In this document: piece by piece, positions 1-64,000 of the stretch
How positions within the stretch are numbered: the first letter of the stretch is position 1
How the letters are laid out: each line of letters starts with the position of its first letter
Source of the DNA: Streptomyces sp. TRM70350
GTDB lineage: Bacteria > Actinomycetota > Actinomycetes > Streptomycetales > Streptomycetaceae
Length of the DNA stretch: 64,000 nt
Direction: 5' to 3'
Assembly: GCF_019219825.1 (NCBI RefSeq)
Contig: NZ_JAHUXH010000002.1
Coordinates: 62,001 to 126,000 of the forward strand
Notes under the pieces: model-generated
What the model was told of the DNA's origin: nothing
The model's database searches: none
What the model saw: only the letters and a program-made list of their open reading frames with translations
Position numbers and translations under genes: made by a program

Positions 1-687
<687 letters not shown>

Positions 688-709
688 GCCGGACGACAGG
701 AGAAGAACC

Positions 710-1042
710 GTGCACCAGGCCCTGATCGTCGCCCGCATGGCCCCGGGTTCCGCCCCCGACATCGCCAAGGTGTTCGCGGAGTCCGACCGGGGAGAGCTGC
801 CGCACCTCGTCGGCGTCGTCCGGCGCAGCCTCTTCCAGTTCGGCGATGTGTACATGCACCTCATCGAGTCCGAACGCGAACCCGGACCAGCCATCGCGAA
901 GGTCACCTCGCACCCCGAGTTCCAGGAGGTCAGCGAGCGCCTCTCGGCGTACGTCAGCGCATACGACCCGGAGACCTGGCGGTCCCCGAAGGACGCGATG
1001 GCGCAGCGCTTCTACCTGTGGGAGCGCGACGCCCGCGCCTGA
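710..1042 (+). CDS. TcmI-family type II polyketide cyclase (WhiE ORF VII-like)
   Basis: A 110-residue small cyclase of the TcmI family (dimeric ferredoxin-like fold), which closes later rings of aromatic polyketides. The start is GTG 710, with AGGAG seven bases upstream; the typical opening is MHQALIVARMAPGSAPDIAKV. The C-terminal RSPKDAMAQRFYLWER is also family-like. It is the last gene of the pigment operon here, followed 12 bp later by a strong hairpin terminator that also serves the convergent O-methyltransferase. High confidence on family, moderate on the pigment it helps to make. Confidence 0.87.
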   Translation: MHQALIVARMAPGSAPDIAKVFAESDRGELPHLVGVVRRSLFQFGDVYMHLIESEREPGPAIAKVTSHPEFQEVSERLSAYVSAYDPETWRSPKDAMAQRFYLWERDARA

Positions 1043-1054
1043 CCCTCGTCAGGC

Positions 1055-1097
1055 CACCGGTGCCGGGCCCGCGTCCGACGCGGGCCCGGCACCGGTG
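1055..1097. terminator. Bidirectional terminator between pigment operon and O-methyltransferase
   Basis: A perfect 19-bp inverted repeat (1055-1073 and 1079-1097) with a 5-base loop, followed on the plus strand by TTCTTTC. It lies between the stops of the two convergent genes at 1042 and 1118, so it can end transcription from both sides. Confidence 0.85.
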
Positions 1098-1117
1098 TTC
1101 TTTCGAGGAAGGTTCGC

Positions 1118-2167
1118 TCACGCGGGGACCGTGCAGTCGAACGCGTGCAGATAGGGGTTGACCGGCCGGATGTCGCCGACGGTCAGGCCCGCCTCGGTCA
1201 GCCGCCCGACCATGCTGTCGGTGGTGTGCTTGGCCCCGCCGACGTTCAGGAGCAGCAGCAGGTCCATGGCGGTGCTGAAGCGCATCGACGGGGTGTCGTC
1301 GACGAGGTTCTCGATGACCACGACCCGTGTCCCGGGACCGCCCGCCTCGATCACGTTGCGCAGCAGCTTGGCCGTGGACTCGTCGTCCCACTCCAGGATG
1401 TTCTTGATGATGTAGACGTCGGCCTTGACGGGGACGGACTCCCGGATGTCGCCGGGCACGATGCGCGCCCGGCCGGCGAGGTCGCCGCCCTGGCGCAGCC
1501 GCGGCACGGCGTTGTCCACCACCCGCGGCAGATCGAGCAGAAAGCCCGCCATCGACGGGTACTTGTCCAGCAGGCTCGCCACCACGTGCCCCTGGCCGCC
1601 GCCGAGGTCCGCGACGGACGAGGCGCCGGAGAGGTCCAGCAGCGCGGCGACGTCGCGGGCCGACTGCTCGCTGGAGGTCGTCATCGCGCGGTTGAAGACG
1701 TCGGCCGACTCGGGGGCGTCCTCGTTCAGGTAGACGAAGAACTCCTTGCCGTAGAGGTCCTCGACGACGTTCCGGCCGGTGCGCACCGCCTCGTCCAGCT
1801 TCGGCCAGGCGTCCCAGGTCCACGGCTCGGTGCACCACAGGGCGATGTCACGCAGGCTGTTCGGGTCGTCCTCGCGCAGCAGCCTGGACATCTCGGTGTG
1901 GCTGAACGCGCCGCCGGGCCGCTCGGCGAAGACGCCGTAGCAGGACAGGGCGCGCAGCAGCCGGCGCAGCGGCTTCGGCTCGGCCTTCACCGCGGCCGCG
2001 AGGTCCTCCACGGTCATGGGGGCGTCCCCCAGTGCGTCGGCGACGCCCAGCCGGGCGGCCGCGCGGACGGCGGCGGCACACGCCGCCCCGAACACGAGCT
2101 CTCTCAGCCGCATCGAGGGCGGCGGGGGTGGGGGAGGAGCCGAGAGCTCGGGGGATGGTGCGGTCAT
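1118..2167 (-). CDS. SAM-dependent O-methyltransferase, probably pigment tailoring
   Basis: A 349-residue protein of the plant-like O-methyltransferase family (PF00891 type): N-terminal winged-helix dimerisation region (about 20-100) and C-terminal Rossmann domain with SAM loop VADLGGGQGHVV (about 185). It opens with a run of seven prolines (residues 12-18) before the conserved MRLRELVFGAACAAAVRAA. GGAAGG precedes ATG 2167. Most relatives have a catalytic His in a motif like LHDWDDE; here it reads ILEWDDE, so the His is absent, as I recall for the DnrK/RdmB branch. It is convergent with the pigment operon, and methylation of the pigment core is the simplest role, but this is inference. Confidence 0.75.
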   Translation of the reverse strand: MTAPSPELSAPPPPPPPSMRLRELVFGAACAAAVRAAARLGVADALGDAPMTVEDLAAAVKAEPKPLRRLLRALSCYGVFAERPGGAFSHTEMSRLLREDDPNSLRDIALWCTEPWTWDAWPKLDEAVRTGRNVVEDLYGKEFFVYLNEDAPESADVFNRAMTTSSEQSARDVAALLDLSGASSVADLGGGQGHVVASLLDKYPSMAGFLLDLPRVVDNAVPRLRQGGDLAGRARIVPGDIRESVPVKADVYIIKNILEWDDESTAKLLRNVIEAGGPGTRVVVIENLVDDTPSMRFSTAMDLLLLLNVGGAKHTTDSMVGRLTEAGLTVGDIRPVNPYLHAFDCTVPA

Positions 2168-2210
2168 GTGCCGCCTTCCTTCCTTGCGCGGATGGGGTAC
2201 GGGCGTCCGG

Positions 2211-3323
2211 TCAGCACAGACCCGCGGGCCGCGAGGCCCCGCAGGAGTTGTCGTCGAAGGTGTTGGCGCTCTGGGTGGCTTCCTGGTTGACGAGGTCCGC
2301 CGGGGCGTTGTCCAGCAGATAGTTGCCGGTGATCAGGTTCCGTTCGCTGGTGACGCCCACCATGCTCTTGAACAGGACGATGCCGCCCGACAGCGGGGAC
2401 TCGCCCGAGTGGCCGGTGACCACGTTCCCTGAGACCAGGGTGCTCTCGGCGCCGGTCAGGACGATGCCGGAGCCCTGCAGGAAGGGCAGCCGCTCGGTCT
2501 TCGCGCAGTACTTGTTGTTCCGCTCGACGCGGTTGAGGCTGACGGTCAGGGCGCCCGCCTTCGGCTTGTTCTCGTCGCCGACGACGAACATGCCGGCGCA
2601 GTTGCCGGTGAGATAGTTGCGCTTCACGACGAGGTTGCGCAGCCGGCGGACGGTGAGGCCGATCCGGTTGTCCTCCAGGCGGTTCCGCTCGATCACGGTG
2701 CCCCTGCTGTCCGTGGCGCCCACCTCGGCCTTCACGTTGTTGGCGAGGAACAGCCCCGCGTCACCGTTGCCCCGGGCGATGTTCTGGCGGAACACACCGC
2801 GGGTGGAGTGCTCCTGGGCGATGCCCCACTGCCCGTTGTCCTCGGCGATCACCCGCTGGACGGTCAGGCGGTCGGTCCCCAGGGAGAACAGGCCGATCTT
2901 GGAGAAGCCGGTCACCTTCAGATCGGCGACGGTGACGTCCGGGAGGGCCTTGTCCTTCTCCCCGATCACGCAGATGCCGTTGCCGGCCTCGGCGCAGTTG
3001 ATGGTGGCCTTCTTGTTGTTCCGCGTGGCCTTCGTGGAGCCGGCCGCGGCCTTCTTCTGGACCGGCTGGATCACCGTGTCGTTGCCGTGGTGGCTCAGGC
3101 CGCGCAGGGTCAGTCCCGGCGTCTTCACCGTGACGCTCTCGTGGTAGACGCCGGGCAGCACGAGCACTGTGTCGCCGGTCTGGGCGGCGTTCACCGCCTG
3201 CTGGATCGACTGACCCGGCTTCACCACATGGATCCGTTGGGCGGCGGACGCGGGGGCGGTACCGACGAGCGCGCCGAGGAGCGCGGTCGCGCATGCGAGA
3301 TAGGTGATATGGCGTTTTGTCAC
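2211..3323 (-). CDS. Secreted right-handed beta-helix repeat protein
   Basis: A 370-residue protein with an N-terminal signal peptide (TYLACATALLGALVGTAPASA, residues about 8-28, AxA-type cleavage). The mature part starts as a parallel beta-helix: IHVVKPGQSIQQAVNAAQ then GDTVLVLPGVYHESVTV, the usual opening of pectate-lyase-like/NosD folds, followed by many short N-rich turns (IERNRLEDN, VKRNYLTGN, VSGNVVTGH). Three cysteines late in the protein may form disulfides. No catalytic residues of a known lyase can be assigned. It ends 43 bp before the O-methyltransferase start, so the two may be cotranscribed. Role unknown; an extracellular sugar or wall-associated function is a guess. Confidence 0.72.
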   Translation of the reverse strand: MTKRHITYLACATALLGALVGTAPASAAQRIHVVKPGQSIQQAVNAAQTGDTVLVLPGVYHESVTVKTPGLTLRGLSHHGNDTVIQPVQKKAAAGSTKATRNNKKATINCAEAGNGICVIGEKDKALPDVTVADLKVTGFSKIGLFSLGTDRLTVQRVIAEDNGQWGIAQEHSTRGVFRQNIARGNGDAGLFLANNVKAEVGATDSRGTVIERNRLEDNRIGLTVRRLRNLVVKRNYLTGNCAGMFVVGDENKPKAGALTVSLNRVERNNKYCAKTERLPFLQGSGIVLTGAESTLVSGNVVTGHSGESPLSGGIVLFKSMVGVTSERNLITGNYLLDNAPADLVNQEATQSANTFDDNSCGASRPAGLC

Positions 3324-3396
3324 ATTCCGAAGGCTAGGAGCGCATCAGCCGATTACCGGCCGGATGCTCCGTTCGACGGCGTGTCACCCCGGCAGG

Positions 3397-3447
3397 CAGT
3401 ACGGGCTGGGCCCGGGCGCCCCACGCGCCCGGGCCCAGCCCGTACTG
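3397..3447. terminator. Strong terminator downstream of the DUF4191 gene
   Basis: A perfect 23-bp inverted repeat (3397-3419 and 3425-3447) with a 5-base loop, 20 bp beyond the stop of the minus-strand gene at 3468. It lies upstream of the beta-helix gene and so separates the lip/DUF4191 block from the accessory end of the window. Confidence 0.85.
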
Positions 3448-3467
3448 GTGATCCGCGTCCCCCGAGG

Positions 3468-4169
3468 TCAGCGAGGTCTCGGCCCGCCCTTCGGCAGCCG
3501 CATCCCCTTGGGCATCGGCCCCTTCGGCAGCGGCATGTTGCTCATCAGGTCGCCCATCGCCCGCAACCGGTCGTTGGTGGCGGTCACCTGCGGCCCGGTC
3601 AGCACACGCGGCAGCTTCAGCATGGTCGTGCGCAGCTTCTTCAGCTCGACCGTGCCCTCGCCGGTGCCGACGATCAGATCGTGCACCGGCACGTCCGCGA
3701 CGACCCGGTTCATCTTCTTCTTCTCGGCGGCCAGCAGGGACTTCACCCGGTTCGGGTTGCCCTCGGCGACCAGCACGATGCCGGCCTTGCCGACCGCCCG
3801 GTGCACCACGTCCTGGCTGCGGTTCATCGCCACCGCCGGGGTCGTCGACCAGCCGCGGCCGATGTTGTCCAGCACGGCCGCGGCGGCGCCCGGCTGGCCC
3901 TCCATCTGCCCGAAGGCGGCCCGCTCGGCGCGGCGGCCGAAGACGATCGCCGTCGCGAGGAAGGCGAGCAACAGGCCCAGGATGCCGAGATAGATGGGGT
4001 GACCGATCAAGAAACCGATCGCGAGGAAGACACCGAAGGTGACGATTCCGACTGCCGCGAGCACAAGACCGATCTTCTTGTCGGCCCTGCGGGTCATCTT
4101 GTAGGTCAGAGCGATCTGCTTCAGTCGCCCGGGGTTCGCAGCGTCCGCTGCGGTTTCCTTCCTCGCCAT
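3468..4169 (-). CDS. DUF4191 family integral membrane protein
   Basis: A 233-residue protein starting MARKETAADAANPGRLKQIA. A short basic cytoplasmic segment is followed by two adjacent membrane helices (about residues 33-54 and 58-80) and then a soluble domain of about 150 residues that ends basic and glycine-rich (PKGGPRPR). The architecture matches the actinobacterial DUF4191 family, commonly found beside lipA. No enzymatic motif is visible and its function is unknown. Its position downstream of the small gene at 4220-4420 and of lipA, all on the same strand, is the only hint of a link to lipoate metabolism. Confidence 0.75.
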   Translation of the reverse strand: MARKETAADAANPGRLKQIALTYKMTRRADKKIGLVLAAVGIVTFGVFLAIGFLIGHPIYLGILGLLLAFLATAIVFGRRAERAAFGQMEGQPGAAAAVLDNIGRGWSTTPAVAMNRSQDVVHRAVGKAGIVLVAEGNPNRVKSLLAAEKKKMNRVVADVPVHDLIVGTGEGTVELKKLRTTMLKLPRVLTGPQVTATNDRLRAMGDLMSNMPLPKGPMPKGMRLPKGGPRPR

Positions 4170-4219
4170 GCCACGAAGTCTACGTGGCTCCCGAACCGCC
4201 TTCGACGGCAGTGCGCCTC

Positions 4220-4420
4220 TCAGGAGCGACGGGCGAGGGCCTGCTCCACGATCCGCTGCGCCTCGACCCGGTCCTTGGCCCGGCGGCGGTCCTCCAGCAC
4301 GGAGGTCCAGGCGTTGCGGCGGGCGGTGCGCTGGCCGCTGCTCATCAGCAGCGACTCCACGGCGCGCAGAGCGGTGGTGAAGGACGGGATGGCGGTGGCG
4401 CGAACGGGCGCGGCCTGCAT
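4220..4420 (-). CDS. Small conserved hypothetical protein (66 aa) beside lipA
   Basis: A 66-residue, basic, probably cytoplasmic protein, rich in Arg and Ala, ending in a predicted helix (RRAKDRVEAQRIVEQALARRS). ATG 4420 follows a G-rich stretch (GGGGGGA) that can act as ribosome binding site. Codon third positions are strongly GC, and I recall a similar small gene next to lipA in other Streptomyces, which favours a real gene. No function can be assigned. The 272 bp between it and lipA hold only short hairpins. Confidence 0.6.
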   Translation of the reverse strand: MQAAPVRATAIPSFTTALRAVESLLMSSGQRTARRNAWTSVLEDRRRAKDRVEAQRIVEQALARRS

Positions 4421-4692
4421 GGTGGAGGTCCCCCCTCGAGTGGCTGCTGGTACGGGTGTACGTGGCGTGAGGCCAGCGTCACTGATTGGTGTTACCAGGG
4501 CGTGTCCGACCGGTCAAACACCAGTGAAGCCTTGATGCGGCGCTCCCGAACGCCGACGCGGCCCTGACGTACGCCCTCATCTGCGAGGACGGTCAGGACC
4601 GCGTCGTATCGGCCACTACTCGCGGGTAGTCGCTTGTGCGCGAATTCACACGCTTGCCACGCCCGGTACGGGGCAGGGGGGGTGACGCCGTG

Positions 4693-5658
4693 TCAGACGG
4701 CCTGGGCCGCGATGTACGTGCCACGCTTCTCGACGGCCATCTGGTACAGCCGCCCGGCGCGGTACGAGGAGCGCACCAGCGGGCCGGACATCACGCCGGA
4801 GAAGCCGATCTGCTCGGCCTCCTCCTTCAGCTCCACGAACTCCTGCGGCTTCACCCAGCGCTCCACCGGGTGGTGGCGCACGGACGGGCGCAGGTACTGG
4901 GTGATGGTGACCAGCTCGCACCCGGCGTCGTGCAGCTGCTTCAGCGCCTCGCTGACCTCCTCGCGGGTCTCGCCCATGCCGAGGATCAGGTTCGACTTGG
5001 TGACCAGGCCGTAGTCGCGGGCCGCGGTGATGACCTTCAGGGAGCGGTCGTAGCGGAAGCCGGGGCGGATCCGCTTGAAGATCCGCGGGACCGTCTCGAC
5101 GTTGTGCGCGAAGACCTCGGGGCGCGAGGAGAAGACCTCCTGAAGCTGCTCCGGGACCGCGTTGAAGTCGGGGGCGAGCAGCTCGACCTTGGTCCGGCCC
5201 GCCTCGCGGTGCGCGGTCTGCTGGTGGATCTGGCGCACGGTCTCGGCGTACAGCCAGGCGCCGCCGTCCTCAAGGTCGTCGCGGGCGACGCCGGTGATGG
5301 TGGCGTAGTTCAGGTCCATGGTGACCACGGACTCGCCGACCCGGCGGGGCTCGTCGCGGTCGAGCGCCTCGGGCTTGCCGGTGTCGATCTGGCAGAAGTC
5401 GCAGCGCCGGGTGCACTGGTCGCCGCCGATGAGGAAGGTCGCCTCGCGGTCCTCCCAGCACTCGTAGATGTTGGGGCAGCCGGCTTCCTGGCAGACCGTG
5501 TGCAGGCCCTCGCTCTTGACGAGGCTCTGCATCTTCGTGTACTCGGGGCCCATTTTCGCCCGGGTCTTGATCCACTCGGGCTTGCGCTCGATGGGGGTCT
5601 GGCTGTTGCGGACCTCCAGGCGCAGCATCTTGCGTCCGTCGGGTGCGACTGCGGACAC
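4693..5658 (-). CDS. lipA: Lipoyl synthase
   Basis: Radical SAM enzyme that inserts two sulfurs into protein-bound octanoyl groups to make lipoyl cofactors. I chose GTG 5658 (321 aa) because AGGGAG lies just upstream and the protein then starts [10 protein letters not shown] like its relatives; the frame stays open to 5694. The auxiliary cluster cysteines are C56, C61 and C67 ([12 protein letters not shown]) and the radical SAM cysteines C82, C86 and C89 (CTRRCDFC). The C-terminal RSSYRAG supplies the serine ligand. lipB lies 106 bp upstream on the same strand, and the E2 substrate is encoded in the same window at 20070-21932. Confidence 0.96.
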
Positions 5659-5764
5659 GACCGGCTCCCTGTGCTTCGATTCTTCGGCGTACACCAGGGT
5701 ACGCCCGTGTTTACTGAGCCCTGCTGTCAGGCCAACCCCATCGCCGCAGGGCCCATTCCCGGCG

Positions 5765-6562
5765 TCAGGCGGTCGCCTTCTCGATCACCCGCGGCTTCAG
5801 TTCCGCGTTCTCCAGGACGTCCCTCAGATGGCGCTCGACGACCGGGACCACCTCCTCGACCGTGATGTCACGGCCCAGCTCGTTCGCGAGGGAGGCGACG
5901 CCCGCGTCGCGGATGCCGCAGGGGATGATCTTGTCGAACCACTTGTTGTCCGGGTTCACGTTCAGCGCGAAGCCGTGCATGGTGACGCCCTTGGCCACCC
6001 GGATGCCGATCGCGGCGATCTTGCGGTCCTCGCGGCGCTGGCCCGCGTTGGACGGGGCGTACTCCGGACCGTTCAGGCGCGGGTCGAACTCCTCGTCGTG
6101 CAGGCGGGGGTCGAAGTCCAGGGACAGGCCGCCGACGGACGGGCGCTGCTCGACCGGGTCGCCGAGGACCCAGACCCCGCTGCGGCCCTCGACCCGGGTC
6201 GTCTCCAGGCCGAACTCCGCGCAGGTGCGGATGAGGGCCTCCTCCAGCCGCCGCACATGCGCCACCACGTCCACCGGGCGCGGGAGCTTCTGGATCGGGT
6301 AGCCCACCAGCTGGCCCGGGCCGTGCCAGGTGATCTTGCCGCCGCGGTCCACGTCGACGACCGGTGTGCCGTCGAGGGGGCGCTCGTTGTCCGCCGTGCG
6401 CCGGCCCGCGGTGTAGACCGGCGGGTGCTCCAGCAGCAGCACGGTGTCGGGCATCTCGTCGGCGAACCGTGCCGCGTGCACCCGGCGCTGCTCGTCCCAC
6501 GCCTCCTGGTACTCGACGGCGTCCGCACCGAATCCCATACGGACGAACCGCAACTCACTCAC
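5765..6562 (-). CDS. lipB: Lipoyl(octanoyl) transferase
   Basis: Transfers octanoate from acyl carrier protein to the lipoyl domains of E2 and GcvH, the step before LipA. GTG 6562 is preceded by AGGGAGG, giving 265 residues starting [12 protein letters not shown]. Family motifs are [17 protein letters not shown] (about 74-90), the catalytic lysine in [15 protein letters not shown] (K191) and the catalytic cysteine in [10 protein letters not shown] (C215). A hydrophilic stretch at about 136-178 lengthens it relative to shorter bacterial homologues. It is divergent from the TPR regulator gene across 249 bp and leads the lipB-lipA block. Confidence 0.95.
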
Positions 6563-6811
6563 GGCAAGCGCCTCCCTAGAAGGTCGTAAGGCATGAAACC
6601 CGCCCACGTCACTGTACGACTGTCCGAGGCGCGTCAGCCCTGGGGGCAATCCTCACACGATCGGATGAATGAACGTCGAAGTGTGCGATCAGCTGCTCAC
6701 TCTCCGCTACATTCGCGCCGTTCACGAGGCCATAAGGGCTGCTCACAGGCAATCCGGGCAGCACGGCGGCGCAAGCCGCCGAAAGCCCGAAGGCAGGAGA
6801 CCGCACCGCAG

Positions 6812-8248
6812 ATGACGGAACGACCCGCGCAGCGCACTCCCAACCGCCAGCTCGCCGCGCTCATCGCAGAAGCGGGGTTCTCCAACGCAGGTCTCGCCCG
6901 TCGCGTGGACCAGCTCGGCCTCGAACACGGACTCGACCTCAGATACGACAAGACATCCGTCACCCGCTGGCTGCGCGGACAGCAGCCCAGGGGAACGACC
7001 CCCGCGCTCATCGCCGAGGTGTTCACCCGCCGGCTCGGCCGCCGCCTCACCGCCCAGGACCTGGGCCTGGACGCCTGCGCCCCGGTGTACGCCGGGCTGG
7101 AGTTCGCGGCCGGGCCCGAGGAGGCCGTCGACATCGTCAGCGGACTGTGGCGCAAGGACTCCGGCAGCCACGCCGAGCTGCGCAAGATCGCCTTCACCCC
7201 GGCCGGACTGGTCGTCCCCAGCCGGGACTGGCTGATCGGCCGGGCCGACGAGAAGGTCGCCCGGGGCGAGTCCCCGGCCCGGGTGCCCGCGCAGGGCCGC
7301 CCGGCGGTGCCCCAGCAGCGCGGCCGGGCCGAACGCGGGCCCGGCCACCGGGTCACCGCCGGCGACATCGCCGCGCTCCGCTCGGTCGCCGAGCTGTTCC
7401 GCACCCTCGACAACGCCTACGGCGGCGGCCACGCCCGGCAGGCGCTGGTGCGCTACCTGGAGCACGAGCTCGAACCGATGCTGCGCGGCACCTACGGCGA
7501 GCAGACCGGCCGCCGGCTGTTCGCGGCCGCGGCCGACCTCACCCGGCTCGCCGGCTGGACGTCGTACGACATCGCCGCGCACGGCCTCGCGCAGCGGTAC
7601 TTCGTGCAGGCGCTGCGGCTGTCGCAGGCGGCCGCGGACCGGGCGTACGGGGCGTACGTCCTGGTCACCATGAGCCGGCAGGCCGTCTATCTGAGCCACG
7701 GGCGCGAGGCCGTGCAGCTGGCGCGGGTGGCCCAGCAGGGGGTGGGCAGCTCCGCGCCCCCCGTCGTGCAGGCGCTGCTGCACGCCGCCGAGGCGCGGGG
7801 GCACGGGGTGCTGGGGGAGGTGCGGGCGTGCACCGCGTCCCTCGTCCGCGCCGAGCGCGCGCTGGAGGCCGCCCGGCCCGGGGACGACGTCCCGTACTGG
7901 GCGCGGTTCTTCGACGAGGCGCAGCTCGCCGACGAGTTCGGGCACTGCCACCGGGATCTGCAGCAGTTCCGCGCCGCCGCCCAGCACGCGGAACGCGCGC
8001 TGCAACTGCGGCCCCCCGGCTTCGCCCGCAGCCGCCTGTTCTGCCGCGTCGTCCTCGCCACCGCCCGCCTCGGCCTCGGCGAACTCGACCAGGCCTGCCA
8101 ACTGGCCGCCGAGGCGGCCGGTCAGGCGGCGGAGATGCGGTCGGTGCGGGCGATGGAGTACGTCAAGGACTTCGAACGCCGCCTGGAGCCCTACAAGGAC
8201 GCGGCACCGGTACGCACGTACCGGGACAAGGTGGCGGCGTTGAGCTGA
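6812..8248 (+). CDS. Large TPR-containing regulator (NsdA/XRE-like)
   Basis: A 478-residue protein. The N-terminal 75 residues (NRQLAALIAEAGFSNAGLARRVD then SVTRWLRGQQPRGTTP) resemble the divergent helix-turn-helix found in Streptomyces NsdA-type developmental regulators. The remainder is Ala/Leu-rich helical repeats of TPR type (SRQAVYLSHGREAVQLARVA, RDLQQFRAAAQHAERALQL). ATG 6812 was chosen because the homologous region begins MTERPAQRTPNRQLAAL and AGGAG lies upstream; the longer frame from 6593 has no coding character. Such proteins influence sporulation and antibiotic production in known cases; the target here is unknown. It is convergent with the FAD oxidoreductase. Confidence 0.72.
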   Translation: MTERPAQRTPNRQLAALIAEAGFSNAGLARRVDQLGLEHGLDLRYDKTSVTRWLRGQQPRGTTPALIAEVFTRRLGRRLTAQDLGLDACAPVYAGLEFAAGPEEAVDIVSGLWRKDSGSHAELRKIAFTPAGLVVPSRDWLIGRADEKVARGESPARVPAQGRPAVPQQRGRAERGPGHRVTAGDIAALRSVAELFRTLDNAYGGGHARQALVRYLEHELEPMLRGTYGEQTGRRLFAAAADLTRLAGWTSYDIAAHGLAQRYFVQALRLSQAAADRAYGAYVLVTMSRQAVYLSHGREAVQLARVAQQGVGSSAPPVVQALLHAAEARGHGVLGEVRACTASLVRAERALEAARPGDDVPYWARFFDEAQLADEFGHCHRDLQQFRAAAQHAERALQLRPPGFARSRLFCRVVLATARLGLGELDQACQLAAEAAGQAAEMRSVRAMEYVKDFERRLEPYKDAAPVRTYRDKVAALS

Positions 8249-8453
8249 GCGGGATCGTCGTGTGGCGGCGCTGAGCTGATCAACCGGTGCTCGGGCCGCC
8301 GCCACGGCATGGCGAGCGCCGGTCCTTCCCGCGCGGGTCACTTCCGACGCCGGTCGTTCGGGGCCGCCGCCACAGCGGTCAACCACCGCGACGGCTCCCG
8401 GCGGTGCCGAGCCGGCCGCACCCCGTCCGCGACCGGCCGCGCCTGTCCTTTGT

Positions 8454-8740
8454 GCCGCCCGGGCCGTGGGTGCCGGGTCCGCCGTGTGCAGTGGACCCGC
8501 CGCCCTCAGGCCGCGCCTGTCCCTCACGCCGCCCGGGCCGTGGGTGCCGGGTCCGCCGTGTGCAGTGGACCCGCCGCCCCCAGGCCGCGCCTGTCCCTCA
8601 CGCCGCCCGGGCCGTGGGTGCCGGGTCCGCCGTGTGCAGTGGACCCGCCGCCCTCAGGCCGCGCCTGTCCCTCACGCCGCCCGGGCCGTGGGTGCCGGGT
8701 CCGCCGTGTGCAGCGAGCCCGCCGCCCCCAGGTCCGCCAG
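8454..8740. repeat. 74-bp tandem repeat, about four copies, covering a gene's stop region
   Basis: Copies start at 8454, 8528, 8602 and 8676. The first three are full 74-bp units differing at a few bases; the fourth (8676 to about 8740) diverges after its first 38 bases and is the copy that encodes the C-terminus of the minus-strand oxidoreductase. Each unit contains the reverse complement of codons for LHTADPAPTARAA plus the TGA stop. Since 74 is not divisible by three, the extra copies lie in changing frames beyond the true stop. The remaining 8249-8453 holds nothing I recognise. Confidence 0.9.
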
Positions 8741-10036
8741 GATCGCCGCGGACGCCCGCCGGGCCGAGTGCAGCGCGCCCTGGACCGTGCTGGTGTCCCG
8801 GTGGTCGCCGCACACGTACAGGCCCGCCAGCAGCCGCACCGGCCGTCGCAGATCATGCGGCGGCCGCATCACCGGCACGGCCTCGGCGGTGTGGTGCACG
8901 GCGAGCGTCTCCCACCGCGCCGTCGACGTGCCGTACAGCCGGGCCAGATGCATCCGCACCGCCGTGTCGACATCGCTCGGCGCGGCCCCCAGCACCGTCG
9001 ACGACACCAGCGCCCGCCCCTGGGGCGCCCGCGTCGGATCCACCGCGCTGACCACCGCCGTGTGCGCCACCGGCCCGCCCCGGTCGGCGTCCAGCAGCAG
9101 CGACGCCCCGGTCTGTGGCGCCTCGTCGGTCGTGTGGTGCACCACCGTCACCGGATGGAAGTCGGGCACCCGCAGCCCCGGCAGCAGCTCGGCCGCCGTC
9201 CGCGCGTCCGTCGCCAGCAGCACCGCCCGGCACCGGAACTCCCCGTGCTCGGCCGTGCTCACCGACGTCGTGGACACGCCGGTGACCCGCACCCCGGTGC
9301 GCACGGTCCCCGGCGGCAACCCGCGCGCCAGCAGCTCCGGCAGCACCTCGGCGCCCCCTTCCGGCACACACATGCGCCCCGCCGCGAACGCCCGCAGCGC
9401 CAGGTCCGCGCACCGGCTGGACGTCGTCAGCTCGGGGTCGCACAAGAGGGCGGCGAGCAGCGGGCGCAGGAAGCCGTCGACCGTCCGGGCGGGCAGCCCG
9501 CGCGCCGCCAGGGCCTGACCGGCGGGCAACTCCGGTCGGGACAGCAGCCGTTCGACCGGCATGGCGCCGATCCGGGCCAGCGCGGCCCCGAGCCGCGCCT
9601 GGTCCACGGCACTGCCCAGCGGCGCCCCCGCCAGTGCCCGGCTCCCCGTGACCGGCCTCGCCGTCGAACGGGGGGCGCTCGCAAGGGCGCGTACGGCATG
9701 GAGTGCGCCCCTCGCGCTCCGGCCACCCGCCGGGGCGCCCGCACGCTGCCGGCGCCCGTCGCTGTGCAGCAGCACACCCGGGGTGAACGCGCGCAGCGCC
9801 AGCGCGTCGAGCCCCGGTGTCAGACGCAGTTCGGGATACGACGTGAACAGGAGCTGTCCGATGCGGTCCAGCCGGAAGCCGTCGACCTTCTCCGTGGCCA
9901 TCCGCCCGCCCACACAAGGAGCGGCCTCCAGAACGGTGGTCGGGATTCCTGCACCGGTCAGCCGATGCGCCGCGGCGAGACCGGCGACCCCGGCTCCCAC
10001 GACGACGACGTCCGCCTGATACACGGGCTCAAGCAC
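8672..10036 (-). CDS. FAD-dependent oxidoreductase (amine oxidase/desaturase-like)
   Basis: A 454-residue flavoprotein. GTG 10036 is preceded by GAGGAGG and gives an N-terminus leading into the dinucleotide-binding motif VVVGAGVAGLAAAHRL, then the acidic ribose contact in TTVLEAAPCVGGRM, typical of amine oxidases and phytoene-desaturase-like enzymes. The C-terminal FAD motif is YVCGDHRDTSTVQGALHSARRAS. Substrate unknown. Its last 13 codons and stop lie in the first unit of a 74-bp tandem array that continues downstream, so the present C-terminus may have been set by the duplication event. Upstream 10037-10209 holds no gene. Confidence 0.8.
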   Translation of the reverse strand: MLEPVYQADVVVVGAGVAGLAAAHRLTGAGIPTTVLEAAPCVGGRMATEKVDGFRLDRIGQLLFTSYPELRLTPGLDALALRAFTPGVLLHSDGRRQRAGAPAGGRSARGALHAVRALASAPRSTARPVTGSRALAGAPLGSAVDQARLGAALARIGAMPVERLLSRPELPAGQALAARGLPARTVDGFLRPLLAALLCDPELTTSSRCADLALRAFAAGRMCVPEGGAEVLPELLARGLPPGTVRTGVRVTGVSTTSVSTAEHGEFRCRAVLLATDARTAAELLPGLRVPDFHPVTVVHHTTDEAPQTGASLLLDADRGGPVAHTAVVSAVDPTRAPQGRALVSSTVLGAAPSDVDTAVRMHLARLYGTSTARWETLAVHHTAEAVPVMRPPHDLRRPVRLLAGLYVCGDHRDTSTVQGALHSARRASAAILADLGAAGSLHTADPAPTARAA

Positions 10037-10209
10037 GTGCCCCTCCTCGACGTTGCGCGGCCGGTGGAGAGCTGATGCCCTCAACCGGCTTCGGGGATAC
10101 CCGAGTTCGGGTCGAGGTTAGGGCCGCGTCCAGTCAGGGGCAGTCGCGCATGAACAGGGCACGGTCGCACAGCGGTCGCATACGGTCATGCAGGGCCATG
10201 GTGTCGGCC

Positions 10210-11106
10210 TCACCTTGCCGCCCGAATCGCCTCCTCGATCCCCGGAAACGCGAAGCCGAACCCCGACTCCAGCAGTCGCCTCGGCACCACCCGCTGGCTG
10301 CCCAGCACATCCCCGGCCATCTCGCCCAGCACGGCCCGCAGCACCGGCGCCGGCACCGCGCACAGCGTGGGCCGGTGCAGCACCCGCCCCATCGCCGCGG
10401 TGATCTCACGGTTGGTCAGCGGCTGCGGGGCGGTCAGGTTGAACGGCCCGGACAGGTCCTCCCGGTCGATGAGGTGCCGCAGCGCGGCGACCTCGTCGTG
10501 CAGCGAGATGAACGACCAGTACTGCCGCCCGTCCCCGAGCCGCCCCCCGAGACCCGCCAGGAACAGCGGGAACAACCGCCCCCAGGCACCGCCCTTGCGG
10601 GACACCACCAGCCCGGTCCGCGCGAACACCGTCCGCACCCCCGCGTCCCGCGCGGGCGCCGCGGCCGACTCCCACTCCACGCACAGCTCCGGCAGGAAAC
10701 CGGCCCCCGGGGGCGCCTCCTCGTCGACGGCCCGCTCCCCGGTGTCCCCGTAGTAGCCGATCGCGCTGCCGCTGACGAACACCCGCGGCCGCCGCTCCGC
10801 CGGCAGCCCCGCGACGGCCCCGGCCAGCGTCGCCGTACCGCGCACCCGGCTGTCGCGGATCCGCGCCTTGTACGCCTCGGTCCAGCGGCGGTCTCCCACC
10901 CCGGCGCCCGCCAGGTTCACCACCGCGTCGCACCCGGCGAGCGCGGCCGCGTCGACGAACCCGCCCTCGGGGTCCCAGCGGACCTCGTCCGCCGCCCGGG
11001 GCTCCCGGCGCACCAGGCGCACCACCTCGTGCCCCTCGGCGGTCAGGGACCGCACGAGCGCACTGCCGATGAGACCGGACGCGCCGGCCACCGCGATTCG
11101 TTCCAT
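10210..11106 (-). CDS. TIGR01777-type NAD-dependent epimerase/dehydratase-like protein
   Basis: A 298-residue extended short-chain dehydrogenase homologue. The N-terminus MERIAVAGASGLIGSALVRSL is a GxxGxxG Rossmann motif. The family fingerprint follows: VNLAGAGVGDRRWTEAYKARI, the active-site-like SGSAIGYYGDTG, and the C-terminal domain from about residue 245 (NLTAPQPLTNREITAAMGRVL, then a DUF1731-like tail). I start at ATG 11106; ATG 11115 (MGR-) is in frame nine bases upstream and equally possible. Substrate unknown; homologues are annotated as SulA-like or YfcH. It is divergent from the GNAT gene with 72 bp between starts. Confidence 0.83.
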   Translation of the reverse strand: MERIAVAGASGLIGSALVRSLTAEGHEVVRLVRREPRAADEVRWDPEGGFVDAAALAGCDAVVNLAGAGVGDRRWTEAYKARIRDSRVRGTATLAGAVAGLPAERRPRVFVSGSAIGYYGDTGERAVDEEAPPGAGFLPELCVEWESAAAPARDAGVRTVFARTGLVVSRKGGAWGRLFPLFLAGLGGRLGDGRQYWSFISLHDEVAALRHLIDREDLSGPFNLTAPQPLTNREITAAMGRVLHRPTLCAVPAPVLRAVLGEMAGDVLGSQRVVPRRLLESGFGFAFPGIEEAIRAAR

Positions 11107-11178
11107 GCGGCCCATACTGCCGGTCAACGCCGCACAAAGGCCGGAAGGGCCGTCGTCCGGCCGCCGTACAGTGACGTC

Positions 11179-11667
11179 ATGCCGGTTCCGTACATAGGTC
11201 ACGCCAGGTACTCCGACGAGGAGACGCTGGGGCGGCTCGACCGCCGGTGCTGGTCCGCGCTGCACTCCGTCCAGCCGCGCCCCAGGCCGCCGTACGACCC
11301 CTTCTTCAGCGACCGTTTCGGGCCGCGCGACCATCTCGTCGCCGAACTCGCCGGAGCCGTCGTCGGCTACATCCGGCTCGGCTTCCCCACGCCGCTGGAG
11401 AGCAACGCGCACGTCCGCCAGATCCAGGGCCTGGTCGTCGCCGAGGAGACGCGTGGCGCCGGGGTCGGCCGGGCGCTGCTGCGCGCCGTGCAGGACGAGG
11501 CACGGCGGCAGGGGGCCCGCCGGATCACCCTGCGGGTCCTCGGGCACAACACCCCGGCGCGCAAGCTGTACGAGTCCGAGGGGTTCGTGGTGGAGGGGGT
11601 GCTGCCGGAGGAGTTCTTCCTCGACGGGGAGTACGCCGACGACGTGCTGATGGGCCGTTTCCTCTGA
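11179..11667 (+). CDS. GNAT family N-acetyltransferase
   Basis: A 162-residue acetyltransferase. Motif A, GLVVAEETRGAGVGRALLRAV (about residues 80-100), contains the RGAGVG pyrophosphate-binding loop for acetyl-CoA, followed by ITLRVLGHNTPARKLYES and GFVVEGVLPEEF, typical of GNAT motif B. Acceptor unknown. No Shine-Dalgarno sequence precedes ATG 11179, but TACAGT sits exactly six bases upstream, the spacing expected of a leaderless transcript. The gene runs convergent to the MarP-like protease with 22 bp between stops. Confidence 0.85.
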   Translation: MPVPYIGHARYSDEETLGRLDRRCWSALHSVQPRPRPPYDPFFSDRFGPRDHLVAELAGAVVGYIRLGFPTPLESNAHVRQIQGLVVAEETRGAGVGRALLRAVQDEARRQGARRITLRVLGHNTPARKLYESEGFVVEGVLPEEFFLDGEYADDVLMGRFL

Positions 11668-11689
11668 GCCGCCTCGCGGTGCCCGGGCG

Positions 11690-12874
11690 TTACGACGACA
11701 CCAGCGCGCCCGTGTCCACCGGCGTCGTCGCGTCCGCCGCCCGCGCCGCGTCACCGGCGACCTCGGCGGCCGTCAGGACGTACCCCGTCTCGGCGTCGGA
11801 GGTGGAGCGGGCGAAGACCACGCCGTACACCTTGCCGTCGGTGGTGAGCAGCGGACCGCCCGAGTTGCCCGGGCGGACCGTGGAGCGGATCGAGTAGATC
11901 TCGCGTGTGACGTTCTCGTCGTTGTAGATGTTCTGGCCGGTCGCCCGGACCCGGGCCGCGACCGTCGCCGCCTGCAGATCCAGCCCGCCGTCCTGCGGAT
12001 AACCGGCGACCACGGCCGCGTCGCCCCGCTCGGCGTCGTCGTCGAACTCCAGGGCGGGCGCACGCAGGTCGGGGACGTAGAGCACGGCCACGTCCTTGTC
12101 CGGGTCGAACAGCACCACCCGTGCCTCGTACGACGGCCCGACCCCGCCGACCCGGACGGTCGGCTCGTCGATGCCCGCCACCACGTGCGCGTTGGTCATC
12201 ACGTGCTCGGCCGCGTACACGAACCCGCTGCCCTCACGCCCCTGGCCGTCCGCGACGCCCTCCACCTTCACCGAGCTCAGCTTGGCGGCGTTGGTGGCGG
12301 CAGCCGTGACGCTGTCGCCGGAGGGCCTGGCCACCTCGGCGGTCGACTCGTTCTCGAACGGGTTGAACACCTGCGGGAAGCCCGCCTCGGTGAGCGCCGA
12401 CGTGGCCCGCGAGAACCACGCCGGGGTGGTGTCCGGCATCGCGCTCTGCACCGCGCCGAGCAGCCGTGAGTCCCGGATCGCGCCCGTCAGCAGCGGCGAC
12501 GAGGACGCCGCCAGCACGCTCGCGGCCACCCACGCCACGATCAGCACGGCGACCGAGTTGGCCGCCGCCCCGCCGACCCCGTCGGCCACCCGGAGCGGCC
12601 CCCGGGCCAGCTCCCGCCGCAGCCGCAGCGCCGGCCGCCCCGCCAGCTCGTGCCCCACCACCGCCGGGACCAGCACCGTGAGCACCGCGGTCACCGTCGC
12701 CGCCGTCGTCCCCGGCGACACCAGGTCCATCACCCACGGCAGGATCCACACGCCGATCGCCGCGCCGCCCACGAACCCGGCGAGCGAGACACAGCCGGCC
12801 ACCAGCCCGCGCCGGTAGCCGGACCCGGCGTACACCAGGATCACCAGCACCAGCAGGATGTCGAGCAGGTCCAC
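11690..12874 (-). CDS. MarP-like membrane-anchored trypsin-like serine protease (CvpA + protease)
   Basis: A 394-residue protein. GTG 12874 is preceded by AAAGGCGG and opens directly into VDLLDILLVLVILVYAGSGY, the first helix of a CvpA/colicin V production-like four-helix membrane domain (about 1-165). A periplasmic trypsin-like protease follows with the triad His in MTNAHVVAG, Asp in KDVAVLYV and Ser in RPGNSGGPLL. The arrangement matches MarP, which in mycobacteria supports acid and oxidative stress resistance through peptidoglycan hydrolase processing. A peptidoglycan amidase is encoded divergently at 13095, an attractive but unproven partner. Confidence 0.87.
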   Translation of the reverse strand: MDLLDILLVLVILVYAGSGYRRGLVAGCVSLAGFVGGAAIGVWILPWVMDLVSPGTTAATVTAVLTVLVPAVVGHELAGRPALRLRRELARGPLRVADGVGGAAANSVAVLIVAWVAASVLAASSSPLLTGAIRDSRLLGAVQSAMPDTTPAWFSRATSALTEAGFPQVFNPFENESTAEVARPSGDSVTAAATNAAKLSSVKVEGVADGQGREGSGFVYAAEHVMTNAHVVAGIDEPTVRVGGVGPSYEARVVLFDPDKDVAVLYVPDLRAPALEFDDDAERGDAAVVAGYPQDGGLDLQAATVAARVRATGQNIYNDENVTREIYSIRSTVRPGNSGGPLLTTDGKVYGVVFARSTSDAETGYVLTAAEVAGDAARAADATTPVDTGALVSS

Positions 12875-13094
12875 GGAGCCGCCTTTCCCCAGTCCCCGTC
12901 GGTGCGCGCGGGTACGCGCCCCAGCACGCCTTAGTACGTGCCGGACGGGCCCAATGATCAGCCACGCGGGCGACGCCGGTCGGGAACCGGCCACTGTGCG
13001 TGTATCCCGAAAAACGTCACCGACCCGGACGATGGTTCCACCAGGTGGCACAGCACACATCGCGGGCGGATGCGCACGGGCCGACAGTGGGACC

Positions 13095-13922
13095 ATGTCT
13101 GTCCTCCGAGGTGGCAAGCGCAGCACACGGGGCCCACGGCGACGCACCGTGCGCATATCCGGCCCTGCCGCGGTGCTGGTGTGCTGTCTGCCCGGACTCG
13201 CGGCAGTGGCCGCCCTGGTGTGGTGCGCGTACATGGTGGACCGGTCGGTGACGGCCTCCCGGACCGCCCACCCGCTCGCCGCGGCCCGCGCCACCGCCCC
13301 GCACACCGCCCCCAGGCCGCCCGTCGTCCCCCGGGCGGCCTGGCTGGGCCAGGGCGGGACGCCCCGCAAGCAGCCGCCGCCGCGCTACGACGACAAGGTC
13401 GTCGCCGTGTTCGTGCACCACACCGACTCGCCCAACACCTACCGCTGCGCCGACACGCCCCGCATCATCCGCGACCTCTACGCCGGGCAGACCGGCACCC
13501 GCGCGTGGGACGACATCGGCTACAACTTCCTCGTCGACCGCTGCGGCACCATCTACGAGGGCCGCGCGGGCGGCGTCGACCGCCCCGTCACCGGCGCCCA
13601 CACGCTGGGCTTCAACCACCGCACCACCGGCATCGCCGCCATCGGCACCTTCACGGCGGGCGCCGAGGTGCCGCGCGTGATGACCGAGGCGATCGCCGCG
13701 CTGGCCGCCTGGAAACTGGGCCTGTCGGGCACCGACCCGCGCGCCGATGTCCGCCTGATCTCCAGCAACAGCCACAGCCGCTTCGCCGCCGGCACGCCCG
13801 CCACGCTGCCCGCCCTGGCCGGCCACAACGACGGCTACATGACCACCTGCCCCGGCGCCGCCCTGACCGCGCGGCTGCCGGAGATCAGGGACCTGGCCGC
13901 CCGGTTGCAGGGGCGGCCGTGA
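13095..13922 (+). CDS. Membrane-anchored peptidoglycan recognition/amidase protein
   Basis: A 275-residue protein with one N-terminal signal-anchor helix (about residues 24-47, AAVLVCCLPGLAAVAALVWC) and an exported N-acetylmuramoyl-L-alanine amidase/PGRP domain. Zinc-ligand candidates are the first His of AVFVHHTDSPNTYRC, the His in LAGHNDGYMTTCPG and the Cys of TTCPG; GYNFLVDRCGTIYEGRAGG is the conserved core. It would cut the amide between muramic acid and L-alanine in the wall. The start ATG 13095 has only a weak ribosome site. Its TGA overlaps a GTG (GTGA) that starts the small downstream ORF. Confidence 0.85.
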   Translation: MSVLRGGKRSTRGPRRRTVRISGPAAVLVCCLPGLAAVAALVWCAYMVDRSVTASRTAHPLAAARATAPHTAPRPPVVPRAAWLGQGGTPRKQPPPRYDDKVVAVFVHHTDSPNTYRCADTPRIIRDLYAGQTGTRAWDDIGYNFLVDRCGTIYEGRAGGVDRPVTGAHTLGFNHRTTGIAAIGTFTAGAEVPRVMTEAIAALAAWKLGLSGTDPRADVRLISSNSHSRFAAGTPATLPALAGHNDGYMTTCPGAALTARLPEIRDLAARLQGRP

Positions 13923-14218
13923 ACCCCACAGGAAGGCCACAGCCGCCACGCAGGGCGCACAGATCCGGCCGCCCTACCGTCCGGGTCACCAGCCGACCGG
14001 AGGTGGGGATCACGAGCGGCAACACCGACACGTGGAACGGGGTCCTGCGCGCGCCCCGGACCGTGCTCTGCGAGGTCGCGACGATCGTCCTCGGCCCGGC
14101 CGCCGTCACGGCCTCGGCACTCGACCAGGCCAACGCGGCACCACTGCGCCACGCGGTGCAGGCCGACCGGACGCAGGCGTACATGCCGACGGACACCAGC
14201 CGCCGCAGGGTCGCCTGA
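13919..14218 (+). CDS. Hypothetical 99-aa protein overlapping the amidase stop
   Basis: The GTG at 13919 overlaps the amidase TGA by four bases, an arrangement typical of translational coupling. The frame runs 99 codons, basic at the N-terminus (about 25 residues, Pro/Arg-rich) and with a moderately hydrophobic middle (VLCEVATIVLGPAAVTASALD). From about codon 20 almost every third position is G or C, which supports coding. I recognise no domain. An internal GTG at 14003 could be the true start. Function unknown. Confidence 0.45.
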   Translation: MNPTGRPQPPRRAHRSGRPTVRVTSRPEVGITSGNTDTWNGVLRAPRTVLCEVATIVLGPAAVTASALDQANAAPLRHAVQADRTQAYMPTDTSRRRVA

Positions 14219-14233
14219 ACCCCGGGCGCCGAC

Positions 14234-14755
14234 TCATTCCCTGAACCGGTCCCACAGGCGCGGATACCGCTCCGCGAGCACCGCCTCGTTCTCGAAGTCG
14301 ACCGGCGTGCCCTCCGGTTCGGCGGCCGCCGGCGCGATGCCGAGGTCGGGGGCGACGGTGCCGGTGAGCTGCTCGTAGGCCTCGTCCGCCGCGTAGCCCA
14401 GCTCCTCGCCGTCGCCGTCGACCTCCTCGTCGAAGTCGTCCAGCAGGTCGGCGAGCGAGTCGGGGTCGTGCACCCCGCCCTCGTACACCTCCCGGCCCTG
14501 GCCGATCAGCCAGCACCGGAAGAAGTCGAAGGCGTCGTCGCTGGCCCCGTCGAGCAGCACCCAGGCGGCACCCCACAGGTCCCAGGTGTACGCGCGGTGG
14601 TAGCGGACCTCGAAGTGACGGGCGAAGTCGAGGACCGACTCCGGGTCCAGCTGCAGGAGCCGTTCCACGAGGAGGTCGGCCTGCTCCTCGGGATCGCCCT
14701 CGGCGGCCTCGCGAGTGGCGTCGATCAGCTCCCAGAACTCCGTCTCGTCCATCAC
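14234..14755 (-). CDS. DUF4240 domain protein
   Basis: A 173-residue very acidic cytoplasmic protein. The N-terminal MMDETEFWELIDATREAAEGD and the following VERLLQLDPESVLDFARHFEVRYHRAYTWDLWGAAW and FDFFRCWLIGQGREVYE match the DUF4240 family, whose biochemical role is unknown. Two consecutive ATG codons (14755 and 14752) can serve as start. The C-terminal LAERYPRLWDRF is also conserved in the family as I remember it. It lies downstream of the WYL regulator on the same strand with 53 bp between them. Confidence 0.78.
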   Translation of the reverse strand: MMDETEFWELIDATREAAEGDPEEQADLLVERLLQLDPESVLDFARHFEVRYHRAYTWDLWGAAWVLLDGASDDAFDFFRCWLIGQGREVYEGGVHDPDSLADLLDDFDEEVDGDGEELGYAADEAYEQLTGTVAPDLGIAPAAAEPEGTPVDFENEAVLAERYPRLWDRFRE

Positions 14756-14808
14756 GGCACAAGCATCGGGCCTTCACGGGTGGGGCGCACGCGGAGTGCG
14801 GCGGATCG

Positions 14809-15783
14809 TTATGTCCCGTACAGATCGGCGAGCCGCCGCGCGTCCTCGGCGAACCGCTCCCGCAGCCCCTCGGGCGCCAGCACCTCGACCTCCGGTCCGA
14901 GGGCGGAGAGCTGGGTGTGCGCGACCTCCTCCGACTCCACCGGGAGCGTCACGGTCACCCGGCCGTCGTCGTCCGGGGTGCCCGCGGCGGCCAGCGCGTC
15001 CCGCGCCGACCGCGGATCGAGGGCGTACGGCAGCCTCCGCACGCCCTCCCCGGACAGCCGTACCACCACCTCGGCGCGCAGGATGGAGCGCGCGAACTGC
15101 TCCGCCCGCTCCTCCCAGAAGGCGGGCAGCTCGAACCCCTGGTCCCGCGAGAACCGCTCCTCGCCGACCTCCACCGCCGTGAACCGGTCGATCCGGTACA
15201 CCCGGAAGGATCCGCGGTCCGCCACCCGCGCGCACAGGTACCAGACGCCCGCCTTGAGCACGAGCCCGTACGGCTCCAGCTCCCGCTCCACCTCGCTGTC
15301 CCCCCGGCGATAGCGTGCCGTGATCCGCCGGTCGTCCCACACCGCGTCCGCGACCGCGGGCAGCGGCTCGGGCGTCCCGGGCTCCTTGAACCAGCTCGGG
15401 GCGTCCAGGTGGAACCGCTGCGCCGCCGTCCTGGAGGCGTCCCGCAGGGAGGGCAGCAGCGCCGCCGACACCTTCAGCCGGGCCGCCGAGGCCGCGTCCT
15501 GAAGGCCCATCTCGCGCAGCGCCCCCGGCACCCCGGACAGGAACAGCGCCTCGGCCTCACTGCGGTGCAGGCCGGTCAGCCGCGTCCGGTACCCGCCGAT
15601 CAGCCGGTACCCGCCGGCCCGCCCCCGGTCGGCGTAGACCGGAACCCCGGCCTCCGACAGCGCCTGCGCGTCCCGGGTCACCGTCCGCTCCGACACCTCC
15701 AGCTCCCGCGCCAGCTCGGCGGCGGTCATGGCGGGCCGGGACTGCAGCAACAGCACCATCTTGATCAGCCGGGCAGCACGCAT
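14809..15783 (-). CDS. HTH-WYL transcriptional regulator (YafY family)
   Basis: A 324-residue regulator: N-terminal HTH (AAELARELEVSERTVTRDAQALSEAGVPVYADRGRAGGYRL), then a WYL domain with PYGLVLKAGVWYLCAR, and a C-terminal WCX extension. WYL domains sense nucleic-acid or nucleotide ligands in characterised cases; here the ligand is unknown. I take ATG 15783 (MRAARLIKMVLLLQ) because homologues begin there; ATG 15795 and 15792 are also in frame. The sequence immediately upstream is not a normal promoter but a duplicated terminator hairpin (15800-15825) and aceE debris, so expression of this gene may be altered. Confidence 0.82.
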   Translation of the reverse strand: MRAARLIKMVLLLQSRPAMTAAELARELEVSERTVTRDAQALSEAGVPVYADRGRAGGYRLIGGYRTRLTGLHRSEAEALFLSGVPGALREMGLQDAASAARLKVSAALLPSLRDASRTAAQRFHLDAPSWFKEPGTPEPLPAVADAVWDDRRITARYRRGDSEVERELEPYGLVLKAGVWYLCARVADRGSFRVYRIDRFTAVEVGEERFSRDQGFELPAFWEERAEQFARSILRAEVVVRLSGEGVRRLPYALDPRSARDALAAAGTPDDDGRVTVTLPVESEEVAHTQLSALGPEVEVLAPEGLRERFAEDARRLADLYGT

Positions 15784-15793
15784 GGAGCACATC

Positions 15794-15829
15794 ATGCAGC
15801 AGGCCCCCACCGAGGCGGGGGCCTGTCGG
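15794..15829. repeat. 36-bp direct repeat carrying a second copy of the aceE terminator
   Basis: 15794-15829 is identical to 15954-15989 (160 bp apart). Each copy contains the hairpin with stems CAGGCCCCC and GGGGGCCTG. This copy lies directly before the WYL gene start and 13 bp beyond an aceE pseudogene fragment, in the order hairpin, aceE fragment, hairpin, aceE, which points to a tandem duplication of the aceE 3' end followed by deletion. Confidence 0.85.
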
Positions 15830-15841
15830 CGACAGGGGGAC

Positions 15842-15950
15842 GGACTCCGCGTCGACGCCGAAGTGGCGGCGGGCGGCCTCGCGGGTGTCGGAGAGGCCGA
15901 AGCCGTCGGCGGCCAGCGAGGAGTGGTCCTGCTCGACCCACTGCGCGATC
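15842..15950 (-). pseudogene. Truncated duplicate of the aceE 3' coding region
   Basis: The 109 bp match 16089-16197 inside aceE with two mismatches. Translated in the minus frame it reads [19 protein letters not shown] then [17 protein letters not shown], against the aceE version [19 protein letters not shown]. The last 28 or so codons and the stop of aceE are missing from the copy. It has no start codon of its own that makes sense and is best seen as debris of a tandem duplication. Confidence 0.85.
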
Positions 15951-15959
15951 GGGATGCAG

Positions 15960-15985
15960 CAGGCCCCCACCGAGGCGGGGGCCTG
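15960..15985 (-). terminator. aceE transcription terminator
   Basis: Hairpin with nine-base stems CAGGCCCCC/GGGGGCCTG and an 8-base loop, located 13 bp downstream of the aceE stop (15999-16001). An identical hairpin occurs at 15800-15825. Confidence 0.75.
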
Positions 15986-15998
15986 TCGGTGGCCGGGC

Positions 15999-18701
15999 CT
16001 ACAGCCCGTACTTGTCGCGTGCCTCCTTCACGGCCGTCGCCTTGACCTCGCCGCGCTTCGCGAGCTGGGCCAGGGCCGCGACCACGATGGACTCCGCGTC
16101 GACGCCGAAGTGGCGGCGGGCGGCCTCGCGGGTGTCGGAGAGGCCGAAGCCGTCGGCGCCCAGCGAGGAGTAGTCCTGCTCGACCCACTGCGCGATCTGG
16201 TCCGGAACCTGGCGCATGTAGTCGGAGACGGCCAGCACCGGGCCCTCGGCGCCCTGCAGCGCCTGACGGACGTACGGCACCCGCTCCTCGCCGCGCAGCA
16301 GCGCCGCGTCGGCCTCCAGCGCGTCCCGGCGCAGCTCGCTCCAGGAGGTCGCGGACCACACGTCGGCCGCCACGCCCCACTCCTCGGCGAGCAGTGCCTG
16401 GGCCTTCAGCGCCCAGTGGATCGCCGTACCGGAGCCGAGCAGCTGGATGCGCGGGGCGTTCGCCGCCACCGTCACACCCGCCGACTCCGCCGTGTTGAAG
16501 CGGTACAGGCCCTTGACGATGCCCTCGTCGATGCCGAGGCCCTGCGGCTTCGCGGGCTGCGGCAGCGGCTCGTTGTAGACGGTGAGGTAGTAGAAGACGT
16601 TCGGGTCCTCGCCCGGCGCCGCCTCGCCGTACATGCGGCGCAGACCGTCCTTGACGATCGTCGCGATCTCGTACGCGAACGCCGGGTCGTACGTCAGAGC
16701 GGCGGGGTTGGTGGCCGCGATGACGGGGGAGTGGCCGTCGGCGTGCTGCAGGCCCTCACCGGTCAGGGTGGTACGGCCCGCCGTGGCGCCGATGAGGAAG
16801 CCGCGGCCGAGCTGGTCGCCGAGCTGCCACATCTGGTCGGCCGTGCGCTGCCAGCCGAACATCGAGTAGAAGATGTAGAACGGGATCATCGGCTCGCCGT
16901 GCGTGGAGTACGCGGTCGACGCGGCGATGAAGTCGGCCATCGAACCGGCCTCGGTGATCCCCTCGTTGAGGATCTGGCCGTTCCTGGCCTCCTTGTAGTA
17001 CATCAGCTGGTCGCGGTCGACCGGCTCGTACGTCTGGCCCTTGGGCGAGTAGATGCCGAGGGAGGGGAAGAGGCTCTCCATGCCGAAGGTGCGTGCCTCG
17101 TCCGGGACGATCGGCACCCAGCGCTTGCCGGTCTCCTTGTCCCGGACCAGGTCCTTGACCAGGCGGACGAACGCCATGGTGGTCGCCACGTTCTGCGAAC
17201 CGGAGCCCTTGTCGAAGGACGCGAAGGCCTTCTCGGCGGGCGCGGGCAGCGGCGCGACCGGGTGCACGCGGCGGGCCGGGGCCGGACCGCCGAGGGCGGC
17301 GCGGCGCTCCTGGAGGTAGCGGACCTCGGGGGAGTCGGCGCCCGGGTGGCCATAGGGCACCACGCCGTCGACGAACGCGCTGTCCGCGATCGGCAGGCCG
17401 AGCAGGTCGCGCATCGTCTTGAACTCGTCCACCGTCAGCTTCTTCATCTGGTGGTTGGCGTTCTTCGACGCGAAGCCCTCGCCGAGCGTGTGGCCCTTGA
17501 CCGTCTGGGCCAGGATCACGGTCGGCGCGCCCTTGTGCTCGACGGCGGCCTTGTACGCGGCGTACACCTTGCGCGGCTCGTGACCGCCGCGCGAGAAGTG
17601 GAAGCAGTCGAGGATCTTGTCGTCGCTCAGCAGCTTCGCCATCTCGACGAGCGCCGGGTCCTTGCCGAAGAAGTCCTCGCGGATGTAGGCGGCGTCGCGG
17701 GTCTGGTACGTCTGGACCTGCGCGTCCGGTACCTCGCGCAGGCGTCGTACCAGCGCCCCCGTGGTGTCGAGCTGCAGCAGCTCGTCCCACGCCGAGCCCC
17801 ACAGCGTCTTCACGACGTTCCAGCCGGCGCCGCGGAACTGGGCCTCCAGCTCCTGCACGATCTTGAAGTTGGCGCGGACCGGGCCGTCGAGGCGCTGCAG
17901 GTTGCAGTTGATGACGAAGGTGAGGTTGTCCAGCTCCTCACGCGCGGCCAGCGCGAGCGCCGCCGTCGACTCCGGCTCGTCCATCTCGCCGTCGCCGAGG
18001 AAGGCCCAGACGTGGGAGGCGGAGACGTCCTTGATGCCGCGGTTGGTGAGGTAGCGGTTGAAGCGCGCCTGGTAGATCGCGGAGAGCGGGCCGAGGCCCA
18101 TCGACACCGTCGGGAACTCCCACAGCCAGGGCAGACGGCGCGGGTGCGGGTACGACGGCAGGCCGTTGCCGCCGGCCTCGCGGCGGAAGTTGTCGAGGTG
18201 GTGCTCGTTCAGGCGGCCGTCGAGGAAGGCGCGGGCGTAGATGCCGGGGGAGGCGTGGCCCTGGATGTAGAGCTGGTCGCCCGAGCCGTCGGCCTCCTTG
18301 CCCTTGAAGAAGTGGTTGAAGCCGGTTTCGTACAGCCAGGCCGCGGAGGCGAAGGTGGCGATGTGGCCGCCGACGCCGTACTTGCTGCCGCGGGTCACCA
18401 TGGCGGCCGCGTTCCAGCGGTTCCAGGCGGTGATCCGGGCCTCCATCTCCGGGTCGCCGGGCATCGACGGCTCGGCGGCGGTGGGGATGGTGTTGACGTA
18501 GTCGGTCTCAAGGAGCTTGGGAAGCGCGATGCCGGTGCCCTCGGCGCGCTCCAGCGTGCGGCGCATCAGGTACGCGGCACGGTGCGGCCCGGCCGCCTTG
18601 GCGACGGCGTCCAGGGAGGCCTGCCACTCGGCGGTCTCCTCCGGGTCGCGGTCCGGGAGCTGGTCGAGCTCGCTCGGCTGGATGGCGTTGGGGTCGGTCA
18701 T
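15999..18701 (-). CDS. aceE: Pyruvate dehydrogenase E1 component, homodimeric type
   Basis: A 900-residue thiamine diphosphate enzyme that decarboxylates pyruvate and acetylates the lipoyl group of E2. ATG 18701 is preceded by AGGAAGGCGG; the protein begins [15 protein letters not shown]. The ThDP/Mg motif is [10 protein letters not shown] followed by [13 protein letters not shown]; other homodimeric E1 hallmarks are [43 protein letters not shown]-like text and HADGHSPV near residue 670. It is not adjacent to its E2: a GntR gene and a decayed membrane-protein fragment lie between it and the E2-lpdA pair. The 3' end has been partly duplicated downstream. Confidence 0.96.
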
Positions 18702-19035
18702 GTCGCCGCCTTCCTCAGTCGAAGGGGGTTCCCTCATCGGTAAGGGTTCGGGGTGCCCTTGGTCTTTGGCAGGACAGGGCGTGAGGCTCGGGTGGGAGCC
18801 CGTCGAGGACTGTAACTCCCTGATCGATGATCGATCAAAGGGTTGACCCGTAAAACCTCTTGATCACGAGGAAATAGGCACGCGGTGCCTCGGACTCGGG
18901 CACCCGGTGCCGTGTTTTTCCTGGGTTTACGCAGGTGAGGGCGCGTTTGAGTGCCCGGGTGCTCGCTTGTGCCCCGCCCCTCATGCGGCCGCGTGCGCCG
19001 CTTGCCTCTCGCGCCCGCCGGGGGTGCCGGTGCGA

Positions 19036-19197
19036 CGCCGTGTGCTGCGCGTTGACCGAGGCGCCGGGCGGCAGCCGGCGCCCGATCGCCCCCAGCACGG
19101 ACGGCAGCAGCGGCCAGGACACGGCGCCGCCCGAGGACGGATTGCCCAGCAGCACCATCAGGCCCCAGGGCGGCAGCATCGCCCAGCGCCCGATGAG
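19036..19197 (-). pseudogene. Fragment of a DUF3533/YhgE-Pip-type membrane protein
   Basis: Reading the minus strand from 19197, an open stretch gives LIGRWAMLPPWGLMVLLGNP, SSGGAVSWPLLPSVLGAIGR and RLPPGASVNAQHTA. LLGNPSSGGAV followed by LLP, a short helix, and LPPGA.VNA is the signature of the last periplasmic loop and helices of YhgE/Pip- or DUF3533-like membrane proteins. No upstream remainder exists, because the GntR gene stop abuts at 19199, and after HTA the frame turns into Arg-rich sequence with no family features. It is therefore a remnant. The rest of 18738-19035 shows no gene and should contain the aceE promoter. Confidence 0.6.
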
Positions 19198-19198
19198 C

Positions 19199-19822
19199 CT
19201 ACGCGCGCGGCGCGCACCCCAGGACGTGGGCCTTCACGATCTCCGCGATCCGCGGATCCCGGCGCCGGAAGGCCGCGACCAGCTCCTCGTGCTCCTCGGC
19301 GTAGGACTGCTGCACCGTCCCGAGCCAGCGGATCGACAGCGCGGTGAACACCTCGATGCCGAGCCCTTCCCAGGTGTGCAGCAGCACCGAGTTGCCCGCG
19401 GCGCGGACCAGCTCGCGGTGGAAGGCGACCGTGTGCCGGACCTGGGCCGTGCCGTCCGACTTGCGGTCGGCCTCGTAGAGCGCGGTGACGTGCGGTTCGA
19501 GGGCGGAGCAGTCCTCGGCGAGCTTGTGCGCCGCGAGTTCGGCGGCGATGGCCTCCAGACCGGCCCGGACCGGGTAGCTCTCCTCCAGGTCGGCCGCGGT
19601 CAGGTTCCGCACCCGTACGCCCTTGTTGGGCGCGGACTCGATCAGGCGCAGCGACTCCAGTTCACGCAGCGCCTCGCGGACCGGGGTCTGGCTGACCTCC
19701 AGTTCGGTGGCGATCCGGCGCTCCACGATCCGCTCGCCCGGCTTCCAGCGCCCGCTGATGATCCCTTCCAGGATGTGCTCGCGGATCTGTTCGCGCAGCG
19801 AGTGGATGACGGGCGCGGTCAT
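19199..19822 (-). CDS. GntR family transcriptional regulator, FCD (FadR) subfamily
   Basis: A 207-residue regulator: N-terminal winged helix (SLREQIREHILEGIISGRWKPGERIVERRIATELEVSQTPVREALRELES) and C-terminal FCD helical ligand domain with metal-binding type His residues (HTVAFHRELVRAAGN). It sits between aceE and the E2-lpdA pair on the same strand, 377 bp upstream of aceE, so control of pyruvate/2-oxoacid dehydrogenase genes by a carboxylate effector is a reasonable inference. ATG 19822 is preceded by AAGGAGCC. The intergenic 19823-20069 holds the terminator of E2 and a dispersed repeat. Confidence 0.85.
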   Translation of the reverse strand: MTAPVIHSLREQIREHILEGIISGRWKPGERIVERRIATELEVSQTPVREALRELESLRLIESAPNKGVRVRNLTAADLEESYPVRAGLEAIAAELAAHKLAEDCSALEPHVTALYEADRKSDGTAQVRHTVAFHRELVRAAGNSVLLHTWEGLGIEVFTALSIRWLGTVQQSYAEEHEELVAAFRRRDPRIAEIVKAHVLGCAPRA

Positions 19823-19960
19823 GAGGGCTCCTTAGGGCGCGTTTGACGATTAGACAATAAGGCCGTCCTCGTGCGGGGGAGGGGCGCATGGGGGCGCTTT
19901 GGTGCAGGTGAGACGAGGCTTACACGCCTAGTGGGGTGGGGGTTCTGTGGCTTGGCGGGT

Positions 19961-20000
19961 GCGCGTTGTGGGTGGCTTGTCGCGCAGTTCCCCGCGCCCC
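19961..20000 (-). repeat. Dispersed intergenic element, copy 1
   Basis: On the minus strand this reads GGGGCGCGGGGAACTGCGCG followed by ACAAGCCAC. The same core occurs at 23588, 33353, 45457 and 58132 in this window, always between genes. Here it lies just downstream of the E2 terminator. Confidence 0.7.
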
Positions 20001-20011
20001 GAACAAACGGC

Positions 20012-20047
20012 GATGCCCTCGCCCCGGATTTCCGGGGCGAGGGCATC
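20012..20047 (-). terminator. Terminator downstream of the E2 gene
   Basis: A 17-bp perfect inverted repeat (20012-20028 and 20031-20047), 22 bp after the stop of the minus-strand E2 gene. The two central bases plus the closing pairs form the loop. Confidence 0.8.
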
Positions 20048-20069
20048 AGTGTGTGCGCCGAGGGCGTTT

Positions 20070-21932
20070 TTACAGGCCGAGTTCGACCTCGAACTCGCCG
20101 GCCTCCAGGATCGCCTTGACCGCCGTCAGGTAGCGGGCGGCGTCGGCGCCGTCCACCAGGCGGTGGTCGTAGGAGAGGGTCAGGTAGGTCATGTCGCGGA
20201 CGCCGATGACCGTGCCCTCCTCCGTCTCGATGACGGCCGGGCGCTTGACCGTGGCGCCGACGCCGAGGATCGCGACCTGGCCCGGCGGCACGATGATCGT
20301 GTCGAACAGCGCGCCGCGCGAACCGGTGTTGGAGATGGTGAAGGTCGCGCCGGACAGCTCGTCCGGGGTGATCTTGCTGGCGCGGACCTTGCCGGCCAGC
20401 TCCGCCGTGGCCTTGGCGATACCGGCGAGGTTGAGGTCACCGGCGTTCTTGATGACCGGGGTCATCAGGCCCTTCTCGGAGTCCACCGCGATACCGATGT
20501 TCTCGGTGTCGAAGTAGGTGATGGTCCCCTCGGCCTCATTGATCCTGGCGTTGATGGCCGGGTGGGCCTTCAGCGCCTGCGCGGCGGCCTTGACGAAGAA
20601 CGGCATCGGGGAGAGCTTGACGCCCTCGCGGGCCGCGAACGCGTCCTTGGCCCGGGCGCGCAGCCTCATCAGGCGGGTGACGTCGACCTCGACGACGGAG
20701 GACAGCTGGGCCTGCTCGTGCAGGGCCTTGACCATGTTGTCGCCGATGACCTTGCGGATGCGCGGCATCTTGACGGTCTGGCCGCGCAGCGGGGAGGCCT
20801 CCAGGACCGGCGCCTTCTTCGCGGCGGCGGCCGGAGCGGCGGCGGCCGGAGCCGGAGCCGCGGCGGCGGCCTTCGCGGCCTCGGCGGCGGCCAGGACGTC
20901 CTGCTTGCGGATCCGGCCGCCGACGCCGGTGCCCTTGACGGTGGCCAGGTCGACGCCGTTCTCGGCGGCGAGCTTGCGCACCAGCGGGGTGACGTAGGCA
21001 CCCTCGTCGGTCGGCTGCGCGGCGGCGGGCGCCGGAGCGGCCGGGGCCGGAGCCTGAGCGGCCGGAGCGGGGGCCGGGGCGGCGGGCTGAGCCGGTGCCG
21101 CGGGCTGGGCCGGGGCGGCGGGGGCCGCGGGGGCCGGAGCCTCGGCGGCCGGAGCCGGGGCCGGGGCCTCGGCGGCCGGAGCCTGAGCGGCCGGGGCGGG
21201 CGCGGCCGGGGCCTCGGCGGCGGACGCCGGGGCCGGGGCGGCGGGAGCCGGGGCAGCGGCCGGAGCCGCACCCGGGGCGCCGATGACGGCCAGCTTGGCG
21301 CCGACCTCGGCCGTCTCGTCCTCGCCGACCGTGATCTCCAGCAGCGTGCCGGAGGCGGGCGCCGGGATCTCGGTGTCGACCTTGTCGGTGGATACCTCCA
21401 GCAGTGGCTCGTCGGCCTCGACGGTGTCACCGACCGACTTCAGCCAGCGGGTGACGGTGCCCTCGGTGACGGACTCGCCGAGCGCGGGCAGGACCACGTC
21501 CGTGCCCTCGGCGGCACCGCCGCCGGCGGCGGCCTCGGCGGTGGGCGCCGGGGCGGGAGCGGCCTGCTCGGCGGACGGCTGGGCCTGCGGGGCCGGCTCC
21601 GGAGCGGGCGGGGCGGCCTGCTCGGCGGCCGGGGCCGGAGCGGGTGGGGCGGCCTGCTCGGCGGCCGGGGCCGGAGCGGCGGCCGGCGCGCCGGTGCCGT
21701 CGTCGATCACGGCCAGCTCGGCGCCGACCTCGACGGTCTCGTCCTCGGCGACCTTGATGGAGGCCAGCACACCGGCGGCCGGGGCCGGGATCTCGGTGTC
21801 GACCTTGTCGGTGGAGACCTCGAGCAACGGCTCGTCGGCCTCGACGCGCTCACCCTCGGCCTTCAGCCAGCGGGTGACGGTGCCCTCGGTGACGCTCTCG
21901 CCGAGCGCCGGAAGGGTTACGGAAACCGCCAT
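20070..21932 (-). CDS. sucB: Dihydrolipoamide acyltransferase (E2) with two lipoyl domains
   Basis: A 620-residue E2 core of a 2-oxoacid dehydrogenase complex. Two N-terminal lipoyl domains each carry [15 protein letters not shown] (first lipoyl lysine K43, second near residue 168). Long Ala/Pro linkers (about 82-135 and 215-320) flank them, then a peripheral-subunit-binding domain ([20 protein letters not shown]) and the catalytic acyltransferase domain ending in [15 protein letters not shown] with the active-site His. The name sucB follows common annotation; in actinobacteria one E2 may serve both pyruvate and 2-oxoglutarate complexes, and aceE nearby favours pyruvate. lpdA lies 62 bp upstream, and its lipoyl groups depend on LipA/LipB of this window. 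Confidence 0.93.
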
Positions 21933-21994
21933 GGTTTCGGTTGCTCCTTACGAATTGCGGAAGTCTGTGTCGTCGCGCCCGATGACCGAGAGCG

Positions 21995-23383
21995 TCAGTC
22001 GTGGGAGTGCAGCGGCTTGCCGGCCAGGGCCAGGTGGGCCTCGCCGAGCGCCTCGTTCTGCGTCGGGTGGGCGTGGATGAGCTGGGCGACCTCGGCCGGC
22101 AGCGCCTCCCAGTTGTAGACCAGCTGGGCCTCGCCGACCTGCTCACCCATGCGGTCGCCGACCATGTGCACGCCGACCACCGCGCCGTCCTTGACCTGGA
22201 CGAGCTTGATCTCGCCCGCGGTCTTCAGGATCTTGCTCTTGCCGTTGCCCGCCAGGTTGTACTTCAGGGCGACGACCTTGTCCGCGCCGTAGATCTCCTT
22301 GGCCTTGGCCTCGGTGATGCCGACGGAGGCGACCTCGGGGTGGCAGTACGTCACCCGCGGCACGCCGTCGTAGTCGATCGGGACGACCTTCAGACCGGCC
22401 AGCCGCTCCGCCACCAGGATGCCCTCGGCGAAGCCGACGTGCGCGAGCTGGAGCGTCGGGACCAGGTCGCCGACCGCCGAGATCGTCGGGACGTTGGTCC
22501 GCATGTACTCGTCGACGAGGACGTAACCGCGGTCCATGGCGACCCCGGCCTCCTCGTAGCCCAGGCCCTGGGAGACCGGACCGCGGCCGACCGCGACCAG
22601 CAGGACCTCGGCCTCGAACTCCTTGCCGTCGGCGAGGGTGACCTTGACACCGTCGGCCGTGTACTCGGCCTTCTGGAAGAAGGTGCCCAGGTTGAACTTG
22701 ATGCCGCGCTTGCGGAAGGCGCGCTCAAGAAGCTTCGAGCTGTTCTCGTCCTCGACCGGGACGAGGTGCTTCAGGCCCTCGATGATCGTGACGTCCGCGC
22801 CGAAGGACTTCCACGCGGAGGCGAACTCGACACCGATGACACCGCCGCCGAGGATGATCGCGGACTTCGGCACGCGGTCCAGGACGAGGGCGTGGTCCGA
22901 GGAGATGATCCGGTTGCCGTCGATCTCCAGACCCGGCAGCGACTTCGGCACGGAACCGGTCGCCAGCAGCACATGGCGGCCCTGGATCCGCTGACCGTTC
23001 ACGTCCACCGAGGTCGGGGAGGACAGCCGCCCCGCACCCTCGATGTAGGTCACCTTCCGGGAGGCGATGAGGCCCTGCAGACCCTTGTACAGGCCCGAGA
23101 CCACCTCGTCCTTGTACTTGTGGACCCCGGCGACGTCGATGCCCTCGAAGGTGGCCTTCACACCGAACTGCTCGCTCTCGCGGGCCTGGTCGGCGATCTC
23201 GCCCGCGTGCAGCAGGGCCTTGGTGGGGATGCAACCCCGGTGCAGGCAGGTGCCGCCGACCTTGTCCTTCTCGATCAGGGCGACGTCCAGGCCCAGCTGC
23301 GCCCCGCGCAGGGCCGCGGCGTAACCACCGCTACCACCGCCGAGGATCACTAGGTCGAAAACGGTGCTGGCGTCGTTCGCCAC
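21995..23383 (-). CDS. lpdA: Dihydrolipoyl dehydrogenase (E3)
   Basis: A 462-residue flavoprotein that reoxidises dihydrolipoyl groups with NAD+. GTG 23383 is preceded by GGAGGACGTGAC, giving MANDASTVFDLVILGGGSGG. The FAD motif is GGGSGGYAAALRGAQLG, the redox-active disulfide is C46/C51 in GGTCLHRGCIPTK, the NAD motif is IILGGGVIGVEFASAW, and the C-terminal HAHPTQNEALGEA provides the catalytic His-Glu pair. It is the first gene of the lpdA-E2 operon. The 449 bp upstream, to pepA, hold two repeat elements and no gene. Confidence 0.95.
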   Translation of the reverse strand: MANDASTVFDLVILGGGSGGYAAALRGAQLGLDVALIEKDKVGGTCLHRGCIPTKALLHAGEIADQARESEQFGVKATFEGIDVAGVHKYKDEVVSGLYKGLQGLIASRKVTYIEGAGRLSSPTSVDVNGQRIQGRHVLLATGSVPKSLPGLEIDGNRIISSDHALVLDRVPKSAIILGGGVIGVEFASAWKSFGADVTIIEGLKHLVPVEDENSSKLLERAFRKRGIKFNLGTFFQKAEYTADGVKVTLADGKEFEAEVLLVAVGRGPVSQGLGYEEAGVAMDRGYVLVDEYMRTNVPTISAVGDLVPTLQLAHVGFAEGILVAERLAGLKVVPIDYDGVPRVTYCHPEVASVGITEAKAKEIYGADKVVALKYNLAGNGKSKILKTAGEIKLVQVKDGAVVGVHMVGDRMGEQVGEAQLVYNWEALPAEVAQLIHAHPTQNEALGEAHLALAGKPLHSHD

Positions 23384-23587
23384 GTCACGTCCTCCATGCA
23401 TGTGCGCCGTACGCCGGTCTGCGGTGACCGGCAGGCGGCTGGTGTCCGGCCGCTCTACTTCGGCCCTTCGGTGGGGCCCTGTCCTGCCGAGCCCCATCTT
23501 CGCACCTGTCAGCACACAACGAGACGCGGGGCCGGGGTGTGATACGCCCCACGCTCAGATGAGGGTGACGGAAGGGCAGCGCCGCCA

Positions 23588-23630
23588 GGGGTGCGGGGAA
23601 CTGCGCGACCCACCACGGACTCCCCGCACC
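23588..23630 (+). repeat. Dispersed intergenic element, copy 2
   Basis: Contains GTGCGGGGAACTGCGCGACC then CACCACGGAC, matching the core of the family described at 19961-20000, in plus orientation. It lies in the lpdA-pepA gap. Confidence 0.65.
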
Positions 23631-23658
23631 CGCCGTACCACGGAACGGACCGGCTCTT

Positions 23659-23822
23659 AGGGGTCCTTGCACTCTGCCCGCCCGGGTCGCGCGGCCTGGC
23701 ACCGCACCTCGCCGCGTTGCCGAAACGCCCAGGTGGCTCCGCTACCAGGGCGCTCCGGCGCCTTGCGATGCACGGCACCAGACCACGCGACCTGATCGGA
23801 CGCTCATAGTGCAAGGACCCCT
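23659..23822. repeat. 164-bp imperfect palindrome (possible MITE-like or structured element)
   Basis: Terminal 15-bp inverted repeats AGGGGTCCTTGCACT (23659-23673) and AGTGCAAGGACCCCT (23808-23822) are perfect. The interior continues as an imperfect palindrome nearly to the centre: both arms share GGTCGCG, a CTGG-like block and a GCCC-GG-GC block when one arm is reverse-complemented. It contains no plausible ORF and ends 10 bp from the pepA stop. A transcript would fold into one long hairpin. No clear target-site duplication is visible. Confidence 0.7.
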
Positions 23823-23832
23823 CAGGCGAACC

Positions 23833-25353
23833 TCACCCCAGATCGCCCGCGGCGGTCAGCTCGGCCAGCCGCACCAGAGTCCGCACCCCGGACCCCGTAC
23901 CACCCTTCGGCGTGTATCCGAACGGCCCCTGCTCATTGAACGCGGGCCCGGCGATGTCGAGGTGCGCCCACGTGATGCCCTCGCCCACGAACTCCCGCAG
24001 GAAGAGCCCGGCGACCAGCCCCCCACCCATCCGCTCACCCATGTTGGCGATGTCGGCGGTGGCCGAGTCCATCCCCTTGCGCAGATGCTCCGGCAGCGGC
24101 ATCGGCCACGCGGCCTCACCGACCTCCTCCGCGGCCTCGTGCACCGCGGAGCGGAACGCGTCGTCGTTGGCCATCACACCGAACGTCCGGTTCCCCAGCG
24201 CCAGCATCATCGCCCCGGTCAGCGTCGCCACATCCACGATCGCGTCCGGCTTCTCCTCCGACGCCGCCCACAGGGCGTCCGCCAGCACCAGCCGTCCCTC
24301 GGCGTCGGTGTTCAGCACCTCGACGGTCTTGCCGCTGTACATCCGCAGCACGTCACCCGGCCGCGTGGCCGACCCGGACGGCATGTTCTCGGCCAGCGCC
24401 AGCCACCCGGTGACGTTGACCTCCAGCCCGAGCCGAGCCGCGGCGATCACGGCCGCGAACACCGCCGCCGCCCCGCTCATGTCGCACTTCATCGTCTCGT
24501 TGTGACCGGCAGGCTTCAGTGAGATGCCGCCCGAGTCGTACGTGATGCCCTTGCCCACGAACGCGAGGTGCTTCTTCGCCTTCGACGAGGTGTACGACAG
24601 CTTCACCAGCCGCGGCGCCGACGCCGACCCGGCGCCGACGCCCAGGATGCCGCCGTACCCGCCCTTGGCCAGTGCCTTCTCGTCGAGCACCTGCACCTTG
24701 ATGCCGTGCTCCTTGGCCGCGGTCTGGGCGATCGCCGCGAACGCCTCCGGGTTGAGGTCGTTCGGCGGCATGTTGATCAGGTCACGGGCGCGGTTGAGCT
24801 CCTCGGAGACGGCGACGGCGCGCTCGACGGCCGCCTTGAACGCCTTGTCGCGGGGCTTGCCACCGAGCACGGTGACCTCGGCGAGCGGCGCCTTGCCGTT
24901 CTTCTTGTCCTTGCCGTTGTCCTTGTACGCGTCGAAGGAGTAGGCGCCCAGCAGCGCGCCCTCGCCGATCGCGCCGACCGAGGCCGCGTCCGCGACCGGC
25001 AGCGCGAAGGCGGCCTTCTTGGCACCGGCCAGCGCACGGGCGGCGGCCCCGGCGGCCCGGCGCAGCGCCTCCGCGTCGTACTCCGCGTCCTTCTCCGGCC
25101 GGGCCCCGAGGCCCACCGCCACCACGAGCGGCGCCTTGAAACCGGCCGGGGCGGGCAGCTTCGTCACCTCGCCCTCGGCGCCGGAGGCGCCCAGGGTCTC
25201 CAGGACGCCGGCGAGCCTGCCGTCGTACGCGTTGTCCACGGCGTCCGCGCCCGGTGCGACGACCGGGCCCTTGTCGCCCTTGGCGACACCGATCACGATC
25301 GCGTCGGCCCGCAGGCCGGGCGCCGCGGCGGTGCTGAGAGTGAGAGCAGTCAC
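23833..25353 (-). CDS. pepA: Leucyl aminopeptidase (M17)
   Basis: A 506-residue cytosolic M17 aminopeptidase that removes N-terminal residues from peptides with two metal ions. The C-terminal catalytic domain shows GKGITYDSGGISLKPAG (metal/catalytic Lys and Asp) and the family signature NTDAEGRLVLADAL. The N-terminal regulatory domain (1-170) is typical. No strong Shine-Dalgarno sequence precedes ATG 25353, but AGCGAGATT lies close. The upstream gap 25354-25642 holds no recognisable gene. Length is normal for the family. Confidence 0.94.
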   Translation of the reverse strand: MTALTLSTAAAPGLRADAIVIGVAKGDKGPVVAPGADAVDNAYDGRLAGVLETLGASGAEGEVTKLPAPAGFKAPLVVAVGLGARPEKDAEYDAEALRRAAGAAARALAGAKKAAFALPVADAASVGAIGEGALLGAYSFDAYKDNGKDKKNGKAPLAEVTVLGGKPRDKAFKAAVERAVAVSEELNRARDLINMPPNDLNPEAFAAIAQTAAKEHGIKVQVLDEKALAKGGYGGILGVGAGSASAPRLVKLSYTSSKAKKHLAFVGKGITYDSGGISLKPAGHNETMKCDMSGAAAVFAAVIAAARLGLEVNVTGWLALAENMPSGSATRPGDVLRMYSGKTVEVLNTDAEGRLVLADALWAASEEKPDAIVDVATLTGAMMLALGNRTFGVMANDDAFRSAVHEAAEEVGEAAWPMPLPEHLRKGMDSATADIANMGERMGGGLVAGLFLREFVGEGITWAHLDIAGPAFNEQGPFGYTPKGGTGSGVRTLVRLAELTAAGDLG

Positions 25354-25642
25354 GGTGGTGAAATCTCGCTTCCGATGTGAAGTTCCTGTGGCCGAGGGAC
25401 GGGGCGGCCGGGCCCGACAGCCGACCCTGGATCCCTCGTGTGGTGGAGTCTGTACCTGGACAGGTATTGACCTGGCACGAGCCTACGCCCGCTGTCCCTT
25501 CGGGCATTCCCGCGGACGTTCACCTCTCGGTGGCGCCGTGGCCATGTACTGATCCTCGCACCCCATGAGCCGAGTCACACGCGTCGGGTTCGGGTGAGAG
25601 GGACGCCGCTCCCGAGCCGCACACCGGACCTGCTGAGGCGCC

Positions 25643-26425
25643 TCAGCCCAGGACGAGCACCAGCAGTGCCGTCGTGGCCGCCGTCTCGGCGAGACCGCCG
25701 AACACATCGCCGGTGACCCCGCCGAACCGGCGCACGCAGTGCCGCAGCAGGAGGCCGGCGACCACGGCGGAGGCGACCACCGCGAGGGCCGTGCGCAGGA
25801 CGTCGTACGTCCCGAAGAGCGCCCCGGCGGCCGCGGCACCTCCGGTCACGGCCAGCGTCACGCCCACCGCCCCGCGGACCGGGACGACCCCGGCGACGGC
25901 CGCCCCCAGCCCGTCGGGCCGGGCGGCCGGCACCCCGGCGCGGGCGGCCAGCGTCAGCGCGAGGCGGGCGGCGGTGGCCGCGACGACCGACGCGAGCGCA
26001 CCCCGGGCCCAGGAGCCGTCGTAGACCTGTGCCAGGGCCGCCACCTGGGCCAGGAGCACGAAGACCAGGGTGAGCACCCCGAACGGGCCGATGTCCGACT
26101 GCTTCATGATCCGCAGCGCGTCCTCGGCGGGCTTGCCGCTGCCCAGCCCGTCCGCCGTGTCGGCCAGGCCGTCCAGGTGCAGGCCACGGGTGAGGACGGC
26201 GGGGACGGCGACGCCGCCGACGGCGGCGAGCAGCGGGCCCGCGCCGAGCAGGAGCAGCAGCAGACCGACACCGGCCGCGCAGAGGCCGACGACCAGCCCG
26301 GCGAGGGGAGCGCAGAGCATCCCGCCGCGCGCGGTGTCCCGGTCCCAGCGGGTCACCCGTACCGGCAGGACGGTGAGGATGCCGAAGGCGAAGCGCAGGC
26401 CGTGCACGGGCGGGATCAGGGACAT
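25643..26425 (-). CDS. cobS: Adenosylcobinamide-GDP ribazoletransferase (cobalamin synthase)
   Basis: A 260-residue polytopic membrane protein with several hydrophobic helices, joining adenosylcobinamide-GDP and alpha-ribazole to give adenosylcobalamin. The family motif LTRGLHLDGLADTADGLGSG (residues about 78-97) with acidic metal-binding residues, followed by ALRIMKQSDIGPFGV, is diagnostic. No Shine-Dalgarno precedes ATG 26425; TACCCT lies exactly six bases upstream, suggesting a leaderless transcript. The other late cobalamin genes cobT and cobU lie at 28021 and 30376, all on the minus strand but separated by other genes. Confidence 0.93.
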   Translation of the reverse strand: MSLIPPVHGLRFAFGILTVLPVRVTRWDRDTARGGMLCAPLAGLVVGLCAAGVGLLLLLLGAGPLLAAVGGVAVPAVLTRGLHLDGLADTADGLGSGKPAEDALRIMKQSDIGPFGVLTLVFVLLAQVAALAQVYDGSWARGALASVVAATAARLALTLAARAGVPAARPDGLGAAVAGVVPVRGAVGVTLAVTGGAAAAGALFGTYDVLRTALAVVASAVVAGLLLRHCVRRFGGVTGDVFGGLAETAATTALLVLVLG

Positions 26426-26487
26426 CCCGGCAGGGTACGCGACCGCTCACGGAGCATTTCACCGGAATCCTGGGCAAACTTGAACGT

Positions 26488-27252
26488 ATGGGGAACTGGC
26501 TGGAACGCAACATCGTCGAGCCCGGCAAGCTCCCCCTGCTGCTCGCCCTCACCGCCTTCGTGCTGACCTTCCTGATCACCCGGCTGATCACCCGCATGAT
26601 CCGGGCGGGCAGGGGCCCCTTCCGCAACGTCAAGACGGGCGGTGTGCACGTCCACCACGTGGTGCCCGGCGTCATCCTCATCCTCGTCGGCGGCTTCGGC
26701 GCGGTGGCCGGCGGCCGGCACGGCTTCGGCTCCTACCTCGCGGCCGTGCTCTTCGGGATCGGCGCGGGCCTGGTGCTGGACGAGTTCGCGCTGATCCTGC
26801 ATCTGGACGACGTGTACTGGACCGAGGCGGGCCGCAAGAGCGTCGAGGCGGTCGTGCTCACCGCCGCGCTGGTCGGCCTGTGGGTGGCCGGATTCTCGCC
26901 CTTCGGCGTCAACGACCTCGACGAGGACGAGTTGCAGAACCGGGGCTCGGTCATCTCCACGGTCGCGGTGACCTTCCTCCTCTCGCTCATCGCCCTCGTC
27001 AAGGGCAAGGCCCGCCTGGCCATCCTCGGCGTGATCATCCCCTTCCTCGCCCTGTTCGGCGCGATCCGGCTGGCCCGCCCCGGATCCCCCTGGGCGAAAC
27101 GCTTCTACCGCCGCCGTCCCCGCGCCCGGGCCAGAGCACGCCTGCGCGCCTACCACCACGACCGCCGCTGGCTGGGCCCCACCCGCAGGCTTCAGGACTG
27201 GCTGGGCGGCACACCCGACCGCGAGCCCACCCGCTCCCTCGAAACCCGCTGA
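26488..27252 (+). CDS. Conserved integral membrane protein, function unknown
   Basis: A 254-residue protein with about five or six membrane helices: one near residues 16-35 (LPLLLALTAFVLTFLITRLI), then VVPGVILILVGGFGAVAG, a Gly-rich pair (YLAAVLFGIGAGLVLDEFAL), VVLTAALVGLWVAGF, and VAVTFLLSLIALV with VIIPFLALFGAI. The loop HLDDVYWTEAGRKSVEA is conserved in similar actinobacterial proteins as far as I recall. The C-terminal 60 residues are strongly basic and cytoplasmic. It diverges from cobS with 62 bp between starts, and its 3' end overlaps the convergent gene by 61 bp. Confidence 0.7.
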   Translation: MGNWLERNIVEPGKLPLLLALTAFVLTFLITRLITRMIRAGRGPFRNVKTGGVHVHHVVPGVILILVGGFGAVAGGRHGFGSYLAAVLFGIGAGLVLDEFALILHLDDVYWTEAGRKSVEAVVLTAALVGLWVAGFSPFGVNDLDEDELQNRGSVISTVAVTFLLSLIALVKGKARLAILGVIIPFLALFGAIRLARPGSPWAKRFYRRRPRARARARLRAYHHDRRWLGPTRRLQDWLGGTPDREPTRSLETR

Positions 27253-27890
27253 CGCGGCGCGGTCACCGCGCACAGCACCAGCACCGCCGCGATCGCCGCG
27301 AGGTGCTCCTTGCCGGCCAGGTTCTCCTTCACCACCACCTCGGCCACCATCGCGACGACGACCGCCCCGGCGGTGACGTACGCTCCGTAGCGCCAGCCGA
27401 CGTACACCGCGAGGCCGACGACCGCGGCCGACGGGCCGGTGTCCACGACCTGCGCGTCCGAGGCGGGCAGGCCGAGGGGGTGGCCGGGGCCGAGGGCGAT
27501 GCCGAGGCGGGCGTACAGCGTTCCGGCGAGGGTGGCGGTGTAGGCGAGGGCGAGGGTGCGCCATCGTCCGAGGCAGATCTCCGCGATGCCGAACACCAGC
27601 AGGATCTGCAGCAGCGCACCCCACACCGGCAGGCCGAGGGCGGGCACGAACAGCGACAGGGGGGTGCGCAGGAGGGCCAGCCAGAGGGGGTCCTCGGCGC
27701 GGACGGCCCCGACGTTCTGCACGAACTGGTAGCCCCACGAGCGGCCGTGCACGAAGTGCAGCAGGGCGGTGAGGCAGACGGCCCCGATCGCCATCGCCAC
27801 GGCCCGCGCCCGCCGCGCGCGCAGCCCCGCACGGACGGTCCGGTGGAGCGGCCCCCATTCGGCGCGGGCCCAGCGGGCGAGCGGGTTCAT
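27192..27890 (-). CDS. Rhomboid-like multi-spanning membrane protein
   Basis: A 232-residue polytopic protein. I start at ATG 27890 (MNPLARWARAEWGP); the longer frame to 28004 lacks coding character. Helices run from about residue 30 (AVAMAIGAVCLTALLHFVHG) to the C-terminus. The layout, with DTGPSAAVVGLAVYVGW in a late helix where rhomboids carry GxSx, resembles the rhomboid-like (Rhomboid_2 type) proteins of actinobacteria, but the catalytic pair cannot be confirmed, so it may not be a protease. Its last 20 codons are antisense to the end of the convergent membrane protein gene. Confidence 0.6.
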   Translation of the reverse strand: MNPLARWARAEWGPLHRTVRAGLRARRARAVAMAIGAVCLTALLHFVHGRSWGYQFVQNVGAVRAEDPLWLALLRTPLSLFVPALGLPVWGALLQILLVFGIAEICLGRWRTLALAYTATLAGTLYARLGIALGPGHPLGLPASDAQVVDTGPSAAVVGLAVYVGWRYGAYVTAGAVVVAMVAEVVVKENLAGKEHLAAIAAVLVLCAVTAPRQRVSRERVGSRSGVPPSQS

Positions 27891-28020
27891 CGGGGGCGGC
27901 TCCGGGGGTGCGGCGGGTGCGGATACGTAGCGACACGTACAGAGACCACCCGAAACCGGCCGAAAGTTGACCGCGACCTGAGTGACCTGCACCTCAGACC
28001 GCACTCCTCAGACCGCACCC

Positions 28021-29142
28021 CTAGTCTGCCTCCAGCTCTGCCTCCAGCTCCTCGGCGGGCTCCTTCTCCTCCGGCTCCTCCGGCTCCTCCGGCTCCTCCG
28101 GCCGCTCCGGCAGCTCCGCCGCCAACGCCGCCGCGGCCTGCACCAGGGGCAGCGCCAGCAGACCCCCAGCGCCCTCCCCGACCGACACGCCATGGTCGAG
28201 CAGCGGCTCCAGCGCCATCCGGTCCAGCGCCTTGGCCTGCCCCGGCTCCCCGCTGTTGTGCCCGGCCAGCCACCAGTCCGGCGCCCGGAACGCGATCCGC
28301 TGCGCCACCAGCGCACACGCGGCCGCCACCACGCCGTCCAGGATCACCGGCGTCTTGCGCACCGCGCACTGGAGCAGGAACCCGGTCATCGCCGCGACAT
28401 CGGCCCCGCCGACCGTCGCCAGCAACTGCAGCTGGTCCCCGAGCACCGGCCGCGCCCGCCGCAACGCGTCCCGGATCGCCGCGCACTTGCGCATCCACGC
28501 CAGGTCGTCGATGGCGAGCCCGCCCCGCCCGGTCACCACCGACGCGTCGGTCCCGCACAGCGCGGCGACGAGCACCCCGGCCACCGTGGTCCCGCCCACG
28601 CTCAGATCGCCGAGCACCACCAGATCCGTACCGGAGTCGGCCTCCTCGTCGGCCACCGCGACCCCGGCGCGGAACGCGGCCTCGGCCTCCTCGGCCGTCA
28701 GCGCGTCCTCGATGTCGATCCGCCCGCTGCCACGCCGTACCCGGTGCTTCACGACATCCGCGGGCAGCGTCTGCGGATCGCAGTCCAGCGCCATGTCCAC
28801 GACCCGCACCGGCACGCCGAGCCGCCGGGCCAGCACGGACACCGGGCGGCCGCCCCGAAGCACCTCCCGCACCAGCTCCACGGCGCTCCCCGCGGGCCGC
28901 GTGGACACCCCCAGCTCCGCGACACCGTGGTCACCGGCGAACAGCACCACCCGCGGCCGTTCCACCGCCCGCACCGGTACGGCACCCTGTGCCGCGGCCA
29001 GCCACTCACCCAGGTCGTCGAGGCGCCCCAGCGAACCGGGCGGCACGATCTGACGCTCCCGGCGCGCCTCCGCGTCGCGGCGCACCCCGCCGTCGGGGCG
29101 CTCGATCAGATCGGTGAAGTCGTCGAGATTAAGCGAGCTCAT
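28021..29142 (-). CDS. cobT: Nicotinate-nucleotide-dimethylbenzimidazole phosphoribosyltransferase
   Basis: A 373-residue enzyme making alpha-ribazole-5'-phosphate for the lower ligand of B12. Family motifs are PPGSLGRLDDLGEWLA, VVLFAGDHGVAELGVS, LGDLSVGGTTVAGVLVAAL and HNSGEPGQAKALDRM, with the catalytic glutamate in VSVGEGAGGLLALP. An acidic tail of about 25 residues repeating EEP and rich in Glu follows the catalytic domain and comes from a short DNA repeat (about 28030-28115). ATG 29142 has no Shine-Dalgarno, but TACTGT lies seven bases upstream. Partner genes in the pathway are cobS and cobU. Confidence 0.93.
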   Translation of the reverse strand: MSSLNLDDFTDLIERPDGGVRRDAEARRERQIVPPGSLGRLDDLGEWLAAAQGAVPVRAVERPRVVLFAGDHGVAELGVSTRPAGSAVELVREVLRGGRPVSVLARRLGVPVRVVDMALDCDPQTLPADVVKHRVRRGSGRIDIEDALTAEEAEAAFRAGVAVADEEADSGTDLVVLGDLSVGGTTVAGVLVAALCGTDASVVTGRGGLAIDDLAWMRKCAAIRDALRRARPVLGDQLQLLATVGGADVAAMTGFLLQCAVRKTPVILDGVVAAACALVAQRIAFRAPDWWLAGHNSGEPGQAKALDRMALEPLLDHGVSVGEGAGGLLALPLVQAAAALAAELPERPEEPEEPEEPEEKEPAEELEAELEAD

Positions 29143-29303
29143 TCGCCGAACAGTACCGGCCCCGATCGAACAGGACCGCGCCACATGGCGACCACGACCC
29201 CACGACGTCGTTGCACCCAAGATCGCGATCCCATACGTTCCGTTTTGCAGCGGATTGTCGTACGCCCCTCCCCGCCCTGTCCGTCGCGCCCCGGGAGCCG
29301 CCC

Positions 29304-30359
29304 ATGTCGTCGTCCGCCCCTCTCGCCGCACCGGAGATCGACCTGCGCCGCGCCACGTACCTCGCCGAACTCGCCCAGGGCACCGAGCGCTTCCACGCAC
29401 CGCGCCGCGACAGCTGCCCCTGGTGCGGCGGGCAGCGCCTGACCACGCGCCTGACGGCACCCGACGTGATCCAGCGCAAGCCGGGCACGTTCACCCTCGA
29501 CGCGTGCGACGACTGCGCGCATGTCTTCCAGAACCCCGGTCTCACGCCGGAGGGCATGGCGTTCTACCACCGGGACCGGGACCAGTACGAGCGCCCGCCC
29601 TCCCGGCGCCGCAACCGGCAGCGCGTCCGGGCGATGCTGCACCTCCCGGAGCCGGAGAGCTGGCTGGACGTGGGTACGGGCGACGGCGACTTCCCGGCCG
29701 TCGCCCAGGAGCTGCTCCCGTACACCTCCTTCGACGGCACGGACCCCACCCCGCGCGTCCTGCGCGCCCGCGCGACGGAACGCGTGGAGGAGGCCTACGT
29801 CGGGCACCTCACCACCCCAGGCCTCCTGGCCCAGCTGCGTGCCCGCTACGACGTGGTGAGCGTCTTCCACCGCCTGGAACAGTGCCCGTCCCCCCGCGAG
29901 GAACTCCTGGCGGCGATCGCGGCACTCCGCCCCGGCGGACACCTCATCCTCGAACTGACCAACCCGCACAGCGCGTTCGCCGCACTCCTGGGCAAGTGGT
30001 GGCCCGGCCACGCGCAACCCGGCCAGGTCCACCTCATCCCGCTCCCCAACGTCCACAAGGCCCTGGAATCCCACAACTGCACGGTCCTCGCCACGGACGA
30101 GTGCACCCCCCACACCCCCACCGACCTCGCCACGGCGGCAACCCGAGCCCTCGCCCAGGCCCTCCCTTCCCCCGACACCCCCTGGCGAGCCACCCCGCCC
30201 ACCGTGCTGCAGCACACCGCGCGCGCAGCCCTGACGCCCGCGACCATCCCCGTACGCCTGACAGCGGCAGCCCTGGACCACACCCTGGCGCCCGTGCTGC
30301 GCCGCACCGGCTTCTCCAACGCGTACCGGGTGATCGCCCGCAAGAACCCGGTGCCGTAG
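29304..30359 (+). CDS. Class I SAM-dependent methyltransferase with N-terminal zinc ribbon
   Basis: A 351-residue protein. A zinc ribbon near the N-terminus uses CPWCGG (about residue 39) and CDDCAHVFQNPG (about residue 72), as in methyltransferases that act on sugars or natural product scaffolds. The Rossmann core has WLDVGTGDGDFPAVAQELL and VSVFHRLEQCPSPREEL, then LRPGGHLILELTNPHS. ATG 29304 follows GGGAG. Substrate unknown. It lies between cobT and cobU on the opposite strand, so it is not part of a cobalamin operon, although a role near that pathway cannot be excluded. Confidence 0.72.
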   Translation: MSSSAPLAAPEIDLRRATYLAELAQGTERFHAPRRDSCPWCGGQRLTTRLTAPDVIQRKPGTFTLDACDDCAHVFQNPGLTPEGMAFYHRDRDQYERPPSRRRNRQRVRAMLHLPEPESWLDVGTGDGDFPAVAQELLPYTSFDGTDPTPRVLRARATERVEEAYVGHLTTPGLLAQLRARYDVVSVFHRLEQCPSPREELLAAIAALRPGGHLILELTNPHSAFAALLGKWWPGHAQPGQVHLIPLPNVHKALESHNCTVLATDECTPHTPTDLATAATRALAQALPSPDTPWRATPPTVLQHTARAALTPATIPVRLTAAALDHTLAPVLRRTGFSNAYRVIARKNPVP

Positions 30360-30375
30360 GGCACGGGCGCCCCCC

Positions 30376-31605
30376 TCAGCCCCGCAGCACCACGGTCTGC
30401 CCCGCCACCACCAGCAGCACCTGCTCGCACTCACTCGCGAACGCCGCGTTCAGGCGCCCCAGTTCGTCCCGGTACCGTCGGCCGGACGCCGTGGCCGGGA
30501 CGATGCCGGAACCCACCTCGTTCGACACGGCGACCACCACCCGCCGCGTGCCCCGCACCGCCTCCGTCAGCGCGTGCACCCGCTCGCGCAGCGCCTTCTC
30601 GCCGCCGTCCGCCCACTCCGCGTCGTCCCACGCCCCGACGGCGTCCATCGCGTCCGTCAGCCACAGCGACAGACAGTCGATCAGCAGCGGCGGCCCGTCC
30701 TCCGCGAGCAGCGGTACCAGGTCGCACGTCTCCACCGTCCGCCACGACCCCGGCCGCCGCTCCCGGTGCGCGGCCACCCGCTCCGCCCACTCCCCGTCCC
30801 CGCCCCGGGTGCCGCCCGTGGCGACGTACAGCACATGGGGGAACGCCTCCAGCCGCCGCTCCGCCTCCACCGACTTGCCCGACCTTGCCCCACCCAGCAC
30901 CAGCGTCCGCCGCGGCACGTCGGGCACGTCCTCGTACGCCCCGACCGCCAGACTCACCCCGTCCGGCACGGCCCGCGCCCCCGCCGCGGCCAGCCGCCGC
31001 CGCAACTCCGCCCCCGGCGGCACGTCGTGATCCAGGTGTACGGCGATGACGTCCGTCGTGGGCCCGACCGCCCCCACCGCCCGCAACCGCGCCAGCGCGT
31101 CCGGCCGCCCCACGACGTCCGCGAGCACCATGTCGTACGGCCCCGCCGCCACGCCCCCCTCCTCCAGCCCGGCCGGGGCACACCCGGGCGGCAGATACAC
31201 CAACCGCTGCCCGTCCGGCCCGGTCACGGCGTACCCCGTGCCCGGCGCGTCCATCGCCAGCGCCCGCACCCGATGCCCCGTCAGCAGCGCCAACTCCCGC
31301 CCGTCCGGCACCCGCCCGGGCTGCGGCAGCCCGGCCGGCACCTCCATCGGCGGCCCGTTGTGCGGATGCGACAGCAGCACCTGCCGTACTCCCGCCAGCG
31401 ACCGGCCCGCCCGCGCCGCCGCGAACGCCGCACCCGGGGTCAGGTCGAACAGCATCGCCCCGTCCACGAGCACGGCCGTGGCCGCCCGCGCCTCCGCGCC
31501 GAGGGCGGTGGCGCAGGCAGCGCAGGGACAGTCGGGACGAGGGAGTCCCGCGGGGGCGCCGGTGCCGAGCAGAGTCAGTTCCACGATCCGATTTTCGCCG
31601 CTCAT
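30376..31605 (-). CDS. cobU: CobU (adenosylcobinamide kinase/guanylyltransferase) fused to an MBL-like domain
   Basis: A 409-residue fusion. Residues about 8-225 resemble a metallo-beta-lactamase-fold protein of PhnP/PqqB type (LTLLGTGAPAGLPRPDC, CPCAAC, VLLSHPHNGPP, AVHLDHDVPPG), but the HxHxDH metal motif is degenerate. Residues 232-409 are CobU: P-loop GGARSGKS (238-245), VLYVATGGTRGGDGEWAERV, then LLIDCLSLWLTD and VVVAVSNEVGSGIVPA, the kinase/guanylyltransferase that phosphorylates and then GDP-activates adenosylcobinamide for CobS. ATG 31605 is the only sensible start before the N-terminal domain. Confidence 0.9.
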   Translation of the reverse strand: MSGENRIVELTLLGTGAPAGLPRPDCPCAACATALGAEARAATAVLVDGAMLFDLTPGAAFAAARAGRSLAGVRQVLLSHPHNGPPMEVPAGLPQPGRVPDGRELALLTGHRVRALAMDAPGTGYAVTGPDGQRLVYLPPGCAPAGLEEGGVAAGPYDMVLADVVGRPDALARLRAVGAVGPTTDVIAVHLDHDVPPGAELRRRLAAAGARAVPDGVSLAVGAYEDVPDVPRRTLVLGGARSGKSVEAERRLEAFPHVLYVATGGTRGGDGEWAERVAAHRERRPGSWRTVETCDLVPLLAEDGPPLLIDCLSLWLTDAMDAVGAWDDAEWADGGEKALRERVHALTEAVRGTRRVVVAVSNEVGSGIVPATASGRRYRDELGRLNAAFASECEQVLLVVAGQTVVLRG

Positions 31606-31938
31606 CGCCTGCCCTGCGCGCGCGGGACGTGGTGGGGGGCGGGTGGTGCTGCTCGTGTTGGGTGTCTGGGGTGCTGTGCGGGGCATCTGGGGTGCCCTGA
31701 GGGTCCCGGCGGTGCCGCCCGTCTTGCCCCCGGGACGCCGTAAGGGGCTCCTCTTGAGCCAGGACGCCCCTACCGGCACGGGACCGATCCATGAGCGGCA
31801 GCCCCCGGCGGCCGGCGCGGTGTGACCGATCCCCCGCCGTCCGACAACGGCTCACCCAGCGGAGCGCATAGGCTCGGGGCGGGAGCCGGATCAAGGTCCG
31901 GTTCCGGCTCTGCAGGTGCTGACAGCTGGGAGGCGTAC
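31606..31938. other. Gene-free stretch between cobU and a small gene
   Basis: About 330 bp between divergent genes. I looked for a cobalamin riboswitch upstream of cobU (minus strand) and do not see the B12 box or its neighbouring stems. The stretch holds short GGGTG-rich direct repeats (31640-31700) and no plausible ORF. Promoters for both sides must lie here; I cannot place them with confidence. Confidence 0.5.
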
Positions 31939-32151
31939 ATGGTGGCATGGACGTGGCGGTTCGAGAAGGCCGACGGGACGGAGGTCCAGCCCGCGGTGCA
32001 GCCCGAGGAGTTCACCACGCAGGGCGACGCCGAGTCCTGGATCGGGGAGCACTGGAAGGACCTGCTCGCCGGAGGCGCGGACCAGGTACGGCTGTTCGAG
32101 GACGGCACCGAGATCTACGGGCCGATGAGCCTGCACGCCGAGCAGGCCTAA
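31939..32151 (+). CDS. Small acidic conserved protein (70 aa)
   Basis: A 70-residue protein beginning MVAWTWRFEKADGTEV, with GGGAGG nine bases upstream of ATG 31939. The sequence is acidic, with alternating hydrophobic residues (ESWIGEHWKDLLAGGADQVRLFEDGTEIYG) that suggest a small alpha/beta fold. It resembles short actinobacterial proteins of unknown function. A strong hairpin follows its stop and separates it from the convergent HtrA-like gene. Confidence 0.7.
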   Translation: MVAWTWRFEKADGTEVQPAVQPEEFTTQGDAESWIGEHWKDLLAGGADQVRLFEDGTEIYGPMSLHAEQA

Positions 32152-32163
32152 CGGGACGGGGCG

Positions 32164-32185
32164 GGGCGGCCCGCGCGGGCCGCCC
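32164..32185. terminator. Bidirectional terminator hairpin
   Basis: GGGCGGCCCGC (32164-32174) directly abuts its reverse complement GCGGGCCGCCC (32175-32185), followed by TTGT, between the convergent stops at 32151 and 32189. Confidence 0.7.
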
Positions 32186-32188
32186 TTG

Positions 32189-33253
32189 TCACTGCTCGCC
32201 CAGCGTCACCTCCACGGTCCGCTCCCGGCCGTTCCGGCTGAACGTCACCGTCGTCCGGTCCCCCGGCCGCAGCGGCGCCAGCGCCTCGGCGAGTGACGTG
32301 ATGGTGGTGATGTCCGTGTCACCCAACCTGGTGATGATGTCCCCGGACCGGATGCCGGCCTTGTCCGCCGGCCCGCCGGAGCGGACCTCGACGACGGCCA
32401 CCCCGGCGGGCCGGTAGTCGTCGTTGAGGACGGTACGGCCCGTGATGCCGAGCGCCGCCCGCCCCGATTCGGTGACCCGGCCCTCCTCGATGATCTGATC
32501 GGCGATCGTCTTCACCGTCGACGCCGGGATCGCGAACCCGATCCCGGGCGCCGGAACCTCCCCGATGCCGGGGTCGGTCGCGCCCAGCGTCGGGATGCCG
32601 ATGACCCGCCCGGCGAGGTTCACCAGCGCGCCCCCGCTGTTGCCCGGGTTGATGTCCGCCGACGTCTGCACCATGTTGGCGATCGTCACCCCCGGACCGT
32701 CGTCGCCGGATGCCGTGACGGTCCGTCCGGTCGCCGACACGATCCCCTGCGTCACGCTCGACGACAGCCCGAGCGGCGACCCCATCGCCAGCACGATCTG
32801 TCCGACCTCGACCTTCGTGGAGTCCCCGAAGGTCGCCGGCCGCAGTCCCTCCGGGGGCCGGTCCAGCTTCACCACGGCCAGGTCCTGCTCGGGGTACGAG
32901 TAGACGAGCCGGGCGCGGAGCTGCTCCTCGCTGTTGGCGGTCGTCACCTGGAACGTTCGCTGCTCACCGACGACGTGCGCGTTCGTGACGATGTGGCCCT
33001 CGTCGTCGTACACCACTCCGGAGCCCAGAGCAGTGCGGCCCTGGATCTGTACGACCGACGGCAGGACGTTGCTGATCACCCTCTGGTAGGCGTTCTGCAG
33101 TTCGTTCGCCACCGTCGGCGCGGCGGTCGGCGTGGCCGTCTGCTCGGGCTGCCCCGCCGGGCCAACCCCGGTGCACCCGGAGACGGAGACCAGGACGAGG
33201 CAGCACAACAGACCCACGGCGAGGCGCGGCGCCCGGAAAGGGGGAGCTTTCAT
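32189..33253 (-). CDS. HtrA/DegP-like serine protease lipoprotein with PDZ domain
   Basis: A 354-residue exported protein. The N-terminal signal ends in a lipobox (VSVSGC), so it is probably a lipoprotein anchored to the outer face of the membrane. The trypsin-like domain shows IVTNAHVVGEQ (His), QDLAVVKLDRP (Asp) and NPGNSGGALVN (Ser). A C-terminal PDZ domain (about 265-350) begins at GRAALGITGRTVL and includes GGPADKAGIRSGDIITRLGDTDI. It probably degrades or chaperones misfolded exported proteins, in line with the PspA envelope-stress genes nearby. A dispersed repeat and a methyltransferase gene lie upstream. Confidence 0.9.
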   Translation of the reverse strand: MKAPPFRAPRLAVGLLCCLVLVSVSGCTGVGPAGQPEQTATPTAAPTVANELQNAYQRVISNVLPSVVQIQGRTALGSGVVYDDEGHIVTNAHVVGEQRTFQVTTANSEEQLRARLVYSYPEQDLAVVKLDRPPEGLRPATFGDSTKVEVGQIVLAMGSPLGLSSSVTQGIVSATGRTVTASGDDGPGVTIANMVQTSADINPGNSGGALVNLAGRVIGIPTLGATDPGIGEVPAPGIGFAIPASTVKTIADQIIEEGRVTESGRAALGITGRTVLNDDYRPAGVAVVEVRSGGPADKAGIRSGDIITRLGDTDITTITSLAEALAPLRPGDRTTVTFSRNGRERTVEVTLGEQ

Positions 33254-33352
33254 GCCCCGAGTCTGGCTTCCGGGCCGGGATGAGGGCCCGCGCTGTACGC
33301 CCGAACGGGCTCAGGGCCTGTCGTTCGGATCATGCCGGTGCCGATTCGGCAG

Positions 33353-33444
33353 CGCCCCGCGGGGGCGCGGGGAACTGCGCCACCGGCCACGAAGGGCCCG
33401 CAGCCGATCGACAGCCCGTCGCGGCACTTCCCGCGGGGCGCTCA
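33353..33444 (+). repeat. Dispersed intergenic element, copy 3 (long form)
   Basis: Contains GGGGGCGCGGGGAACTGCGC then CACCGGCCACGAAGGGCCCG and ends in GATCGACAGCCCGTCGCGGC with ACTTCCCGCGGGGCGCTCA. The final TCA is the reverse complement of the stop codon of the methyltransferase gene. The second half matches copy 6 at 58132-58216 almost base for base. Confidence 0.75.
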
Positions 33445-34230
33445 GCCGCGTACCCCGCACAGATGCAGCAACGCCGCGACCCCCCGGTACGGATCCGTCC
33501 GCCCGGCCCGCTCCTCCACCGCCAGCAGCGTCTCCACATCGGCCGGGACGTCCGCCCCGTCCGCCGCCGTGTCGGTGAAGACCCGCACGCCGTACCAGGC
33601 GTGCAGCGGCGCCCCGATCCCGGCGAGCGTGGCCGTCAGCGCGGCCAGCCGGTCGGCCCGGACGTCGAGGCCCAGCCGGTTCCGGTACGCCGTGGTGTCG
33701 AAGGCGGCGAGCGCCGCGGCCCAGTCGCCGGACAGCCCCGGACGGATCGCCAGCGCGTCCCCGTTGCGCACCAGCAGCGACAACAGCCCGCCCGGTGCGA
33801 GCATCCGCGCCAGCCCCGCCAGCAGCGGATCGGGATCGTCGACGTACATGAGCACGCCATGACAGAGCACGACGTCGAAGCTGCCGGGCAGGAAGTGCAC
33901 GCCCGTGTCCCGGCCGTCCCCCTCGATGAGCCGTACCCGCTCCCGGATCCCCTCCGGCTCCTCCGTCAGCGCCGACCGCGCCGCCGCGAGCATCGTCGCG
34001 TCCTTCTCTATGCCGGTCACCTGGTGCCCGGCCCGGGCCAGCCGCAGCGCCTGCGTGCCCTGGCCCATCCCCACGTCGAGCACCCGCAGCCGCTGCCCGA
34101 CCGGGAACCGCCCGGCTATCTGCTCGTCGAGCTGCCGGGCCACCAGTTCCTGCCGTACGACGTCACGCAACCCGCCGAGCCCGCTCAGCCGGGCGTCCGC
34201 CGCACCCCCCGGGAAAGACGTCGCGCTCAG
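33442..34230 (-). CDS. Class I SAM-dependent methyltransferase
   Basis: A methyltransferase of about 262 residues. SAM-binding motif LRVLDVGMGQGTQALRLA, then VTGIEKDATMLAAARSAL, LIEGDGRDTG and FDVVLCHGVLMYVDDP resemble small-molecule or tRNA methyltransferases of the UbiE/CmoA sort. The start is uncertain: no ATG or GTG fits, but a CTG at 34230 overlaps the upstream DUF3043 stop (CCCTGA) and has GGAGAG five bases before it, so coupled initiation there is plausible. Substrate unknown. A dispersed repeat begins directly at its stop codon. Confidence 0.7.
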   Translation of the reverse strand: MSATSFPGGAADARLSGLGGLRDVVRQELVARQLDEQIAGRFPVGQRLRVLDVGMGQGTQALRLARAGHQVTGIEKDATMLAAARSALTEEPEGIRERVRLIEGDGRDTGVHFLPGSFDVVLCHGVLMYVDDPDPLLAGLARMLAPGGLLSLLVRNGDALAIRPGLSGDWAAALAAFDTTAYRNRLGLDVRADRLAALTATLAGIGAPLHAWYGVRVFTDTAADGADVPADVETLLAVEERAGRTDPYRGVAALLHLCGVRG

Positions 34231-34826
34231 GGCCGCTCTCCGCGCTTGACCTGCGGCTTGGGCAGCCGGAGTCGGCGCATCTGGAGGGAGCGCATCAGCG
34301 CGTAGGCGACCGCGCCGCGCCTGTTCTCGTCGGGGAAGCGCTCCGCCAGCCGCTTCTTCAGCCGGAACCCGGTGACGAACGAGTCCAGGACGATGAGCAC
34401 GATCACCACCAGCCACAGCAGCAGCGCGATGCTCTGCAGCGCCGGCACCCGCACCATGCTCAGCACCAGGATGACCACGGCCATCGGCAGGAAGTACTCC
34501 GCGATGTTGAACCGCGAGTCGACGAAGTCGCGGGCGAACCGGCGCACCGGACCCTTGTCGCGCGCCGGGAGATACCGCTCGTCACCGCCCGCCAGCGCCT
34601 TACGCTGCCGCTCCAGCGCGGCACGCCGCTCCTCGCGCTGCCGCTTGGCGGCCTCCTTGCGTGTCATCGACGTGTTGGCGACGCTGCGGCGCTGGGACTG
34701 GGCCTCACTGCGCTTGGGCGTCGGCCGGCCCTTCGGGGCCTGCGGGTCACGGGGCTGCTTGGAGTCGGTCAGCTGCGCCTGGGCGGCGCCGGCGGCCTTC
34801 TCTTCTTTGGCACGGCTACGGAACAC
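34227..34826 (-). CDS. DUF3043 family membrane protein
   Basis: A 199-residue protein. I choose GTG 34826 (VFRSRAKEEKAAGAAQ) since the longer frame to 34949 is not family-like. The N-terminal 105 residues are charged and disordered (Lys/Arg/Glu, KRQREERRAALERQRKALAG), followed by two membrane helices (YFLPMAVVILVLSMV and SIALLLWLVVIVLIVL) and a basic end. DUF3043 proteins are widespread in actinobacteria and of unknown function. TACCCT lies eight bases upstream of GTG with no Shine-Dalgarno, consistent with leaderless transcription. The methyltransferase follows with overlap. Confidence 0.78.
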   Translation of the reverse strand: MFRSRAKEEKAAGAAQAQLTDSKQPRDPQAPKGRPTPKRSEAQSQRRSVANTSMTRKEAAKRQREERRAALERQRKALAGGDERYLPARDKGPVRRFARDFVDSRFNIAEYFLPMAVVILVLSMVRVPALQSIALLLWLVVIVLIVLDSFVTGFRLKKRLAERFPDENRRGAVAYALMRSLQMRRLRLPKPQVKRGERP

Positions 34827-35054
34827 AAAACCCAAGGGTACGGGGTCCCGGGGCATGGACCCCAGTCCCGCGGGGAACGATCCCGCAACACCAGTCGTCT
34901 CTAAGGGGACAGAGGGGACGATGTGTACGCCTTCGGGCCCTCGGGTCATACCCAGGGGTCACCTACTCCCTAGGCCGGAGCAGGAGCGCACTCAGTCGTC
35001 CTTGGGGATGAGCGCATCCGTCCCCGAACAGTGCGGTAATGGATGCAGGGCCCG

Positions 35055-35060
35055 TACTGT
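35055..35060 (+). promoter_or_regulatory. Candidate -10 element for pspA
   Basis: TACTGT (TANNNT consensus) 57 bp upstream of the pspA ATG in an otherwise gene-free 290-bp region (34827-35117). No convincing -35 hexamer was found, so this is only a suggestion. Confidence 0.35.
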
Positions 35061-35117
35061 GGGTTCTGTCGCAGAGCTGTGAGCTGGAAGTCCGTCAGAA
35101 GGGGGCGCGCGAAGCCC

Positions 35118-35924
35118 ATGAGCGGTGTCATGAAGCGTATGGGGATGCTCTTCCGCGCGAAGGCGAACAAGGCCCTTGACCGGGCCGAGGACCCGCGCGA
35201 GACCCTCGATTACTCGTACCAGAAGCAGCTGGAGCTGCTCCAGAAGGTCCGCCGTGGTGTCGCGGACGTGGCGACCTCGCGCAAGCGCCTGGAGCTCCAG
35301 CTGAACCAGCTGCAGACCCAGTCGACCAAGCTGGAGGACCAGGGCCGCAAGGCGCTCGCGCTGGGCCGTGAGGACCTGGCCCGTGAGGCGCTCTCCCGCC
35401 GGGCCGCCCTCCAGCAGCAGGTGACGGACCTGGAGACCCAGCACGCGACGCTCCAGGGCGAGGAGGAGAAGCTCACCCTGGCGGCCCAGCGCCTCCAGGC
35501 CAAGGTCGACGCCTTCCGCACGAAGAAGGAGACGATCAAGGCGACGTACACGGCGGCCCAGGCGCAGACCCGGATCGGCGAGGCCTTCACCGGCATCTCC
35601 GAGGAGATGGGCGACGTCGGGATGGCCATCCAGCGGGCCGAGGACAAGACGGCCCAGCTCCAGGCCCGGGCCGGCGCGATCGACGAACTGCTCGCCTCCG
35701 GCGCGCTCGACGACCCCACCGGCATGGCCAAGGACGACATCCAGGCCGAGCTGGACCGGCTCTCCGGTGGTACGGATGTAGAGCTGGAGCTGCAGCGGAT
35801 GAAGGCGGAGCTGGCCGGAGGCACCGGTGGCCAGCAGGCCATCGAGGGCGGCAAGGACCAGTCCCAGTCCCAGACGCAGTCCCAGCAGCAGCCGCAGGAC
35901 ACTCCGCGCTTCGACAAGCAGTAG
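35118..35924 (+). CDS. pspA: PspA/IM30 family phage shock protein
   Basis: A 268-residue coiled-coil protein of the ESCRT-III-like PspA family that coats and stabilises stressed membranes from the cytoplasmic side. It begins MSGVMKRMGMLFRAKANKALD with an amphipathic first helix, followed by about 190 residues of nearly continuous helix rich in Glu, Gln and Arg (SYQKQLELLQKVRRGVADVA, AQRLQAKVDAFRTKKETIKA). A Ser/Gln-rich tail (KDQSQSQTQSQQQPQDT) is not part of the core. The longer open frame to 35043 lacks family similarity. PspAA follows 19 bp later, a usual actinobacterial pair. Confidence 0.92.
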   Translation: MSGVMKRMGMLFRAKANKALDRAEDPRETLDYSYQKQLELLQKVRRGVADVATSRKRLELQLNQLQTQSTKLEDQGRKALALGREDLAREALSRRAALQQQVTDLETQHATLQGEEEKLTLAAQRLQAKVDAFRTKKETIKATYTAAQAQTRIGEAFTGISEEMGDVGMAIQRAEDKTAQLQARAGAIDELLASGALDDPTGMAKDDIQAELDRLSGGTDVELELQRMKAELAGGTGGQQAIEGGKDQSQSQTQSQQQPQDTPRFDKQ

Positions 35925-35943
35925 TCACCCACCGGAGGGCGAC

Positions 35944-36225
35944 ATGATCGTACGGATCATGGGGGAGGGGCAGGTGAGGCTGGCCGACAGCCACCTCACC
36001 CAGCTGAACAAGCTGGACGACGAGCTCCTGGCGGAAATGGAGCACGGCGACGGTCCCGGCTTCCGCCGCACCCTCCAGGACCTCCTCACCAAGGTCCGCG
36101 AAATGGGCGAGCCCCTCCCGGACGACTCCCTCGAACCCTCGGACCTCATCCTGCCGTCCCCCGACGCGACGCTGGAGGACGTCCGGGAGATGCTGAGCGA
36201 CGACGGCCTGATCCCGGGCGGCTGA
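35944..36225 (+). CDS. pspAA: PspA-associated protein PspAA
   Basis: A 93-residue acidic protein beginning MIVRIMGEGQVRLADSHLTQ with CGGAGGG just upstream. Its length, the opening strand and the HLTQLNKLDDELLAEME helix match PspAA, encoded directly after pspA in many actinobacteria; it is thought to bind PspA. The two-component system that follows 22 bp later may act in the same envelope response, though this link is inferred from position only. Confidence 0.85.
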   Translation: MIVRIMGEGQVRLADSHLTQLNKLDDELLAEMEHGDGPGFRRTLQDLLTKVREMGEPLPDDSLEPSDLILPSPDATLEDVREMLSDDGLIPGG

Positions 36226-36247
36226 CAACCCCGTACGGTTGACAGCC

Positions 36248-37468
36248 GTGAGCACCCTCGAAAGCGCCCGGCGCGGGCTGAAGGCACACCCCACGGCGCT
36301 GGACGCGGCGCTGGCGGCCGGCGTACTGGTCTGCATGGTGGCCGGCTCCCTCGTGGACCCGCACGGCAAGCACGGCGTCGACTGGGTGCTGCGCACCCCG
36401 GACATCCTCAGTCTCGTCCTCATGGGGCTCGCCGCCGCCGCCCTGGTGTTCCGCCGCCGCGCCCCCATGCGGGTCCTCGGCCTCACCGGCACCCTCTGCG
36501 TCGTCGAGTTCGTCACCGGCGACCCCAGAGCCCCCGTCGCCATGTCCGCCGTGGTCGCCCTCTACACGGTCGCCGCCACCACCGACCGCTCCACCACCTG
36601 GCGCGTCGGCCTGCTCACCATGACCCTGCTGACCGGCGCCGCCATGCTCGCCGGACCGCTGCCCTGGTACGCCCAGGAGAACCTCGCCGTGTTCGCCTGG
36701 ACCGGCATGGCCGCGGCCGGCGGCGACGCGGTCCGCAGCCGCCGGGACTTCGTGCACGCCATCCGCGAGCGTGCCGAGAAGGCCGAACGCACCCGCGAGG
36801 AGGAGGCCCGCCGCCGGGTCGCCGAGGAACGGCTGCGCATCGCCCGCGACCTGCACGACGTGGTCGCCCACCACATCGCCCTGGTCAATGTGCAGGCCGG
36901 GGTCGCCGCGCACGTCATGGACAAGCGGCCCGACCAGGCCAAGGAGGCCCTCGCGCACGTCCGCGAGGCGAGCCGCTCCGCGCTCAACGAACTGCGCGCC
37001 ACCGTCGGCCTGCTCCGCCAGTCCGACGACCCCGAGGCCCCGACCGAACCGGCCCCCGGCCTGGACCGCCTCGACGAACTGGTCGGCACCTTCCGCAGCG
37101 CCGGCCTGCACGTCGAGGTCGCCCGCGCCGACCACGGCACCGACCTCCCCGCCGCCGTCGACCTGGCGGCGTACCGCGTCATCCAGGAAGCCCTCACCAA
37201 CGTCCAGAAACACGCCGGTACGGCGGCGAAGGCCGAGGTCAGCGTCGTCCGCGTGGGGCCGAACATCGAGATCACGGTCCTCGACAACGGCTCCGGCGAG
37301 GACGACGGCCCCGGCTCCGGCGGCGGCCACGGACTGCTCGGCATGCGCGAACGCGTCACCGCCCTGCGCGGCACCCTCACCACCGGTCCCCGCTACGGCG
37401 GCGGCTTCCGCGTGCATGCGATCCTTCCGGTCAAGACCCGCACCGCCCCAGCGAAGGACCCCGTATGA
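36248..37468 (+). CDS. Sensor histidine kinase (HisKA_3 type)
   Basis: A 406-residue membrane kinase of the NarL-associated class. Several hydrophobic helices in the first 165 residues (ALAAGVLVCMVAGSLV, ILSLVLMGLAAAALVF, MTLLTGAAMLAGPLPWY) precede a coiled linker and the dimerisation/phosphoacceptor motif RIARDLHDVVAHHIALVNVQ, then the ATPase domain (VIQEALTNVQKHAG, LDNGSG, GGHGLLGMRERV). I use GTG 36248; TACGGT lies eight bases before it and there is no Shine-Dalgarno, so it may be leaderless. It overlaps the response regulator by four bases (ATGA). The signal is unknown; position after pspA-pspAA suggests membrane stress. Confidence 0.9.
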   Translation: MSTLESARRGLKAHPTALDAALAAGVLVCMVAGSLVDPHGKHGVDWVLRTPDILSLVLMGLAAAALVFRRRAPMRVLGLTGTLCVVEFVTGDPRAPVAMSAVVALYTVAATTDRSTTWRVGLLTMTLLTGAAMLAGPLPWYAQENLAVFAWTGMAAAGGDAVRSRRDFVHAIRERAEKAERTREEEARRRVAEERLRIARDLHDVVAHHIALVNVQAGVAAHVMDKRPDQAKEALAHVREASRSALNELRATVGLLRQSDDPEAPTEPAPGLDRLDELVGTFRSAGLHVEVARADHGTDLPAAVDLAAYRVIQEALTNVQKHAGTAAKAEVSVVRVGPNIEITVLDNGSGEDDGPGSGGGHGLLGMRERVTALRGTLTTGPRYGGGFRVHAILPVKTRTAPAKDPV

Positions 37469-38151
37469 CGATCCGTGTCCTGCTCGCCGACGACCAGGCG
37501 CTGCTGCGCAGCGCCTTCCGTGTGCTCGTCGACTCCGAGCCCGACATGGAAGTGGTGGGGGAGGCCTCCGACGGCGCGGAGGCGGTACGGCTGGCCAAGG
37601 AGCAGCGCGTCGACGTGGTCCTGATGGACATCCGGATGCCCGGCACCGACGGGCTCGCCGCCACCCGCATGATCAGCTCCGACCCCGGACTCGCCCACGT
37701 CCGGATCGTCATCCTGACCACCTTCGAGGTCGACGACTACGTGGTGCAGTCGCTGCGCGCGGGCGCCTCCGGCTTCCTCGGCAAGGGCTCCGAACCGGAG
37801 GAGCTGCTCACCGCCATCCGGGTCGCGGCCGGCGGCGAGGCGCTGCTGTCCCCGGCCGCCACCAAGGGCCTGATCGCCCGTTTCCTCGCCCAGGGCGGCG
37901 ACCTCCACGACACCGACCGCGACCTCGCCCGCTCCGAGCGGCTGGACGCGCTGACGGGCCGGGAGCGCGAGGTCCTCGTCCAGGTCGCGGGCGGCCACTC
38001 CAACGACGAGATCGCCGAACGTCTGGAAGTCAGCCCGCTGACGGTGAAGACGCACGTCAACCGGGCCATGGCCAAGCTGGGCGCCCGCGACCGGGCGCAA
38101 CTGGTGGTGATCGCGTACGAGTCGGGGCTGGTTCGTCCAAGGGTGGACTGA
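37465..38151 (+). CDS. NarL/LuxR-type response regulator
   Basis: A 228-residue regulator with an N-terminal receiver (LADDQALLRSAF acidic pair; phosphoacceptor Asp in VVLMDIRMPGTDG; conserved Lys in FLGKGSEPEEL) and a C-terminal LuxR helix-turn-helix (LTGREREVLVQVAGGHSNDE, then VKTHVNRAMAKL). It is translated from the ATG overlapping the kinase stop and forms the cognate pair with it. The targets are unknown. A strong hairpin terminator follows at 38197. Confidence 0.94.
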   Translation: MTIRVLLADDQALLRSAFRVLVDSEPDMEVVGEASDGAEAVRLAKEQRVDVVLMDIRMPGTDGLAATRMISSDPGLAHVRIVILTTFEVDDYVVQSLRAGASGFLGKGSEPEELLTAIRVAAGGEALLSPAATKGLIARFLAQGGDLHDTDRDLARSERLDALTGREREVLVQVAGGHSNDEIAERLEVSPLTVKTHVNRAMAKLGARDRAQLVVIAYESGLVRPRVD

Positions 38152-38196
38152 CCCCGAGCTGTCTGCAATGCGGCCGGAGCGCAAGTGACCAGGCCG

Positions 38197-38225
38197 GAGG
38201 GGGCCGCACCTCAGGTGCGGCCCCC
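38197..38225. terminator. Terminator between response regulator and nadA
   Basis: AGGGGGCCGCACCT and its reverse complement AGGTGCGGCCCCCT form a 14-bp stem with one unpaired central base, followed by CTTCA. It lies between the convergent stops at 38151 and 38251. Confidence 0.8.
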
Positions 38226-38250
38226 TCTTCACGCGGTGCACCGCCGGAGG

Positions 38251-39435
38251 CTACGGCAGTGCCAGCATCCGCTCCAGCGCCAGCTTCGCGAAGGCCTCCG
38301 TCTCCTTGTCGACCTCGATGCGGTTGACCAGGTTGCCCTCGGCCAGGGACTCCAGGGCCCAGACCAGGTGGGGCAGGTCGATGCGGTTCATGGTCGAGCA
38401 GAAGCAGACCGTCCTGTCGAGGAAGACGATCTCCTTGCCCTCCGGCGCGAAACGGTTCGCCAGGCGGCGGACCAGGTTCAGCTCCGTGCCGATGGCCCAC
38501 TTGGAGTCGGCCGGGGCCGCCTCCAGGGTCTTGATGATGTACTCCGTCGAGCCCACGTAGTCCGCCGCCGACACCACCTCGTGCTTGCACTCGGGGTGGA
38601 CCAGCACGTTCACGCCGGGGATGCGCGCGCGCACGTCGTTGACGGAGTCGAGGTTGAAGCGGCCGTGCACCGAGCAGTGGCCGCGCCACAGGATCATCTT
38701 CGCGGCCCGCAGCTCGTCGGCGGTCAGGCCGCCGTTCGGCTTGTGCGGGTTGTAGACGACGCAGTCGTCGAGGGTCATGCCCATGTCCCGCACGGCGGTG
38801 TTGCGGCCCAGGTGCTGGTCGGGCAGGAACAGCACCTTCTCGCCCTGCTCGAACGCCCACTCCAGGGCCCGCTTGGCGTTGGACGAGGTGCAGATGGTGC
38901 CGCCGTGCTTGCCGGTGAACGCCTTGATGTCGGCGGAGGAGTTCATGTACGAGACGGGCACGACCTGCTCGGCGATCCCGGCCTCGGTCAGCACGTCCCA
39001 GCACTCGGCGACCTGCTCGGCCGTCGCCATGTCGGCCATCGAGCAGCCGGCGGCCAGGTCGGGCAGCACGACCTTCTGGTCGTCGGACGTCAGGATGTCC
39101 GCGGACTCGGCCATGAAGTGCACGCCGCAGAAGACGATGTACTCGGCCTCGGGGCGCGCGGCCGCGTCCCTGGCCAGCTTGAAGGAGTCGCCCGTGACAT
39201 CCGCGAACTGGATGACCTCGTCGCGCTGGTAGTGGTGGCCGAGCACGAAGACCTTGTCGCCCAGCTTCTCCTTGGCCGCCCGGGCGCGCTCGACCAGGTC
39301 GGGGTCGGACGGCGAGGGCAGGTCGCCGGGACACTCGACGCCGCGCTCGCTCCTCGGGTCGGCCTCGCGGCCGAGCAGCAGCAGGGCGAGGGGCGTCGGC
39401 TGTACGTCGAGCTCCTGGGTCTGGGCGGTGGTCAC
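38251..39435 (-). CDS. nadA: Quinolinate synthase
   Basis: A 394-residue Fe-S enzyme condensing iminoaspartate with dihydroxyacetone phosphate in de novo NAD synthesis. GTG 39435 is chosen because AAAGG lies upstream; an in-frame GTG at 39444 is nine bases earlier. Family motifs are VLGHHYQRDEVIQFADVTGD, IVFCGVHFMAESADIL, SSADIKAFTGKHGGTICTSSNA, VLVHPECKHEVV and FLDRTVCFCSTMNRIDL. The cysteines in VFCGVH, PECKH and VCFCS can ligate the 4Fe-4S cluster. It is divergent from an A-type Fe-S carrier gene across 344 bp, a sensible pairing for an Fe-S enzyme. Confidence 0.95.
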   Translation of the reverse strand: MTTAQTQELDVQPTPLALLLLGREADPRSERGVECPGDLPSPSDPDLVERARAAKEKLGDKVFVLGHHYQRDEVIQFADVTGDSFKLARDAAARPEAEYIVFCGVHFMAESADILTSDDQKVVLPDLAAGCSMADMATAEQVAECWDVLTEAGIAEQVVPVSYMNSSADIKAFTGKHGGTICTSSNAKRALEWAFEQGEKVLFLPDQHLGRNTAVRDMGMTLDDCVVYNPHKPNGGLTADELRAAKMILWRGHCSVHGRFNLDSVNDVRARIPGVNVLVHPECKHEVVSAADYVGSTEYIIKTLEAAPADSKWAIGTELNLVRRLANRFAPEGKEIVFLDRTVCFCSTMNRIDLPHLVWALESLAEGNLVNRIEVDKETEAFAKLALERMLALP

Positions 39436-39507
39436 GACACGCACCCTTTCTGTTCTGCGGCTCGCCGACCCGGGGGGAGCCGGATCGGCGGGACATACGG
39501 GACACCT

Positions 39508-39588
39508 TTTCGACTTTTCGTCGAAATGACGCTATCTATCATAACCGCTTCACGTCAGTTTGACGATGGCCATAGCGTCGATGTGACG
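39508..39588. promoter_or_regulatory. Symmetric divergent promoter/operator region of nadA and the Fe-S carrier gene
   Basis: Contains a 7-bp inverted repeat TTTCGAC/GTCGAAA (39508-39514, 39520-39526), a second one GACGCTAT/ATAGCGTC (39528-39535, 39572-39579) and a central CGTCAGTTTGACG palindrome (39553-39565). The second repeat places an identical TAGCGT box on each strand facing outwards, a possible pair of -10 elements. The dyad symmetry may also be an operator. The remaining bases to 39779 show no gene. Confidence 0.5.
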
Positions 39589-39779
39589 TGAATCCTGACA
39601 CCTCCCAGTCGTACGGCGTTGTCCGGTTGTCCACAGGCTGCTGTGCGCTCACGGAGGCATGTGCGAGCATGAAGAGGACGCCAAGGAGAAAAGACACGGG
39701 CCCGCCCCGGAATGAATCCGCGGCCCCGCCGGTTGCAACCGTCGGCAAGCAGTCTCCGTACAACCCGGGAGAGATGTAG

Positions 39780-40136
39780 ATGTCCGTATCGGACGAGACC
39801 ACCACCGTCACCGACGGCATCATCCTGACCGACGCCGCCGCGTCCAAGGTCAAGGCGCTGCTCGACCAGGAAGGCCGCGACGACCTCGCGCTGCGCGTCG
39901 CCGTCCAGCCCGGCGGCTGCTCCGGCCTGCGCTACCAGCTCTTCTTCGACGAGCGCTCGCTCGACGGCGACGTGGAGAAGGACTTCGGTGGGGTCAAGGT
40001 CGTCACCGACCGGATGAGCGCTCCGTACCTGGGCGGCGCCACCATCGACTTCGTGGACACCATCGAGAAGCAGGGCTTCACGATCGACAACCCGAACGCG
40101 ACGGGTTCCTGCGCCTGCGGCGACTCCTTCAGCTGA
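39780..40136 (+). CDS. erpA: A-type iron-sulfur cluster insertion protein (ErpA/IscA)
   Basis: A 118-residue carrier that accepts Fe-S clusters and passes them to target enzymes. Conserved cysteines occur in QPGGCSGLRYQLFFDE and in the C-terminal GSCACGDSF, the three-Cys pattern of A-type carriers. ATG 39780 follows GGGAGAGATGTAG. Its 5' end faces nadA, an Fe-S enzyme. A strong terminator follows at 40171. Confidence 0.92.
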   Translation: MSVSDETTTVTDGIILTDAAASKVKALLDQEGRDDLALRVAVQPGGCSGLRYQLFFDERSLDGDVEKDFGGVKVVTDRMSAPYLGGATIDFVDTIEKQGFTIDNPNATGSCACGDSFS

Positions 40137-40170
40137 GCCACGCGTTCAGCCGAGCCACGCGACCCACAGT

Positions 40171-40208
40171 GAAGGCGGCGGCCCCCCTTGTGCGGGGCCG
40201 CCGCCTTC
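40171..40208. terminator. Terminator between erpA and the repeat-rich membrane protein gene
   Basis: GAAGGCGGCGGCCCC (40171-40185) and GGGGCCGCCGCCTTC (40194-40208) form a perfect 15-bp stem with an 8-base loop. It lies between the convergent stops at 40136 and 40224. Confidence 0.85.
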
Positions 40209-40223
40209 GTGCTGCCGTGCCGG

Positions 40224-42536
40224 CTACCCGGGAAGCCGGGCTCCCGGCTTCAGCAGCGGAATGCTCTCGCCGTCCGAGCCGACCACCTTCCGGTCACCGA
40301 GCGGCTCGTCCAGTTGCACGGTCCGGTAGTGGACCTTGGCGATCAGGATGCAGACCTTGTCCGGCCACGGCTTCTCGGTCACCGTCACGGTCACCTTGTC
40401 GGGCCCCTCGACCGCCTTGGCCTCGTAGTCGGCGCATACCCCGCCCGTGAAGCTCACGGTCAGCTCCCGGCCCTCGGCGGTGTAGCCCTCCACCCGGACG
40501 TCCCGGGTACGCGGCGCGTCCCCCGGATCCGACGGCCGCGGACTGGACTCCCCGCCCCACCGGGTCAGGTACTTCGGGTCGATCGCCGGATACGTCACCG
40601 TGAAGCCGTCCTGCGCCCCGGGCGCCCGTACCTCGAACAGCCAGGACGGCACCAGCGCCGGCCGGGCGTCCACCGTGTGCGAGGCCAGCCCGAACACCGC
40701 GTCCTCGACAACGATCCGTTCCCGCGGGGGCGGCGCGGTGCGCGCCTCTTCGCAGGGCTCGTCCTCCTCCAGCGGTACGGGCCCGGTGCAGCCGCCGATC
40801 CCGCCGCGCGGGGTGGGCGCCTGCGCCGCGTTCATCAGCTCCAGCGTCCGCTCCGCGCTCAGCACGGGGTACGTCGCCCCCTTCACCGGCGCCGTCAACT
40901 GGCCGCTCGCGGCCACCACCTCGCCCTGGGCGCCGACCGTGACCCCGGTCGGCCAGCCGTACGTCGGCAGCCCGCCGACCACCGGATCGGCGTTCACCAC
41001 CCGCCGCGCGCCCATGACCTGGCCGGCGTCCACCTTGGCGGAGTCCTGCCCGACCGCCTTCAGGATCGGCGCGGCCGCCTTCCTCGCCGCCTCCTCGCTC
41101 ACCGGATCGGCGGAACCGGCCGAGGGGTTCTTGGCGCACGCCGTGGTGCCCTGGCAGTTGTCGGTGCCGGGGGCGTACCGGTGGAAGGTCCAGGTGCCGG
41201 GCGCCTGCCGGTTCACCTGGAGGCCGGGGCCCTGACCGTCCTGGCCCCCGATCCTCCAGGCCTGCCCCTCGGCGACCGGCGTCCCCGCGAGGTCGAGCGC
41301 CTCGGCGAGCCGCGCCACCTCCTCCTTGGTGACCTCGCCCTGCGGCCAGTGCACGGCCGCCGAGCGCGGGCCGGTGGGGAGGCGGTCGTCGGCCCAGTAG
41401 GTGACGCCGTTCGGGTCGGGCTCGCCGGGCGCGATGCCGTTCGGGGCGCCGGAGGAGTAGCCGTCGAGGGCGAGCGGCGGGGGAGTGCCGTTCCCCGCCG
41501 GGGCACCGGGCCCCGTACCGCCGCCGGAGCCGCCCCCGGCCGACGCCGTGAGGTAGGCCCCGCCGCCTCCGACCAGCAGAACGGCGGCGGCGACGGAGGC
41601 GATGACGGCGGGGGAGCGGCGGCGGACGGGGCGGCGGGCGCCGGGCGCGTCGCCCTCGCCCGTGCGGGCGACGCCCCGAGCTGCGCTGTGCTGGTCCTGA
41701 GCTGTGCCGGGCTGGTCCTGAGCTGCGCTGGGCTGGTCCTGAGCTGGGCTGTGCTCGTTCTGAGCTGTGCCGGGCTGCTCCTGAGCTGGGCTGTGCTCGT
41801 TCTGAGCTGGGCTGTGCTCGTTCTGAGCCGTGCCGGGCTGGTCCTGAGTCGCGCTGTGCTCGTCCCGAGCCGCGCCGCGCTCGCCGCGCTCGCCGCGGGC
41901 GACGTCCGGCTCGTCGCGGTCGACGCCCTCCTCGGCATCCTCCGAGGCCTGCGCCTCCTCCGAGGCCTGCGAGCCTTCTGAAGCTTGCGCGCCGATGGAG
42001 GTTTGCGCGCCGATCGAGGCCTGCACGCCGACGGAGGCTTCGGCGTCCCGTGAAGACCCCGCGTCCCCCGAGCCCGACGCCTGCTCTGAGGCCTGCGCGC
42101 CTCCCGGCGCCTGCGTCTGCTCCGAGCCCTGCGTCTGCTCCGAGGGCTGCGCGCCTCCCGGCGCCTGCGCCTGGCCTGAGCCCTGCGTCTGCTCCGAGCC
42201 CTGCGCCTGCTCTGAGGCCTGCGCGCCTCCCGACGCCTGCGTCTGCTCCGAGCCCTGCGCCTGCTCTGAGGCCTGCGCGCCTCCCGACGCCTGCGTCTGC
42301 TCCGAGCCCTGCGTCTGCTCTGAGGGCTGCGCGCCTCCCGACGCCTGCGTCTGCTCCGAGCCCTGCGTCTGCTCCGAGGGCTGCGCGCCTCCCCGCGCCT
42401 GCGCGCCCCCCGAACCCTGCGCGTCCTTCGAGCCCCGCGGGGAGGTCCGCGGGCTGTCCCGCCCGTCGTCGGTCGGCTCGGCGGCGCCGGTCCCGCCCGC
42501 GACGTCGTCGTCGTTGTCGGGTCGCTCGGTGTTCAC
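40224..42536 (-). CDS. Large single-span membrane protein with repetitive Gln/Ala-rich N-terminus
   Basis: A 770-residue protein. Residues about 1-300 are low complexity: an 18-residue unit GGAQPSEQTQGSEQTQAS repeated about five times, then a 7-residue unit of the type EHSPAQN/QPGTAQD repeated about nine times. A transmembrane helix follows (RRRSPAVIASVAAAVLLVGG and on, about residues 305-330), then an extracytoplasmic part of about 430 residues (ADRLPTGPRSAAVHWPQGEV-like, KAAAPILKAVGQDSAKVDAG, PLEEDEPCEEARTAPP) of unknown fold. ATG 42536 is the only sensible start. The N-terminal tail would lie in the cytoplasm. Function unknown; similar proteins without the expanded repeats occur at this locus as I remember it. 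Confidence 0.75.
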   Translation of the reverse strand: MNTERPDNDDDVAGGTGAAEPTDDGRDSPRTSPRGSKDAQGSGGAQARGGAQPSEQTQGSEQTQASGGAQPSEQTQGSEQTQASGGAQASEQAQGSEQTQASGGAQASEQAQGSEQTQGSGQAQAPGGAQPSEQTQGSEQTQAPGGAQASEQASGSGDAGSSRDAEASVGVQASIGAQTSIGAQASEGSQASEEAQASEDAEEGVDRDEPDVARGERGERGAARDEHSATQDQPGTAQNEHSPAQNEHSPAQEQPGTAQNEHSPAQDQPSAAQDQPGTAQDQHSAARGVARTGEGDAPGARRPVRRRSPAVIASVAAAVLLVGGGGAYLTASAGGGSGGGTGPGAPAGNGTPPPLALDGYSSGAPNGIAPGEPDPNGVTYWADDRLPTGPRSAAVHWPQGEVTKEEVARLAEALDLAGTPVAEGQAWRIGGQDGQGPGLQVNRQAPGTWTFHRYAPGTDNCQGTTACAKNPSAGSADPVSEEAARKAAAPILKAVGQDSAKVDAGQVMGARRVVNADPVVGGLPTYGWPTGVTVGAQGEVVAASGQLTAPVKGATYPVLSAERTLELMNAAQAPTPRGGIGGCTGPVPLEEDEPCEEARTAPPPRERIVVEDAVFGLASHTVDARPALVPSWLFEVRAPGAQDGFTVTYPAIDPKYLTRWGGESSPRPSDPGDAPRTRDVRVEGYTAEGRELTVSFTGGVCADYEAKAVEGPDKVTVTVTEKPWPDKVCILIAKVHYRTVQLDEPLGDRKVVGSDGESIPLLKPGARLPG
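41680..41875 (-). repeat. 21-bp in-frame tandem repeat
   Basis: About nine units of 21 bp (plus-strand consensus like GCTGTGCTCGTTCTGAGCTGG) encoding the alternating heptapeptides EHSPAQN and QPGTAQN within the cytoplasmic tail of the membrane protein. Confidence 0.8.
42075..42410 (-). repeat. 54-bp in-frame tandem repeat
   Basis: About five copies of a 54-bp unit encoding GGAQPSEQTQGSEQTQAS with P/A and T/A swaps. Unit boundaries are set by CGCGCCTCCCG on the plus strand. The length is a multiple of three, so copy-number changes keep the frame. Confidence 0.85.
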
Positions 42537-42650
42537 CGCATCGCTCCTTCGGCTGCACAGCTCACGCTGGTGGGTCGTATCCCGTATCCCCTTTACGGGG
42601 GACAGCGATGGGACGCAGCGGGGGAGCGCGCGGTTCCCGGAGCGGTCGGC

Positions 42651-42860
42651 TCAGTCGCCGTAGTCCGACATCGCGTCCAGCAGCCGGGCCGACTTCGGCG
42701 GCACGGTCACGCCGTGGATCAGCGACGGCGGGACCGGGCGGGTGGCGCCCCGTTCGGGGGCCGACCAGTGCGGGACCATCCGGGCGCAGTCGCCGCGCAG
42801 CGAGGCCAGGTCGCCTTCCAGGTCGGCGGGGGTGGGGGCCGGGTCGTCGAGTTTCGTCAT
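42651..42860 (-). CDS. Small hypothetical protein (69 aa)
   Basis: A 69-residue protein MTKLDDPAPTPADLEGDLAS and on, with a short basic/Pro-rich centre and an acidic end (LLDAMSDYGD). No domain recognised. No Shine-Dalgarno is present, but TACGGT lies exactly six bases upstream of ATG 42860, which suggests a leaderless transcript and supports this start. GC at third positions is high. It is 114 bp upstream of the repeat-rich membrane protein on the same strand. Confidence 0.55.
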   Translation of the reverse strand: MTKLDDPAPTPADLEGDLASLRGDCARMVPHWSAPERGATRPVPPSLIHGVTVPPKSARLLDAMSDYGD

Positions 42861-43066
42861 AGCGGCACCGTAGGCACGCCGGGGCGGGCGAAGAAAGATC
42901 TACTATCGGGTAGTTTTGGCGGCTTCGCAGTCGTCCGCCGTCCTTTTGTCGACACCTGGCCGACTCCTGGCCGTCCCCCCACACCATCCGGCCATCCGCT
43001 TCAGCGCCACCGCCGCAACCGGGTAGCGTGGATCGCCAACCCCCTCCACCCGGGAGATTCCACGCC

Positions 43067-44041
43067 GTGCGCATCGCAGTCACCGGCTCCATCGCCACCG
43101 ACCACCTCATGACCTTCCCCGGCCGTTTCTCCGACCAGCTCGTCGCGGACCAGCTGCACACGGTCTCGCTGTCGTTCCTGGTCGACAAGCTCGATGTCCG
43201 CCGGGGTGGCGTGGGCGCCAACATCGCCTTCGGGATGGGCCAGCTCGGCACCCGGCCGATCCTGGTCGGCGCCGCCGGCGCCGACTTCGACGAGTACCGT
43301 GCCTGGCTGGACCGGCACGGTGTCGACACCGCCTCCGTGCGCATCTCCGAGACCCTGCACACCGCCCGCTTCGTGTGCACCACGGACGTCGACCACAACC
43401 AGATCGGCTCCTTCTACACCGGCGCCATGAGCGAGGCCCGCCTGATCGAGCTGAAGACCGTCGCGGACCGCGTCGGCGGCCTCGACCTCGTCCTGATCGG
43501 CGCCGACGACCCGGAGGCGATGCTCCGGCACACCGAGGAGTGCCGCTCCCGCAACATCCCGTTCGCCGCCGACTTCTCCCAGCAGATCGCCCGCATGGAC
43601 GGCGAGGAGATCCGCATCCTGCTGGACGGGGCGACGTACCTCTTCTCCAACGAGTACGAGAAGGGCCTCATCGAGAACAAGACCGGCTGGAGCGACGAGG
43701 AGATCCTCGGCAAGGTCGGCCACCGCGTCACCACCCTCGGCGCCCGGGGCGTCCGGATCGAGCGGGCCGGCGAGGACCCGGTCGAGGTCGGCTGCCCGGA
43801 GGAGGAGCGCAAGGCCGACCCCACCGGCGTCGGCGACGCCTTCCGCGCCGGTTTCCTGTCCGGCCTGGCCTGGGGCGTCGGCCTGGAGCGCGCGGCCCAG
43901 GTCGGCTGCATGCTGGCCACGCTCGTCATCGAGACCGTCGGCACGCAGGAGTACGCGCTGCGCCGCGCCCACTTCATGGACCGCTTCACCAAGGCGTACG
44001 GCCATGACGCCGCCGCCGAGGTCCGGGCCCACCTGAACTGA
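43067..44041 (+). CDS. PfkB-family carbohydrate/nucleoside kinase
   Basis: A 324-residue kinase with GTG start 43067 and GGGAG upstream. MRIAVTGSIATDHLMTFPGRF, the GGVGANIAFGMGQLG substrate loop and the anion-hole signature DPTGVGDAFRAGFLSGLAWG identify the ribokinase/PfkB family. The overall arrangement is closest to adenosine kinase-like actinobacterial members, but the substrate cannot be told from sequence. A -10-like TAGCGT lies at 43024-43029. The cysteine desulfurase gene converges on it with only 5 bp between stops. Confidence 0.88.
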   Translation: MRIAVTGSIATDHLMTFPGRFSDQLVADQLHTVSLSFLVDKLDVRRGGVGANIAFGMGQLGTRPILVGAAGADFDEYRAWLDRHGVDTASVRISETLHTARFVCTTDVDHNQIGSFYTGAMSEARLIELKTVADRVGGLDLVLIGADDPEAMLRHTEECRSRNIPFAADFSQQIARMDGEEIRILLDGATYLFSNEYEKGLIENKTGWSDEEILGKVGHRVTTLGARGVRIERAGEDPVEVGCPEEERKADPTGVGDAFRAGFLSGLAWGVGLERAAQVGCMLATLVIETVGTQEYALRRAHFMDRFTKAYGHDAAAEVRAHLN

Positions 44042-44046
44042 GCTGA

Positions 44047-45423
44047 CTACGCCCGTCGGCGGACCACGTAGGCGACGCCGTGGTCCGCCGGTTCCTCACC
44101 CACGTACTCCTGCCCGCGCATCGCGCACCACGCCGGGATGTCCAGCCGCGCCGCCTCGTCGTCCGCGAGCACCCGCACCGTCCCGCCCACCGGCACGTCC
44201 CCGATGACCTTGGCCAGCTCGATCACCGGGATCGGGCACAGCTTGCCGACCGCGTCCACGACGAGCGCGTCCTCCCGTGCGACCGTGCTGGGCGTCGGCG
44301 CCCCGAGCTTCTCCCGCACCGCCGCGACCGACCCCGGCAGCACCTGAAGGAACCGGTCGACGTCCTCCTCCGCCGCCCCGAGCGGCAGCGACACCCGCAC
44401 GTTGCCCTCGCTCAGCACCCCCATCGCCTTCAGCACATGGCTCGGCGTCAGCGTGCTGCTGGTACAGGACGACCCGGACGAAACGGAGAAACCGGCGCGG
44501 TCCAACTCGTGCAGCAGCGTCTCCCCGTCGACATAGAGACACGAGAAGGTGACGATCCCCGGCAGCCGCCGCACCGGATCGCCCACCACCTCGACATCCC
44601 CCAGCAGTTCCGGAACCCGCGCCCGGATCCGGTCCGTCAGCTCCCGCAGCCGTACCGCCTCCTGGGCGGCCTCGGCCCGTACGGCCCGCAGCGAAGCCGC
44701 CGCCGCGACGATGGCCGGGATGTTCTCGAACCCGGCGGCCCGCCCCGACTCCCGCTCGTCCGCGGGCCCTTGCGGCGCGAACCGCACCCCCTTGCGCACC
44801 ACCAGCAGCCCCACCCCCGACGGCCCGCCCCACTTGTGCGCACTCGCCGTCAGCAGCGACCAGTCACCCTCCACCGGCCCCCACGCCAGCGACTGCGCCG
44901 CGTCCACCAGCAGCGGCACCCCGGCCCGACGGCACACCGACGCCACCTCGGCCACCGGCTGCACGGTGCCCACCTCGTGGTTGGCCGACTGCAGACACGC
45001 CAGCGCGGTCTCGGGCCGCAGCGCCTCGGCGTACGCCTGCGCACGCACGGCGCCTTCGCGGCCCACCGCCACCTGAGTGGTCGTACCGCCGTCCGCCTCG
45101 TGCACCTCGGCCGCATGGAGCACCGAGGAGTGTTCGACCGCTGACACGATCAGGTGGCGCCCGACGCGCCGACGCCCGGCCAACGCGCCCGCGACACCGG
45201 TGTGCACGGCCCGCGTCCCGGAGGAGGCGAACACCAACTCGTCCGGCCGACACCCGACAGCCTCGGCGGCGGCCTCCCGAGCGGCGTCCAGCAGCATCCG
45301 CGCCCGCCGCCCCTCCCGGTACATCCGCGCGGGGTCGGCCCACCCTTCGTCGAGGGAGGCCTGCAGCGCCTGCCGGGCAACAGGATGAAGAGGAGCAGCG
45401 GAGGCGGCGTCGAAGTAAGCCAT
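44047..45423 (-). CDS. Cysteine desulfurase fused to a TusA sulfur-carrier domain
   Basis: A 458-residue fusion. Residues 1-370 form a class V aminotransferase-fold cysteine desulfurase: PLP lysine K197 in TASAHKWGGPSG, ANHEVGTVQPV and a catalytic-loop cysteine C320 in FSVSSGSSCTSST. Residues about 385-458 are TusA-like with the sulfur-accepting motif LCPIP (C396). The enzyme would take sulfur from cysteine and hand it to its own carrier domain, for thio-modification or other sulfur transfer. It is convergent with the PfkB kinase and divergent from ctaC. Which acceptor it feeds is unknown. Confidence 0.88.
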   Translation of the reverse strand: MAYFDAASAAPLHPVARQALQASLDEGWADPARMYREGRRARMLLDAAREAAAEAVGCRPDELVFASSGTRAVHTGVAGALAGRRRVGRHLIVSAVEHSSVLHAAEVHEADGGTTTQVAVGREGAVRAQAYAEALRPETALACLQSANHEVGTVQPVAEVASVCRRAGVPLLVDAAQSLAWGPVEGDWSLLTASAHKWGGPSGVGLLVVRKGVRFAPQGPADERESGRAAGFENIPAIVAAAASLRAVRAEAAQEAVRLRELTDRIRARVPELLGDVEVVGDPVRRLPGIVTFSCLYVDGETLLHELDRAGFSVSSGSSCTSSTLTPSHVLKAMGVLSEGNVRVSLPLGAAEEDVDRFLQVLPGSVAAVREKLGAPTPSTVAREDALVVDAVGKLCPIPVIELAKVIGDVPVGGTVRVLADDEAARLDIPAWCAMRGQEYVGEEPADHGVAYVVRRRA

Positions 45424-45456
45424 ACGCCAACGCTAGAACGCCGTGTGGATCGGCGT

Positions 45457-45515
45457 CCCTCAGGGGCACCGGGAACCGCGCGACACGCCACAGCGAACCC
45501 GCAGCCGCCAAACCA
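45457..45515 (+). repeat. Dispersed intergenic element, copy 4 (diverged)
   Basis: Contains CAGGGGCACCGGGAACCGCG then CGACACGCCAC and GAACCCGCAGCCGCC, a diverged form of the family core at 19961 and 33353. It lies in the 259-bp gap between the desulfurase start and ctaC. Confidence 0.55.
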
Positions 45516-45571
45516 GCGAACCACCCGAGCTACTAGGCACCCCTCCTCGCAAACCCCCGGAGGGCGTCGGC

Positions 45572-45577
45572 TAGGGT
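45572..45577 (+). promoter_or_regulatory. Candidate -10 element of the ctaC operon
   Basis: TAGGGT 105 bp upstream of the ctaC GTG. It fits the TANNNT consensus of the principal sigma factor; no clear -35 was found. Confidence 0.35.
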
Positions 45578-45682
45578 TTGGTCCGCATAAACATCCAAAC
45601 CCCTGCCCGACGCAGGGCGGCGACCGACCAGCGAGAAGGCCGCAGCCAACAAGCGCGGGCGAGACTCTCGGGAAGGCGCTAC

Positions 45683-46642
45683 GTGAGTCCCAACGGCTCC
45701 GACCGCTCGCCGCGGCGCCCGATGCGGCGGAAGCTGCTGCAGGCACTGACCGCGGGCCTGGTCCTGGCGACCGCCACCGGTTGCACATGGGAGGACTTCC
45801 CCCGCCTTGGTATGCCCACCCCCACCACGGAAGAGGCGCCGATCGTCCTCTCCCTGTGGCAGGGATCCTGGGCTGCCGCGCTCGCCGTCGGCGTGCTGGT
45901 GTGGGGCCTCATTCTGTGGAGTGCGATCTTCCACCGGCGCAGCCGCACCAAGGTCGAGATCCCTCCGCAGACCCGGTACAACGTCCCGATCGAGGCGCTG
46001 TACACGGTGGTTCCGATCATCATCGTCTCGGTCCTCTTCTACTTCACGGCCCGCGACGAGTCGAAGCTCCTGGACATGTCCAAGAAGCCCGACGTCACGG
46101 TGAACGTGGTCGGCTTCCAGTGGAGCTGGTGCTTCAACTACATCGAGAACGTCGAAGGTTCCACCGGCGACGCCAAGACCGCCGAGGAACTGGACGCGGT
46201 CCCGGACCGCTACAAGAAGGACTTCCCGGACAACGCGGGCGGTGTCTACACCTGCGGTACGCCCGGTGAGCGCAACCCGCAGACCGGCAACCCCGGCCCC
46301 ACGCTGTGGCTCCCCGAGGGCAAGACGGTCCGCTTCGTCCTCACCTCGCGTGACGTCATCCACTCCTTCTGGGTGGTGCCGTTCCTGATGAAGCAGGACG
46401 TCATCCCCGGCCACGCCAACGCCTTCCAGGTGACCCCCAACAAGCAGGGCACCTTCCTGGGCAAGTGCGCCGAACTGTGCGGCGTCGACCACTCCCGGAT
46501 GCTGTTCAACGTGAAGGTCGTCTCTCCGGAGCGCTACGAGCAGCACCTTCAGGAACTCGCCCGCAAGGGCCAGACCGGTTACGTTCCCGCCGGCACCGAG
46601 CAGACGGACCACGAGAAGAACCGGGAGGTGAACATCCTGTGA
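45683..46642 (+). CDS. ctaC: Cytochrome c oxidase subunit II
   Basis: A 319-residue subunit II of the aa3-type oxidase. GTG 45683 is preceded by GGGAAGG. The signal/lipobox region ends LATATGC, consistent with a lipoprotein signal, then two membrane helices ([29 protein letters not shown]). The CuA site is in the C-terminal cupredoxin domain: His in [10 protein letters not shown] and the [12 protein letters not shown] ligands. It receives electrons from the diheme cytochrome QcrC. First gene of ctaC-ctaD-ctaF, with ATG/GTG overlap to ctaD. Confidence 0.95.
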
Positions 46643-48372
46643 GTATCGTCAACGAACCCGCAGGCGCGGCCGAGGCCGGCACTTACCAGAACGAACTGCC
46701 TCTCCGGCGCAAGCAGCCCGGCAACGTCGTGGTGAAGTGGCTGACGACCACCGACCACAAGACGATCGGCACGCTGTACCTGGTCACGTCGTTCGCGTTC
46801 TTCGTCATCGGTGGCGTGATGGCGCTCCTCATGCGCGCCGAGCTCGCCCGCCCGGGTACGCAGATCATGTCGAACGAGCAGTTCAACCAGGCGTTCACGA
46901 TGCACGGCACGATCATGCTGCTGATGTTCGCGACGCCACTGTTCGCCGGTTTCGCGAACTGGATCATGCCGCTGCAGATCGGCGCGCCCGACGTGGCGTT
47001 CCCGCGGCTGAACATGTTCGCCTACTGGCTGTACCTGTTCGGCTCGCTGATCGCGGTGGGCGGCTTCCTCACTCCGAACGGCGCGGCGAGCTTCGGCTGG
47101 TTCGCCTACTCGCCGCTGTCGGACGCGGTCCGCTCGCCGGGCATCGGCTCCGACATGTGGATCATGGGTCTGGCCCTCTCCGGCTTCGGCACCATCCTCG
47201 GCTCGGTCAACTTCATCACCACGATCATCTGCATGCGCGCCCCCGGCATGACCATGTTCCGCATGCCGATCTTCACGTGGAACGTGCTGCTGACCGGTGT
47301 CCTGGTCCTGCTCGCCTTCCCGGTCCTCGCGGCGGCGCTGTTCGCACTGGAGGCGGACCGCAAGTTCGGCGCGCACATCTTCGACTCGGCCAACGGTGGA
47401 GCGCTGCTCTGGCAGCACCTCTTCTGGTTCTTCGGCCACCCAGAGGTGTACATCATCGCGCTGCCGTTCTTCGGCATCATCAGTGAGGTCATCCCGGTCT
47501 TCTCCCGCAAGCCGATGTTCGGTTACACGGGTCTGATCGCGGCCACCATCGCGATCGCGGGTCTGTCCGTGACGGTGTGGGCGCACCACATGTACGTCAC
47601 CGGTGGTGTGCTGCTGCCGTTCTTCGCCTTCATGACGTTCCTCATCGCCGTCCCGACCGGTGTGAAGTTCTTCAACTGGATCGGCACGATGTGGAAGGGC
47701 TCGCTGTCCTTCGAGACGCCGATGCTCTGGGCGACCGGCTTCCTGATCACCTTCACCTTCGGTGGTCTGACCGGTGTCATCCTGGCCTCGCCGCCGATGG
47801 ACTTCCACGTCTCCGACTCGTACTTCGTGGTGGCGCACTTCCACTACGTCGTCTTCGGCACCGTCGTCTTCGCGATGTTCTCCGGCTTCCACTTCTGGTG
47901 GCCGAAGTGGACCGGCAAGATGCTCGACGAGCGGCTCGGCAAGATCACCTTCTGGACGCTGTTCACCGGCTTCCACGGCACCTTCCTGGTCCAGCACTGG
48001 CTGGGCGCCGAGGGCATGCCGCGCCGGTACGCCGACTACCTGGCGGCCGACGGCTTCACCGCCCTGAACACGGTCTCGACGATCAGCTCCTTCGTGCTCG
48101 GCCTGTCGATCCTGCCGTTCTTCTACAACGTGTGGAAGACGGCCAAGTACGGCAAGCCGGTCGGCGTCGACGACCCGTGGGGCTACGGCCGGTCGCTGGA
48201 GTGGGCCACTTCCTGCCCGCCGCCGCGGCACAACTTCCTCACCCTGCCGCGGATCCGCAGTGAATCCCCGGCGTTCGACCTGCACCACCCCGACATCGCC
48301 GCGCTTGAGGAACTCGACCACGGCGGGCACGGTGCCAGCGCCCTCGCGGGTGGCAAGGAGGCCGGCAAGTGA
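46639..48372 (+). CDS. ctaD: Cytochrome c oxidase subunit I
   Basis: A 577-residue, twelve-helix catalytic subunit that reduces oxygen at heme a3-CuB and pumps protons. GTG 46639 overlaps the ctaC stop. Ligand motifs are [12 protein letters not shown] (heme a), [15 protein letters not shown] (CuB His and cross-linked Tyr), [10 protein letters not shown] (CuB pair) and [10 protein letters not shown] (heme pair). Length and order are normal. ctaF overlaps its stop by four bases. Confidence 0.97.
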
Positions 48373-48767
48373 AGATCCAGGGCAAGATGTTCATGTGGCT
48401 GAGCGTCTTCATCCTCGCCATGGCGATCGTCTATGGCTTGTGGTCGAAGGAGCCGGCCGGCACCACCGCCCTCTTCCTGGCCTTCGGCCTGGCCATCATG
48501 ATCGGCTTCTACCTGGGCTTCACCGCCAAGCGGGTCGACACCGGCGCCCAGGACAACACGGAGGCCGACGTCGCGGACGACGCGGGCGAGCTGGGCTTCT
48601 TCAGCCCGCACAGCTGGCAGCCGCTGTCCCTGGGCATCGGCGGCGCCCTCGCCTTCCTCGGGGTGGCGGTCGGCTGGTGGTTGGTGTACTTCTCCGTCCC
48701 GCTGCTCCTGATCGGTCTCTGGGGCTGGGTCTTCGAGTACTACCGCGGTGAGAACCGCACCCAGTAA
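48369..48767 (+). CDS. ctaF: Cytochrome c oxidase subunit IV (actinobacterial)
   Basis: A 132-residue membrane subunit with four helices in two pairs ([63 protein letters not shown]). The start GTG 48369 overlaps the ctaD stop. The acidic cytoplasmic loop between the pairs ([18 protein letters not shown]) is typical of the actinobacterial subunit. A terminator follows at 48785. Confidence 0.92.
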
Positions 48768-48784
48768 GCAGCGCCGAGCGCTCC

Positions 48785-48822
48785 AGAAGCCCGGACACTC
48801 CGTCAGGAGGGTCCGGGCTTCT
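48785..48822 (+). terminator. Terminator after ctaF
   Basis: AGAAGCCCGGAC (48785-48796) pairs with GTCCGGGCTTCT (48811-48822) as a 12-bp stem with a 14-base loop, followed by TCGTTCT. Confidence 0.75.
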
Positions 48823-48905
48823 TCGTTCTGTAAGTTTCCCCATACGAATCACTCGTCCGGATGACTCACCGCGCCGAGCTTGACGAACCTTCCTAGCGTG
48901 AAGGC

Positions 48906-50168
48906 ATGAGCCACTCATCGCGCACCAGCAGAGTCGCCGGTTGCACGCTGGTGGTGATCGCCCTCGGCGTGGGCGTCACCGCCTGCGGCAGCGACGGCAA
49001 CCCGCTGTCCGCCACGCCGTACGACGCGGCGGAGCAGATCTCCTTCAACGGCCCCACCAAGGCCGGGCAGAAGGCCGACCCGGACAAGCCCCTGGAGATC
49101 ACCGTCGAGGGCGACGAGGGCCGGATCACGGACGTCACAGCCACGGACGCCGTCGGCCGCCATGTCTCGGGCGAACTCTCCGCCGACGGCGGCCGCTGGC
49201 ACAGCACCTCACCGCTGGCCGCCGATGCCCATTACACGGTCCGGGTGAGCACCGAGGACGAGGACGGGGCGCCCGGCCGCCGGGTCGTCACCTTCGACAC
49301 CGGCAAGCCCCGTGCCAAGCAGCGGCTGAACGTCACTTTCGGCCCCCAGGCGGGCAAGTACGGCGTGGGCCAGCCCGTCACCGCCGACCTGAGCCAGCCC
49401 GTCAAGGACAAGGCACAGCGCGCGATCGTGGAACGTGGCCTGAAGGTGGTCTCCAGCCCCGTCGTGGACGGCTCCTGGCACTGGGTCGACGACAAGAAGC
49501 TCCACTACCGGCCGAAGGAGTACTGGCCCACCAACGCCACCATCCAGGTGCTCAGCAACCTCGACGGGATCAAGATCAACGACCGCCTGTGGGGCGGCAC
49601 CGCCAAGCCCCTGAAGCTCACCACGGGCGACCGCATCATCGCCGTCGCGGACGCCTCCAGCCACCACATGACCGTCTACAAGAACGACAAGGAGATCAAC
49701 ACCATTCCGATCACCATGGGCAAGCCCGGCTTCGAGACCCGCAACGGGATCAAGGTGGTCATCGGCAAGGAGTACTTCGTCCGCATGCGCGGCACCACGG
49801 TCGGCATCGCCGCGGGCACCTCGGAGTCGTACGACCTGCCCGTCTACTACGCCACCCGCGTCACCTGGAGCGGCGAGTACGTGCACGCCGCCCCCTGGTC
49901 CGTCGGCGACCAGGGCTCCGCCAACGTCAGCCACGGCTGCATCGGCATGAGGACCAGCAACGCCGCCTGGTTCTACGAGACCGTCCGCCCCGGCGACATC
50001 GTCAAGGTGGTCAACTCCTCCGGCCACACGATGGAACCGTTCGGCAACGGCTTCGGCGACTGGAACGTCGACTGGGCGAAATGGCGCAAGGGCAGCGCCC
50101 TGGTCACCGGCGACCCGGAGGGACCCACGGAGGTGGAGAGGGCGAGACTACGACCGCAGAGCGTCTGA
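48906..50168 (+). CDS. L,D-transpeptidase lipoprotein (Ig-like + YkuD)
   Basis: A 420-residue protein exported as a lipoprotein (VGVTACG lipobox, C27). Two Ig-like domains (about 45-240, with LEITVEGDEGRITDV and HYTVRVSTEDEDGA) precede a YkuD catalytic domain whose motif NVSHGCIGMRTSN holds the nucleophile C345 and H343, with H327 upstream. It would form 3-3 cross-links in peptidoglycan. TAGCGT lies six bases before ATG 48906, so the mRNA may be leaderless; AAGGC is a weak ribosome site. Its setting inside the respiratory cluster is the actinobacterial arrangement as I recall it. Confidence 0.93.
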   Translation: MSHSSRTSRVAGCTLVVIALGVGVTACGSDGNPLSATPYDAAEQISFNGPTKAGQKADPDKPLEITVEGDEGRITDVTATDAVGRHVSGELSADGGRWHSTSPLAADAHYTVRVSTEDEDGAPGRRVVTFDTGKPRAKQRLNVTFGPQAGKYGVGQPVTADLSQPVKDKAQRAIVERGLKVVSSPVVDGSWHWVDDKKLHYRPKEYWPTNATIQVLSNLDGIKINDRLWGGTAKPLKLTTGDRIIAVADASSHHMTVYKNDKEINTIPITMGKPGFETRNGIKVVIGKEYFVRMRGTTVGIAAGTSESYDLPVYYATRVTWSGEYVHAAPWSVGDQGSANVSHGCIGMRTSNAAWFYETVRPGDIVKVVNSSGHTMEPFGNGFGDWNVDWAKWRKGSALVTGDPEGPTEVERARLRPQSV

Positions 50169-50229
50169 ACCGCGCGAGGGACCCCCAGAGGCCGCAGTCG
50201 CCACACAACCGGCCGAAACGCCCCCTCAG
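50167..50229. repeat. Weak match to the dispersed element, copy 5
   Basis: GAACCGCGCGAGGGA, then GGCCGCAGTCGCC and CCCCCTCAGGCGCTCA resemble parts of copies 3 and 6, ending at the stop codon of the following minus-strand gene. Only partial similarity. Confidence 0.4.
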
Positions 50230-50627
50230 GCGCTCATAAGCCTCTTGGACCGCAACAACCCAGCCAACGCCGAAGCGAACTCCACCGGCTCCACCGGCAA
50301 CGTCACCGCCGCGTCGGCCCGGCTCCACGTGGCCAGCCACGCGTCCTGGGGCCGCCCGATGAGCAGCAGCACCGGCGGACAGTCGAACACCTCGTCCTTG
50401 ATCTGCCGGCACACCCCCATGCCCCCCATGGGCACGGCCTCGCCGTCCAGGACGCAGACATCGATCCCGCCCTTGTCCAGCTCCCTGATGACCGCGCCCG
50501 GAGTCGCACACTCGACGAACTCCACCACGGGGACGTCCGGAGCGGGCCGGCGGCCGGTCGCGAGCCGCACCTGCTGGCGGGTGTTGGAGTCGTCGCTGTA
50601 GACCAGCACGGTGGCGGTCGGCTGCAT
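50226..50627 (-). CDS. Stand-alone receiver-like protein with atypical active site
   Basis: A 133-residue single-domain protein with receiver fold. The acidic pair is present (YSDDSN, D12/D13) and the phosphoacceptor would be D61 in DVCVLDGEAVPMGG. The conserved Thr/Ser after strand 4 is replaced in LLLIGRPQ, and the Lys of the KP motif is missing (TLPVEPVEF, V112 in its place). No output domain. It lies antisense between the L,D-transpeptidase and ctaE genes. It might be a phosphorylation-independent signalling partner; this is inference. Confidence 0.75.
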   Translation of the reverse strand: MQPTATVLVYSDDSNTRQQVRLATGRRPAPDVPVVEFVECATPGAVIRELDKGGIDVCVLDGEAVPMGGMGVCRQIKDEVFDCPPVLLLIGRPQDAWLATWSRADAAVTLPVEPVEFASALAGLLRSKRLMSA

Positions 50628-50760
50628 GGTTCCTCCGTGACTTCGGCGTCGTACGGCAAGGCCCGTGACGCGGATGCTACTCCCTTGAACACCACGTCAA
50701 CACCAGTCCGAAGCGAGGAGACACTCCGAACGGCACCCCCCGGGGTGAGGGCGGGATAAG

Positions 50761-50781
50761 CGACCGACATAATGTCGGTCG
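50761..50781. promoter_or_regulatory. 21-bp perfect palindrome at the ctaE start
   Basis: CGACCGACAT and ATGTCGGTCG are perfect inverted repeats around a single A. The -10-like CATAAT (50768-50773) lies inside, seven bases before a GTG at 50781 that is in frame with ATG 50772. It may be an operator over a leaderless start, or a hairpin at the start of the message. Confidence 0.55.
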
Positions 50782-51392
50782 TGGCGACAGCAACGACAGT
50801 AGATACCGGGCACGCGCACCCGTCGGTCAACCGGCCGAACCTCACCAGCGTCGGAACCATCATCTGGCTGAGTTCCGAGCTGATGTTCTTCGCGGCCCTC
50901 TTCGCGATGTACTTCACCCTGCGATCGGTGACAGGGCCCGAGTTCTGGAGTGATAAGGCGGACGCCTTGAACTTCCCGTTCTCGGCGACCAACACCACGA
51001 TCCTGGTGCTCTCCTCCCTCACCTGCCAGCTGGGCGTCTTCGCCGCCGAGCGCGGTGACGTCAAGAAGCTCCGGATGTGGTTCATCGTCACGTTCGTGAT
51101 GGGTGCCATCTTCATCGGCGGTCAGGTCTTCGAGTACACCGAGCTGGTCAAGCACGAGGGCCTCACGCTCTCCTCCGACCCGTACGGCTCGGTCTTCTAC
51201 CTGACCACCGGCTTCCACGGCCTGCACGTGACGGGCGGACTCATCGCCTTCCTGCTGGTCCTCGGCCGTACCTACGCGGCCCGGAGGTTCACCCACGAGC
51301 AGGCGACCGCCGCCATCGTCGTGTCCTACTACTGGCACTTCGTCGACGTCGTCTGGATCGGCCTCTTCGCCACGATCTACATGATCAAGTAG
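50772..51392 (+). CDS. ctaE: Cytochrome c oxidase subunit III
   Basis: A 206-residue five-helix subunit ([93 protein letters not shown]). The Glu of FEY and the HFVDVVW motif are standard. ATG 50772 and GTG 50781 are both possible starts; both lie in or at the palindrome. It leads the ctaE-qcrC-qcrA-qcrB run, with qcrC 65 bp downstream. Confidence 0.94.
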
Positions 51393-51457
51393 CCCGGGAC
51401 CCGTTCCCGCGCAATCCAGAAGACTCGACGCAGAAGATCCTGACACCGGGGTAATCC

Positions 51458-52270
51458 GTGAAAAAGCTCTCCGCACGACGACGCCATCCGCTGGCGGCGG
51501 TCGTCGTCCTACTCCTCGCGCTGGCGGCCACGGGGGTGCTGTACACCGCGCTCGCGCCTGCGGGTAAGGCGCAGGCCGATGACACCGCCCAGTCCCTCGC
51601 CATCGAAGAGGGCAAGAAGCTCTACGCCGTCGGCTGCGCCAGCTGCCACGGCACCGGCGGTCAGGGCACCTCCGACGGTCCCAGCCTGGTCGGCGTGGGC
51701 GCGGCGGCCGTCGACTTCCAGGTCGGCACCGGCCGTATGCCCGCCGCGACCTCCCAGGGCGCCCAGATCCCGGAGAAGAAGGTCGTCTACAGCCAGGCCC
51801 AGATCGACCAGCTCGCCGCGTACATCGCCTCGCTCGGCCCCGGCCCGGCCATTCCGACCGAGGAGCAGTACAGCACGGAGGGCGCGGACAGCGCCGAGGG
51901 CGGCCAGCTGTTCCGCACCAACTGCGCGCAGTGCCACAACTTCACCGGCAAGGGCGGCGCGCTGACCCACGGCAAGTACGCGCCGTCCCTGGAAGGCGTC
52001 TCCCAGAAGCACCTCTACGAGGCCATGCTGACCGGCCCGCAGAACATGCCGTCCTTCCCTGACACGGTGCTGACCGAGCAGAACAAGAAGGACATCATCG
52101 CGTACCTGGAGGCGGTCAACAGCCCCGATACGGAGAGCCCCGGCGGTCTGGGACTGGGCGGCCTCGGGCCGGTCAGTGAGGGCCTCTTCGGCTGGATCTT
52201 CGGTCTCGGCGGACTGATCGCCGTCGCCGTGTGGGTCGCCGCCCGGACCGCAAAGGCCAAGAAGTCATGA
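51458..52270 (+). CDS. qcrC: Diheme cytochrome c subunit of the cytochrome bc1 complex
   Basis: A 270-residue membrane-anchored cytochrome with two c-type heme sites, C60ASCH and C156AQCH, joined to an N-terminal helix (AAVVVLLLALAATGVLY) and a C-terminal helix (GLFGWIFGLGGLIAVAVWVA). Actinobacteria use this diheme subunit in place of soluble cytochrome c, carrying electrons from QcrA/B to CtaC within a supercomplex. Start GTG 51458; its stop overlaps the qcrA ATG. Confidence 0.95.
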   Translation: MKKLSARRRHPLAAVVVLLLALAATGVLYTALAPAGKAQADDTAQSLAIEEGKKLYAVGCASCHGTGGQGTSDGPSLVGVGAAAVDFQVGTGRMPAATSQGAQIPEKKVVYSQAQIDQLAAYIASLGPGPAIPTEEQYSTEGADSAEGGQLFRTNCAQCHNFTGKGGALTHGKYAPSLEGVSQKHLYEAMLTGPQNMPSFPDTVLTEQNKKDIIAYLEAVNSPDTESPGGLGLGGLGPVSEGLFGWIFGLGGLIAVAVWVAARTAKAKKS

Positions 52271-53316
52271 GTAGCCAAGACATCCCAGAAGAGAACCTGC
52301 CCGCCGAGCGAGGCGGCGCGGTCGACGTCGCCGACGAGAAGCACCCGTTCGCGGACCCGGGTCTGCCCCCGCACGAGCACCGGATCCAGGACATCGACGA
52401 GCGGGCCGCCAAGCGGTCCGAGCGCACGGTGGCCCTGCTGTTCACGGTGTCGATGCTGGCCACGATCGGCTTCATCGCCTCGTTCGTGGCGATCCCGATC
52501 GACAAGTCCGTCTACATCTGGCCGCTCGGGCACATCAGCGCGCTGAACTTCGCGCTCGGCATGACCCTCGGCCTCGCGCTGTTCTGCATCGGCGCGGGCG
52601 CGGTCCACTGGGCCCGCACCCTGATGTCCGACGTGGAGGTCGCCGACGAGCGGCACCCGATCGAGGCCTCCCCCGAGGTCCGCGCGAAGGTCCACGCCGA
52701 CTTCCGGCAGGGTGCCAAGGAGTCCGCGCTCGGCCGCCGCAAGCTGATCCGCAACACGATGCTCGGCGCGCTCACCCTGGTGCCGCTGTCCGGCGTCGTG
52801 CTGCTGCGCGACCTCGGCCCGCTGCCCGAGGACAAGCTCCGCCACACCCTGTGGAGGAGGGGCAAGCGGCTCGTCAACATGAACACGAACGAGCCGCTGC
52901 GTCCCTCCGACGTCATCGTCGGCTCCCTCACCTTCGTCAAGCCCGAGGGCCTGGAGGAGCACGACCACGACTTCAACACCGAGATCGCCAAGGCCGCCGT
53001 GATGGTCGTCCGGATCCAGCCGGAGGACATCAAGGACCAGCGCGAGCTCGAGTGGTCGCACGAGGGCATCGTGGCGTACTCGAAGATCTGCACCCACGTC
53101 GGTTGCCCGGTCTCGCTGTACGAGCAGCAGACGCACCACGTGCTGTGCCCCTGCCACCAGTCCACCTTCGACCTCTCCGACGGTGCCCGGGTCATCTTCG
53201 GCCCCGCCGGTCACCCCCTGCCGCAGCTGCGCATCGGGGTGAACGACGAGGGTTACCTCGAGGCGCTCGGCGACTTCGAAGAGCCCGTCGGTCCTGCATT
53301 CTGGGAGCGCGGATGA
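52267..53316 (+). CDS. qcrA: Rieske iron-sulfur subunit of the cytochrome bc1 complex
   Basis: A 349-residue protein with three N-terminal membrane helices, as in actinobacteria, and a C-terminal Rieske domain. The 2Fe-2S ligands are C275 and H277 (CTHVGC) and C294 and H297 (CPCH), with a structural disulfide C280-C296. It takes electrons from menaquinol at QcrB and passes them to QcrC. ATG 52267 overlaps the qcrC stop by four bases. Confidence 0.95.
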   Translation: MSSQDIPEENLPAERGGAVDVADEKHPFADPGLPPHEHRIQDIDERAAKRSERTVALLFTVSMLATIGFIASFVAIPIDKSVYIWPLGHISALNFALGMTLGLALFCIGAGAVHWARTLMSDVEVADERHPIEASPEVRAKVHADFRQGAKESALGRRKLIRNTMLGALTLVPLSGVVLLRDLGPLPEDKLRHTLWRRGKRLVNMNTNEPLRPSDVIVGSLTFVKPEGLEEHDHDFNTEIAKAAVMVVRIQPEDIKDQRELEWSHEGIVAYSKICTHVGCPVSLYEQQTHHVLCPCHQSTFDLSDGARVIFGPAGHPLPQLRIGVNDEGYLEALGDFEEPVGPAFWERG

Positions 53317-54950
53317 GCACTACGACCCCCTCCGAGTCCCGCTCTCGCGGGAAGGCACCGGCCGGCGAGCGCGTCGCCGACTGGGCCGACGGCCGGCTCG
53401 GGATCTACTCCCTGGCCAAGGCCAACATGCGCAAGATCTTCCCGGACCACTGGTCCTTCATGCTGGGCGAGATCTGCCTGTACACCTTCCTCATCATCAT
53501 CCTCACGGGTGTGTACCTGACGCTGTTCTTCCACCCGTCGATGAACGAGGTGGAGTACCACGGCAGTTACGTCCCCATGCAGGGCGTGCTGATGAGTGAG
53601 GCGTACGCCTCCACGCTCGACATCAGCTTCGACGTGCGCGGCGGTCTGCTGATCCGGCAGATCCACCACTGGGCGGCGATCATCTTCCTCGCCGGCATGT
53701 TCGTGCACATGATGCGCGTCTTCTTCACCGGCGCGTTCCGCAAGCCGCGTGAGATCAACTGGCTGTTCGGCTTCCTGCTGTTCGTCCTCGGCATGTTCAC
53801 CGGTTTCACCGGTTACTCGCTCCCGGACGACCTGCTCTCCGGCACCGGTGTCCGCTTCACCCAGGGCGCGATCCTGTCCATGCCGATCGTGGGCACGTAC
53901 ATCTCGTTCTTCCTGTTCGGCGGCGAGTTCCCGGGCACCGACTTCGTGGCCCGCTTCTACTCGATCCACATCCTGCTGCTGCCGGGCATCATGCTCGGCC
54001 TCGTGGTGGCGCACCTGATCCTGGTCTTCTACCACAAGCACACGCAGTTCGCGGGCCCCGGAAAGACCAACAAGAACGTCGTGGGCATGCCGCTGCTGCC
54101 GGTCTACATGGCCAAGGCCGGAGGCTTCTTCTTCCTGGTCTTCGGTCTGATCGCGGCCCTGTCCGCCATCGCGACCGTCAACCCGATCTGGGTGCTCGGC
54201 CCGTACCGTCCGGACCTTGTGTCCACCGGCGCCCAGCCCGACTGGTACATGGGCTTCGCCGAAGGCCTGGTCCGCGCCATGCCCGGCTGGGAGATCAACT
54301 TCTGGGGTCACACGCTGGTCCTGGGCGTGTTCGTCCCGCTGGTGCTGTTCGGTGTGTTCCTCGCCGTGATCGCGCTGTACCCGTTCATCGAGGCGTGGAT
54401 CACCGGGGACAAGCGCGAGCACCACATCCTGGACCGGCCGCGCAACGCCCCGACCCGGACCGCCTTCGGTGTCGCCTGGGTCACCGCGTACATGATCATG
54501 CTGATCGGCGGTGGCAACGACATCGTCGCCACGCACTTCCACCTGTCGATCAACGCGGTCACCTGGTTCGTCCGGATCGGGTTCTTCGTGGGGCCCGTCA
54601 TCGCGTTCATCATCACCAAGCGGATCTGCCTCGGCCTGCAGCGCCGGGACAGGGACAAGGTGCTGCACGGCCGGGAGACCGGCACCATCAAGCGCCTGCC
54701 GCACGGTGAGTTCATCGAGGTCCACGAGCCGCTCAGCCAGGAGGCCCTGTACACGCTCACGGCACACGAGCAGTACCAGCCGGCCGAGATCGGTCCGACG
54801 GTCGACGAGAACGGTGTCGAGCGCAAGGTGAAGGGCTCCGAGAAGCTGCGCGCCAAGCTCAGCAACGCGTACTTCGGTGGGGACGCCCAGATCCCCAAGC
54901 CCTCCGTCGAGGAGTACAAGGAGATCACGAGCGGCCACGGCCACCACTGA
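53313..54950 (+). CDS. qcrB: Cytochrome b subunit of the cytochrome bc1 complex
   Basis: A 545-residue integral membrane subunit that oxidises menaquinol. Heme-binding histidines lie in HHWAAIIFLAGMFVHMMRVFF and HILLLPGIMLGLVVAHLI; the quinol-site motif appears as PDWYMGF, the actinobacterial form of PEWY. The C-terminal extension of about 120 hydrophilic residues beyond the usual length (LHGRETGTIKRLPHGEFIEV and on) is typical of the group. ATG 53313 overlaps the qcrA stop. A very strong terminator follows. Confidence 0.96.
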   Translation: MSTTTPSESRSRGKAPAGERVADWADGRLGIYSLAKANMRKIFPDHWSFMLGEICLYTFLIIILTGVYLTLFFHPSMNEVEYHGSYVPMQGVLMSEAYASTLDISFDVRGGLLIRQIHHWAAIIFLAGMFVHMMRVFFTGAFRKPREINWLFGFLLFVLGMFTGFTGYSLPDDLLSGTGVRFTQGAILSMPIVGTYISFFLFGGEFPGTDFVARFYSIHILLLPGIMLGLVVAHLILVFYHKHTQFAGPGKTNKNVVGMPLLPVYMAKAGGFFFLVFGLIAALSAIATVNPIWVLGPYRPDLVSTGAQPDWYMGFAEGLVRAMPGWEINFWGHTLVLGVFVPLVLFGVFLAVIALYPFIEAWITGDKREHHILDRPRNAPTRTAFGVAWVTAYMIMLIGGGNDIVATHFHLSINAVTWFVRIGFFVGPVIAFIITKRICLGLQRRDRDKVLHGRETGTIKRLPHGEFIEVHEPLSQEALYTLTAHEQYQPAEIGPTVDENGVERKVKGSEKLRAKLSNAYFGGDAQIPKPSVEEYKEITSGHGHH

Positions 54951-54970
54951 TCGCTGCACTCGCCACGCCA

Positions 54971-55013
54971 CGGCGAAGGGCCCCGTCCGATGTCCGGACG
55001 GGGCCCTTCGCCG
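54971..55013. terminator. Terminator of the respiratory cluster
   Basis: Perfect 19-bp inverted repeat (54971-54989 and 54995-55013) with loop ATGTC, 20 bp after the qcrB stop. Confidence 0.9.
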
Positions 55014-55027
55014 TCCCCCGGGCTGGA

Positions 55028-55033
55028 TAGGGT
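55028..55033 (+). promoter_or_regulatory. Candidate -10 element of trpD
   Basis: TAGGGT 54 bp upstream of the trpD ATG and just beyond the qcrB terminator, so trpD probably has its own promoter. Confidence 0.4.
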
Positions 55034-55087
55034 GGACCTTGTTCGAGACACGTGTCCCGTACGACGGGACTGACCCAGGAGCGGCTT

Positions 55088-56152
55088 ATGAGCGCTGTGA
55101 CCCCCGCTGGAGGCGACACCGCGGCGGGCCGCTCCTGGCCCGCCCTGCTGAACGGCCTGCTGGACGGCCGTGACCTGAGCGCGGACGACACCGCCTGGGC
55201 GATGGATCTGATCATGCGGGGCGAGGCGACGGACGCGCAGATCGCCGGGTTCGCGGTGGCGCTGCGGGCCAAGGGCGAGACCGTCGAGGAGATCACCGGT
55301 CTCGTACGGACGATGTACGAGCACGCGAACGTGATCGAGGTGCCGGGGGAGACGGTCGACATCGTCGGGACCGGCGGCGACGGCGCGAAGACGGTGAACA
55401 TCTCCACCATGTCGGCGATCGTCATCGCCGGTACGGGCGCGAAGGTCGTCAAGCACGGCAACCGCGCCGCGTCCTCCGCCTCGGGCGCGTCCGACGTGCT
55501 GGAGAAACTGGGCGTCAATCTGGAGCTGACGCCGCAGCGGGTCGCCGAGGTCGCCGAGGAGGCCGGTATCACCTTCTGCTTCGCGGTGAAGTTCCACCCG
55601 GCGCTGCGTCATGTGGCGGCGGCGCGAGGCCAGCTGGGCATCCGGACGACGTTCAACTTCCTGGGCCCGCTGACGAACCCGGCGAAGGTCAAGGCCCAGG
55701 CGGTGGGCGTCGCGGACCTCCGGATGGCGCCGATCGTCGCCGGTGTCTTCGCCGAACGTGGCAACTCCTCGCTGGTCTTCCGCGGTGACGACGGCCTCGA
55801 CGAGCTGACGACCACGTCGACGTCCCGGGTGTGGGTGGTCCGGGACGGCCAGGTGACCGAGGAGACCTTCGACCCGCGCGAGGCGGGCATCGACCTGGTG
55901 CCGGTGGAGGCGCTGCGCGGCGCCGACGCGTCCTACAACGCGGAGGTCGCCCGGCGCCTGCTGGACGGCGAGCCCGGCCCCGTACGGGACGCGGTCCTGC
56001 TCAACGCGGCGGCGGCGCTGGTGGCACTGCGGCCGGGTGACGGGCCGCTGACCGAACAGATCCGCGTGGGCATGGCCAAGGCGGCCGAGTCGATCGACTC
56101 CGGGGCCGCCAAGCGCGTCCTGGACCGCTGGGTGGCCGTCAGCAACGCGTAA
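55088..56152 (+). CDS. trpD: Anthranilate phosphoribosyltransferase
   Basis: A 354-residue enzyme that joins anthranilate to PRPP in tryptophan synthesis. ATG 55088 follows AGGAGCGGCTT. The PRPP site [17 protein letters not shown], the [21 protein letters not shown] motif and [11 protein letters not shown] are diagnostic. It stands apart from other trp genes here. A hairpin follows at 56171, then the SAM-IV riboswitch. Confidence 0.95.
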
Positions 56153-56170
56153 CCGGACGGAGTGCGGCGC

Positions 56171-56204
56171 GCGTCCCGCGATCCGGACCCGGGTTGCGGG
56201 ACGC
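56171..56204. terminator. Hairpin downstream of trpD
   Basis: GCGTCCCGC (56171-56179) pairs with GCGGGACGC (56196-56204). It may end trpD transcription before the riboswitch; no T-tract follows. Confidence 0.5.
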
Positions 56205-56228
56205 CGATCCTTTCACGTACGTTCCTGT

Positions 56229-56352
56229 TCAGGTCATGAGTGACAGTCATGAGGCCCCGGCCGACTGTCCGGCAACCCTCCGTCCGTGGCGGGGTGCCCC
56301 GGGTGAAGACCAGGCCGTGGGCAGCGAGGTCTACGGCAAGCGCGGACCCCTC
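56229..56352 (+). promoter_or_regulatory. SAM-IV riboswitch
   Basis: The segment beginning TTCAGGTCATGAGTGACAG, followed by TCATGAGGCCCCGGCCGACT, GTCCGGCAACCCTCCG and GGTGCCCCGGGTGAAGACCA, then ending near GGCAAGCGCGGACCCC, matches what I know of the actinomycete SAM-IV class, which binds S-adenosylmethionine. It precedes the PLP enzyme gene at 56479, as expected for sulfur amino acid control. A short ORF and about 70 bases of leader separate the aptamer from the gene. Recognition is from memory of the consensus, not from a covariance search. Confidence 0.88.
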
Positions 56353-56388
56353 GCGAAACCAGGGGTCCTGGTCGTCGAGGAGTCTTCC

Positions 56389-56409
56389 GTGAGCAAGCGA
56401 ATGCGTTAG
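56389..56409 (+). CDS. Possible six-codon leader ORF (MSKRMR)
   Basis: GTGAGCAAGCGAATGCGTTAG encodes VSKRMR (start read as Met) and is preceded by GAGGAG six bases upstream, a better ribosome site than many genes here. It lies between the SAM-IV aptamer and the aminotransferase gene. It could serve as a regulatory uORF whose translation is controlled by the riboswitch. Unproven; size alone makes it weak. Confidence 0.4.
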   Translation: MSKRMR

Positions 56410-56478
56410 GGCCGGTCGCGCCCCGCCTCCGCACACCCCTTTTCTCCTTACCTCTCTGTCTCTCACGGGAGTTCCCCC

Positions 56479-57840
56479 ATGTCCGTCTCCACCGCTGCCG
56501 CCGACCAGACCGTTTGTGCCCCGCTGCCCGTTCTGGGCTGGGATGTCACCGTCCCGCTCGTCACCGGGGGCGAAGTCACCTACGCCGCCCTCGACTACGC
56601 GGCCAGCGCCCCCGCCCTCCAGCGCGTCTGGGACGACGTGGCGGCCTACGCGCCGTACTACGGCAGCGTCCACCGCGGCGCCGGCTACCTCTCCCAGCTC
56701 TCCACCGACCTGTTCGAGAACGCTCGCCGGACCGTCGCCGAGTTCCTCGACTGCCGCGGCGACGACCAGGTGGTCTTCACTAGGTCCACCACCGACTCGC
56801 TGAACCTGCTCGCCGCCGCCCTCCCCGCGGGCTGCCAGGTCTTCGTCTTCGAGACCGAGCACCACGCCTCCCTGCTGCCCTGGCGCGACGCCCACGTCAC
56901 CTACCTCAACGCGCCGCGCACCCCGCAGCAGGCCGTGCGGACCCTGGAGCGGGCGCTCGCCGACCGTGACTCCTACGGCCCGGCCCTGGTCTGCGTCACG
57001 GGCGCCTCCAACGTCACCGGCGAGCTGTGGCCGGTACGGGAGCTCGCCGCGGCCGCGCACGCGCACGGCGCCCGGATCGTGCTGGACGCCGCCCAGCTGG
57101 CGCCCCACCACCCGCTGTCCGTACGGGAGTTGGACGTCGACTGGGTCGCCTTCTCCGGGCACAAGCTGTACGCCCCCTTCGGCTCCGGCGTCCTCGCGGG
57201 CCGCGCCGACTGGCTGCGCGCGGCCGAGCCGTATCTCGCGGGCGGCGGCGCCAGCCGCAAGGTCGCCCGGCGGGCGGACGGCGGCGTGGACGTGGAGTGG
57301 CACGAGGGCGCCGCCCGGCACGAGGCGGGCTCCCCGAACGTCATCGGCGCCTACGCCGTCGCGTCGGCCTGCAAGGCCCTCACCGAGGCCGGTTTCGACG
57401 CGCTCACCGCCCGTGAGCAGCACCTGATCCGGACGGTCCGGGAGGGCCTCGCCGAGGTCCCCGAGGTCAGGATCCTGTCCCTGTTCGGCGACGACGCCCC
57501 CCGTGTCGGCGTGCTCTCCTTCGTCGTCGGCGGCTGGAACAGCTCGCACTTCGCCGCGGCCCTCTCCGCCGAGTACGGCATCGGCGTCCGCGACGGCCTC
57601 TTCTGCGCCCACCCCCTCGTGCGCACCCTGCTCGGCAGCGACCCGCAGACCCAGGGCGAGTGCGGCGCCCCCGAGGCGGCTCCCGGCGAGAAGTCGCTCA
57701 ACGCGATCCGGGTGAGCTTCGGGGCGGGTACGCCGGACGAGCATGTCGAGCGGTTCGTCGCGGCGGTGCGGGAACTGGTCCGCGACGGCGCGAAGTGGAA
57801 CTACCGCACGGTGGACGGGCGTTGCGTCCCCGCCGTGTGA
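56479..57840 (+). CDS. Class V aminotransferase-fold PLP enzyme under SAM-IV control
   Basis: A 453-residue PLP-dependent enzyme of the NifS/CsdA-like fold. The lysine is in VAFSGHKLYAPFGSGVL, preceded by the LDAAQLAPH acid; TGASNVTGELWPV is also family-like. No catalytic loop cysteine like that of true desulfurases is evident near the C-terminal SFGAGTPDEHVERF, so it may be a lyase or aminotransferase of cysteine/sulfur metabolism. GGGAGTTCCCCC precedes ATG 56479. Control by S-adenosylmethionine points to methionine or cysteine pathways. Confidence 0.82.
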   Translation: MSVSTAAADQTVCAPLPVLGWDVTVPLVTGGEVTYAALDYAASAPALQRVWDDVAAYAPYYGSVHRGAGYLSQLSTDLFENARRTVAEFLDCRGDDQVVFTRSTTDSLNLLAAALPAGCQVFVFETEHHASLLPWRDAHVTYLNAPRTPQQAVRTLERALADRDSYGPALVCVTGASNVTGELWPVRELAAAAHAHGARIVLDAAQLAPHHPLSVRELDVDWVAFSGHKLYAPFGSGVLAGRADWLRAAEPYLAGGGASRKVARRADGGVDVEWHEGAARHEAGSPNVIGAYAVASACKALTEAGFDALTAREQHLIRTVREGLAEVPEVRILSLFGDDAPRVGVLSFVVGGWNSSHFAAALSAEYGIGVRDGLFCAHPLVRTLLGSDPQTQGECGAPEAAPGEKSLNAIRVSFGAGTPDEHVERFVAAVRELVRDGAKWNYRTVDGRCVPAV

Positions 57841-57933
57841 ACCGCTGACGCGAACTCGGCGTATGCGCTCCCCTCGGCAGCCGTACGCGGGACAGGGGGC
57901 GCACAGGGCGCAGGCGCTGTGGGAGACGGATCC

Positions 57934-58090
57934 CGGGCCGACGCCGACACCGACGACGGACGCCCCTGGATGGCGACGGAGTTCGTGGACGGGCCGAACC
58001 CGCGGGACGCCGTGCTGGACCACGGGCCGCTCCCCGAGGACGGGGCGCCGGCCGCCGTCCGCGCCAAGGGGATGGTCCACCGCGATGGCA
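57934..58090 (+). pseudogene. Remnant of a Ser/Thr protein kinase
   Basis: In one frame this reads DTDDGRPWMATEFVDGPNPR, DAVLDHGPLPEDGAPAAV and RAKGMVHRDGSG. GRPWMATEFVDG resembles the kinase hinge (RPWLVMEYVEG), GPLP the following helix, and AKGMVHRD the catalytic loop HRD; the intervening helix is shortened and the DFG region, N-lobe and remainder are missing. No plausible start or domain completes it, so it is a decayed fragment. The rest of 57841-58131 shows no gene. Confidence 0.6.
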
Positions 58091-58131
58091 GCGGGCGCTC
58101 GGGGCGACGCCGACTACCCGTCCGCCTCCTT

Positions 58132-58216
58132 CGGGGGTGTGAGGAACCGCGCGACCAGCCGCGACGGGCCCGCGGACGATCGACGGCCCCTCGCGGCGCT
58201 TCCCGCGGAGCGCTTA
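58132..58216 (+). repeat. Dispersed intergenic element, copy 6 (long form)
   Basis: Contains CGGGGGTGTGAGGAACCGCG then CGACCAGCCGCGACGGGCCC and ends CGATCGACGGCCCCTCGCGG, CGCTTCCCGCGGAGCGCTTA. The final TTA is the reverse complement of the stop of the Lrp-type gene, exactly as in copy 3. Confidence 0.75.
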
Positions 58217-58495
58217 GCTGTCCAGCCCGATCGCGAACGCCGCCTCCAGGTCGTGCTGGGAGTACGTCCGGAACGCCACGTGGGTGTCCGTCGCCTCCAC
58301 GCCGGGGATCTTGCTGATGCTGCCGGGGATGACGTCGGCGAGGTCGTCGTGCCGCTTCACGCGGACCATGGCGATCAGGTCGTAGGTGCCGGTGACGGAG
58401 AAGACCTCGCTGACGGAGTCCAGCGCGGCGATCTGCTCGGCGATCTCGGGGATCCGGTCCACGCTGGTCTTGATCAGGACGATCGCGGTGATCAC
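58214..58495 (-). CDS. Lrp/AsnC ligand-binding domain protein (no HTH)
   Basis: A 93-residue stand-alone RAM/AsnC_trans_reg domain: MITAIVLIKTSVDRIPEIAE, ALDSVSEVFSVTGTYDLIAM and VRVKRHDDLADVIPGSISKIPGV are the beta-alpha-beta pattern. Without an HTH it may bind amino acids and form oligomers with other Lrp proteins. Its ATG overlaps the rhomboid stop by four bases, so they form an operon with the rhomboid gene first. Confidence 0.86.
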   Translation of the reverse strand: MITAIVLIKTSVDRIPEIAEQIAALDSVSEVFSVTGTYDLIAMVRVKRHDDLADVIPGSISKIPGVEATDTHVAFRTYSQHDLEAAFAIGLDS

Positions 58496-59226
58496 GGCTG
58501 GTTCTCTCCCTCGGGGGCCGGAGCTGGGGCGACCTTCACTCTAGTCGTCCGGCCGAACCGCGCCCACGCGTACGCGAAGCCCAGGCCGAACCCCACCAGG
58601 TGGGCCAGATAGGCCACCCCCGGCCCGCTGGGCGCCCGGCCCGCCGCCAGCCACTGCAGCGCCACCCAGAAGGGCAGCACCACCCACGCCGGGAAGCGCA
58701 GCGGCAGGAAGAACAGGAACGGCAGCAGGCTGGTCACCCGGGCCCGGGGAAAGAGGAACAGGAAGGCCCCGAGGACCGCCGAGATCGCGCCCGACGCGCC
58801 GACCAGGGACTGCTCGGAGCGGGCGTTGGCCGCCGCGTACCCCAGCAGCGCGAGGTAGCCGCAGCCGAGGTAGAAGAGGGTGAACTCGACGCGGCCCATC
58901 CGTTCCTCGGTCATCACCCCGAAGACGTAGAGGAAGAGCATGTTGCCCAGCAGGTGCACCCAGCTGCCGTGCACGAAGAGGGCCGTCGCCGGGGTGAGGG
59001 CGGCACGGGGGGAACCCTCGAACAGTTCTGCGGGGATCACCCCCCAGTGGCGGAAGTACGCCCGCTGCACGGCGAGCAGCTCGTCGCCGGAGCCGTACGC
59101 CGGACTGAGGCCCGAGGCGGGGCCGATGAGGAAGATCAGGCAGCACAGGGCGATCAGTCCGTACATCACCGGCGCCTGCGGTCGGCGGACCGCCCGGCGG
59201 CCCACCGCGCTCCAGAGGCTGATCAT
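58492..59226 (-). CDS. Rhomboid family intramembrane serine protease
   Basis: A 244-residue protein with six or more helices. The catalytic Ser is in LVGASGAISAVLGAFLF and the His in AHLVGFGLGFAYAW; the HGSWVHLLGNMLFLYVFG motif with the HxxxN segment is typical. ATG 59226 was chosen; a GTG lies six bases upstream. It would cleave membrane proteins. The downstream Lrp-type gene overlaps it. Substrate unknown. Confidence 0.9.
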   Translation of the reverse strand: MISLWSAVGRRAVRRPQAPVMYGLIALCCLIFLIGPASGLSPAYGSGDELLAVQRAYFRHWGVIPAELFEGSPRAALTPATALFVHGSWVHLLGNMLFLYVFGVMTEERMGRVEFTLFYLGCGYLALLGYAAANARSEQSLVGASGAISAVLGAFLFLFPRARVTSLLPFLFFLPLRFPAWVVLPFWVALQWLAAGRAPSGPGVAYLAHLVGFGLGFAYAWARFGRTTRVKVAPAPAPEGENQP

Positions 59227-59313
59227 GGACACAGAGCATGACGTAAGCGGACGCAACCGCACAGACCGCCTCGCCGCCCGGGACGGGCGGGGCGTCGAGG
59301 ACCCGCCAGGCCG

Positions 59314-59319
59314 TAGGGT
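59314..59319 (+). promoter_or_regulatory. Candidate -10 element for the zinc-ribbon gene
   Basis: TAGGGT 81 bp before ATG 59401, in the divergent gap to the rhomboid gene. No clear -35. Confidence 0.3.
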
Positions 59320-59400
59320 TACGAGCCACACGCACCAGGGAAACTGGCGCATCACGGAAGCTACGCATCACCGAAACTAGAAGGAAAGCGAACAGCCACG

Positions 59401-59640
59401 ATGACGGTTCCCCTGCCGACCGACACCACGCGGTGGCGCTGCACCCTCTGCGGCAATCTGACGCGCTTCGACGTGACCCGCTCCTCGAAGGTCGTCGAGT
59501 ACGTCCACCTGGACCTCGCCGGTGAGCCGAGGGTCGAGGAACGCGAGGTGGTCAGTGAGACGATCGAGTCGGTGCGGTGCCGGTGGTGCAACGCCGTGGA
59601 TCAGGTGGAACTCGTGGACAGGCCGGGCGCCGGCTCCTGA
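59401..59640 (+). CDS. Small zinc-ribbon protein (79 aa)
   Basis: A 79-residue protein with two CxxC pairs (RCTLCGNLTRF and RCRWCNAVDQ) spaced by about 40 residues, probably one zinc-binding fold. GGAAAGCGAACAGCC lies upstream. The two knuckles suggest nucleic acid or protein binding. It precedes the NYN-domain RNA-binding protein by 35 bp on the same strand, so an RNA-related role is an inference. No name assigned. Confidence 0.72.
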   Translation: MTVPLPTDTTRWRCTLCGNLTRFDVTRSSKVVEYVHLDLAGEPRVEEREVVSETIESVRCRWCNAVDQVELVDRPGAGS

Positions 59641-59675
59641 CAGGGACCGGCCCCGCAGGGGCATTGGGGTGACGG

Positions 59676-61025
59676 ATGGTGGAGACCGCAGGCGGGGGGC
59701 CGGGCGACGGCGCCGCTGAGGTGCTCGATCGTCCGCTGCCCGAAGGAGTGCGCCGAAGGGTCGTGCAGATCGTCTCCGACGGCTTCGGCGGGCTGACGAT
59801 GGCCGAACTGCCCGCACAACTGCGGCAGTACGCCCGGTTCGCCCCGAATCGCCGGGCCAAGTTCGCCGGTAACGCGATGGCCGCGGCGGTGGAGACCGAC
59901 CCGCTGTTCCGGCAGCGCATCGGGGAGAAGTTCCGCGAGGCCCAGCCCGAGCTGGCCGGTGCCCTCGACGCCGGATCGCCGCCGCCGGCCGCGGACCCGC
60001 TGGACGTGGCGGCCGCCGCCTATGTGCTGCGCCCGACCGGCTGGGTGAAGCTGGTCGCGGCCGCCGGTGAGGAGGCCCTGCGGGCCGACGCCGAGCGGGC
60101 CGACGAGGAGAACCGCGCCGAGCTGGAGCGGCTGCGCACCGAACTCGCCGCCGCCCGCGACCACACCCGCGCCGAGACCGAGCGGCTGCGCGCCGAGCTG
60201 GACGGCGCCCGCAAGGAAGCCGAATCGCTTCACCGCAAGCTGCGGGCCGCGCTCAGCGACGTCAAGCGCGGCGAGGCGGCGCTGCGCAAGGTGCAGGCCG
60301 AGATGGAGGCCGTGCGCGCCGAGGGCCAGGCCCAGGTGTCCGCCGCCGAGAGCGAGGCACGGCGGCTGAAGGCGAGGCTGGGGGAGGCGGAGGCCGCCCT
60401 GGAGGCCACCCGCCGGGCCGCGCGCGAGGGGCGCAGCGTCGAGGACATGCGGGTACGGCTGCTGCTCGACACCGTGCTGGACGCGGCGCAGGGGCTGCGC
60501 CGGGAACTGGCGCTGCCGCCGGTGTCCGTACGCCCCGCCGAGACCGTGGACGCGGTCGAACCGGGACGAATGACTCCGAAGGACATCGCCGCACGGGCCT
60601 TGTCCGAGAACGACCCCGCGATTCTCGACCAGCTGCTGGCGCTGCCGCAGGCGCACCTGGTCGTCGACGGCTACAACGTCACCAAGACCGGCTATCCCCA
60701 AATGCCGCTGGAGAAGCAGCGGTTGCGGCTGCTCGGGCAGCTCTCGCAGCTCGCCGCGCAGTCCGGCGCCGAGGTGACCTGTGTCTTCGACGGGGCCGAA
60801 CTGGCCGCGCCGGTGCTGCTGGCGCCGCCGCGCGGGGTGCGGGTGCTCTTCTCCAAACCGGGCGTCACCGCCGACGAGTTGATCCGCCAGCTGGTGCGCG
60901 CCGAGCCGCCCGGGCGTCCGGTCGTCGTCGTCTCGACCGACCGGGAGGTGGCCGACGGGGTGGCCCGGGCGGGGGCGCGGCCGGTGGCGTCGGCGGTGCT
61001 GCTGAAGCGCCTCTCGCGCAGCTGA
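59676..61025 (+). CDS. NYN-domain (PIN-like) RNA-binding/nuclease protein with coiled coil
   Basis: A 449-residue protein. The N-terminal 120 residues are helical (QIVSDGFGGLTMAELPAQLRQ). Residues about 125-250 are a long coiled coil rich in Glu, Arg and Ala (EENRAELERLRTELAAARDH and following). The C-terminal domain (about 325-449) is NYN/YacP-like: LVVDGYNVTKTGYP with the leading Asp, TCVFDGAELA and VVVVSTDREVADGV, the acidic positions of PIN-like nucleases. Homologues are annotated as RNA-binding proteins; RNA cleavage is possible. ATG 59676 has a weak ribosome site. Confidence 0.85.
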   Translation: MVETAGGGPGDGAAEVLDRPLPEGVRRRVVQIVSDGFGGLTMAELPAQLRQYARFAPNRRAKFAGNAMAAAVETDPLFRQRIGEKFREAQPELAGALDAGSPPPAADPLDVAAAAYVLRPTGWVKLVAAAGEEALRADAERADEENRAELERLRTELAAARDHTRAETERLRAELDGARKEAESLHRKLRAALSDVKRGEAALRKVQAEMEAVRAEGQAQVSAAESEARRLKARLGEAEAALEATRRAAREGRSVEDMRVRLLLDTVLDAAQGLRRELALPPVSVRPAETVDAVEPGRMTPKDIAARALSENDPAILDQLLALPQAHLVVDGYNVTKTGYPQMPLEKQRLRLLGQLSQLAAQSGAEVTCVFDGAELAAPVLLAPPRGVRVLFSKPGVTADELIRQLVRAEPPGRPVVVVSTDREVADGVARAGARPVASAVLLKRLSRS

Positions 61026-61207
61026 CGTACGTCCCATGCGCAACGTACGCCCCAAGCGTGCAATGTGCCCGGAGAATGCCCGAATTGACGGGACCGTCAC
61101 GCAACGTAGCGTCAACATGCATCACTGCATGTGAGTTGTAGGTAAAGGATGCGCTCAGTCACCGAGATTTTCCTTGCGAGGATTTGATCTGATCACAGCG
61201 AGGTCAC

Positions 61208-61213
61208 TAGGGT
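61208..61213 (+). promoter_or_regulatory. Candidate -10 element of the first NlpC/P60 gene
   Basis: TAGGGT 52 bp before GTG 61266. Upstream lies a 7-bp dyad ACATGCA/TGCATGT (61115-61121 and 61126-61132). I looked for a c-di-AMP (ydaO) riboswitch in 61026-61265 and did not see its signature. Confidence 0.4.
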
Positions 61214-61265
61214 CTGGCCTCGAACCTCCGATCGGGTGATCACTCACAAGAAGGAGATTGCCCCC

Positions 61266-62300
61266 GTGGCGTCCCACCGTCGACCCAAGCAGCCCAGTCG
61301 CACCCGCGTGACCGTGCTGACCACCGCAGCCGCCGCTGCCGTCGCTCTCGGCTCGCAGGCCGCCAACGCCGCGCCGAGCGAGAAGCCGAGCAAGGACGAG
61401 GTCAAGGCCAAGGTCGACAAGCTCTACGAGGAAGCCGAGCAGGCCACCGAGAAGTACAACGGGGCCAAGGAGAAGCAGGAGAAGCTCCAGAAGGAGATCT
61501 CCACCATCCAGGACAACGTCGCCCGCGGCCAGGAAGAGGTCAACGAGCTGCGCGAGGGCCTCGGTGCGATGGCCAGCGCCCAGTACCGCTCGGGCGGCAT
61601 CGACCCCTCCCTGCAGCTCTTCCTCTCCGCCGACCCGGACGACTACCTCGACAAGGCCTCCACGCTCGACCAGTTGAGCGCCCAGCAGGTCGAGGCCCTG
61701 AAGAAGATCCAGGAGAAGCAGCGCGAACTCGCCCAGGAGCGCGCCGAGGCCTCCGGCAAGCTCAAGGACCTCGCCGCCACCCGCACCGAGCTGGGCAAGA
61801 AGAAGAGCGAGGTGCAGGGCAAGCTCGCCGAGGCGCAGAAGCTGCTCAACTCCCTCACCGCCGCGGAGAAGGCGGCGCTGGCCGCCGAGGAGCAGCGGGC
61901 CAGCCGGTCCTCCGAGGCCCGGGTGGACCTCGGCAACACCGGCGCCGCCTCCGGCCGGGCCATGGCCGCCTTCCAGGCCGCCCAGAGCAAGATCGGCTCG
62001 CCCTACGTCTACGGCGCCTCCGGTCCGTCCTCCTTCGACTGCTCCGGCCTGACCTCCTGGGCCTTCGCCCAGGCCGGCGTCGGCATACCGCGCACCTCGC
62101 AGGCCCAGGCCAGCGCCGGTACGCGCATCTACAGCCAGGCCGACCTCAAGGTCGGAGACCTGGTCATCTTCTACGGCGACCTGCACCACGTCGGCTTCTA
62201 CGCGGGCAACGGCCAGGTGCTGCATGCCCCGCGCCCCGGCACGGTCGTGCGCTACGAGTCGATCAACAACATGCCGTACCAGTTCGGCGTCCGGATCTGA
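61266..62300 (+). CDS. Secreted NlpC/P60 peptidoglycan endopeptidase with coiled coil
   Basis: A 344-residue exported hydrolase. GTG 61266 follows AAGGAGA. A signal peptide ends around AANAA (residue 37). A long coiled coil (about 45-210) is followed by the NlpC/P60 domain: catalytic Cys in FDCSGLTSWAF, His in LHHVGFYAGNG and LHAPRPG. Cleaves within the peptide stems of peptidoglycan. Coil and catalytic domain resemble RipA-type wall hydrolases. The next gene is a paralogue; a hairpin (62372) lies between. Confidence 0.92.
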   Translation: MASHRRPKQPSRTRVTVLTTAAAAAVALGSQAANAAPSEKPSKDEVKAKVDKLYEEAEQATEKYNGAKEKQEKLQKEISTIQDNVARGQEEVNELREGLGAMASAQYRSGGIDPSLQLFLSADPDDYLDKASTLDQLSAQQVEALKKIQEKQRELAQERAEASGKLKDLAATRTELGKKKSEVQGKLAEAQKLLNSLTAAEKAALAAEEQRASRSSEARVDLGNTGAASGRAMAAFQAAQSKIGSPYVYGASGPSSFDCSGLTSWAFAQAGVGIPRTSQAQASAGTRIYSQADLKVGDLVIFYGDLHHVGFYAGNGQVLHAPRPGTVVRYESINNMPYQFGVRI

Positions 62301-62371
62301 TTCCCTTCGGGGACCTCAAGATCAAGTAACCGTGCCGCCCGTTCGGGCGAATTACGGGACCGGGCTGTGAC

Positions 62372-62411
62372 CCCCACCCCGCCCATGACCTGCGTCAGCG
62401 GCGGGGTGGGG
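62372..62411. terminator. Terminator between the two NlpC/P60 genes
   Basis: CCCCACCCCGCC (62372-62383) pairs with GGCGGGGTGGGG (62400-62411), 16-base loop, 72 bp after the first gene's stop. Confidence 0.65.
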
Positions 62412-62545
62412 CGTTGAGGGCCCGCCGAGGTCTTTGGCCGGTGCCCCGCGACGGGGCTACTGTCTGCCGCGTTTCCCCCATGGTCGGGCTGCCGCCCGGT
62501 GCCGGGGGATTTTCCTGTCCGCCAGTGGAAGGAGCGCGGCTTCTC

Positions 62546-63568
62546 GTGGGGTCTCATCGCCGCCTTGCACCGTCCGGGTTCGACCGGGGCGCCTGCGTGG
62601 TGCGTCTCGCCGTCGGCGTGGTGTCGGCCGCCGCGGCCGCCGTCGCCGCCGTACCGGCGCAGGCCGCGCCGCTCGACGACACCCGCGCCGAGGTGGACCG
62701 CCTCTACGCGGAGGCCGAGAAGGCCACCGAGGCCTACAACAAGGCCGACGAGCGCGCCGACGCGCTGCGCGGGCAGGTGAGCCGGGCACAGGACCGGATC
62801 GCCCGGCAGCAGGACCACATCAACTCCCTGCGGGAGGCGCTGGGTTCGCTGGCCGGCGCCCAGTACCGCTCCGGCGGCCTCGACCCCACCCTGGCCCTGC
62901 TGTTCTCCGACGACCCGGACGACTACCTCGACAAGGCCGCCGTCCTGGACCGGATCAGCTTCCACCAGGCCGGGCAGCTGACGGACCTCCAGGAGGCCAT
63001 GCGCACGCTCACGCAGGAGCGCGCGCAGGCCGCCGAGAAGCTCGGCGAGCTGGAGAAGAGCCGCAAGGCCGTCGCCTCCCACAAGCGCACCGTCGAGAAG
63101 AAGCTCGCCCAGGCCCGCGCACTCCTCAACGCCCTGCCCGACGACGAACGCGCCGCCTATGACCGGGCCTCCCGCTCCGGCCGCTTCGACATGCCCGGTC
63201 CCGGAAGTGCCGTCCCCGCCTCCGGTCGTGCCGCCGCCGCGGTTGCCGCCGCCCGCGCCGCGCTCGGCAGGCCCTATGTGTGGGGCGCGGCCGGTCCCGG
63301 CGGCTTCGACTGCTCCGGCCTGATGCAGTGGTCGTACGCGCAGGCCGGGATCGCGCTGCCGCGCACCTCGCAGGGCCAGCGCGCGGCCGGCCGTCAGGTG
63401 CCGCTCTCCGAGGCCCAGCCCGGCGACCTGATCACCTACCGGTCCGACGCCAGCCATGTCGCGATGTACATGGGAAACGGCCAGGTCATCCACGCCCCCT
63501 ACCCGGGCGCGCCGGTGCGCTACGACCCGGTCGGCATGATGCCGGTCTCCGGAGTCACCAGGGTCTGA
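62546..63568 (+). CDS. Second secreted NlpC/P60 endopeptidase (paralogue)
   Basis: A 340-residue paralogue of the preceding protein in the same order: GTG start with GGAAGGAG upstream, the signal sequence VVRLAVGVVSAAAAAVAAVP with AQAA cleavage site, a coiled coil sharing GAQYRSGGLDPTLALLFSDDPDDYLDKAA-like text with the first, and the catalytic domain FDCSGLMQWSYAQAGIALPR, SHVAMYMGNGQVIHAPYPG. It begins VGSHRR where the first begins VASHRR. The two probably arose by duplication and may differ in timing. Confidence 0.9.
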   Translation: MGSHRRLAPSGFDRGACVVRLAVGVVSAAAAAVAAVPAQAAPLDDTRAEVDRLYAEAEKATEAYNKADERADALRGQVSRAQDRIARQQDHINSLREALGSLAGAQYRSGGLDPTLALLFSDDPDDYLDKAAVLDRISFHQAGQLTDLQEAMRTLTQERAQAAEKLGELEKSRKAVASHKRTVEKKLAQARALLNALPDDERAAYDRASRSGRFDMPGPGSAVPASGRAAAAVAAARAALGRPYVWGAAGPGGFDCSGLMQWSYAQAGIALPRTSQGQRAAGRQVPLSEAQPGDLITYRSDASHVAMYMGNGQVIHAPYPGAPVRYDPVGMMPVSGVTRV

Positions 63569-63600
63569 CCGGGCGGCGCGGGCCCCGTACGATCGGGAAG

Positions 63601-64000
63601 GTGGCAGGTCGAAGGCGGGCGTCGGGTTCCTCGGTCGTGGCACTCTGTCTGCTGCTCGTCTCCCTGGTCGCCTGCGGGGGCGGGCCCACCACGGACACCG
63701 CACGGGCCGACGTGCAGCGGCTGCTCGACCGGCGGGCGGCCGCGGTCCTCGACCACGACGAGAGCGGCTACCGGAGCACCGGGTCGGCGACGGGTTTCGC
63801 CCAGGTGGCCGCGCTTCCGCTGGCGGGCTGGTCGTACCGGCTGACGGAGCTGCACCGCACCGGCGACGAGGCCACCGCCGACGCCGAACTGCGCTACCGG
63901 ATCGAGGGTTTCGACAAGGCGCCCGTCACGACCCGGCGCACCCTGGGCCTGACCCGGGACGCGGACGGCGGCTGGTCCGTCACCTCGGACCGGCCCGCGC
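63601..64000 (+). CDS. Probable lipoprotein, N-terminal part (cut by window end)
   Basis: GTG 63601 opens a frame that stays open to the end of the window (133 codons). The N-terminal segment MAGRRRASGSSVVALCLLLV followed by SLVACGGG is a lipoprotein signal with the Cys at about residue 25. The mature part (RADVQRLLDRRAAAVLDHDE, WSYRLTELHRTGDEATADAE) has an NTF2-like look, but I cannot assign a family. The 3' end is outside the window. Starts 32 bp after the NlpC/P60 gene. Confidence 0.65.
   Translation, partial: MAGRRRASGSSVVALCLLLVSLVACGGGPTTDTARADVQRLLDRRAAAVLDHDESGYRSTGSATGFAQVAALPLAGWSYRLTELHRTGDEATADAELRYRIEGFDKAPVTTRRTLGLTRDADGGWSVTSDRPA

Follow-up and report, generated by a model that had tools for sequence, protein, structure and literature searches.

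The usual view of MITEs, which are non-autonomous transposons, is of two transposase-binding ends with filler between them. Bacterial genomes also carry repeated imperfect palindromes in the form of the REP and REPIN sequences with their RAYT transposases; the family described here is set apart from these by TNA duplications and long terminal repeats, which fit DDE transposases. The nearest precedent is the CMITE group of Acropora corals, small MITEs whose families show stronger conservation in an interior of ~75 bp than at the ends (PMC2872659, in excerpt). Our family resembles them in that the interior is conserved and the ends differ. CMITEs, however, are eukaryotic, and all their families share TTAA duplications and a piggyBac-type end motif within one superfamily (same excerpt), whereas here at least two families of transposase appear to be represented among the ends, and the interior is a hairpin whose pairs covary and of which one strand is preferred. 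Among bacterial repeats, ERIC, YPAL (Yersinia) and Correia (NEMIS, Neisseria) are palindromes of <200 bp that can be transcribed into hairpins, some with RNase effects on neighbours (PMC2229807, in excerpt). The present element is likewise a bacterial MITE-like palindrome below 200 bp; the excerpted account of ERIC, YPAL and Correia describes no swapping of ends about a constant core, and while ERIC acts on mRNA in an orientation-dependent manner (PMC2229807), orientation is random in the present family. TIMEs, Tn3-derived non-autonomous elements of bacteria, also combine ends and interiors as modules, but with one kind of end and many interiors (PMC4133298, in excerpt), the reverse of the one kind of interior and many ends seen here. 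The string "actino" does not occur in the excerpted text of a review of prokaryotic MITEs (PMC10969869). A search of full-text literature, mainly outside the subscription journals and with end and core strings included, returned no description of this family, and for a conserved interior with differing ends it returned the coral CMITEs and no bacterial case.

We analyzed a stretch of 64,000 nucleotides from Streptomyces sp. TRM70350 (the window; C66:62001-126000), in which a preliminary description had reported a palindrome at 23659-23822 beside pepA. The palindrome is real but was drawn one base too long at each end, because other copies place the element at 23660-23821; its perfect 15-bp ends (AGGGGTCCTTGCACT / AGTGCAAGGACCCCT) were confirmed, each of them taking in one base of the target duplication. 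The features of the locus are as follows.

21995-23383, minus strand: dihydrolipoamide-dehydrogenase-like gene on the other flank (Pyr_redox_2, E 5.4e-72, and Pyr_redox_dim; start picked by hand)
23657-23659, no strand: left target-site duplication TTA (of TNA), from TNA flanks in 29/32 copies, identical in 25/32, and an empty site
23660-23821, no strand: whole MITE, 162 bp (among 32 paired copies, 22 measure 162 bp and one 161 bp)
23660-23676, plus strand: left terminal inverted repeat GGGGTCCTTGCACTCTG (25-base end present at 64 places in the genome with up to 3 mismatches)
23686-23792, minus strand, which is the best-folding strand: shared hairpin core of ~107 bp (model R1, 120.4 bits; strand asymmetry)
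23805-23821, minus strand: right terminal inverted repeat (arm complementarity, copy comparison)
23822-23824, no strand: right target-site duplication TCA (of TNA), from the TNA flanks of copies and a single TCA in relative L216
23833-25353, minus strand: pepA-type leucyl aminopeptidase gene (Peptidase_M17, E 2.5e-123; open reading frame)

With these bounds, set by comparison of copies, the element measures 162 bp between outer triplets TTA (left) and TCA (right). Its arms (23656-23684 and 23797-23825) are inverted and 83% complementary, and the pepA stop codon (23833-23835) lies 8 bp from the right duplication. In line with the preliminary description, no open reading frame of at least 80 aa is contained in the element, the overlapping frames of that length (98, 105, 101 and 237 aa) all extending past it, and the window holds a single copy (C66:85649-85832 is the only genome match within C66:62001-126000). 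The RNA folding that the same description had proposed gave a hairpin beyond chance on either strand: the top strand (184 nt) has a folding energy of -105.8 kcal/mol (z -7.2; mean of shuffles -75.4) and the bottom strand one of -136.5 kcal/mol (z -10.0), with 0/200 shuffles as good in each case. In a loose-threshold search of Rfam the best match reached 21 bits against a gathering cut-off of 70; there were five matches, four of them to microRNA-like hairpins, and all fell under gathering scores and were set aside.

Searching the host genome with the element retrieved 73 matches, counting both strands, and both ends were present in 32 of the 40 loci that were fetched and scanned. From outer G to outer C, these 32 paired copies measure 162 bp (22 copies), 161, 145, 104 and 54 bp (one each) and 53 bp (six), that is, 23 full-length and nine shortened copies. 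TNA flanks both ends of 29/32, and the two triplets are identical in 25/32; since a C precedes the triplet in 26 copies and a G follows it in 25, the target is C-TNA-G. At the pepA site, 120 bases read beside the pepA flank contained no element in any of the 18 chosen relatives that match this flank (18/18). The clearest empty site, in relative L216, reads GAGCTCTCAGGCGAA, where the window has GGCTCTTA[element]TCAGGCGAA. The element is thus short and without a transposase gene, has terminal inverted repeats and a target-site duplication, and occurs in uniform multiple copies with insertion polymorphism, and we regard its identity as a MITE as practically certain. The MITE-like form noted at the outset is borne out by copy number, TNA duplications, empty sites in relatives and a candidate IS5-family helper; the further copies, duplications and empty sites that were to be looked for all turned up in the host genome or its relatives, and the opposite outcome, a hairpin with no other copies and no conserved pairing, failed on both counts. 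Phage records gave no match to the element, and none of the 31 plasmid records that matched held 80% of the query in one place.

A role for the hairpin as terminator or mRNA stabilizer of its neighbours had also been suggested. In favour of selection by the host for this purpose, with spread by benefit to adjacent genes, are the very stable hairpin and the location of 15 of the 32 host copies, which by our reading of a crude ORF caller are no more than 15 bp away from the predicted 3' end of a gene. Their position, however, is accounted for by the overlap of the C-TNA-G target with stop codons. No T-tract terminator was found in 23300-24100, the pepA site is empty in all 18 relatives, and orientation to genes is random, at 38 to 41 in co-directional gaps and 51 to 50 beside 3' ends (151 of 195 elements classed, those with a gene called on both sides by our crude ORF caller). 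We therefore find this role unsupported as a reason for conservation and consider the host-benefit explanation very improbable. The random orientation also means that RNA made by read-through is not favoured, and no sigma-70-like promoter was found at the element. In host-genome copies at gene 3' ends, a TAA or TAG stop codon can be preserved through the TNA duplication together with the first G of the element.

An autonomous element with exactly the ends of the MITE was sought among the 64 host-genome places within 3 mismatches of the 25-base MITE end, where no pair at IS spacing was seen by eye. The helper candidate surfaced only through its transposase, not through the end search. It is a 290-codon open frame in the host genome (G000:C2:8058-8873) with PF13340 and PF01609 domains, scoring 219 bits against a cut-off of 110 with the NCBIfam IS5 model NF033580. 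Read inwards, the ends of this IS5 element are TTA|GGGGTCCTTGGAGAATG and TCA|GGGGTTCTTTCAGAATG, so that unequal triplets (TTA, TGA) flank it. Another genome (G009) holds six copies of the same element at 94% identity, and the copy that was read there has ends GGGGTCCTTTCAGAATG / GGGCTCCTTGCAGAATG with a TAA direct repeat on both sides. The MITE end GGGGTCCTTGCACTATG matches three of these four IS5 ends at 14/17 bases and the fourth at 13/17, and thus resembles the ends of an intact IS5-family element in the host genome. By this similarity of ends, the IS5 group is a likely helper of the MITE, a statement we make with good confidence.

Matches to the element in relatives often end before the terminal repeats. 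Aligning elements with differing terminal repeats revealed a common core, strongest in CTCGCCGCGTTG and CGCCTTGCGAT, although the invariance of these anchors among loci found by pattern scan is by construction, as the scan pattern requires them (24 of 123 rows, being opposite-strand matches, and 3 duplicates were left out of the anchor alignment). A covariance model built from 13 cores (R1), the search with which imposes no anchors, matched 59/100 related genomes, the host's own included, and 9/29 genera at E 1e-5; in a sample drawn across the phylum, for which each genome had fewer candidates scored, it matched 8/296 genomes and 2/198 genera. With the same model one genome (G012) gave at least 39 core matches. 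The pattern scan of named genomes retrieved at least 116 stretches. Among the 80 matches listed, most are from Streptomyces, with others from Kitasatospora, Nocardioides, Sphaerimonospora, Microtetraspora, Leucobacter and a Micrococcales MAG. There is hardly any doubt that elements of different end types share this core. Conservation of a ~107-bp imperfect hairpin inside elements with different ends suggests that the hairpin does something for them. Half-cores were looked for at the ends of IS elements. In a scan of 61 IS loci, the occurrence of one anchor alone resembled chance; both anchors were found together at one locus only (L062), which itself holds a MITE.

The ends of 151 rows fell into 22 clusters at the threshold used. 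Five of the 22 are one-row clusters that are second readings of one locus (at L036, L100, L103, L133 and L207), leaving 146 elements without repeats. Seven end types are common, with 37, 35, 19, 16, 10, 9 and 7 rows. Under looser single linkage 124 of the 151 rows join, and many ends are therefore variants of one GGGC-rich type; an IS630 end type (GTGCTGTGACCGG) and the type of the window (GGGGTCC) stand apart from it. A candidate partner of the IS630 type was found in G012, where an element of 1500 bp has an open stretch of 400 codons with 88% identity to the piece of IS630 transposase used as query. The end of this element is identical to that of a MITE (L030) over 32 bases. The query piece itself passes PF13358 and scores 98.4 bits with NF033545, just under the cut-off of 100. 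IS630-type ends have C-TA-G borders and IS5-type ends have TNA duplications, and related cores lie under both. For two further end types the search was less productive: an IS-like end resembling F02 lies near an IS5-type transposase (L240) but is not one of its two ends, so that no helper is claimed, and no pair at IS spacing was seen for F00. Two observations are recorded here for their own sake. Plasmid pSglau1 of Streptomyces glaucescens carries, in a stretch without listed genes, an IS630-type element of ~1.6 kb (L068:2501-4130) with matching ends and a broken transposase frame. One match in a collection of putatively viral contigs, in IMGVR_UViG_2872980847_000001 (L215:1224-1350), is a core element with F02-type ends.

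On a tree of 133 cores, taken from the end clusters of 7 or more rows among the 151 rows, the end type changes 18 times, against a minimum of 6 and a mean of 80.8 when shuffled. The end type of the window forms one clade (100/100), and the IS630 type needs three changes, two of them forced by well supported branches; the alignment has just 108 columns and the tree many open forks. Since the same core lies under ends of other transposases, at least one of them IS630-type with a TA target, the lineage would have changed helpers and kept its core, and on these comparisons of sequence we judge it quite probable that ends were exchanged between helper families. One could instead picture an ordinary MITE lineage whose core has no function and is shared by descent, its ends having drifted along with diverging transposases. 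Such drift would suit the many end types that grade into one another and their strong clustering on the core tree, and it agrees with the existence of forms without a core and with the lack of orientation bias; yet the IS630 and IS5 ends are unrelated while the cores beneath them are closely related. Further evidence on this reading comes from the hairpin itself (see below).

Coreless forms with 53-54 bp between the ends (61-bp forms) occur in four genomes (G000, G193, G305 and G026) with several internal junctions, and a 62-bp coreless element of F02 type occurs in G019. The core is therefore dispensable for presence, and perhaps for movement. That the lengths converge on ~53 bp, close to five turns of the helix, hints that mobility requires a minimum size. 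Individual loci (L039-L044, L047, L282, L288 and L292) show differing junctions, all with 53-54 bp between ends. These forms also bear on the idea that the core is itself the mobile element, inserting into the loops of other palindromic elements. It is always central in the palindrome, and coreless forms are known for end types F05, F02 and F00. However, the coreless forms retain differing scraps of the core arms (GTCGCG, CTGATC) as a deletion would leave them, for which reason insertion of the core into a 61-bp element was dropped; moreover, the CTGATC flank is common to several end types and no core without palindromic arms was recognized. We consider a mobile core scarcely plausible.

In 22 copies of the host genome, 26 changes fall on mismatched positions, and 21 of these make the arms complementary again, with several such changes in a single arm of two copies (L014 and L015); in another copy (L018) both terminal repeats have changed together, and two (L031 and L033) have inverted loops. 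Some short forms (L040, L043 and L288) have two ends that were both copied from one arm. Such marks are those of fold-back template switching at a palindrome. Since many of these changes are shared by descent, we infer, rather than observe, that fold-back copying was the way in which ends were exchanged. A second, smaller hairpin, CTCCCCC...GGGGG(A)CCCCC, is nested in the core at 14 loci (L124, L109, L112, L150, L191, L120, L289, L291, L294, L133, L146, L184, L203 and L117), in six of them at one recurrent right-arm site and in the others in the loop or elsewhere. Its presence under several end types (L124, L112, L150, L191 and others) was weighed as a sign of core exchange and set aside, repeated insertion at one site being equally likely.

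To examine the hairpin itself we used an alignment of 80 matches from 86 of 100 sources, taken at a cut-off strict enough to exclude opposite-strand rows, with a further subset of 68 of the 80 hand-picked for spread. In 79 distinct cores, 91.3% of cells pair and 23/34 pairs change on both sides. The covariation score was 0.334 as compared to 0.115 in shuffled and at most 0.039 in slid alignments, so that base pairs covary beyond both controls, as in a structured RNA; the alignment was fitted to the tested structure, which favours the score.

The two strands are not equivalent. One strand folds better in 144/146 elements (exceptions L114 and L159), with a median difference of 21.8 kcal/mol, and the better-folding strand agrees in 38/38 clusters formed under 85% identity. 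This is because, in registers common to both folds, mismatches read in the top orientation comprise 665 A-C and 21 G-T, the former being 665 G-U on the bottom strand. Of the informative column pairs, 18/19 lean the same way, though a few registers overlap. Subtypes differ at columns 30-32 with 102-104, where U-G and G-U, and G-C and U-G, are swapped with pairing kept. A first count, made on the top-strand structure, had given 26 G-T and 42 A-C (p 0.07), which looked like an absence of strand preference, but the fold of the bottom strand made clear that the signal is masked in that structure. Beyond the core, the arms show the same lean, with 170 A-C against 30 G-T, and the strand signal is therefore wider than the core. 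Where host-genome copies carry private changes at positions that pair, these comprise 9 G-T and 4 A-C, without the lean, which speaks against mutation bias, the numbers being small. In G012, among 35 matches listed and counted by eye, one chromosome half has 10 in each orientation and the other has 9 plus and 6 minus, assuming a central origin. As strand identity ignores both gene direction and replication direction, it must belong to the element.

These results are consistent with the RNA hairpin that the preliminary description had offered as one reading, the better-folding strand being the same throughout and, at this locus, the one that a pepA transcript would carry. They also bear on a role at the DNA level, with the core as a binding site or cruciform that aids synapsis, target choice or host-factor binding in transposition. 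Such a role could explain the conserved asymmetric anchors CTCGCCGCGTTG and CGCCTTGCGAT, conserved partly by construction, and the fixed 53-54-bp minimum size shared by the short forms; but with symmetric ends a DNA transposon has no means of telling its strands apart, and one strand is nonetheless favoured in 144/146; moreover, the coreless short forms persist. We hold a DNA-level role to be improbable. RNA is the simplest carrier of strand identity, and the main alternative is descent from an RNA gene without present function. On that alternative, which completes the picture of an ordinary lineage with a functionless core, the asymmetry would have been fixed by accident in the founder, which was perhaps a gene for a structured RNA, and rapid copying would have preserved it. 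Shared ancestry indeed counts against our preferred explanation, as a founder with G-U pairs followed by descent could give much of the asymmetry. Against a functionless core, 23/34 pairs change both sides, wobble pairs have been exchanged for other pairs in different columns, and a neutral palindrome is expected to gain G-T and A-C equally; we think this alternative rather unlikely. Whether selection acts at the RNA level is, in our judgement, about an even question.

The explanation that we favour, with modest confidence, is that the element is a MITE moved by an IS5-family transposase and belongs to a lineage that kept its hairpin core and changed helpers by changing ends. A transposase of this family encoded elsewhere would recognize the GGGGTCCTTGCAC ends and insert the MITE at C-TNA-G, duplicating TNA. 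The inner ~107 bp would be one member of a wider family of hairpin modules, found also within MITEs that bear the ends of other transposases. In a near-palindrome, a strand that folds back may copy itself and carry a change in one arm to the other, and in this way one new end could become two matching ends. The core would be kept for the folding of one strand, most likely into an RNA hairpin in which G-U pairs and an internal loop are conserved, and this folding would serve the element and not the neighbours. The hairpin module would then be one selected on a single strand, most likely as RNA, having changed helper transposases. A stronger version, which we put forward tentatively as possible, is that selection keeps a self-serving structured RNA on one strand of a palindromic MITE, a portable core that rides many transposases (IS5, IS630 and others) across actinobacteria and swaps ends by fold-back, the RNA aiding mobility or persistence.

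These results add a repeat family that is found in more than half of the sampled relatives (59/100). In this family conservation lies in the filler and variation in the ends, across at least two transposase families. If the folding of one strand reflects RNA, these bacterial MITEs would own a selectable non-coding gene, and the origin and spread of MITEs would become testable by swaps of ends and cores.
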